DNA of 35,217 bases from Leptolyngbya sp. GTDB taxonomy: Bacteria; Cyanobacteriota; Cyanobacteriia; Phormidesmidales; Phormidesmidaceae. A model generated the notes under the pieces. It was given only the letters and a program-made list of their open reading frames with translations, was not told the DNA's origin and did not search any database. The stretch is from assembly GCA_003249105.1 (NCBI GenBank), contig QBLT01000017.1, forward strand, positions 1-35,217. The letters are read 5' to 3'. Positions 1 to 35,217 of the stretch are shown one piece after another (the stretch's first letter is position 1; each line of letters starts with the position of its first letter). The position numbers were made by a program, and so were the translations under genes.

Positions 1-245
1 GTGCAGTGCCCGCCCCCCGTTTTCTCGTAGCCCACTAGCAGCACATCGGCAGCCTTAAGCATAGCGTCGGCCGTGCCCACCACCGCCGGAAAGCTCTCCG
101 TCGATACCATCCCCAGAGCTGCACCGCGATACTTGTCGCGCCGCTGGGCCTCTTTTTGACCTGGCGCGGGGGTAGCTAGCGTCAACCGCTTGGGCGTGCC
201 GGACTTGAGGTCAAGGGGCGAGGCTAGTTTGCCGTCGGGTTGCAT
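1..245 (-). CDS. ccmO: Carboxysome shell protein CcmO, N-terminal part (cut by window edge)
   Basis: This is the first 81 codons of a bacterial microcompartment (BMC) shell protein; the rest lies beyond base 1. After a basic, proline-rich leader of about 42 residues comes the start of a BMC fold, with [19 protein letters not shown] followed by [14 protein letters not shown], which matches the first of the two BMC domains of CcmO. CcmO is a tandem-BMC protein of the beta-carboxysome shell and is normally encoded straight after ccmN, as here, with 36 bases between them. The ATG at 245 is preceded by AGAGG about 7 bases upstream. The leader before the first BMC domain looks longer than in the CcmO sequences I remember. 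A ccmK paralogue is the alternative, but the leader and the position after ccmN argue for CcmO. Confidence 0.85.
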
Positions 246-281
246 AGGGTGCCTCTGCACAGGGGTGTCTGCCTCTCCATT

Positions 282-899
282 CTAGGGCCTGTCCACTGGG
301 CTAGCGCCATTGAGCGCCTGACGTTGGGGAAATAGGGTGGCCAGCAGGCGATTTACCTGGGTTTTGCCGTAGACGGAGGAGCCGTTTCCGCCATTATTCT
401 GGGTGCCATTCCTGGGAATACTACCATTTTGAGCCGGTTTGCCCTGGGCGTTGTTGTCCGCTCCGTTGAGCACCTCAGCAGTTCCACGGGTGGAATGGTT
501 AGAGCCAGAACCATTGCTCTGGGACTCCTGAACATCTGAAGTCTGACTTAAATCGCCCAGTAGGGATCCTGGTGCGATCGCCTGGGAAGCCCCCACCGTA
601 GGGTTGATCAGGGTGCTATTGGCCCCAATACAGGTGTGTTGGCCAATGGAGCCATGGCCCACCACCAGCACACCACTGCCCAAACTCGCCCCTGGCTCAA
701 TGATCAAATCGCCTTGGCGGGCCTGCACCACCACATCGGCTCCCAAACAGACGCCCGCTGAAATCACCAGACGACAGCCGGGGGCAGCTCCTAGCAGCAC
801 CCCAGGTGCGATCGCCACTCCAGGTGCTAAATCCACATCTCCCTGGATGTAGCCATGGGTCGGCTGAGCGATCGCCTGGGCTGGTACTGCCACGGTCAA
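282..899 (-). CDS. ccmN: Carboxysome assembly adaptor CcmN
   Basis: The protein has 205 residues. Residues 15-115 form a left-handed beta-helix of hexapeptide type (repeated I/V/L-G-x-x-x motifs such as APGVAIAPGVLLGAAPG). A low-complexity Asn/Gly/Ser linker (about 120-172) follows, then a C-terminal amphipathic helix containing VNRLLATLFPQRQAL. In the CcmN family the beta-helix binds CcmM and the terminal helix is the encapsulation peptide that recruits CcmK shell proteins, so the protein bridges the RuBisCO-CcmM core and the shell. All three parts are visible here. It begins 18 bases after the ccmM stop, in the same operon. The start is uncertain: TTG at 899 or GTG at 893, neither with a strong ribosome binding site. 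Confidence 0.93.
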   Translation of the reverse strand: MTVAVPAQAIAQPTHGYIQGDVDLAPGVAIAPGVLLGAAPGCRLVISAGVCLGADVVVQARQGDLIIEPGASLGSGVLVVGHGSIGQHTCIGANSTLINPTVGASQAIAPGSLLGDLSQTSDVQESQSNGSGSNHSTRGTAEVLNGADNNAQGKPAQNGSIPRNGTQNNGGNGSSVYGKTQVNRLLATLFPQRQALNGASPVDRP

Positions 900-917
900 A
901 GGTTGGGTGAGAGGTCT

Positions 918-2246
918 CTAAGGTCGCTGAATAGTGGCTTCATGCACTCGTTTTTTCACCTTGGGATCGATGCCCACCAGGCGCACGTAGTGACCAGAGT
1001 GACTCCGCAGCTGCGACTCTAGAGCGTTAAGCACATCCGAGGCCCGACTGCCCTCTAGCATGCCGGCATTTTGCCAAGCACCACTGCGATAGCGCCGCAC
1101 ATCGGCATGCTCAAGGCTGAGGCGATAGCCCTGGTTAAAGAGCTGCTGCACCTGCTGCACGACTTCCTGGGGAAGACCACCCAGGGGAGCTGCCCCATTG
1201 CCGGTCGGGGCGCTAGAGCTGGAGTAAGAGGGAGAAGGAGCAGTAGGTGCCGACTTCGAACCGGGGCGCTGCACGGTAACTGCCGCCACCCGTCGCTTAG
1301 CTTTAGGGTCAATGCCAAATACCCGCACATACTCGTTGGGGTGCTCGGCCACACAGGCGTTGATAGCGCCTAAAACATCACCCTCACGGTTGCTGGTAAT
1401 GGTCTTGCAAGACTGCCAAACATTGCTGTTGTAGCGGCGAGCATCGGCGTGTTCTGCCCCCACGTGATACCCCTGGCTGAGCCACTGGCGCACCTGCTGA
1501 GCTACGTCGCCGCTGGCCTGAGTCGAACCGCCGCTGGAACTTGGAGCAGCATAGGAGGCACTAGAAGCTCCGGAGTGGGAACTCCCTGACGCTGGCCTGC
1601 CATCGGGGCGCTGAATGGTGATGGGTGCCACGCGGCATTTCGCCTTGGGGTCAATGCCAAACAGGCGCACATATTCGCCCGAGTGCTCGGCCAGGCAGCG
1701 CTCAAGGGCACCAAACACCTCACCCTCGCGGGACGACTGAATGGGGGAGCAGGTTTGCCACACGTTGCTGCTGTAGCGGCGAGAGTCGGCATGCTCGGTG
1801 CCAATCCGGTAGCCCTGGCTGAGGTACTGACGCACCTGCTGCACCACCTCTGGCGACAGGGGGCCGCTAGCCACCGCCGGAGCTGGGCGGTGGCCACCAT
1901 TGCCACCGTTGTTAGACTGGCTTGAATAACTAGAATGGGTTGCCCCCGCACCACTGTTGGCGACCGCCTTGCCGTCGGCCCGCTGAATGGTGATGGGGGC
2001 GACCCGCTGCTTGGCCCTCGGATCGATACCGAACAGGCGCACGTACTCACCCGAGTGCTCAGCCAGGCAGTTTTCGATCGCAGCCAGCACCTCAGACTCG
2101 CGCTGGGACTGAACTGGACTACAGGTTTGCCAAACGCCACTGCGATAGCGGCGAGAATCGGCGTGCTCGGTGCCAATGGTGAAGCCCTGGGCCAGGTACT
2201 GACGGACCCGCTGGACAACGTCGGGGGGTAGCAGTTGAGAAGTCAT
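918..2246 (-). other. ccmM: Possible internal start giving a short, SSUL-only CcmM (M35-like)
   Basis: An in-frame ATG at 2246 lies just before the first SSUL repeat (MTSQLLPPDVVQRVR) and after the linker that ends the anhydrase-like domain. In Synechococcus elongatus a short CcmM made from an internal start is essential for RuBisCO packing. The product here would be 442 residues with all four repeats. Upstream lies only a weak purine stretch (GGATTAGG, about 6 bases away), so this rests on position and family knowledge rather than a strong ribosome binding site. Confidence 0.5.
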
Positions 2247-2882
2247 AGTGCCTAATCCATCGCGTTCGGTTGAGTGTGCTGTGGTATCTAAAGACGCTGC
2301 GCTAGCTGACCCGCCGAGAGGGGGCGCATAGCCGGGCGTTCCTGCGAGTTCCCTGATAAGGGCAATATCAATGGGGCCAACGTCGCGCAGGGCGTCGGCC
2401 TGGTGCTGCTGGGTAATCACTGCCCCCGAGGGAATCAGCTTGCCGGGCGGCACATCCACGTCCTGAACGAGGGCGTGCATCATCACAACGCATCCGGCTC
2501 CCAGTCGAGCATTGAACAGGGTTGAGCGAAAGCCGATGAAACAGTCGGCACCAATGTAGACCGGGCTCTGCACCAGCGCTTTATGGGTGAGCATGGCGCG
2601 ATCGCCTACCCAGACTGCCCAGGGGCTGCGATCGTCTCCCAGCACCTGCCCCTGGGCGCGTCCATATACTGTGGCCCCCTCCTGCAAGGTGCTGTCAGCG
2701 CCGAGCCGCACAGGGGAACCAGGGTCGGCCCGCACCACCGACCCAGCGGCCAAAACGGCCCCAGGATCGACGCGAACCTGCCCCTGCACCTGGGCCAACC
2801 CATGTACCCGGGCCGACGGCCCCGATGACTGCTGCGAACCCCATGCCTGAGTCGGAGATGCCGCTGGTGTGCGGATCGCCAT
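918..2882 (-). CDS. ccmM: Carboxysome scaffold CcmM with four RuBisCO small-subunit-like repeats
   Basis: The protein has 654 residues. Residues 1-185 are a gamma-carbonic-anhydrase-like beta-helix, followed by four small-subunit-like (SSUL) repeats at about 217-305, 340-425, 455-540 and 567-653, separated by Ser/Gly/Pro linkers. CcmM condenses RuBisCO into the procarboxysome through the SSUL repeats and binds CcmN and carbonic anhydrase through the N-terminal domain. Repeats 1-3 each carry two cysteines 18 residues apart, the redox pair known from this family; repeat 4 has none. In the anhydrase domain only one of three expected zinc histidines remains (His100); the others read Tyr73 and Gln105. 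The ATG at 2882 is chosen because GGGAGGA lies 9 bases upstream; an in-frame TTG at 2900 lies upstream of that site. Met213 (2246) could start a short form lacking the anhydrase domain. Confidence 0.96.
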   Translation of the reverse strand: MAIRTPAASPTQAWGSQQSSGPSARVHGLAQVQGQVRVDPGAVLAAGSVVRADPGSPVRLGADSTLQEGATVYGRAQGQVLGDDRSPWAVWVGDRAMLTHKALVQSPVYIGADCFIGFRSTLFNARLGAGCVVMMHALVQDVDVPPGKLIPSGAVITQQHQADALRDVGPIDIALIRELAGTPGYAPPLGGSASAASLDTTAHSTERDGLGTMTSQLLPPDVVQRVRQYLAQGFTIGTEHADSRRYRSGVWQTCSPVQSQRESEVLAAIENCLAEHSGEYVRLFGIDPRAKQRVAPITIQRADGKAVANSGAGATHSSYSSQSNNGGNGGHRPAPAVASGPLSPEVVQQVRQYLSQGYRIGTEHADSRRYSSNVWQTCSPIQSSREGEVFGALERCLAEHSGEYVRLFGIDPKAKCRVAPITIQRPDGRPASGSSHSGASSASYAAPSSSGGSTQASGDVAQQVRQWLSQGYHVGAEHADARRYNSNVWQSCKTITSNREGDVLGAINACVAEHPNEYVRVFGIDPKAKRRVAAVTVQRPGSKSAPTAPSPSYSSSSAPTGNGAAPLGGLPQEVVQQVQQLFNQGYRLSLEHADVRRYRSGAWQNAGMLEGSRASDVLNALESQLRSHSGHYVRLVGIDPKVKKRVHEATIQRP

Positions 2883-3007
2883 TACCGTACATCCTCCCAA
2901 AAAAACCCCGACTAACTAGCTGCCTGACCGCAGACATACGCTAACTATGGGGAGAGTGTAGTCTCTGCTTGCGCAAGCTGAACTGAGCCGCCCAGGATAA
3001 ACGTCAG

Positions 3008-3310
3008 CTAGCTAAAATCGTCTCGCTTATTGTAGAGATTGCCGCTGTCGAGACTTACGGTATCGACAATGGCAATCACAGCCGCATCCACAGGACGATT
3101 TTCGTAGCCGTGGTGCTGACGGGCCCCGCTGCCCTGGGTAATCAATACCCATTCGCCGGGGCCAGCCCCCACCACATCGGCGGCTACCGTATAGTCAGGC
3201 AGCAGGTCGCCGGTTTCGCTAATGAGCTGCACCAGTAAAAACTTAGTGCCGCTCAAGCTAGGCTCCTTGCAGGTGCTAACTACCGTGCCACGAACCTTAG
3301 CCAAGAGCAT
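3008..3310 (-). CDS. ccmL: Carboxysome vertex protein CcmL
   Basis: The protein has 100 residues, the normal length for CcmL/EutN pentamers. It opens with MLLAKVRGTVVSTCKEPSL, contains the family stretch DVVGAGPGEWVLITQGSGAR, and ends in VDAAVIAIVDTVSLD. CcmL pentamers cap the vertices of the icosahedral beta-carboxysome shell. The ATG at 3310 sits 6 bases after the ccmK stop, so the two are almost certainly co-transcribed and translationally close. The gap of 125 bases to ccmM contains only a 12-bp palindrome at 2967-2978 (GCTTGCGCAAGC) and the ccmM ribosome binding site. Confidence 0.96.
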   Translation of the reverse strand: MLLAKVRGTVVSTCKEPSLSGTKFLLVQLISETGDLLPDYTVAADVVGAGPGEWVLITQGSGARQHHGYENRPVDAAVIAIVDTVSLDSGNLYNKRDDFS

Positions 3311-3316
3311 AGTGAC

Positions 3317-3655
3317 TTATCTGCCGTAGGGGCGGATGCCGCTGACGCTCTCTCTAAACTGCTCTACCGCTTCGGTGTAGCGAATGGGCAGAACAAACTC
3401 CAGGTTTTCGTGGGGGCGAGCAATGATGTGGGTAGACAGCACTTGGCCGCCATTGACTCGCTTCACATTCTCAATGCCGGCCGCGACAGAAGCCTGTACC
3501 TCAGACACGTCGCCGCGAATGATCACGGTGACGCGGCCACTGCCGATTTTCTCGTAGCCCACCAGGGTAACCCGGGCCGCTTTTACCATCGCGTCAGCGG
3601 CTTCTACCACAGCCGGAAAACCCAGCGTTTCAATCATTCCCACAGCAATCGGCAT
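3317..3655 (-). CDS. ccmK: Major carboxysome shell hexamer protein CcmK (CcmK1/K2 type)
   Basis: The protein has 112 residues and is a single BMC domain: [19 protein letters not shown] at the start, [20 protein letters not shown] in the middle and [20 protein letters not shown] towards the end. CcmK hexamers tile the facets of the carboxysome shell and their central pores pass bicarbonate and sugar phosphates. The tail after [15 protein letters not shown] is about ten residues longer than in CcmK2, which favours the CcmK1 type. The ATG at 3655 is preceded by AAGGAG about 9 bases upstream, a strong ribosome binding site. It is the first gene of the leftward operon. Many beta-cyanobacteria have two ccmK genes here; only one is present, so any paralogue must be elsewhere in the genome. 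Confidence 0.95.
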
Positions 3656-3811
3656 AGTCGAAATCTCCTTATAACTCAGGCAATCCTGGATTTACCAACG
3701 CACTTTGTCTGCTGTTCAGGCACAACGAAACGTCCCGAAAAATGACAAGCCGGGAATCACCGCTGGGAAGCAAAAACTTCAGATTGCCCAAAAATTCTTG
3801 ATGACAGATTA

Positions 3812-3840
3812 AGCATAGGTGTCCGTAGTCACTTTTGCAA
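3812..3840 (-). promoter_or_regulatory. Candidate sigma-70 promoter of the ccmK-L-M-N-O operon
   Basis: Read on the minus strand, TTGCAA (3840-3835) and TATGCT (3817-3812) are separated by 17 bases, which fits a principal-sigma promoter. Transcription would begin near 3805 and leave a leader of about 150 bases before ccmK. No start-site data are available, so this rests on sequence match and position only. Confidence 0.35.
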
Positions 3841-3994
3841 TATAAGCCCCAATGATTGTTGCTAATGTTGAATATTATTAAAGCTTATGACGCAAAGGTT
3901 TTTTTCTCGCAATCAATCCACAGGTTTGCAGTAGTGCTCGCTCACCTAGAGCTTGGGCTTTAGACTCTGCTGAAGCGTTGGGCAGTAGCAGGCC

Positions 3995-4044
3995 TTTGGA
4001 GGTTCTAGCACCTCAAAGCCAAGGCAGGGGCTAGAACCTCCAAA
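3995..4044. repeat. Perfect 15-bp inverted repeat with a competing shorter hairpin
   Basis: TTTGGAGGTTCTAGC at 3995-4009 is the exact reverse complement of 4030-4044, with a 20-base loop. The left arm can instead pair with the loop: CTTTGGAGGT (3994-4003) with ACCTCAAAG (4010-4018), one bulged G, six-base loop. The two folds exclude each other. No T-run follows on either strand, so neither is a classical terminator. It could be a leader RNA switch, a paired protein site, or a small dispersed palindromic repeat. Confidence 0.6.
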
Positions 4045-4278
4045 TTCCTTGATCCTCAAGATGAATCCTCTGGATCACGTTGTGATTTCTAATCGATCGC
4101 CTCAGAAGTTTTTATGAGTTCTCTCGCTAAACTCACGGCGCGCAGGCCGACCCCCCTCAGGTAATCAGGTAGAATAGCAAAACGCTCTGAAATAGAGGCA
4201 AAGGGGCCTAAAAGTTTGTCCTGCTAACGCTGGGGAGAGCCGTGCTCAGCTCGGCAGATTCTGTAGTGGGTCTGGGGC

Positions 4279-4301
4279 AGTTAATGGCTAATTAATTAAC
4301 T
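4279..4301. promoter_or_regulatory. Palindromic operator candidate (LysR-type T-N11-A form)
   Basis: AGTTAA (4279-4284) and TTAACT (4296-4301) are perfect inverted arms separated by 11 bases, with an inner TTAATTAA (4292-4299). This matches the T-N11-A layout typical of LysR-type regulator sites, and it lies about 220 bases before ndhF3. NdhR/CcmR and CmpR are LysR-type proteins known to control CO2-uptake operons, so they are the natural candidates. The identity of the regulator is inference. Confidence 0.4.
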
Positions 4302-4518
4302 GTCGGCTTTAGGTCTGATGCTATGGGCTGCGCTTTAGATTGTGCAGCTGTGGATAAGGTGCTGCGATCATCCATCAGTGAGCAGGTGGGGCTATGGGGC
4401 TGCGATCGCTTCGCCGGGCTGCTGAGCTGGCTCTAGATTGTAGGTAGTTGTGGCCTTTGGTCTGCTAAACCGTCGCCGTTGGAGATAAGCATTTAAGGTG
4501 TTGCCAGAGAACGTCGGG

Positions 4519-6354
4519 ATGACCCATTTTTTTGTCGAAACCAGCTGGCTGCTGCCGATGTACGGCCTGATTGGGGCCCTGCTGTCGCTGCCCTGGTCCA
4601 CGGGCTTGATTCGCCGCACCGGCCCTCGACCATCGGCCTATCTCAACATTGTGATGACCCTGGTGTCCTTTGTTCATGGGCTGATGGCGTTTCGCGGCAT
4701 TTGGAATCAGGGTCCGCAGGAGCTGCTGTTCTCCTGGTTTGACTTTGCCGATCTACACCTCACCCTGGCCCTCGACATTTCGGTGCTCAACCTGGGTGCC
4801 CTGGAGCTGATTACCGGCCTCAGTCTGCTGGCCCAGGTCTTTGCCCTCGGCTATTTAGAGAAAGACTGGGCCTTGGCTCGCTTTTATTCCCTGATGGGGG
4901 TTTTTGAAGCCGCTATGAGCGGGCTGGTGTTGAGTGGCTCGCTGTTTGTCTCCTACTCGCTGCTGGAGATGCTGACCCTGTCCACCTACCTGCTGGTGGG
5001 TTTCTGGTATGCCCAACCCCTGGTGGTGACCGCTGCCCGCGACGCCTTCTTGACTAAGCGCATTGGCGACGTGCTGCTGCTAATGGGAGTAGTTGCCCTG
5101 GCTTGTCTGGCGGGTAGCCTTAATTTCAACGACTTATACGAGTGGGTCAAGGTAGAAAATCTGCCCCCGGCCATGGCCACTCTCCTGGGGCTGGCGCTGA
5201 TCGCTGGGCCGATTGGTAAATGCGCCCAGTTTCCCCTCCACCTGTGGCTCGATGAAGCCATGGAAGGCCCAAACCCAGCCTCGATTTTGCGGAACTCAGT
5301 GGTGGTGACCTGCGGTGCCTACATTCTGATTCGCCTACAGCCGATTGTGGTGCTGTCGCCGATCGCCCTGGGCACGCTGGTGGTGCTGGGTACGGTGACG
5401 GCTCTGGGTGGGTCTTTGGTTGCCCTGGCCCAGATCGATCTAAAGCGCACGTTTTCCTACTCCACCAGTGCCTACCTAGGGCTGGTGTTTATTGCCGTTG
5501 GCACGACCTGGCCGGGGGTGGCGCTGATTTTGCTGCTCACCCACGCCGTGTCTAAGGCGCTAATCTTCATGGCTGTGGGGTCGATCATTACGACCACCAA
5601 CTGCCAAACCCTCACAGAACTGGGCGGATTGGGGAGAAAAATGCCGGCGACTACCCTGGCGTTTGTGACCGGCGCTCTGGGGATGGTCGGCGTGGTGCCC
5701 CTGGGCTGCTTCTGGGGGTTGCGGATGGGGGCTGATTTTCTCAGTCGTGACTATCCGCTGCTGACGCTGGTGTTTCTGCTGGTCAACGGGCTCACCGCTC
5801 TTAACCTGACGCGGGTGTTTCGGCTGGTGTTTTTGGGGGCATCTCAGCCCAAAACCCGTCGCGCTCCAGAGGTGCCGTGGCAGATGGCGGTACCGATGAT
5901 CACCCTGTCGGTGATTACGCTGCTGCTGCCGCTGATCATGGGCAAGCTGCTGGTGTTGCCCCCTTGGCAGTACATCAATGTGCCGATCGCGTTGCTGACC
6001 CTGGCGTCGGGCTGGGTGGGCGTGGCGGTGGGGGCGACGGTGCCCCTGTCAAAATCGCTGGCGCGATCGCTCAATCGCCCCCTGCGCATTGCCCAAGACC
6101 TGCTGGCCTATGACTTCTATACCGAGCGCCTCTACGACAAAACTGTGGTGGCGGCGGTGTCTACCCTGGCCCGGTTTAGCAGCTGGTTTGACCAGTACGT
6201 GGTCGATGGCCTGGTCAACGGGGTAGGCTTGGCCTCGCTATTTGGCGGTGAGGGGCTTAAGTACAGCGCCTCGGGCCAGTCGCAGCTCTACCTGCTGACC
6301 ATCTTTGCCGGGGTGGGGCTGATCGGAATTTTCATGACCTGGACGCTTTGGTAA
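4519..6354 (+). CDS. ndhF3: NDH-1MS subunit NdhF3 (inducible CO2 uptake)
   Basis: The protein has 611 residues and is an NdhF/NuoL-type antiporter-like membrane subunit with many transmembrane helices. Family segments include FVETSWLLPMYGLIGALLSL at the start, GPIGKCAQFPLHLWLDEAMEG (lysine and histidines of the proton channel) and HAVSKALIFMAVGSI. Together with NdhD3 and CupA it forms the distal arm of the inducible NDH-1MS complex, which hydrates CO2 to bicarbonate at the thylakoid membrane using redox-driven proton pumping. The short RRTGPRP motif near residue 40 fits the NdhF3 type rather than respiratory NdhF1. I prefer ATG 4519, which matches the usual start of NdhF3; a GTG at 4498 in the same frame has GGAG 13 bases upstream and cannot be excluded. 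It is the first gene of the operon. Confidence 0.94.
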   Translation: MTHFFVETSWLLPMYGLIGALLSLPWSTGLIRRTGPRPSAYLNIVMTLVSFVHGLMAFRGIWNQGPQELLFSWFDFADLHLTLALDISVLNLGALELITGLSLLAQVFALGYLEKDWALARFYSLMGVFEAAMSGLVLSGSLFVSYSLLEMLTLSTYLLVGFWYAQPLVVTAARDAFLTKRIGDVLLLMGVVALACLAGSLNFNDLYEWVKVENLPPAMATLLGLALIAGPIGKCAQFPLHLWLDEAMEGPNPASILRNSVVVTCGAYILIRLQPIVVLSPIALGTLVVLGTVTALGGSLVALAQIDLKRTFSYSTSAYLGLVFIAVGTTWPGVALILLLTHAVSKALIFMAVGSIITTTNCQTLTELGGLGRKMPATTLAFVTGALGMVGVVPLGCFWGLRMGADFLSRDYPLLTLVFLLVNGLTALNLTRVFRLVFLGASQPKTRRAPEVPWQMAVPMITLSVITLLLPLIMGKLLVLPPWQYINVPIALLTLASGWVGVAVGATVPLSKSLARSLNRPLRIAQDLLAYDFYTERLYDKTVVAAVSTLARFSSWFDQYVVDGLVNGVGLASLFGGEGLKYSASGQSQLYLLTIFAGVGLIGIFMTWTLW

Positions 6355-6363
6355 CGGTTGGCG

Positions 6364-7989
6364 ATGCTGAGTGCACTGATTTTAATTCCGCTGGTGGCGG
6401 CCCTGGTGCTGATTCTGTGGCCGGGCAAGCTAGAGGCGCAAACTGCTAAAGTCGTGAGCGGTATTGGTTTGGCCCTCACCCTGGCTTTGATCGGCTTTTT
6501 GGCCAGCCGCTTTGAGCTGGCCACGCCGGGATTCCAGTTTGAGGAACTGCTGCCCTGGGTCGAGCCCCTGGGGTTAAGCTATCGCCTGGGCCTCGACGGG
6601 CTGTCGCTGCCGCTGCTGGCGGTGAATAGCCTGCTGAGCCTGGTGGCGATCTACATCAGCGAACCCACTCTGCACCGCACGCGGCTCTACTACGTGCTGC
6701 TGCTGGTGATCAACAGCGCCGTGGCTGGGGCGTTTTTGGCGGCTAACCTGCTGCTGTTCTTTATCTTTTACGAGTTAGAGCTGATTCCGCTGTACCTGCT
6801 GATTGCCATCTGGGGCGGGTCGCGGCGGGGCTACGCGGCTACCAAGTTTTTGATCTACACCGCCCTGTCGGGGGTGCTGATTTTAGGGGCCTTTTTGGGC
6901 CTGGTGTGGCTGTCGGGCAACACCAGCTTTGACTACGACAGCGGTTTAGCAGCAGCCCTACCCCTGGCCCAGCAGGTTTCTCTACTGGTGGCGCTGCTGA
7001 TCGGCTTTGGCATCAAGGTGCCGCTGTTTCCATTCCACACCTGGCTGCCCGATGCCCACGTGGAGGCGTCAACGCCAGTGTCAGTACTGCTGGCGGGGGT
7101 GCTGCTGAAGCTGGGCACCTACGGCGTGGTGCGCTTTGGCCTGGGTCTGCTGCCGGACGCCTGGATGGCTCTGGCCCCCTGGCTGGCGACCTGGGCCGTG
7201 ATCAGCGTGCTCTATGGGTCGCTGGCGGCGATCGCTCAAACCGACATGAAAAAAATGGTCGCCTACAGCTCCATCGGCCACATGGGCTACGTGCTGCTGG
7301 CGGCGGCGGCCTCCACCCCAGTGAGTATCGTAGCGACGGTATTTCAAATGATTAGCCACGGGCTGATTTCGGCGCTGCTGTTTTTGCTGGTGGGGGTGGT
7401 GTACAAGGCCACGGGCACCCGCGACATGACCGTGCTGCGCGGTCTGCTCAATCCCGAGCGGGGTTTGCCCTTTGTGGGGTCGATGATGATCCTGGGGGTG
7501 ATGGCCAGCGCCGGTATTCCCGGTATGGTGGGATTTATTTCTGAGTTTCTGGTGTTTCGCGGCAGCTTCTTGATCTTTCCGGTGCAGACGCTGCTGTGCA
7601 TGGTGGGCTCGGGCCTGACGGCGGTGTATTTTTTGCTGATGGTGAACCGGGTCTTCTTTGGCCGACTGGCGATCGCACCCCCTACCGTCGCGCCCCAGCT
7701 CGATATTGAGCTGCCCTCGGTGACCTGGCGCGATCGCGCCCCCGCCTTGGGCCTGGCCGTGCTGATTATCGCCTTTGGGCTACAGCCCAACTGGCTGGCC
7801 CGCTGGAGCGAGAACGTCACCCTGGCACTGCACCAGCCCTACCAAGGCTTCGTGCAGGCCAGAACCCAGTTTGCCCCCACAGCCCTACCCGCCGTGGCCG
7901 ATACTCGCTTGGTTAATCCGGCTCTAGCCCTGCCAATTCCCGCTTCCCCTGTCTTTGCAGACCCCAGTGCTGAGATCTCCCTGCCATGA
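6364..7989 (+). CDS. ndhD3: NDH-1MS subunit NdhD3
   Basis: The protein has 541 residues and is an NdhD/NuoM-type antiporter-like subunit with about 14 membrane helices. Diagnostic stretches are FFIFYELELIPLYLLIAIWG (conserved glutamate and charged residues), FGIKVPLFPFHTWLPDAHVE (key lysine and histidine) and KKMVAYSSIGHMGYV. The pairing with ndhF3 and cupA identifies it as the NdhD3 form of the high-affinity CO2-uptake complex. It begins 9 bases after ndhF3. I choose ATG 6364 (MLSALILIPL) over an in-frame TTG at 6358 because it fits the family start. Its stop overlaps the cupA start in ATGA, which implies translational coupling. The last 50 residues after the final helix are a Pro/Ala-rich tail. 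Confidence 0.95.
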   Translation: MLSALILIPLVAALVLILWPGKLEAQTAKVVSGIGLALTLALIGFLASRFELATPGFQFEELLPWVEPLGLSYRLGLDGLSLPLLAVNSLLSLVAIYISEPTLHRTRLYYVLLLVINSAVAGAFLAANLLLFFIFYELELIPLYLLIAIWGGSRRGYAATKFLIYTALSGVLILGAFLGLVWLSGNTSFDYDSGLAAALPLAQQVSLLVALLIGFGIKVPLFPFHTWLPDAHVEASTPVSVLLAGVLLKLGTYGVVRFGLGLLPDAWMALAPWLATWAVISVLYGSLAAIAQTDMKKMVAYSSIGHMGYVLLAAAASTPVSIVATVFQMISHGLISALLFLLVGVVYKATGTRDMTVLRGLLNPERGLPFVGSMMILGVMASAGIPGMVGFISEFLVFRGSFLIFPVQTLLCMVGSGLTAVYFLLMVNRVFFGRLAIAPPTVAPQLDIELPSVTWRDRAPALGLAVLIIAFGLQPNWLARWSENVTLALHQPYQGFVQARTQFAPTALPAVADTRLVNPALALPIPASPVFADPSAEISLP

Positions 7990-9122
7990 CCAAAACCCTG
8001 CCCCTGGCCAAATCTAACCCCCACCCCCTAGAGCCCTTTATTCAAAAGCTGCTGAAGGCCGAGGCGCTGCTGCCCGACTCCGAGAGCAACGTGCTCGAGG
8101 TGGTGGGCATTCTCAAGAGCTACGGGGTAGTGCTCGATGCCTACTCCAAGAACCTGATCTACATCGCTGACCATCAGTTCTTGGTGCTATTTCCCTTTTT
8201 CAAATATTTCAACGGTAAGGTGACCCTGCCCCAGCTGCTGCGCCACTGGTGGCACGATCGCATTAACTTTGAGTACGCCGAATACTGCATGAAAACCATG
8301 CTCTGGCACGGCGGCGGCAAAATGGACGAATACCTCGACAGCGACGACTTTTTGCAGCACTGCCAGGCCGCCGTTGCCGCCAAGATCAAAACCAATCTAC
8401 CGATTCGAGCGCTGAACGGTCTGTTCCCCGACTTTTTGCCCGAGCAGGTGCGTCAGCTCGCCTACTACAGTGCCCTAGGCCAGTTCTGGCGGGTGATGAG
8501 CGATCTGTTTATCGACCTATCCGACGCCTACGATGCGGGCAAGGTGCAGACTATTCCCCAGGTGGTGGCCTTCATCAAAGCAGGGTTGGTGGCGGCGGCG
8601 GCAAACCCCATCAGCTATGCCGTCGAAATCAACGGCACCAGCTACGAGCTGCTGCCCAAGTCCGCTGGGCTGACATTTTTGATGGATGTGGCGGTACCCT
8701 ACGTGGAGGCAGTATTCTTTCGCGGCACGCCGTTTTTGGGCACAGTTTCCTACAATGCTCAGGCTAACCAAATCTCTGCCGACCAGGGCCGCTTTGACTA
8801 TGGCGCGCTCTATGCCGACCCCCTACCCATTGGCGGGGCGGGCATTCCTCCTACGCTGCTCATGCAGGATATGCGCCACTACCTGCCCGACTATCTGACA
8901 GCCTTCTACCAATCCAGCGGTCGGGGGCTCGACGATGTGCGAGTCAAGATCTGCCAGAGCTTCCAAAAATCGATGTTTTGCGTCACCAGTGCCTCGCTGC
9001 AAGGCTTGCTGCCCCACCCTGCCGACACCCAAGATCCCCGCGAGCAAGCTGCTAATCACACCTTCCTCTCCGGGTGGATGGATCGCCTAGCGACTTCCCG
9101 ACTGGATGTGGTACAGCTCTGA
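7986..9122 (+). CDS. cupA: CO2 hydration protein CupA (ChpY)
   Basis: The protein has 378 residues and belongs to the ChpX/ChpY (CupA/CupB) family found only in cyanobacteria. It has no membrane helices. The most conserved-looking part is the stretch around residues 77-105, with HWWHDRINFEYAEYCMKTM and then LWHGGG, rich in His and Glu that could bind a metal; published NDH-1MS structures place a zinc-dependent CO2 hydration site in CupA. The protein caps the NdhD3/NdhF3 arm and converts CO2 to bicarbonate directionally. Because it sits with ndhF3-ndhD3 it is CupA rather than CupB, which goes with ndhF4-ndhD4. Its ATG lies inside the ndhD3 stop (ATGA overlap). No cupS gene follows; the next gene is on the other strand. 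Confidence 0.93.
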   Translation: MTKTLPLAKSNPHPLEPFIQKLLKAEALLPDSESNVLEVVGILKSYGVVLDAYSKNLIYIADHQFLVLFPFFKYFNGKVTLPQLLRHWWHDRINFEYAEYCMKTMLWHGGGKMDEYLDSDDFLQHCQAAVAAKIKTNLPIRALNGLFPDFLPEQVRQLAYYSALGQFWRVMSDLFIDLSDAYDAGKVQTIPQVVAFIKAGLVAAAANPISYAVEINGTSYELLPKSAGLTFLMDVAVPYVEAVFFRGTPFLGTVSYNAQANQISADQGRFDYGALYADPLPIGGAGIPPTLLMQDMRHYLPDYLTAFYQSSGRGLDDVRVKICQSFQKSMFCVTSASLQGLLPHPADTQDPREQAANHTFLSGWMDRLATSRLDVVQL

Positions 9123-9202
9123 GAAGGCTTGTCAAGCGACCCATAAAATGACCTGGTAAAAGCCGAAGCCAAACTGAGCCTTGGTTATCTATGTTTTATG
9201 TT

Positions 9203-10618
9203 TCAAGTGTCTGTACTGTCTTGACCCTGAACGCGGTGGCGCTCGGCCAGTTGCAGCAGCATTTCTTCGTGCATTTGGCGGGTGATGGGGTAAAAGCGGG
9301 TTAATAGCATTGACATGGCTAACAGCACCATCGGTACCGGGCCAATAAAAATACGGATTGCCAGCAGGGCCGCGTCCGACTGCTGGGTCGCTTCGCTGAC
9401 AAACCCCGAAAATTGCAGTGCCAGGCTGACCAAAAACAGTCCCAGGGCCAGACCCACCTTTTGTAGCAGGGTCATAAAGGCGTAGAAAATTCCCTCGCGC
9501 CGCTGGCCGGTTTTGATCTCGTCTAGCTCAATCACATCGGGCAACATCGCCCAGGGCACCACGTAGGCGGTGGCCACCCCAAAGCTAATCACAATGCACA
9601 GCAGGTAGAGCGCCGCCACCTGCCCCGGCTGCACAAAGAACAGCGCCATCTGGGCAATAATCCAGGTGCCGATGCCAATGTAAAACACCTCCTGTTTGCC
9701 TAGACGACGGCTGAGGTAGTTGACGACTCCCATCATCAAAATGGCGGTGCCCTGTACCAGCAGCGCCGCTAAAAAGTAGGAGTCAAGCCCCATCCAAAAG
9801 GTGGCGTAAAAGGGAATGATGCTGGCGGTCATTTGCAGGGCCAGCCAGGCAAACAGATAGATGCCGACCACAAACACAAAGGCCCGGTTGGCAAATACCA
9901 CCTTGATCTGCTGAAAGAAGGGTAGCGCTACTTCGTCGGTGGGGCCGGGTTGGAGGGCGTTGCGCTGCACCGCGTAGGGGTAGGTACCCCATACACACCA
10001 CAGCAGCGGCAGCACCGACAGCACCGCACAGATGCCCCCTAGAACTAGGTACTGCTGACGCTGGTCAGCAATCACCTGGGTGATCACGAGGCCGAGGCCA
10101 AGGGCGGCGATCGCCCCAAACAGCGACGACCCTAGCCGAAAGGCCGTCAGCTCGGTGCGCTCGTCGTAGTCCTTGGTCAGCTCGGCGGTGAGGGTGGTGT
10201 AGGGCAAATTCACCACCGTATAAAACACCTGAAACAGCAGCGACATCACCACGTAGTACCAAAACCGAGCGGCATCGCTCTCCCACCCGGGCACCACCCA
10301 GGTGAGAAAAAACGTCACCCCAAAGGGAATCGCCCCCAGCACAATCCAGGGATAGCGGCGACCCCAGCGGGTGCGGGTTTTGTCGCTCAGGTAGCCAATG
10401 AACGGGTCATTCACCGCGTCCCAAATGCGGCCGATCGCCAGTACCGACCCCGCCGCCACCGGGCTCAGGCCTGCCGCCGTCGTCAAAAAGATCAAAAACG
10501 AAAACGCCAGCAGGTTGGCGGTCATCCCTGGGCCAATGTCTCCTGCCCCAAAGGCCAGCTTGCCCCACAGGGAAAACTTGGCGGGGGCAGCGGCGGGGGA
10601 AGGCGCGTTAAAAGCCAT
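9203..10618 (-). CDS. MFS transporter of the GPH (sugar:cation symporter) family
   Basis: The protein has 471 residues and about 12 predicted membrane helices. The signature WDAVNDPFIGYLSDKTRTRW near residue 66 followed by GRRYPW is typical of the glycoside-pentoside-hexuronide:cation symporters (MelB-like), with the conserved Asp pair used for cation and sugar binding. The family imports sugars or related compounds with Na+ or H+; the substrate cannot be read from sequence. It is a single gene, convergent with cupA (80 bases between stops) and divergent from the phosphoribosyltransferase. The ATG at 10618 is preceded by AGG 7 bases upstream. Cyanobacterial members are mostly uncharacterised, so a role in sugar, osmolyte or lipid-like solute transport is open. 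Confidence 0.85.
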   Translation of the reverse strand: MAFNAPSPAAAPAKFSLWGKLAFGAGDIGPGMTANLLAFSFLIFLTTAAGLSPVAAGSVLAIGRIWDAVNDPFIGYLSDKTRTRWGRRYPWIVLGAIPFGVTFFLTWVVPGWESDAARFWYYVVMSLLFQVFYTVVNLPYTTLTAELTKDYDERTELTAFRLGSSLFGAIAALGLGLVITQVIADQRQQYLVLGGICAVLSVLPLLWCVWGTYPYAVQRNALQPGPTDEVALPFFQQIKVVFANRAFVFVVGIYLFAWLALQMTASIIPFYATFWMGLDSYFLAALLVQGTAILMMGVVNYLSRRLGKQEVFYIGIGTWIIAQMALFFVQPGQVAALYLLCIVISFGVATAYVVPWAMLPDVIELDEIKTGQRREGIFYAFMTLLQKVGLALGLFLVSLALQFSGFVSEATQQSDAALLAIRIFIGPVPMVLLAMSMLLTRFYPITRQMHEEMLLQLAERHRVQGQDSTDT

Positions 10619-10864
10619 AGATTACCTGCTTAGTGAATCCACACTCGATACTCGATCGATGAAAAGGCAACAGCTCAGGGGACAATAATTTCAAAGGCGT
10701 CCTCAGTGTATTATTTCCCCATCGCACAATGCTCTAAACCGAGTCCAGCTTAGGAACTGTAGCGCTTCCCTAGGCAAAACTCTACACTTGGGCTTAAATC
10801 TACCTGGGCTTAGAACGGGCTGAGCACAGCGGTCTGTTGGGGGCTACTCCAAAGGAGGATGGAC

Positions 10865-11392
10865 ATGGCTGATTTTTACGTAAGCTGGGACGATTACCAC
10901 CGAGATATTGAAAAGCTAGCGATTCAAATCTACGAGTCGGGCTGGGAATTCAACCAGATTGTCTGCCTCGCCAAGGGGGGGCTGCGCATTGGCGACACCC
11001 TCTGTCGGCTGTTCGATGTGCCCCTGGCAATTTTGTCCACGGCCTCCTACGGCGGGGCCGATGGTCGCACCCGCGGGTCGATTACCTTCTCCCGCGATCT
11101 GAGTATGACCACCCCCAGCCTGGGCAGCCAGGTGCTAATCGTCGATGACCTAGTCGATTCAGGCTACAGCCTGAAGAAATCCCTAGCCTGGCTGCACCAC
11201 AAATATGGTTTCTATATTGAAGATGTGCGGACGGCGGTGCTCTGGTACAAGGCCGAGTCGATCATTAAACCTGACTACCACGTAGTCTATCTGCCCGACA
11301 ACCCCTGGATTCACCAGCCCTTTGAACGCTACGAAACCATGACCCCCGCCGAGCTAGCGGCTAGTTATCAGCCTCAGCCGGAACCGGCGTAG
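10865..11392 (+). CDS. Phosphoribosyltransferase (purine PRTase-like)
   Basis: The protein has 175 residues and a type I phosphoribosyltransferase fold. The PRPP-binding motif is QVLIVDDLVDSGYSLKKS at about residues 95-112, with the two acidic residues and the Ser/Gly loop. An upstream CLAKGGLRIGDTLCRLF resembles the region before the flexible hood in hypoxanthine/xanthine-guanine enzymes. The family transfers ribose-5-phosphate from PRPP to a nucleobase in salvage; the base is not certain. The start is decided by the ribosome binding site: AAAGGAGG ends at 10858, so an ATG at 10859 has no spacing, whereas ATG 10865 has six bases. The 3' end overlaps the convergent TPR gene by 32 bases. A regulatory PRTase role is possible but nothing here shows it. 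Confidence 0.88.
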   Translation: MADFYVSWDDYHRDIEKLAIQIYESGWEFNQIVCLAKGGLRIGDTLCRLFDVPLAILSTASYGGADGRTRGSITFSRDLSMTTPSLGSQVLIVDDLVDSGYSLKKSLAWLHHKYGFYIEDVRTAVLWYKAESIIKPDYHVVYLPDNPWIHQPFERYETMTPAELAASYQPQPEPA

Positions 11393-12539
11393 CGGGTTGA
11401 GTCGGGGCAAGCTGGGCCGGGGCTGCCGAGGCTGCCGGAGGGCCGTAGAGGCGCTGGTAGCCCCAATACCCCCCCAGCAGGGTCACTAGGGTGAAAGAAA
11501 TAATGCCCCCCGTGCGGCACAGCCCGTGAATGGCTCTAGAGGCGCGCAGGGCGCTGAGGTAGTCTCCCTGCTGGTAGGCCTGGCGCAGGTTCATGGCACA
11601 GGCCAGGGCTGGAATCCCCAGAGGCGGAAAAATCACAAAGGCGGTCAGCAGCACCCGACGCCACCAGGCGGGCAGGCAGGGCTGCCCCTGAAACACTTTG
11701 TAATGGCCGCGCCACTCGACCACCGACTGATCTTGCACCTGACCCGTGAGGTCGAAGCTGTAAACGTCATCCATTTGCCAGCTAATGAGCAGGGCGCGAA
11801 TTTGATCGGGCAGGGTGAAGTAGTTGAGCCCTACCCCCACCGGGCGGTAAATCTGAATGCGGAGGCGATCGTCTTGGTACTCGGCCTCAACGATAATTCG
11901 TCTGAGTCCCAGCTCCGCCTGGAGGCGTTGGGAAAGGGTGCGATCGCGGTGCATCTGCTGAAAATGGTGCAGCTTCAGCCGCGCCTGATCGAGGTTGAGA
12001 TCGTTGCAGAGAGCCAGCTCCCAATCGTGGGCGGCGGCGGTGGGCTGATCCAGCTGCTCGTAGGTGTGGCCTCGGTGCAGGTAGGCCTCGGCCAGGTTGG
12101 GGTTGGCGGCGATGGCGGCATCAAAATCGGCCAGGGCAGCGGTGTAGTTTTGCTGTCGAAAGTGCAGTAGCCCCCGGTTGTAGTGAATGAGAGCATGGCC
12201 CGGCTGATGCTGCAGCGCCTGGTGCCAGTCGGCCAGGGCCAGGTTATCTCGCCCCTGCTGGCAATGGAGCAGGCCACGATTGCCGTAGGCGCGCACGCTG
12301 GCAGGATCAAGGTCGATCGCCTTCGAAAAATGCTCCAGCGCCGCCGTCGTATCCCCCCTTTGCCAGTGGGCCTTACCCAGCTCAATGTGGATGTCGGCTG
12401 GATAGGGCGAGTGATCTAGAACCTGGGGCAACAGCGTCAGCGCTACCTCAACGTTGCCCTTGCGTATTTGGGTTAAGGCCTGTCGGTGGCGATAGCGAGC
12501 CTGCTGACGACGTAACCAGGGAGTGAGGTAGAGTCCCAT
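11361..12539 (-). CDS. TPR protein with C-terminal CD225/dispanin-like membrane module
   Basis: The protein has about 392 residues. Residues 20-180 hold four to five tetratricopeptide repeats (for example AYGNRGLLHCQQGRDNLALA and AYLHRGHTYEQLDQPTAAAH), which bind protein partners. A middle domain (about 195-285) is not recognised. The C-terminal part has a hydrophobic segment with FPPLGIPALACAM, then LRQAYQQGDYLSALRASRA, then a second helix (IISFTLVTLLGG). That order matches the dispanin/CD225 family: a hairpin helix, a GDY-type basic linker with ASR/ASK, and a membrane helix. A short Ala/Pro tail ends the protein. The start is uncertain: ATG 12539, or an in-frame TTG at 12572 that adds 11 residues. 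The TPRs probably face the cytoplasm at a membrane. Function unknown. Confidence 0.8.
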   Translation of the reverse strand: MGLYLTPWLRRQQARYRHRQALTQIRKGNVEVALTLLPQVLDHSPYPADIHIELGKAHWQRGDTTAALEHFSKAIDLDPASVRAYGNRGLLHCQQGRDNLALADWHQALQHQPGHALIHYNRGLLHFRQQNYTAALADFDAAIAANPNLAEAYLHRGHTYEQLDQPTAAAHDWELALCNDLNLDQARLKLHHFQQMHRDRTLSQRLQAELGLRRIIVEAEYQDDRLRIQIYRPVGVGLNYFTLPDQIRALLISWQMDDVYSFDLTGQVQDQSVVEWRGHYKVFQGQPCLPAWWRRVLLTAFVIFPPLGIPALACAMNLRQAYQQGDYLSALRASRAIHGLCRTGGIISFTLVTLLGGYWGYQRLYGPPAASAAPAQLAPTQPATPVPAEADN

Positions 12540-12580
12540 AAACCTTGAGAATATGTGGTGGAGGAGAAGCAACCAACCCC

Positions 12581-12715
12581 ATGATCTCTTCGGAAATTGA
12601 CCGTGTCAGTGAAGCGTTACAAGAACGTAACGGAGCATTCGGGCTCGGCAGTCGCTGTTCTAAAGGATCGCTGACCGATTACCGCGATCGCCCCCCTCGG
12701 CGGAAGGATTTGTAG
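12581..12715 (+). CDS. Possible small protein of 44 residues
   Basis: An open frame from ATG 12581 to TAG 12715 encodes a charged 44-residue peptide starting MISSEIDRVSEALQERNGAF and ending DRPPRRKDL. It fills most of the gap between two minus-strand genes and points away from the TPR gene. GAGGAG lies 14 bases upstream, a rather long spacing. Codon choice is similar to neighbouring genes. I do not recognise it. It may be a genuine small cyanobacterial protein or chance. Confidence 0.3.
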   Translation: MISSEIDRVSEALQERNGAFGLGSRCSKGSLTDYRDRPPRRKDL

Positions 12716-12737
12716 AAAAATTTGCCTATATGAGGAT

Positions 12738-13361
12738 CTATAGGGGCTCGCCGCCTTCACCCTGGGCGACCTTGAGAGCCACTGAGGCAACGGTCAGGGT
12801 GAGCCGCGCCTGCTCCAGACCTGACAGCGAGTCCCAGTCGGTCGCCGGAATTGCCCGCAGGTTAAGCTCTAAAATCTCGCCCCGGCCATCGCGCAGAGAG
12901 TAGGCCAGCGGGCGAGCCAGCACCGCCAGATCGTCAGCATTCCAGCCGGGCAGCACGTCATCTACGCACTGTACCAGCTGCTCGATCAGAGGTTGACCGC
13001 TGCGGGCCAGGGCTGCCGCAGAGCTGGCTAGACGGTGCAACAGATCGCCAGGGACGCGACTCTGAAACTGTCGCAGCTGCTCCAGCACCGGATTCACGGT
13101 CGGCTGAACCTCGAAGTCACCTATCTGGGTCGCCATCTGGGCCGATAGGACTTGCCATCCCGCCGCGATCGCCGCATTCAGCTCTCCACCGTCGAGGGCG
13201 TCAAACTCCGTCTCTAAGCTGGCCAGGTAGGCTTCGGCCTCGGGAGCCAGCGGTTGCCAGGGATACCCGGTTTCGGGGTTGAGAATACTGGCAAGCAAAT
13301 CGTGTTCAGTGGCCATGGCGGGCTCAGCGGCGGAGTTAGAAGACGGAGAGGACTGATTCAT
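12738..13361 (-). CDS. Unrecognised helical protein downstream of the FHA-CHAT gene
   Basis: The protein has 207 residues. It has a Ser/Asn-rich N-terminus, then mostly helical sequence with no membrane segment or signal peptide. Distinct stretches are LLASILNPETGYPWQPLAPE (about 22-41), VLEQLRQFQSRVPGDLLHRL, and PLAYSLRDGRGEILELNLRA near the C-terminus. I know no family for it. It lies 102 bases after the FHA-CHAT gene on the same strand, in the order phosphatase, FHA-CHAT, this gene, so it may be a partner or substrate of that system; this is inference from position. I choose ATG 13361; an in-frame TTG at 13394 would add 11 residues. Neither has a strong ribosome binding site. Confidence 0.7.
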   Translation of the reverse strand: MNQSSPSSNSAAEPAMATEHDLLASILNPETGYPWQPLAPEAEAYLASLETEFDALDGGELNAAIAAGWQVLSAQMATQIGDFEVQPTVNPVLEQLRQFQSRVPGDLLHRLASSAAALARSGQPLIEQLVQCVDDVLPGWNADDLAVLARPLAYSLRDGRGEILELNLRAIPATDWDSLSGLEQARLTLTVASVALKVAQGEGGEPL

Positions 13362-13463
13362 AGCGTTATCTACAGATGCACAAGAGGGTAACAAAGCCTG
13401 ATGACTGTGGATACAATGCGCGGCTGGGGGATTCCGTACGGGGCGGACATTTTCCTGGTTTCC

Positions 13464-15149
13464 CTAGCAGGGCGGGGACGATTTGGGGCTACCCTCAAGG
13501 GTAAATTCCATCAGTTCGCCCTCGGGACTGCCAAACCGAATCGCCGTGCCCAGGGTCAGCGGCACCTCGGCCCGGTGGACGTGGTGCCAGCCGTGGTTGT
13601 CAAAATAGTACGAGCCATAGCGAGAGCGATCGCGCAAATAATAGTAGGTCTCTTGCACCCCATTCTCAAACTGCGTGCGACAGAAAATTTCGGCATGCTG
13701 TCCCGAAACCCAGGGCTCCAAAATTACCAGGTCATTGTCGGGTAGTCGTCCCACCCGTAGGTAGCCGTCGTAGAGCCGCCACAGGCGACTCGGGGTGGCC
13801 AGGCAGCGCAGCACCACCGATTGGGTCATGCGCAGATCTTGCCCCGGCAGCTGGGTCACAGCCAGGGCCGCCTCGCGCAGCAGATGCCCCTCAAACTGGG
13901 GGTGCTGATACAGCACCGGCAGCGTCCAGGCCGGGTGGTTGAAGCGGTAGGCGGTCAGCAGGTGTTGTCGGGCCAAGGCCACCGCCTGGGCGACTGGCTG
14001 GCGCTCGGCTAAGCCCCGAGCCAGCACCTGAATAAAGCTCAGCGCCTCCTCGTCAGCAATGGAGTCGCGCATGGCCAACACCGCCGGTACTCCGTGGTGC
14101 AGCAGCACCTCCGCTAGACTGCTGCGGGGAATGACTTGCTGCTGTTGCAGGTCGGGCTGAGCCCCCCAACAGGTGTTAAACACCGCCAGCCGAATGCCGT
14201 TGTGAGCTAGCCCCTGGGCCAGCTCCGTGCCGCTGAGGCTGCCCCCCTGGCGCAAAAACAGCATGCCGCCATCCGGGGCAGGCACCCCATGGCCCGCGTA
14301 GAAGAACACGTTAAAGTAGCCAGTTTCTAAGGCCTTGAGCAGAGTTTTGGCATCGGGTTCGAGCAGGGTTTGCACCTGGCAAACCACCGGGCTTGCCCCC
14401 TGGTAGCTGAGGCGAGAGGCACTCAGCTCTAGCAACTGCTTCAAAGCCTCGGCTTCCTGAGGCAGTTGTAAGACCGGCTCAGTGCCGCCAGCATGAGTGC
14501 CGGGATCGTCCTGGCCCAGCACCAGCAGAATGCGCAGCGAGGTATCCAGTTCCGCTTCAGGCAGCGGTTCGACGGTGCTGGCGGTGCGGCTAAACAGCAC
14601 CTGCGGCCCCAGCGACAGGGCCGGGCAGCCGGGCTGGGGCTGCATAATTTCCCAGGGCAGGCTGATCAGTTCGGGGGGGCGCACCTCTAGCCGCAGCTTG
14701 AGCGGACGATTTTGGCCGATCGCCATGCCCAGACTGCGCTCTAGAGTCTGACGAATGGGGCCGTCAAACAGCCACTCCCACAGGCTCACCCCCAGCCCCT
14801 GCATCAGCCGCCCGGTATAGCCGGCGGCCTCTGCCGCCGGAGCGACCCGATCGAGCAGATCGTCGAGGTGAAACTGGGGCACGTAGGCCGAGGGCACGTG
14901 GGGTACCTGGGGCAGCCCCCGCAGCGAAAAAAACTGCTGCCAGCTCTCCCAGATTTGGGCCATTTGGCCATCCCAGAGGCGATCGTGGTGGGCATAGCCC
15001 CCCGGAAACGGACTCTCTAGAACCCAAATGGCATAGTGAGTGGAGTCCGCCTGGGTGAGGCGATCGATGGCAAGGCACAGGGTGAGGTCATCGGATGACG
15101 GCATAGGCAGGCCTAGGGCATAGGGCCGAGTAGATCGGGCTAGGGGCAT
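13464..15149 (-). CDS. CHAT caspase-like protease fused to a C-terminal FHA domain
   Basis: The protein has 561 residues. Residues about 20-425 are a CHAT domain: an N-terminal part with ELISLPWEIM, then the catalytic His287 in FYAGHG and Cys327 in FNTCWG, 40 residues apart, so the protease dyad is intact. Residues about 455-555 are an FHA domain: LRVGRLPDNDLVI, WVSGQHAEIF and DRSRYGSYYF. FHA domains bind phosphothreonine peptides; the Arg of the GR motif, the Ser and the His are present, but the usual Asn before Gly reads Tyr, so binding may be altered. The expected role is a protease positioned or switched by phosphoproteins. It starts 12 bases after the phosphatase stop. ATG 15149 is kept because of that spacing; ATG 15104 is an alternative. 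Confidence 0.88.
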   Translation of the reverse strand: MPLARSTRPYALGLPMPSSDDLTLCLAIDRLTQADSTHYAIWVLESPFPGGYAHHDRLWDGQMAQIWESWQQFFSLRGLPQVPHVPSAYVPQFHLDDLLDRVAPAAEAAGYTGRLMQGLGVSLWEWLFDGPIRQTLERSLGMAIGQNRPLKLRLEVRPPELISLPWEIMQPQPGCPALSLGPQVLFSRTASTVEPLPEAELDTSLRILLVLGQDDPGTHAGGTEPVLQLPQEAEALKQLLELSASRLSYQGASPVVCQVQTLLEPDAKTLLKALETGYFNVFFYAGHGVPAPDGGMLFLRQGGSLSGTELAQGLAHNGIRLAVFNTCWGAQPDLQQQQVIPRSSLAEVLLHHGVPAVLAMRDSIADEEALSFIQVLARGLAERQPVAQAVALARQHLLTAYRFNHPAWTLPVLYQHPQFEGHLLREAALAVTQLPGQDLRMTQSVVLRCLATPSRLWRLYDGYLRVGRLPDNDLVILEPWVSGQHAEIFCRTQFENGVQETYYYLRDRSRYGSYYFDNHGWHHVHRAEVPLTLGTAIRFGSPEGELMEFTLEGSPKSSPPC

Positions 15150-15161
15150 AGGGGAGGGTAG

Positions 15162-17528
15162 CTAGGGCGCACAGCGACCCGCTTGGGCCGGGGTCACTAG
15201 CTCCAGAAACGTAGCGGCCCCATAGAGCTGGCGAGTCTGCACCCAGCCCTCTTCCCCCGGAGCTAACAGGCGTTGATCTAAGTTAGGGGCGGTAGACGGG
15301 GCAGGAGGGGGTTGACTGGTTTCCTGCGGCTGTTGGTCAAGGGACTCGCCCGAGGGAATAGAGCAAACCCGCAGTCGCGCCCAGTCGACATTGTCGGCTG
15401 TGGTTTGGAGACTGACAACCCTGAGCACGCTACCCGTGGCTACTGCTCGGGTCTCGCCTACAGCCGCACTGAGGTCTGGCTGTGGGGCTAGCTGTAGCTC
15501 ACTGTTACCGACGGGGCTCAATGGCGGTGCAGACTGCCAGAACGAGCCGACAGCGACTTCAACAATGGCGGTCAGGGCGGCCTCTGGCAGCGGTCGCCCC
15601 GCCAGGGCAGGGAGAGGCCAGTCCTGGGCCAATGGCTGAAACGCAACCGGCGGCGAGGAAGTGCTGCTTAAGGCTATGCCCACACCCGTGAGCGTGGCGA
15701 TCACCACGCCAACGCCTCCCCAAAAAGGCACCCAGGGAAAGCCTGAATGCCTCGAACCAAGGGGTGATGCGGGGGCCACAAGCCGGGTTGATGGTGTGAC
15801 TGCTGAACCATCGGCCGGGGGAGACGCCTTAAAAACACTGGGAGAGGCAGCGTTTGCCTGCCGCAGAGAGCCCGCTGGCAGGGTCGGCAGCGGGCCTAGC
15901 TGGGGCATAAACCGCATCAGCCCCACGGTAACGTTATCGTGACCGTTGAGCCGATTCGCCTGCTGAATTAGGGCGGCGACAGCGGGACTGAGCGGACTAG
16001 CGGCAGTGGTTAGGGGCGCTACCAGGTGGGGCGCGAGGATTTCGACGCGATCGTAGTCGCTGAGACCGTCAGAGCAGAGCAGCAGAGTCGTTGGGTCGTC
16101 GAGCAGCAGATGCTGGACTGAGGGATAGAGCAGGTTTGAATCGCTGATGCCCAAGGCCTGGATGAGCGCCCCGCCACTGGGCAACTGGACAGCCTCTGAA
16201 TAGAGAGCGTAGCCCATTTGAGCTTCTCGGGAGGCAACGTCGTCGTCAACGGTGATTTGGTAGCAGGTGTAGGGGCTAATTCGGTAGGCGCGACTGTCGC
16301 CAATGTGGGCAATAGAAACGTAGGGGAAATGCACCAGGGCCACCACTACGGTGGTACCCATGCGGGCGCGGGCGGAGCGATTTTCGTCGTTGTTGCGGGC
16401 AGAGATAGCGTCGTTGGCCAAAATCAGGGCCTGCTTGAGGCGCTGGGCAATCGCCTCCGGAGACGGGTAAGCCTGCTGAGTGAGAGGCTCTAGCTCCTGC
16501 TGAAGCAGCTTGATGGCCGTTTGAGAGGCCACATTGCCCTGTTCATGGCCGCCAATGCCGTCGCACACCAGCAGCAGCGGCAGGTGTTCAACGCTGTCTG
16601 CTGACACCGGGAGGCGCTGCTGGCGGGGGTCTTTTTCGGGATAGCAGGCGTCTTCGTTGCGATCGCGGCTCGGCCCCTGATCGGTGTCCGCCACCCAGTC
16701 CACCGTCACTAGCAACCCCTGGGCCAGGGTATGAATAGCACCCTCCAGCTCGGCCACAAGCTCTTGATCAGACACTAACTTGCCCTCCCTAAGGGCCTTA
16801 CACAGCCAGCTGAGGTAGGGGCGCACCTGGGGTTGAGCCGTGGCCACCAGCGGCTGCCACCGCTGGCTGAGCTGGGCCAGGGTAGGGCTAGAATCGTCGG
16901 CTACCAGCGTGGTGAGCCGCAGCAGTGCACCATCCACCCGCAGGTCATCTTCTAAGAGGGTGGTGGCCATCTGCTCTTCCATCAGCGTCGGCCACAGAGC
17001 CGCTATCTGTCGCAGCCAGTTGAGCTGCTGCAACGGCGAGCCCTCCGACCACCGTTGAGCTAGGGAAGGTAGAATAGCCGCCTCAATTTTTCCCTGCCCA
17101 GGGGGCTGCCCTGGCTCGTCACCGGCCTGGGGATGCAGCCGCGTAGCGATGGGAGCACTGTCGAGGAGCAGCACCGTGGCCGCTAACCCAGTTTGTTCTG
17201 ACGTCAGGTAAGTGTAGGGACGAGGAATATGCTGGGCCAGGTGAAACAGCTTCAGGTAAGCCATCACCGAGGCCGGAATTTTCTCTAGGGGAGGCGGGGG
17301 GGTATCGGGCCGCGTGTCGAGCCAGAGTTGATGCTTCCCCTGGGTTCGTTTTTGCCCCTCCCCCCAGATCAAAAATCGCCCGGCGATCAGCGTGCCAGAG
17401 CGCCCCGTGAGCGGCCCGTCGCCAACGGCCAGCAAAAAACGGTATAGCAGGGGGGTTTGGCAGACCTTACAGTGGCTAGCAGGTGGGGTCGACACCGACC
17501 GGCAGGATGGGTTAGAGCACTGGATCAC
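15162..17528 (-). CDS. Membrane-anchored PP2C phosphatase with N-terminal zinc ribbon
   Basis: The protein has 788 residues. Residues 1-26 form a four-cysteine zinc ribbon (CSNPSC then CKVC). Residues about 35-245 resemble a degraded kinase-like domain (VMAYLKLFHLAQHIPRPYTY, LNWLRQIAALWPTL, LLEDDLRVDGALLRL) without visible catalytic motifs. Residues about 255-545 are a complete PPM/PP2C phosphatase: RNEDA, VCDGIGGHEQGNVAS, ARMGTTVVVAL, IAHIGDSRAYR, LLCSDGLSDY and GHDNVTVGLMRF, with all metal-binding Asp residues present. A single membrane helix (PFWGGVGVVIATLTGVGIAL) precedes a Ser/Pro-rich C-terminal part, probably outside the cytoplasm. It removes phosphate from Ser/Thr residues. It is the first gene of the cluster, with a GTG start at 17528, and would set the phosphorylation state read by the FHA domain encoded next. 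Confidence 0.9.
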   Translation of the reverse strand: MIQCSNPSCRSVSTPPASHCKVCQTPLLYRFLLAVGDGPLTGRSGTLIAGRFLIWGEGQKRTQGKHQLWLDTRPDTPPPPLEKIPASVMAYLKLFHLAQHIPRPYTYLTSEQTGLAATVLLLDSAPIATRLHPQAGDEPGQPPGQGKIEAAILPSLAQRWSEGSPLQQLNWLRQIAALWPTLMEEQMATTLLEDDLRVDGALLRLTTLVADDSSPTLAQLSQRWQPLVATAQPQVRPYLSWLCKALREGKLVSDQELVAELEGAIHTLAQGLLVTVDWVADTDQGPSRDRNEDACYPEKDPRQQRLPVSADSVEHLPLLLVCDGIGGHEQGNVASQTAIKLLQQELEPLTQQAYPSPEAIAQRLKQALILANDAISARNNDENRSARARMGTTVVVALVHFPYVSIAHIGDSRAYRISPYTCYQITVDDDVASREAQMGYALYSEAVQLPSGGALIQALGISDSNLLYPSVQHLLLDDPTTLLLCSDGLSDYDRVEILAPHLVAPLTTAASPLSPAVAALIQQANRLNGHDNVTVGLMRFMPQLGPLPTLPAGSLRQANAASPSVFKASPPADGSAVTPSTRLVAPASPLGSRHSGFPWVPFWGGVGVVIATLTGVGIALSSTSSPPVAFQPLAQDWPLPALAGRPLPEAALTAIVEVAVGSFWQSAPPLSPVGNSELQLAPQPDLSAAVGETRAVATGSVLRVVSLQTTADNVDWARLRVCSIPSGESLDQQPQETSQPPPAPSTAPNLDQRLLAPGEEGWVQTRQLYGAATFLELVTPAQAGRCAP

Positions 17529-17605
17529 GATCCGGTTGGGGCAGGTAAACAGCTCTTAATCTCTCATGGTATCTAACCCCAGCCGATTCAATGCCAGAAT
17601 CTTTA

Positions 17606-17634
17606 GCCCCAGCCTGGCGAACCTGGGCTGGGGC
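17606..17634. terminator. Strong GC-rich hairpin between ndhM and the phosphatase gene
   Basis: GCCCCAGCC (17606-17614) pairs perfectly with GGCTGGGGC (17626-17634) across an 11-base loop. It lies 64 bases after the ndhM stop and about 78 bases before the phosphatase start, both on the minus strand. No T-run follows, so it is not a textbook intrinsic terminator; it may slow or end ndhM transcription or protect its 3' end. Confidence 0.4.
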
Positions 17635-17697
17635 CAGGGCTGGACAATACCTTACTTATTCTTTAAGGCGGCTAGGCCAGGGATGTTAGGTACAGCC

Positions 17698-18045
17698 CTA
17701 GCTAGCTGACTGATCGACCTCAACCCGAGGTAGCCCCATGCTGTAGTTGAGGGCGCGGCTCTTGAGGTTGTAGCTAATGGCCCCCTGCTGCAGGAGCTGC
17801 CGGATGAAGTGCTCTAGATCGGAGCCAATGCGACGCAGATTGTAGTCGGTCAGATCTTCTCCAGCGGCGGCGTCAACCAGTCGATCAAATTCGGCGTAGA
17901 CGGCCTTGACGGCGTCTTCAGACCAGTTGAACTCGTTGTCGGGGTCAATGTCTAGGGTGAGCTTGTCGTCGCTGGGCACCAGCTCGTTGTTGGCAACAAC
18001 GGCGGTGTAAATGTGAACATGCCGAGTGGTCGATTTGAGCATCAT
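17698..18045 (-). CDS. ndhM: NDH-1 subunit NdhM
   Basis: The protein has 115 residues and matches the oxygenic-photosynthesis-specific NdhM family closely: [15 protein letters not shown] at the start, [19 protein letters not shown] in the middle, and [20 protein letters not shown] then [13 protein letters not shown] near the end. NdhM is a peripheral subunit of the hydrophilic arm of cyanobacterial NDH-1 and supports cyclic electron flow and CO2 uptake. Two adjacent ATG codons (18045 and 18042) are possible starts and differ by one residue. It stands alone on the minus strand between gloB and the phosphatase gene, away from the ndhF3 operon, which is usual for this subunit. Confidence 0.95.
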
Positions 18046-18142
18046 GGCCAGGTGTCGCCCTTCTATATAGATGTGGTCTAGGGTGGTTTACCCCAGGATG
18101 TGCTGCTGTTGTGATTGTATAGCAACCGTTCCCAGCTAGGGC

Positions 18143-18940
18143 CTAGAATAGGTCTTTTTTGCCTCTCAGCCGGGCAAAGGTCTGCACCGTTGAGGTGCTG
18201 TTCATCGCTTGCTGGAGACTGGCTTCATCCCACCGGAGGAAGGGATTAGTTTGCTTTTCAAGCCCCAGTTCGGTGGGTACTGTGGGCTGGTCTTGGGCGC
18301 GGGCAGCCTGTACCTGTTTCAGCCGCTGTTGCAGGGTAGCGTTGGTGCCGTCTACGGTAACGGCAAATCTGAGGTTGTTTAGCGTGTACTCGTGGGCGCA
18401 CCATACTCGGGTCTGGTCTGGTAGCTGACGCAGCTTGTCCAGCGACTCAACCATCTGCTGGGGACTGCCCTCAAACAGGCGACCGCAGCCGCCGGCAAAC
18501 AGGGTGTCGCCGCAGAAGAGTTCGCCCCAGTCGTTGGCTGTGGCTGGAGCTATGTAGTAGGCAACGTGGGCACGGGTGTGGCCGGGCACAAAAATAACCT
18601 CGGCGGTGCGTTGGCCTCCGGCCGGGCCTTGCCCATCGCCGATCGGCACCCGATCGCCCTCCTGCAAAAAATGGGTCTGTCCAGGAATGCGGCCCCGATC
18701 TTCGGCACCACCGTAGACCTGGGCCTGGGGAAATCGCTCTAGCAGCTGACGGTTGCCGCCCACGTGGTCACTGTGGTGGTGGGTGTTGAGGATGGCCGTT
18801 AGCGTGGCACCCAGCTCATCTAAGGTGTGGAGCACCGGCTCGGCATCGCCGGGGTCAACCACAATGGCCTCACCCCGGTCGACATTGTGGAGCACAAAAA
18901 TGTAGTTGTCGCGAAAGGCCGCTACCCGATAAATGTCCAT
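18143..18940 (-). CDS. gloB: Hydroxyacylglutathione hydrolase (glyoxalase II)
   Basis: The protein has 265 residues and is a metallo-beta-lactamase-fold hydrolase. The two-metal site is complete: [12 protein letters not shown] near residue 51, [15 protein letters not shown] and WCAHEYT. A short C-terminal helical domain with [12 protein letters not shown] is characteristic of glyoxalase II. It hydrolyses S-lactoylglutathione to lactate and glutathione, the second step of methylglyoxal detoxification in the cytoplasm. ATG 18940 is preceded by AGGAG about 7 bases upstream. It is transcribed leftwards towards ndhM with about 97 bases between them; co-transcription is possible. Confidence 0.95.
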
Positions 18941-19090
18941 AGGATGCTCCTGACTCTGGACTGTTTTTTCCGTAACTTTTCCGTGGCAAACTTGCCGTTG
19001 CCCAAGCTTTAATACAGGTTTACTGAATCTTCACCAGGCGCCCAACCGCAGTGTTTAGGGATTGGGCATGCTGAAGGAAACATGAAATCG

Positions 19091-19131
19091 TAGCAAGGGC
19101 TACATCGCAATCTGCGATACAGCCCTTGCTA
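19091..19131. repeat. Long near-perfect hairpin upstream of the 65-residue gene
   Basis: TAGCAAGGGCT (19091-19101) pairs with AGCCCTTGCTA (19121-19131), then after an AC/AC internal loop ATCGCA (19104-19109) pairs with TGCGAT (19113-19118) around a three-base loop. That gives 17 base pairs in 41 bases. It lies between two divergent genes, about 150 bases before gloB and 40 bases before the small gene, so it is not placed as a terminator for either. It could be a leader structure of the small gene, a regulator site, or a dispersed palindromic repeat. Confidence 0.6.
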
Positions 19132-19171
19132 GCTTCTACTATCGTCACTCCTGAGTTGAGGATTTGCAATT

Positions 19172-19369
19172 ATGGTGTCATCTCTGCCTGCCCCAGATAT
19201 CCAGTCGCTGGTCAGCGTTGCCATAGAGCAAGGAACTTTGAGCCGCCGCGACCACCTCAGCCTATCGACGGCGATGTTGAGCAATCCCCTGCTGACCAGC
19301 CGCGATCGCCAGTACATCAACCAGGTGTTTGACGGTATTCGCTCTGGGCGAGTGCGCTTGGCTGACTAA
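19172..19369 (+). CDS. Small protein of 65 residues, function unknown
   Basis: The protein has 65 residues with no membrane segment and no signal peptide. It looks like a compact helical protein, with IQSLVSVAIEQGTLSRRDHL in the first half and DRQYINQVFDGIRSGRVRLA at the end. The impression is of the many small cyanobacterial proteins without assigned function, but I cannot name a family. Evidence that it is real: ATG 19172 with GAGG about 14 bases upstream, ordinary codon use, and a clear intrinsic terminator 26 bases after its TAA stop. A long hairpin sits 40 bases upstream of the start and may lie in its leader. Confidence 0.75.
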   Translation: MVSSLPAPDIQSLVSVAIEQGTLSRRDHLSLSTAMLSNPLLTSRDRQYINQVFDGIRSGRVRLAD

Positions 19370-19394
19370 AGTTTTCTTTGATAGAACACCGTTG

Positions 19395-19426
19395 CGCCCT
19401 GGCTAATCCCAGGGCGTTTTGCTTTT
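19395..19426 (+). terminator. Intrinsic terminator of the 65-residue gene
   Basis: CGCCCTGG (19395-19402) pairs with CCAGGGCG (19409-19416) around a six-base loop and is followed by TTTTGCTTTT. This is a standard rho-independent terminator on the plus strand, 26 bases after the stop of the small gene. Confidence 0.85.
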
Positions 19427-19473
19427 ACAATTAGGGCAGCTAGGGCTGCGGTAAGCTACGGGGTGGCCGTGCT

Positions 19474-20589
19474 TTGGGGCCAAGTTCAGATTTAGAGGTT
19501 CAGCGGTCAACACCTGTGCGTCAAAAACGCCCTCGCTATGGCGAAACGACTGTTGAAGAAAGTTACCGGCGCACTCGGCAACACCTGACTCGCGGGGCGA
19601 TCGCCCTCGGCTGTGTGATGGTGTCAGGGGTGTGCTGGTATCACTTTATGGAGGGGTGGAGCTGGTTAGACTCGGTCTACATGGCGGTGATTACCCTATC
19701 GACCGTGGGCTTTGGGGAAACCAACCCGCTGAGTCCCGAGGGTCGCCTCTTTACCATCCTGCTGATCATGACCGGGGTCGGCGTGATTGCCTACATTCTC
19801 AACAATCTCACCGAGGCGATCGTGCAGGGGCATTTTCAGGCCGGGTTTCGCTCACTTAAGCGGCGCAGATTTATGGAATCCATGCGGGATCACTACATTA
19901 TTTGCGGCCTCGGCCGCACGGGTCGCCAAGTGGCCACAGAGTTTTTTGCAGAGAACATTCCTTTCGTGGTAGTTGACTCTGAAGACAGCGCAGTGCAGCG
20001 GGCCCAGCAGTTGGGATACATCACGCTTCAGGGTGACGCCACCCAAGACCAGGTGTTGCTCCAGGCTGGGGTCGAACGGGCCCGCTGTCTGGTGGCGGCC
20101 CTGCCCTCCGATGCCGAAAACCTCTACATTGTGCTCTCGGCCAAAACCCTGTCCCCCGATATTCGCACCATTGCCCGCGCCAGCAGCGAAGAGGCCATCC
20201 TCAAACTTCAGCGGGGCGGGGCCGATGTGGTGGTGTCGCCCTACATTACCGGCGGCAAGCGGATGGCGGCAGCGGCCCTGCGGCCCCAGGTGGTAGATTT
20301 CTTAGACGGCATTCTCACTGGGGCCGAGCGCACAGTCTATGTCGAAGAGTTTTTGCTGCTGCCCGAGAGCTGCCCGGTCATTGGCAAAACCCTGTCTGAA
20401 GCGCAGCTGGGGCGTCAGTCTGGAGCACTGATTCTGGCCATTCGCCGGAAGGATGGGGTGCTAATTTTTAGCCCCACCGCTGATACGCGCCTCTACCCTG
20501 GTGACATGGTGATCAGCATGGGCAACGCCGACCAGCTGCGACTGCTGAGCCAAATTATTAGCCCCATTGAACAGGGCAGAAAGGCGTGA
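19474..20589 (+). CDS. Potassium channel with RCK (TrkA-N/TrkA-C) gating domains
   Basis: The protein has 371 residues. A cytoplasmic N-terminus is followed by a first membrane helix (about 40-57), a pore loop with the selectivity filter TVGFGE (77-82) and a second helix (about 91-110). From residue 138 a Rossmann-type RCK domain begins with YIICGLGRTGRQVATEF, then VVDSED as the nucleotide-binding acidic strand. A TrkA-C domain occupies about 285-365. Such MthK-like channels are tetramers opened by ligand binding to RCK. A filter of GFGE rather than GYGD is common in bacterial members but may lower K+ selectivity. The start is unclear: TTG 19474 is the frame's first start, GTG 19516 is an alternative that loses 14 residues. 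It stands alone. Confidence 0.9.
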   Translation: MGPSSDLEVQRSTPVRQKRPRYGETTVEESYRRTRQHLTRGAIALGCVMVSGVCWYHFMEGWSWLDSVYMAVITLSTVGFGETNPLSPEGRLFTILLIMTGVGVIAYILNNLTEAIVQGHFQAGFRSLKRRRFMESMRDHYIICGLGRTGRQVATEFFAENIPFVVVDSEDSAVQRAQQLGYITLQGDATQDQVLLQAGVERARCLVAALPSDAENLYIVLSAKTLSPDIRTIARASSEEAILKLQRGGADVVVSPYITGGKRMAAAALRPQVVDFLDGILTGAERTVYVEEFLLLPESCPVIGKTLSEAQLGRQSGALILAIRRKDGVLIFSPTADTRLYPGDMVISMGNADQLRLLSQIISPIEQGRKA

Positions 20590-20893
20590 TTTTGGCCCTG
20601 AGCTCTACCTCAACCCAGAACAGCGATCGCTGGGGTCTTAGGAGAATTCTAGAAAAGAAGATCCCCGCTTTATCGGGCAACTGTAGCCACTGTCGGGTGG
20701 ACACTGCCCACCCTTAGGGAGAAAGTTTTTCAGAAGTCACCTTAAAGCTGATAACTTTCCGCATAGCAGCCATTTTCCGCCGTCGATCGCTAGCGTTCCG
20801 TATTAAGGTTTGCTGCGCAGTTTACCCAGTGCTTTATTCGGAATGCGTTGATGGATCTTAGCCGAACCTAAACCCGCCCTTGGCGATGAACCC
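20590..20893. other. Intergenic region before the Rcp1-like regulator
   Basis: About 300 bases without a convincing gene. GGGTGG (20695-20700) can pair with CCACCC (20708-20713) around a seven-base loop, with a short T-run at 20725-20730, so a weak terminator for the channel gene is possible. The second half is moderately AT-rich and probably contains the promoter of the regulator gene, but no clear promoter hexamers stand out. Confidence 0.4.
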
Positions 20894-21370
20894 ATGCAAG
20901 AGCTGCAAGAACGCTTCATTCTGGTCATTGACCCCAACCCAGCCCATGCTCAGGTGGTGCAACAGGTTCTGGGCCAGCGGTCAGACCGCGACTCGCAGAG
21001 CGACCCGTACCACAATCACCTCGAAATTGTCGCGAGCGGGGGAGCGGCGATCGACTATCTGCTGCAGCGGGGCGAGTACGCCCATGCCCCCCGCCCCGAT
21101 TTAGTTCTGCTCGATCTTGCGCTGCCAGGGCTCGAACTGCCGGAAAACGATGGCTACAACATTCTCACCACCATCAAGACGACGCCTCACCTCAGGTGGA
21201 TTCCGGTGATTGTGTTCACGGAGTCTGACCGCAGCGAAGACATTTTACGAAGCTATGCCAGCCAAAGTAACTGCTACGTAGTGAAGGCGGCTGATTTAGA
21301 GCAGCTGTCTCGCACGGTGAAACAGATCGAGGCGTTTTGGCTTGGAATTGTAACGCTGCCGCTGCGGTAA
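20894..21370 (+). CDS. Stand-alone Rcp1-like response regulator
   Basis: The protein has 158 residues, a single receiver domain of the phytochrome-partner (Rcp1) type. The phosphoacceptor Asp lies in PDLVLLDLALPG, followed by the switch Thr in VIVFTESD and the Lys in NCYVVKAAD. The C-terminal VKQIEAFWLGIVTLPLR is the hallmark tail of Rcp1-type regulators. The first acidic patch reads VIDPNPAH with one Asp instead of the usual two acids, and there is a short insertion (GLELPEND) after the phosphorylation site. No output domain, so it acts by protein contact. It lies 592 bases before the phytochrome gene on the same strand and may be a second partner of that kinase. ATG 20894 has no good ribosome binding site; start slightly uncertain. 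Confidence 0.88.
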   Translation: MQELQERFILVIDPNPAHAQVVQQVLGQRSDRDSQSDPYHNHLEIVASGGAAIDYLLQRGEYAHAPRPDLVLLDLALPGLELPENDGYNILTTIKTTPHLRWIPVIVFTESDRSEDILRSYASQSNCYVVKAADLEQLSRTVKQIEAFWLGIVTLPLR

Positions 21371-21962
21371 TTCTCCCCCGCTTCAATACGTTTGGTAAAC
21401 AAACAAAAACTATCTCGTATTCTTTCTCGTTGAAAGCCTGCTTTAGCAGGGCGATTGAAATCTAAATTTACCTAAAAAGTAAATTTCCTATTTTCTTAAT
21501 ATCCTTATTCTGGAGCCTCAATTTATCTGAGATATGCTGCTGAATAGAGCCACTTCAGAGCGCAATGATTTAACTTGTAGCGGACGGTTGGGCTAGGAAT
21601 TGAGCCAGCGCCACTGCATGAAACCCTGTTCCTAGCCGTATCTTTGCCCACCATAGAGGTTTTTCCAGGCCAAACGTTCGATCTTCAATGGAGTCCTAAA
21701 TTTAAACAACTGGACCCAGGCTAACGTTTGTACTGCGGTAGATGAGGTCGAGCCGAAAGCTGTTCTTCCCAGTTCTTAGGACTGCTTGAGAGCTTGACGC
21801 GAGACATTAATGCTTGATTTGGTCGAGCCATTCTAAGGCTCTGTTTGGCGCGGCATGGCGGGGCTTTTTGTGGGACTAGACATGGCCCTGAATGGTTAAA
21901 CCCTACTCGCCTGAGCGCAACCAACTAACCCACTCATAACTTTCCCTAGGAGAGCGATCGCG
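21371..21962. other. Intergenic region upstream of the phytochrome operon
   Basis: Nearly 600 bases without a convincing gene. It holds a small hairpin in a CRISPR-repeat-like stretch (21430-21461), a perfect 8-bp AT-rich inverted repeat AAATTTAC/GTAAATTT (21464-21471 and 21479-21486), and near the end the phytochrome ribosome binding site. The left part (21410-21530) is clearly more AT-rich than the genes around it. The promoter of the phytochrome operon must lie here but I cannot place it with confidence. Confidence 0.5.
21464..21486. promoter_or_regulatory. AT-rich perfect inverted repeat after the Rcp1-like gene
   Basis: AAATTTAC (21464-21471) and GTAAATTT (21479-21486) are exact inverted arms with a seven-base A-rich spacer, followed by a T-rich stretch. 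It could be a weak terminator for the regulator gene or a dimer-binding operator; the sequence does not decide. Confidence 0.35.
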
Positions 21963-24272
21963 ATGACCCTTCGAAATCTAAACCTCGACGCCCAGCTGGT
22001 GAGTCTCAAGCACCCCGAGATTCACACCCTGACTCAGGTGCAGCCCCACGGGGTGCTGCTGGTGCTGCGGGAGGCAGACTTGTCGATTGTGCAGGTGAGT
22101 CGCAACACTCGCGATGCCTTTGGCCTGGCGGCGGCGGATGTGCTGGGCCAAACCCTGGATGACCTGCTCGACGCCTACCAGGTGGATCAGATTCGAGCGG
22201 GCCTGGGCCAGGAAAATCTGGATATCTTGAACCCCACCAAGGTGTGGGTGCGCCGTCGGGGCGATGACTACGCCGTGTACGATGCCATCTTCCACCGCAA
22301 TAGCGAAGGCTTTTTGATTCTAGAGCTGGAGCCAGCGCTGACCAACGAGGCCATTCCGTTTCTGAGCTTCTACCACCTGGCGCGGGCCTCGATTGGACAG
22401 CTGGAGGCAGGCACGGCCAGCCTGGCCGATTTTTGCCGCATTATCGTCCACGAGGTGCGGCAGGTGACAGGCTTCGATCGGGTGATGCTCTACAAGTTTG
22501 ACGATGACGGTCACGGCGAAGTGCTGGCCGAAGAAAAGCTTGACGACATGGAGGCCTACCTGGGCCTGCACTTCCCTGAGTCCGATGTGCCCAAGCCGGC
22601 CCGCAAGATGTTTTTGTCCAACTGGATTCGGGTGATCCCCAACGCCAGTGCCGAGGCGGTGGAGCTGGTGCCCCCCCTCAACCCCGTCACCCAGCACGGC
22701 ACCGACCTGGGGATGTCGATTTTGCGGCAGCCCTACCGCTGCCACACGGAGTATCTGCACCACATGAATGTCGAGGCCTCGCTAACCATTTCGCTGATGA
22801 AGGATCAGAAGCTTTGGGGGCTGATTGCCTGCCACCACAAAACACCCAAGTACGTGCCCTATGAGCTGCGCAAGGCCTGCGAATTTTTGGGTCGGGTGAT
22901 TTTTGCTGAAATTTCGACCCTGGAGGAAGAGGCTGACCAGAGCTATCGGCTGAAGCTGACGGCGGTGCAGTCGGCGCTAATTGACCAGATGGCGCGGGAG
23001 GATTACTTTGTTGACGGGCTGGTGCGTCACGACCCCAGCCTACTAGATCTGGTGGGAGCCAAGGGGGCGGCGGTTTGCTTTGGCGGTCAGTGGACCACCC
23101 TGGGCCGCACCCCGCCCGAGGAGGAGCTGAACTATCTGGTGCAGTGGCTGAGCACCTCGACCGACCAGGACGTTGTGGTGACCAATGCCCTGCCGCTGGA
23201 CTACACCGAAGCGCAGCGGTTTAAGGATGTGGCCAGCGGTCTGCTGGCGATCGCCATCTCCAAGCGCAGCTACGTGCTGTGGTTCCGCCCGGAGGTGATT
23301 CAGACGGTGAACTGGGGCGGCAACCCCAATGAGGCATACACCCTGGTGGGTGAGGGCGACCAGCAGTGGCTGTGCCCGCGCCAGTCGTTTGAGCTGTGGA
23401 AGGAGACGGTGAGCCTGCGATCGCTGCCCTGGCAGCCGGTAGAAATCAAAGCGGCCCTGGAGCTGCGCAAGGCGATCGTCAACATCGTGCTGCGCCAGGC
23501 GGAGGAATTGGCCCTGCTGGCCAACGACCTAGAGCGATCGAACGCCGAGCTGAAGAAATTTGCCTACATCGCCTCCCACGACCTGCAAGAGCCGCTCAAC
23601 CAGGTGGCCAACTTTGTGCAGCTCTTAGAAATGCGCTACGACGCCAAGCTCGACGACGACGGCAAAGAGTTTATTGGCTTTGCCGTAAAGGGGGTAAGCC
23701 TGATGCAAACCCTGATCGACGACGTGCTGGCCTACAGCAAGGTAGACCTCCAGGGCATTGAGTGGCAGCTAACAGAGGTGCAGCAGGCTCTCGACCAGGC
23801 CCTCGGCAACCTGCGCGGGCGAGTGGCCGAAACCGGCGCGATCATTACCGTCGATCCGCTGCCCACCATCGTCGCCGACGGCACCCAGCTGATGCAGCTA
23901 TTCCAAAACCTAATTGGCAACGCGATCAAGTTTCGCCGGGCTGGCGAAACGCCCCGAATTCACGTCGGGGTGCAGCGCCAGGAGGAGCACTGGCTGTTCT
24001 CGGTGGCGGACAACGGCATTGGCTTTGACCCCCAGTTTGCCGAGCGCATCTTTGTCATCTTCCAGCGGCTGCACACCCGCGACGAGTACGCTGGCTCGGG
24101 CATGGGGCTGGCCATTTGCAAAAAAATCGTCGAGTGTCACCGAGGCCGCATCTGGGTCGAGGCCGTCCCCGACCAGGGGGCAACCTTCTATTTCACCATC
24201 CCCGTTGAAGGACGCGATCGCAACCATGGCAACGGACGCAAGGCCAAAAACTATCTTTTTAGTCGAGGATAA
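21963..24272 (+). CDS. cph1: Cph1-type phytochrome histidine kinase
   Basis: The protein has 769 residues in the order PAS (about 15-120), GAF (about 150-315), PHY (about 330-510), HisKA and HATPase (about 525-755). The bilin-binding Cys260 lies in the RCH motif of the GAF domain, matching Cph1 position 259; the N-terminal Cys of bacteriophytochromes is absent, so phycocyanobilin is the expected chromophore. The GAF motif reads SDVP with the conserved Asp208 (usually SDIP). The PHY tongue carries PRQSF. His539 in YIASHDLQEP is the phosphorylation site; LIGNAIKFR, VADNGIGFD and GSGMGLAI bind ATP. It senses red/far-red light and phosphorylates Rcp1. ATG 21963 has TAGGAGAG 8 bases upstream. Its last 47 bases overlap rcp1. 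Confidence 0.96.
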   Translation: MTLRNLNLDAQLVSLKHPEIHTLTQVQPHGVLLVLREADLSIVQVSRNTRDAFGLAAADVLGQTLDDLLDAYQVDQIRAGLGQENLDILNPTKVWVRRRGDDYAVYDAIFHRNSEGFLILELEPALTNEAIPFLSFYHLARASIGQLEAGTASLADFCRIIVHEVRQVTGFDRVMLYKFDDDGHGEVLAEEKLDDMEAYLGLHFPESDVPKPARKMFLSNWIRVIPNASAEAVELVPPLNPVTQHGTDLGMSILRQPYRCHTEYLHHMNVEASLTISLMKDQKLWGLIACHHKTPKYVPYELRKACEFLGRVIFAEISTLEEEADQSYRLKLTAVQSALIDQMAREDYFVDGLVRHDPSLLDLVGAKGAAVCFGGQWTTLGRTPPEEELNYLVQWLSTSTDQDVVVTNALPLDYTEAQRFKDVASGLLAIAISKRSYVLWFRPEVIQTVNWGGNPNEAYTLVGEGDQQWLCPRQSFELWKETVSLRSLPWQPVEIKAALELRKAIVNIVLRQAEELALLANDLERSNAELKKFAYIASHDLQEPLNQVANFVQLLEMRYDAKLDDDGKEFIGFAVKGVSLMQTLIDDVLAYSKVDLQGIEWQLTEVQQALDQALGNLRGRVAETGAIITVDPLPTIVADGTQLMQLFQNLIGNAIKFRRAGETPRIHVGVQRQEEHWLFSVADNGIGFDPQFAERIFVIFQRLHTRDEYAGSGMGLAICKKIVECHRGRIWVEAVPDQGATFYFTIPVEGRDRNHGNGRKAKNYLFSRG

Positions 24273-24672
24273 TCGCGGCGACATTCGCCTGATTCAGGAG
24301 GCTCTCAAGAGTACCGCCGCCCCGTGCGAGATTGTGATCGCGCGGGACGGCATGGAGGCGATGGCCTACCTGCACCGCCAGGGGGAGTTTGCTGCGGCCA
24401 CTACCCCTGACCTGATTTTGCTCGATCTCAACCTGCCTAAAAAAGACGGGCGGGAGGTGCTGGCCGACATTAAAGCCAGCGACGCCCTCAAGCACATTCC
24501 GATCATTGTGCTGACCACCTCGCGGAACGAGGAGGACATTTGCAAGAGCTACGACCTGCACGTCAACTGCTACATCTCAAAATCGCGCAACTTGACCCAG
24601 CTGTTCAAAATTGTGCAAGGAATTGAGGCATTTTGGCTAGAAACAGCGACGCTACCCTCGAGTACCCCCTAA
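24226..24672 (+). CDS. rcp1: Phytochrome response regulator Rcp1
   Basis: The protein has 148 residues, a single receiver domain without output domain. It has the acidic pocket FLVEDNRGD, phosphoacceptor Asp in DLILLDLNLPKKDGREVLAD, switch Thr in IVLTTSRNE, Lys in CYISKSRNL, and the family tail IVQGIEAFWLETATLP. These are close to Synechocystis Rcp1. It receives phosphate from the phytochrome encoded just upstream. Its ATG lies 47 bases inside the phytochrome gene, with GAAGGA about 13 bases upstream, so the two are translationally coupled. Its end overlaps the next gene by 40 bases. An open frame extends far upstream inside the phytochrome gene, but family length fixes this start. Confidence 0.94.
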   Translation: MATDARPKTIFLVEDNRGDIRLIQEALKSTAAPCEIVIARDGMEAMAYLHRQGEFAAATTPDLILLDLNLPKKDGREVLADIKASDALKHIPIIVLTTSRNEEDICKSYDLHVNCYISKSRNLTQLFKIVQGIEAFWLETATLPSSTP

Positions 24673-26684
24673 ACCCGGCGGCGGTGCGAGTCCTGCTGAT
24701 TGAGGATGATCTGGCCGAGGCCCGGTTTTTGCAGGAGGTGCTGAAAGGGGCACCCCGCAGTCGCTTTCAGCTCAGCCACGCCAAGCGTCTGGGGGAGGCG
24801 ATCGCCTGGCTGGGGCAAGACGGCTTTGATGTGGCCCTGCTCGACCTCACCCTGCCCGACAGTAGCGGCCTCGATTCGCTGGATTTGCTGCTACAAAAAG
24901 CTCCTGGCCTGCCGGTGGTGGTGCTGACCAACACCAACGATGACGCTCTGGCGGTGGCCGCCGTGCGCCACGGTGCCCAAGACTACCTGCTGAAGCGATC
25001 GCTCCAGCAGGAGGTGCTGGTGCGATCGCTATTCTATGCGATCGAGCGGCAGCGGGCCGAAGACGCCCTGCGCAACGCCAACGAGATTTTGGAAGACCGC
25101 GTACAGGCCCGCACCGCCGAGCTAGAGGCAGCCAACCGACACCTGCGCCAGGAGATCGAGCAGCGCCAGCGCATTCAAGAACGCCTCACCCTGGCTCAAG
25201 ATGCTGCCAGCATCGGCACCTTCGAGTGGTGCGTCAATGCTCCCGATCGGCCCGCCGACCCATCACATTCCCCATCGAACCCGGTAATAGTTCTACCCTG
25301 GCCCCTAGCCGATATGATGGCTAGCTTTAGCGATAACTGGCCCTGGCCCATCCATCCCGATGACGCCGAGCGGGTCAGTCAGGAGCTGAGGCGATCGCTT
25401 CAGCAGGGGCAGGGGCTTAAGACCGAGTTTCGCATTTTGGTGGGCGATCGGGTGCGCTGGCTGACGATTAACAGCAGCCTGATTTGCGATGTGGAGACCC
25501 ACAGCGAACGTCTGCTGGGCATTCATATGGACATCACCGACAAAAAGCAGCTAGAGGCGCAGTTCTTGCGATCGCAGCGGCTCGAAAGTTTGGGCACCCT
25601 GGCCGGTGGCATTGCCCACGACCTCAACAATATTCTGACGCCGATTTTGCTGGTGGTGCAGCTTTTGCCGCTGAAGCTGAAGGGCATAGATCCCTGGGTC
25701 CAGGGAAAGCTTGACGTTCTAGAGGCCAGCACCCAGCGGGGGGCGGACCTGGTCAAGCAAATTCTTGCCTTTACGCGGGGGGTTGAGGGCAAGCGCTTTG
25801 CCCTCCAGGTTCACCATCTGCTGGCTGATATTCGCCAGCTAGTGCAGCAGACCCTGCCCCGTTCCATCGATGTCTATGCCGACGTGCCAGACAATCTGTG
25901 GCCGGTTTGGGGTGACCCTACCCAGCTGCACCAGGTATTTATGAACCTTTGCGTCAACGCCCGCGACGCCATGCCGATCGGCGGCACCCTGCAGATTACT
26001 GCCGAGAACCTGACCCTAGACTATGACTCGGCCCAGCGGCATTTTCAGGCCCAGCCCGGCCTCTATGTCAGGGTTACCTTTACCGATACCGGCACCGGCA
26101 TGGGGCCAGCGGTGCTAAATCAAATTTTTGACCCCTTTTTTACCACCAAAGCCCCAGGCCAGGGTACGGGACTGGGGCTATCGGCGGTGCTGGGCATTGT
26201 CGATAGCCACAGTGGCTTTATCGATGTGCAGAGCCAGGTCGGCCAGGGCAGCCAGTTTCAGGTCTATCTGCCGGCTACCTTCGAACCCAACCCTGCCGCT
26301 GCTACCCCCCCAACCCTGCTCGACGGCGGTCAGGCAACGGTGTTGGTCGTAGACGACGAACCCGCTGTCTGTGCAGCGGTGTGCACGGTTCTCGAACTGC
26401 ACAACTATCGGGTGATGGTGGCCTACGGCGGGCAGGCCGCGATCGCCCTGCTGAGCGAGCACATAGACACCATCCACACCGTACTGATGGATCTAATGAT
26501 GCCAACGATGGATGGTTTCGCCACGATGCCGCTGCTAAAGCGCATCAACCCGGACCTGCGGGTGATTGCCATGAGCGGCCTCAACTCCGTCGATGCCGTC
26601 ACCAGAGCTGAGCAGCAGGGGTTCCAGGGCTTCTTGCCGAAACCCTTTACCCGCCAAGACTTGCTCCAGTGCATACAGCCGTAG
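24633..26684 (+). CDS. Hybrid histidine kinase: REC-PAS-HisKA-HATPase-REC
   Basis: The protein has 683 residues. A receiver domain comes first (about 17-135, Asp71 in VALLDLTLPD), then a coiled coil (about 145-185), a PAS domain (about 187-305, ending LLGIHMDITDKKQLEAQF), HisKA with His329 in LAGGIAHDLNNILTPI, a HATPase with FTDTGTGMG and GTGLGLSAVLGIV, and a second receiver (about 565-680, Asp620 in VLMDLMMPTMDG, Lys in LPKPFT). No membrane helix, so it is cytoplasmic. With a receiver at each end it can both accept and pass on phosphate, and probably extends the phytochrome-Rcp1 relay. The start is TTG 24633, with GAGG 4 bases upstream, inside rcp1; GTG 24684 would begin directly at the receiver. 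It ends 12 bases from the convergent ileS stop. Confidence 0.93.
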   Translation: MARNSDATLEYPLNPAAVRVLLIEDDLAEARFLQEVLKGAPRSRFQLSHAKRLGEAIAWLGQDGFDVALLDLTLPDSSGLDSLDLLLQKAPGLPVVVLTNTNDDALAVAAVRHGAQDYLLKRSLQQEVLVRSLFYAIERQRAEDALRNANEILEDRVQARTAELEAANRHLRQEIEQRQRIQERLTLAQDAASIGTFEWCVNAPDRPADPSHSPSNPVIVLPWPLADMMASFSDNWPWPIHPDDAERVSQELRRSLQQGQGLKTEFRILVGDRVRWLTINSSLICDVETHSERLLGIHMDITDKKQLEAQFLRSQRLESLGTLAGGIAHDLNNILTPILLVVQLLPLKLKGIDPWVQGKLDVLEASTQRGADLVKQILAFTRGVEGKRFALQVHHLLADIRQLVQQTLPRSIDVYADVPDNLWPVWGDPTQLHQVFMNLCVNARDAMPIGGTLQITAENLTLDYDSAQRHFQAQPGLYVRVTFTDTGTGMGPAVLNQIFDPFFTTKAPGQGTGLGLSAVLGIVDSHSGFIDVQSQVGQGSQFQVYLPATFEPNPAAATPPTLLDGGQATVLVVDDEPAVCAAVCTVLELHNYRVMVAYGGQAAIALLSEHIDTIHTVLMDLMMPTMDGFATMPLLKRINPDLRVIAMSGLNSVDAVTRAEQQGFQGFLPKPFTRQDLLQCIQP

Positions 26685-26696
26685 CCTGACCAGTGG

Positions 26697-29579
26697 CTAA
26701 AAGGAACCCGCCAGAGCCTCAACGCAGCGATCGCAGATCGTCGGGTCTTCACTACTTTCCCCAACATGGGTCGAGTAGTTCCAGCAACGGTCGCACTTCT
26801 CACCCTCGGCATCCACCACGCCAACCCCCAGCGCATCCGACTCGCTATTGCACTTAACGCCAGCAAGGGCGTCAGGAGAGTCCAACACCTCTACCTGAGA
26901 GACCAGAAACAGGTAGCGCAGTTCGTCCACGTGGTTGGTATCGGAGGCGATCGCATCGGTAGGATTCATCGCCGCCAGCTTTGCCCGCAGCTCGGCATCG
27001 GCCACGTACAACAGCGCTTTAGCTTCCAGGGAAGAGCCAATGTCCTTCGCGGTGCGGGCCTGCTCCAGCACCCGGTTTACCTCCTGGCGCACGGAGCGAA
27101 TCTGACTCCAGGTTTCAGCCAGCTCCGGCTGCTGCCACTGGTCGTCCAGCTTTACCCAGCCCGCCTGAAACACCGACTGGTGGGCGATGGGGTAGGGCAG
27201 GTTTTGCCAGATGTCTTCGGCCATGTGGGAGAGCACCGGGGCGATGGAGCGGGCCAGGTTTTCGATCGCGATCGCCAGCACCGTCTGACAGCTGCGTCTG
27301 CGGAAGGAATCTGCCGCACTGATGTACAGCCGATCTTTAGCGGTATCGAGGTAAAAGTTCGACAGATCGACCGCACAGAAATTCTGTACCGTCTGGAAGA
27401 AGCGGAAGAACTGGAAGGTCTCGAAGGCGTCGGTGATGTCGGCAAACACCTCGGTCATGCGGTGCAGCATGTAGCGATCGAGCTCGGGCAGCTGGTCGTA
27501 GGGCACCGCGTCTTTAGCGGGGTCGAAGTCGTGCAGGTTGCCCAGCAAAAACCGCGCCGTGTTGCGAATCTTACGGTACACGTCCGACATCTGCTTGAGG
27601 ATGTTGCCCCCCAGCGGCACATCGGAGGAATAGTCCACCGACGATACCCACAGGCGCAGCACGTCCGCGCCATAGGGAGGCTCAGTCTTCTGATTTTTGC
27701 CGCCGTTGATCACAATCGCCGGGTCCACCACGTTGCCGATGGATTTGCTCATTTTGCGGCCCTGCTCGTCGAGGGCAAAGCCGTGGGTGAGCACCGTTTT
27801 GTAGGGGGCGCAGCCGTTCACCGCCACGCTGGTCAGCAGGCTCGACTGAAACCAGCCCCGGTGCTGGTCAGAGCCCTCCAGGTACATATCTACTGGATAC
27901 TCTAGCTCGCCGCGCTGCTGAGCCACCGCCGCCCAAGAGGAGCCCGAGTCAAACCACACATCCATGGTGTCGGTGCCCTTGCGGTAGGTGTGGCCGTTGT
28001 TGCGGTAGGTTTCTGGCAGCAGTTCCGCCTCGGGCAGCTCCCACCAGGCGTCGGAGCCTTTTTCGGCAAAGATGGCCTTGATGTGGGACAGGGTCTCCTC
28101 ATTCAGCAGCGGTTCCCCTGTTTCCTCGTCGTAGAACACGGGGATCGGCATGCCCCAGGTGCGCTGGCGCGAGATGCACCAGTCGGAGCGATCGCCCACC
28201 ATTGAGGTAATCCGTTTCTCGCCCGTAGCCGGAATCCACTGCACTTCCTTGATGGCCTTCAGCGCGGCCTCGCGGAACCCTTCGACTGAGGCGAACCACT
28301 GCTCGGTGGCGCGGTAGATGGTGGGCTGTTTGGTGCGCCAGTCGTAGGGGTACTTGTGGACGTAGGGCTCGTGCTTGAGTAGGGAACCGGCCTTGTCGAG
28401 GGCTTCAATCACCGCTGGGTTGGCATTGGTGAGCACGTTCAGCCCGGCGAAGGGGCCAGCTTCCTCGGTCATGTCGCCTTTTTCGTCTACGGGAGACAGT
28501 ACCGGTAGGCCGTAGCGCTGGCCCACTTTAAAGTCTTCTTCGCCATGGCCGGGTGCTGTGTGTACCAGGCCCGTACCCGATTCGGTAGTGACGTAGTCGC
28601 CGCCGATCAGAATGGGGCTGGTGCGATCGAACAGGGGATGGCGATAGGTGGAATGCTCCAGCGCCGCGCCTTTGATCTCCGATTTCACCGTTAGCTCAGA
28701 GCCAAGGACTTGGCTCATCCGCTCCACCAAATCCTTGGCGATGATCAGGTACTTAAACGGTTTCCCAGAAGCCACTTCTACGACGGCGTAGGTCAGCTCC
28801 CCGTTCACCGCCACGCCCAGGTTAGCGGGGATCGTCCAGGGAGTCGTGGTCCAGATCGCCACGCCCAACTCGCCCAGGTACGGCTCCAGCGCCGCCTTCG
28901 CGTCGGGGGACGCGCTCACCATGGGGAAGGCAGCGTAGATGCTGGGGGAAGTGTGGCCTTCGGGATATTCCAGCTCGGCCTCTGCCAGGGCCGTCTGGGA
29001 AGTGGGGCTCCAGTGCACAGATTTGAGGCCGCGATAGATGTAGCCCTTCAGGTACATCTGGCCAAACACGTCAATCTGAGCCGCCTCGTACTCGGGCAGC
29101 AGAGTCATGTAGGGGTGATCCCAATCGCCCCAAATGCCGTAGCGCTTGAAGCTCTCTCGCTGGCGATCGATGGTTTTGAGGGCAAAGGCCTTCGCCTTGT
29201 AGCGCAGCTTAATTGGCGTCAGGTTGGCCCGCGCCTCCGGATCCATGGCCTGAAGCACCTTCAGCTCAATGGGCAGGCCGTGGCAATCCCACCCCGGCAC
29301 ATAGCGCACCTTGCGGCCCTTGAGCAGCTGGTACTTGTTGATCGTGTCCTTCAAAATCTTGTTAAGGGCGTGGCCAATGTGCAGGTCGCCGTTGGCGTAG
29401 GGCGGCCCGTCGTGCAGCACAAACACCTCGCCGGGGTTGCTGGTCGACAGAGTTTCGTAGATCTGGTTTTCAGCCCAAAATGCTTGAATCTCAGGCTCGC
29501 GCTGGGTAGCGTTGGCCCGCATATCAAAACTGGTTTGGGGGAGAAGAACGGTGTCTTTGTAGCTTTTGGAGTCTGTCAC
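26697..29579 (-). CDS. ileS: Isoleucyl-tRNA synthetase
   Basis: The protein has 960 residues, the usual length of bacterial class Ia IleRS. It has the ATP-binding HIGH motif (GDLHIGHAL near residue 63), the editing domain, WFQSSLLTS before the second signature, KMSKS (EQGRKMSKSIGNV near residue 603), and a C-terminal zinc finger with CDRCW and CDRCVEALAGSF. It charges tRNA-Ile with isoleucine and removes misactivated valine. Start is GTG 29579, which preserves the conserved SYKDTVLLPQTSFDMRAN leader seen in the family; there is no obvious ribosome binding site. It appears to be a single gene. Confidence 0.98.
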   Translation of the reverse strand: MTDSKSYKDTVLLPQTSFDMRANATQREPEIQAFWAENQIYETLSTSNPGEVFVLHDGPPYANGDLHIGHALNKILKDTINKYQLLKGRKVRYVPGWDCHGLPIELKVLQAMDPEARANLTPIKLRYKAKAFALKTIDRQRESFKRYGIWGDWDHPYMTLLPEYEAAQIDVFGQMYLKGYIYRGLKSVHWSPTSQTALAEAELEYPEGHTSPSIYAAFPMVSASPDAKAALEPYLGELGVAIWTTTPWTIPANLGVAVNGELTYAVVEVASGKPFKYLIIAKDLVERMSQVLGSELTVKSEIKGAALEHSTYRHPLFDRTSPILIGGDYVTTESGTGLVHTAPGHGEEDFKVGQRYGLPVLSPVDEKGDMTEEAGPFAGLNVLTNANPAVIEALDKAGSLLKHEPYVHKYPYDWRTKQPTIYRATEQWFASVEGFREAALKAIKEVQWIPATGEKRITSMVGDRSDWCISRQRTWGMPIPVFYDEETGEPLLNEETLSHIKAIFAEKGSDAWWELPEAELLPETYRNNGHTYRKGTDTMDVWFDSGSSWAAVAQQRGELEYPVDMYLEGSDQHRGWFQSSLLTSVAVNGCAPYKTVLTHGFALDEQGRKMSKSIGNVVDPAIVINGGKNQKTEPPYGADVLRLWVSSVDYSSDVPLGGNILKQMSDVYRKIRNTARFLLGNLHDFDPAKDAVPYDQLPELDRYMLHRMTEVFADITDAFETFQFFRFFQTVQNFCAVDLSNFYLDTAKDRLYISAADSFRRRSCQTVLAIAIENLARSIAPVLSHMAEDIWQNLPYPIAHQSVFQAGWVKLDDQWQQPELAETWSQIRSVRQEVNRVLEQARTAKDIGSSLEAKALLYVADAELRAKLAAMNPTDAIASDTNHVDELRYLFLVSQVEVLDSPDALAGVKCNSESDALGVGVVDAEGEKCDRCWNYSTHVGESSEDPTICDRCVEALAGSF

Positions 29580-29744
29580 AGCCGGAGGTTGACTAAAGGT
29601 AAAAGAACGCTCGCGCCATTATGGCAGATTTGGCCCGCCTGAAAATTGCTCGGGGCCGCCTCTTGTGAGTCATCTATATACATTAGGCCAGGTTGAGGGC
29701 AATTGTCGGGTTAATCTTAGCGCCCAGATGTGGAGAGAACGACC

Positions 29745-30878
29745 CTATAGATCGCTGGGCCAATTTTCCTCTTCCTCGGCTTCAGGGATGCTAGAAACCT
29801 CGCGGGACTGAGGGTATGGGCTAATCTCTTCAACGGCATTGGGTTCTAAGGTTACCTGCGGCTCCGTAGAATCAGAACCCGACTCAGAACCAGTATCCCG
29901 GCGGGGCTCGTCCCCTTCAAATCCGTCCACACTCGCAATGGCCTCGGTATCAACGATGGTCACCGTTGAGAACTGATCTACGCCTGACGGTGCCTGAGTA
30001 ACGGGATCAGGGCTGGCGGCAGGTTGAGATCTGGTTTTTGCCAACGGCGAAGGCCGGGGCGGTATTTCGATCACCGCTCGCTTGGGTTTGGGGCTGGTTT
30101 TGGCTTTAACAACGTCTCCTACCCAGTCTTTTAACCCGGCTAGCCTGCCCCTAAGATTAGGAGGCTTCTGCTTTGTTTTGACTGGGGAAATTTTAGGGGC
30201 AGTTTTTGGGGGATTCTGAGGTTTTTTAGCGGCTGGCGCAGTCTGCGGAGCGTGGGGTTGTGGCGATGGCCCTACCGGGCCGGTCTTTGACCATCGCACG
30301 GCTTTGACCGATGGCACAGCTGGAGCTGTACCCGGCTCTAAAACAACAGATTCTGGAATATGGCCCCCGGCAGGAATGGTTCCAAGGGACGATAATCGAC
30401 GAGGGTTGGTAGCTAACTCATCGACAAATTCGTAGTCCACATCCTTGAGGGACGAGGCTCGAATCTCGCTAGTGGCGATCGCCGGATCGCCCGGCAGTCT
30501 GCCCTCTTCCACCTCAGGCAACCAGCGCTCCAAGGGAGTGGCCCGCAGCCGATCGAGCGACCACTGCTTTAGCTTTCGCCCAAAGGTGGGCCAGGAATCT
30601 TGAGTAACGGGCGTCTGCAAATCTAGCGGCGTGCGCTTGCGGCGCAGACTCAGGGTTTGCCAGCCTAGCCAGCCCAGCAGCACCACGCTGGCCAGATGAC
30701 CGAGCAGCTCAGTGGGCGAAGTTTGAACGGCGCTAAACCACAGCACTAGGCCGTAAAAGGCCCCCACCCCGCTCAAAAAAAAGTCGTTGCGGCGATGCAC
30801 CTCAGGAAAAAAGAAGGCGGCCCCGTACAGCGAGAGGCTGCCCAACCAAACCGCGATCGCCAGAACCTGAACCCCCAT
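29745..30878 (-). CDS. Ycf66-like membrane protein with long disordered tail
   Basis: The protein has 377 residues. The first 80 hold three hydrophobic helices (VLAIAVWLGSLSLYGAAFF; FFLSGVGAFYGLVLWFSAV; HLASVVLLGWLGWQTLSLR) separated by RRND and ending in RRKR, the pattern of the Ycf66 family of cyanobacteria and plastids. The remaining 290 residues are hydrophilic, rich in Pro, Lys, Ser and Glu, and look disordered, ending in an acidic stretch. The function of Ycf66 is not established; a photosynthesis-related membrane role is usually assumed. ATG 30878 is chosen; GTG 30887 in frame would add three residues. It lies downstream of the sugar transferase on the same strand with about 180 bases between, so it may be independently transcribed. 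Confidence 0.75.
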   Translation of the reverse strand: MGVQVLAIAVWLGSLSLYGAAFFFPEVHRRNDFFLSGVGAFYGLVLWFSAVQTSPTELLGHLASVVLLGWLGWQTLSLRRKRTPLDLQTPVTQDSWPTFGRKLKQWSLDRLRATPLERWLPEVEEGRLPGDPAIATSEIRASSLKDVDYEFVDELATNPRRLSSLGTIPAGGHIPESVVLEPGTAPAVPSVKAVRWSKTGPVGPSPQPHAPQTAPAAKKPQNPPKTAPKISPVKTKQKPPNLRGRLAGLKDWVGDVVKAKTSPKPKRAVIEIPPRPSPLAKTRSQPAASPDPVTQAPSGVDQFSTVTIVDTEAIASVDGFEGDEPRRDTGSESGSDSTEPQVTLEPNAVEEISPYPQSREVSSIPEAEEEENWPSDL

Positions 30879-31009
30879 GCCGCCCACCGTGCCTGCTACC
30901 TGAACACCACTACTCTATCGCGGCTTGCTCGACCAGGTGCGATAGGACAGCCTCTCTGAAGCGAAAAATCCCTACGCTCCCTAAGCCAAAAGATGTCAGG
31001 AGTTGCGAG

Positions 31010-31037
31010 CCCACCTACCCACCTACTTCACCCACCC
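31010..31037 (-). other. Possible G-quadruplex motif on the minus strand
   Basis: Four CCC runs on the plus strand (31010-31012, 31018-31020, 31031-31033, 31035-31037) give four GGG runs on the minus strand with loops of 1, 10 and 5 bases. The site follows the sugar transferase stop and precedes the Ycf66-like gene, both on the minus strand. It is also a simple CCCACCTA-type repeat, so it may have no function. Confidence 0.35.
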
Positions 31038-31059
31038 ACTCACTCTTCCTTACCCTGCC

Positions 31060-32085
31060 TTAGGCCGCTCCAGCTTTCTTGGAAAACAGCACCAATACGG
31101 TCTTAAGAATTAGCTGAATATCGTAGGCCAGGCTCCAGTTCTTCTGGTAATCGAGATCCATGCGAATCACGTCTTCAAACTTTTTCACTGTGGAGCGCCC
31201 GTTGACCTGCCATTCACCGGTCATGCCCGGCTTCACGTCGAGGCGCTGCCATTCGGGCACCTTGTACTGCTCAATCTCATCGGGGGTGGGGGGCCGGGTG
31301 CCCACCAAGCTCATGTCGCCCCGCAGTACGTTCCAAAACTGGGGCAGTTCGTCCAGGCTGGTGCGGCGCAAAAAGCGGCCCACCTTGGTAATGCGGGGGT
31401 CGTTTTCGTTTTTGAACAGCGGCCCTTCCACTTCGTTTTTAACCTGGGCCTTAAGCGCTTCGGCATCGGTCACCATGGAGCGGAACTTCCAGATGTGGAA
31501 GCGCTTGCCCATCCAGGAACACCGCACCTGCTTAAAGAAAATCGGGCCGCCGTCTTCGAGCTTGATAGCGATCACAATGGGCACCGACAGCACGGCGGTT
31601 AGCACCAAGCCCACCAGCGCGCCGACAATATCCAGCAGGCGCTTGCCCTTGGAGGCTACTGAGGGATGGGTGGTCAACGCTACAAAGCGCATCTCGGGTT
31701 TGAGGGCAGGGCTTTCGGGCTCACCGACGATCGGTTCAAAGGTGAATAGCTGCTCTAGGTCAGTCAGGGCCAGCACCATGCGTACCTGCTCTTGCACCCC
31801 CCGCAGCACCATGACAATGCCCTTGGTGTGGCAGGTGCGGTAGCAGATCACCAGGGCTCCTAGGCCGCTGCTGTCGATGAATTGGGTCTGACTCAGATCA
31901 ATGATGATGGTTTCGGGGGCTGGCTGACTCAGGCAATGGCGTTTAACCTGTTGTTCAAACTCGACCGCCTCAACAACGGTTAAGGTGGTCGGCACGCTAA
32001 CGACTCGGGCGGTTTCTATCGCCTCACTGGAGGGCTGCTCTGCGACCACTTGTGGATCCTGATCTGGGGCAATGGATGAGGTCAT
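31060..32085 (-). CDS. STAS domain fused to polyprenyl-phosphate sugar transferase
   Basis: The protein has 341 residues. Residues about 25-120 are a STAS domain with the phosphorylatable serine in FIDSSGLGALVICYRTCHTK, as in anti-sigma-factor antagonists. After a linker, residues about 150-335 are a bacterial sugar transferase (WcaJ/RfbP type): one membrane helix (DIVGALVGLVLTAVLSVPIV), then GGPIFFKQVR, FHIWKFRSM, RFLRRTSLDELPQFWNVLRG, DMSLVGTRPP and KPGMTGEWQVNGRS. The enzyme starts exopolysaccharide or glycan assembly by moving a sugar-1-phosphate to undecaprenyl phosphate at the inner membrane. The STAS half suggests control by a phosphorylation-dependent partner switch. ATG 32085 is chosen, with AGGGA about 9 bases upstream; a TTG at 32115 lies further out. 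Confidence 0.9.
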   Translation of the reverse strand: MTSSIAPDQDPQVVAEQPSSEAIETARVVSVPTTLTVVEAVEFEQQVKRHCLSQPAPETIIIDLSQTQFIDSSGLGALVICYRTCHTKGIVMVLRGVQEQVRMVLALTDLEQLFTFEPIVGEPESPALKPEMRFVALTTHPSVASKGKRLLDIVGALVGLVLTAVLSVPIVIAIKLEDGGPIFFKQVRCSWMGKRFHIWKFRSMVTDAEALKAQVKNEVEGPLFKNENDPRITKVGRFLRRTSLDELPQFWNVLRGDMSLVGTRPPTPDEIEQYKVPEWQRLDVKPGMTGEWQVNGRSTVKKFEDVIRMDLDYQKNWSLAYDIQLILKTVLVLFSKKAGAA

Positions 32086-32155
32086 ACCGGCATCCCTGGT
32101 AATGGTTAGTAGCAATAGGTACTGTCAAGGTTCTCTCGACAATGTCCAAACTATA

Positions 32156-32191
32156 GGAGGCGCGGTCTGGGGTTGCCTGGACCACGCCTCC
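32156..32191 (-). terminator. Hairpin between acnA and the sugar transferase
   Basis: GGAGGCG (32156-32162) pairs with CGCCTCC (32185-32191), and inside it GGTC (32164-32167) pairs with GACC (32180-32183). It lies about 100 bases after the acnA stop and 70 bases before the sugar transferase start on the minus strand. Only a weak T-containing tract follows, so it is either an acnA terminator or part of the sugar transferase leader. Confidence 0.45.
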
Positions 32192-32196
32192 ATCTT

Positions 32197-32219
32197 CAAC
32201 GAGTCTTAACGAGTCGTTG
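32197..32219. promoter_or_regulatory. Operator-like repeat upstream of the sugar transferase
   Basis: CAACGA (32197-32202) and TCGTTG (32214-32219) form a perfect inverted repeat with 11 bases between. The same stretch holds two direct copies of AACGAGTC exactly 10 bases apart (32198 and 32208), which is one helical turn. It lies about 110 bases before the sugar transferase start. A dimeric regulator site is plausible but unproven. Confidence 0.3.
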
Positions 32220-32289
32220 ATGAGTTGATTAGGAGCACCTGCGTATTCCTACCCTTGACGGGCACCGATCGCCACGGTTCCAGATCTCA

Positions 32290-35031
<2,742 letters not shown>

Positions 35032-35217
35032 AGATAGCGTTGCGATTTTATTACATTCGCCGTACCGCTGTGCTGTAAGCTGTGTAGCCAATCATTCCCT
35101 AAGCCTGAGATTGCCTGGGAATTGCCCAGGGCTTAGCGGCTGGGGCCTTTAGAAAATAGGCCGCCAAACAGCGATCGCCTCGGGCTATCTGACGGTGGGC
35201 GGGCGGGCGGCTTTGGC

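Follow-up and report, generated by a model that had tools for sequence, protein, structure and literature searches.

To our knowledge, few bacterial caspase-like proteases have a known dedicated substrate or partner. Recognition by the eukaryotic protease separase hinges on phosphorylation of the substrate and on a dedicated partner, and the enzyme works together with securin, a dedicated inhibitor-chaperone. In cyanobacteria, HetF of Anabaena is a CHAT protease which was reported to cleave the regulator PatU3, thereby influencing cell division and heterocyst differentiation (PMC12288457); its architecture comprises TPR and membrane segments (PMC8406250). CHAT proteases are also found in Craspase (type III-E CRISPR) and in further immune systems (PMC9729208).

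The DNA stretch analyzed here (35,217 nucleotides from Leptolyngbya sp., contig QBLT01000017.1; referred to as the window) harbours three consecutive minus-strand genes, encoding (i) a PP2C-type Ser/Thr phosphatase of 788 amino acids (15162..17528; ORF list, Pfam and NCBIfam profiles), (ii) a putative CHAT protease with FHA domain, CHAT-FHA (13464..15149; 561 amino acids from the first ATG; ORF, Pfam and homologue alignment), and (iii) a predicted all-helical protein of 207 residues without known family, the genomic partner of CHAT-FHA, which is named U207 here (12738..13361; the ORF spans 12738-13394, with the ATG at 13361 yielding 207 residues). This arrangement had been proposed by an earlier sequence-only reading, and all three reading frames were confirmed. 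The 12-base gap noted by that reading between the phosphatase and protease genes holds for the first ATG of the latter; however, the true start is probably Met16 at 15104 (546 amino acids), since homologues align from this residue, and the gap would then measure 57 bases. The near-obligate CHAT-FHA/U207 pair, usually located beside the phosphatase gene, suggests a hitherto undescribed protease-and-partner switch in cell regulation.

The CHAT domain (residues 120-406, 13932..14792, delimited by Pfam and structure comparison) matches PF12770 with E=1e-20 (74.4 bits vs a cut-off of 24), while the C-terminal FHA domain (residues 465-540, 13530..13757; G-R / S-x-x-H motif with GR 467-468, S482-x-x-H485 and S509-R-Y-G512) matches PF00498 with E=8e-9 (36.2 bits vs a cut-off of 20.7). 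Both profiles thus bear out the previously claimed domain fusion. Likewise, the supposedly intact dyad of the predicted catalytic residues His287 (codon 14289..14291) and Cys327 (codon 14169..14171) proved to be invariant in 132/132 distinct homologues. Residues 1-410 of the predicted model match TPR-CHAT (Z 23.0, rmsd 3.5, 303 aligned) and separase (Z 21.6, rmsd 3.6, 305 aligned), and the FHA part matches EmbR, GarA and other FHA domains (Z 14–16; GarA, Z 14.4, rmsd 2.3, 96 aligned). A caspase-like fold is hence supported at the level of the model, and by dyad, profile and predicted fold CHAT-FHA represents a candidate cysteine protease of the CHAT family. It is devoid of a strong hydrophobic segment, is encoded at a single-copy locus and retains ~50% identity across families.

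The nearest known analogue of CHAT-FHA/U207 is probably the HetF-PatU3 pair. HetF shares with CHAT-FHA the cyanobacterial origin, the regulatory context and a homologous catalytic domain (about 32-39% identity), but possesses TPR and membrane segments and no FHA domain. Against the HetF profile NF045509, CHAT-FHA scores 153.8 bits, through its CHAT part only (equivalog cut-off 1200), and the TPR and transmembrane C-terminal half of HetF is absent from CHAT-FHA, the C-terminus of which is formed by the FHA domain. Since both the score and the architecture test failed, CHAT-FHA is regarded as a paralogue of HetF rather than as HetF itself; a separate HetF-like gene is present in the genome from which the window stems. 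Craspase (TPR-CHAT/Csx29 with Csx30) resembles CHAT-FHA in combining the same protease fold with a dedicated small protein partner, but carries TPR in place of FHA; moreover, the CHAT-FHA locus is conserved and housekeeping-like, and no gRAMP/Cas7-11 is encoded in the window. Separase/securin is similar by the fold match given above, but is eukaryotic, and no resemblance of U207 to securin was detected. In the literature searched, the coverage of which excluded most subscription journals, no paper naming CHAT together with FHA was found, nor any on an FHA-bearing CHAT protein with U207 or on its association with PP2C or with the FHA-PrsW protein described below. CHAT proteases with dedicated partners are known already, whereas, as far as searched, the FHA-bearing version with U207 was not found to be described.

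Adjacency of these genes in relatives, on which the sequence-only reading had staked its proposal, is common rather than rare: U207 and CHAT-FHA adjoin in 119/148 genomes, and the best PP2C match adjoins CHAT-FHA in 105/137. The order PP2C, CHAT-FHA, U207 recurs in most of the 80 named loci from species-representative genomes, frequently in synteny with ndhM located further upstream. The closest named loci (97-98% identity) belong to Nodosilinea, Leptolyngbya and Phormidium strains, which places the source of the window in the Nodosilinea group. The three-gene arrangement is far beyond chance. Strong CHAT-FHA matches occur in nearly all 65 searched genomes of the window's order; in a few, a contig end or frameshift interrupts the match, and a few others gave only HetF-like or fragmentary hits.

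Profiles of CHAT-FHA and U207 were run against 291 cyanobacterial genomes, each at least 90% complete, and marginal matches were set aside, i.e., two HetF-like proteins (E about 1e-61 to 1e-67) and one weak U207 match (E 7e-4). CHAT-FHA was detected in 149 genomes and U207 in 149, with both present in 148 and neither in 141 (Fisher p = 1e-82, phylogeny being ignored), leaving one genome with CHAT-FHA alone and one with U207 alone. The former (G062) is a contig-edge artefact, its CHAT-FHA starting 133 bases from the contig end. In the latter (G098), a stretch of 48 residues matching the FHA end of the protease (L137:4799-4942, E=8e-5) is located between the PP2C and U207 genes and apparently represents a decayed CHAT-FHA copy. 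The two genes are non-adjacent in 29 of the 148 genomes, lying 0.55-3.9 Mb apart on one contig in 5 and on different contigs in 24. Both neighbourhoods were inspected in 19 of these 29; 18 were clearly flanked by other genes, and in case of G067 a contig break could account for the separation. Since the pair is kept in 29 genomes without adjacency, gene order alone does not explain the co-occurrence.

On an IleRS tree of 80 of these genomes, the CHAT-FHA and U207 traits require 10 and 9 changes, respectively, and differ only at G098, which points to several joint gains or losses; this event count is weakened by resting on a single-gene tree. Some of these joint gains or losses fall within well supported clades (G169 vs G227; G122 and G249 vs G280; G203 vs G119). 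Distances of U207 and CHAT-FHA show a partial correlation of 0.50 given IleRS (reached in 0/2000 permutations), of 0.51 given IleRS for unlinked pairs only and of 0.69 given NdhM distance, these controls being imperfect, since any noisy proxy of species distance leaves residual correlation; PP2C distances correlate with those of both proteins. U207 and CHAT-FHA are thus evolutionarily dependent, being kept or lost together whether linked or not, and the functional link between protease and 207-residue protein, originally read from gene order, gains support from this near-perfect co-occurrence even where the genes are far apart. Comparative genomics thereby names U207 as the near-constant companion of a cyanobacterial CHAT protease.

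As anticipated, U207 itself was not recognised by any Pfam or NCBIfam family. It is predicted to be all-helical (mean pLDDT 82.5), with the invariant residues D144, L145, R150, S180 and A192 and the signature DLxVxARPxAxxxR and WxxLSxxExAxxxL. A Foldseek search, in which only residues 99-207 were well covered, yielded no solved-structure match at E 0.001 or below, and the best VIA-align score, likewise with good coverage of residues 99-207 only, was Z 4.8 (rmsd 3.5, 79 aligned). No conserved Thr is present in the alignment of U207 homologues. U207 may be the dedicated substrate of CHAT-FHA or, nearly as likely, its inhibitor or adaptor. A conserved Arg157 at a helix end preceding a variable loop is weakly compatible with a cleavage site and to that extent speaks for a substrate. 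If, on the other hand, U207 were a securin-like inhibitor/chaperone or an adaptor, the true substrates would reside elsewhere in the proteome, an alternative that deserves serious weight while falling short of an even chance. The near one-to-one co-occurrence would be expected of an obligate subunit no less than of a substrate, TPR-CHAT and the securin-controlled separase are nearest to the CHAT fold, and U207 persists after the decay of CHAT-FHA in G098, where an inhibitor could remain harmlessly; however, the two genes are often unlinked, unlike those of many obligate subunits, and a joint structure prediction provided no interface score. The latter employed the read-through sequence merely as linker and yielded good folds of CHAT, FHA and U207. 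A natural read-through fusion of both proteins, considered in view of the single frame and the single intervening TAG in the window, was rejected, since relatives differ in frame as well as in number and kind of stops.

The phosphatase matches PF13672 (PP2C_2, E=4e-10, 40 bits vs a cut-off of 24) and, under the curated cut-off of the model, the NCBIfam Stp1_PP2C (E=3.5e-40), which together with the metal-binding residues delimits a catalytic domain at residues 282-540 (15909..16685). The catalytic motifs were rightly taken to be complete, N291-E-D293, D323-G, D487-G and D531-N being invariant in 34 homologues, and the assumed membrane location agrees with one hydrophobic segment at about 602-620. 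Four Cys are present in the N-terminus (residues 4-23), and the C-terminal region past the hydrophobic segment, possibly extracytoplasmic, contains two conserved Cys (722, 786). In most lineages, the gene directly upstream of CHAT-FHA encodes PP2C. One may nevertheless argue that phosphatase and protease are functionally unconnected, that they adjoin through inherited gene order next to ndhM, and that the FHA domain serves localisation instead of a phospho-switch. This is consistent with the occurrence of PP2C homologues in 237/291 genomes, many of them without CHAT-FHA, and with their location away from CHAT-FHA in several Oscillatoriales loci, but appears less likely than not overall: among the 105 genomes with adjoining genes are 15 in which U207 is encoded away from the protease, indicating that the pairing of PP2C and protease was kept through rearrangement. 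Since its family extends beyond the CHAT-FHA/U207 pair, PP2C is viewed as a common rather than an obligate component. Phospho-control of CHAT-FHA by the adjacent phosphatase is a plausible proposal.

The FHA domain bears on the same question. Its phosphate-binding residues are intact in most CHAT-FHA homologues, again arguing against a phosphatase without functional tie, and GR is kept in 111/130, a few of the remaining cases possibly being alignment errors. About 15% of homologues carry another residue in place of Arg468, which favours a mere localising role; these homologues retain Thr432 nonetheless, so that reading of phosphothreonine may not be universal. A presumed coupling of FHA-Arg loss to absence of PP2C was rejected, since 11/15 scorable non-Arg loci still possess PP2C. 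The linker between CHAT and FHA varies in sequence and length among homologues, and Thr432 (codon 13854..13856) is kept in 130/132, while the position aligned to it is Thr in 1/22 HetF paralogues (the alignment being loose there). Its conservation within an otherwise variable linker makes Thr432 a candidate phosphorylation site and offers one named residue for the suspected phospho-switch. A conserved Thr near an FHA domain on the same chain is reminiscent of the FHA autoregulation of GarA/OdhI; however, GarA has no protease, and self-binding of Thr432 in CHAT-FHA is a conjecture.

Chances appear about even that CHAT-FHA and its dedicated partner U207 constitute a cyanobacterial proteolytic switch under phospho-control, usually preceded by PP2C. 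A Ser/Thr kinase would write the phospho-mark and the adjacent PP2C erase it, and the FHA domain would dock the protease onto phosphothreonine, be it its own Thr432, the complex of U207 or another client. U207 and Thr432 would then extend the principle of HetF and PatU3 to many cyanobacterial lineages and to Ser/Thr phospho-signalling.

Many lineages other than the window's genus frequently encode, tail-to-tail with U207, another FHA protease that combines FHA (PF00498, E about 1e-16) with a PrsW membrane protease domain (PF13367, E about 1e-34; domain fusions at, e.g., L144:5521-6861, L141:3274-4677 and L177:3602-4969). The FHA motif residues of this FHA-PrsW are invariant in 16 sequences, its gene is located within 6 kb of U207 in 56/96 listed genomes having both, including 5 with U207 away from any CHAT-FHA gene (G098 and four others). 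An obligate fourth component was rejected: since FHA-PrsW is missing in the window's genus and occurs in genomes without CHAT-FHA, it is an associated rather than a defining component. In lineages with this neighbour of U207, two proteases, one soluble and one in the membrane, may be addressed by the same phospho-signal. A more specific version, in which Thr432 would be written by the kinase, erased by PP2C and read by the protein's own FHA domain, the signal freeing the protease onto U207 and elsewhere also directing FHA-PrsW to U207, seems improbable in its entirety. If true, it would constitute a two-protease phospho-cascade; we know of none described in bacteria.

The sequence-only reading had hinted at defence and regulated cell death, a frame that found no support. 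An anti-phage defence or regulated-death module could be suspected from the above-mentioned presence of CHAT proteases in Craspase and other immune systems and from TPR-CHAT being nearest to the CHAT model. However, CHAT-FHA is single-copy, with strong matches across nearly all genomes of the order and frequent synteny with ndhM, and is lost together with U207 rather than patchily swapped. A PADLOC-DB 2.0.0 scan of the three window proteins and one FHA-PrsW returned only TmtA (E=0.006, 12 bits), and no CRISPR effector gene is present among the annotated neighbours in the window. Conservation of the locus and lack of a convincing PADLOC match render a defence role very improbable; by analogy to the paralogue HetF, the role of CHAT-FHA/U207 is most likely regulatory (cell division, differentiation or stress).

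Further genes in the window include a minus-strand gene (11361-12572) for a TPR protein with C-terminal CD225/dispanin-like membrane domain (PF04505, 30.0 bits vs 27.1), which is kept adjoining U207 within the window's genus, and a fusion of STAS and bacterial sugar transferase domains (minus strand, 31060-32115). A CcmM-like protein containing four repeats that resemble the RuBisCO small subunit (minus strand, 918-2900) as well as two proton-antiporter NDH-1 subunits and ChpXY (plus strand, 4498-9122) form a carbon-concentration gene neighbourhood.
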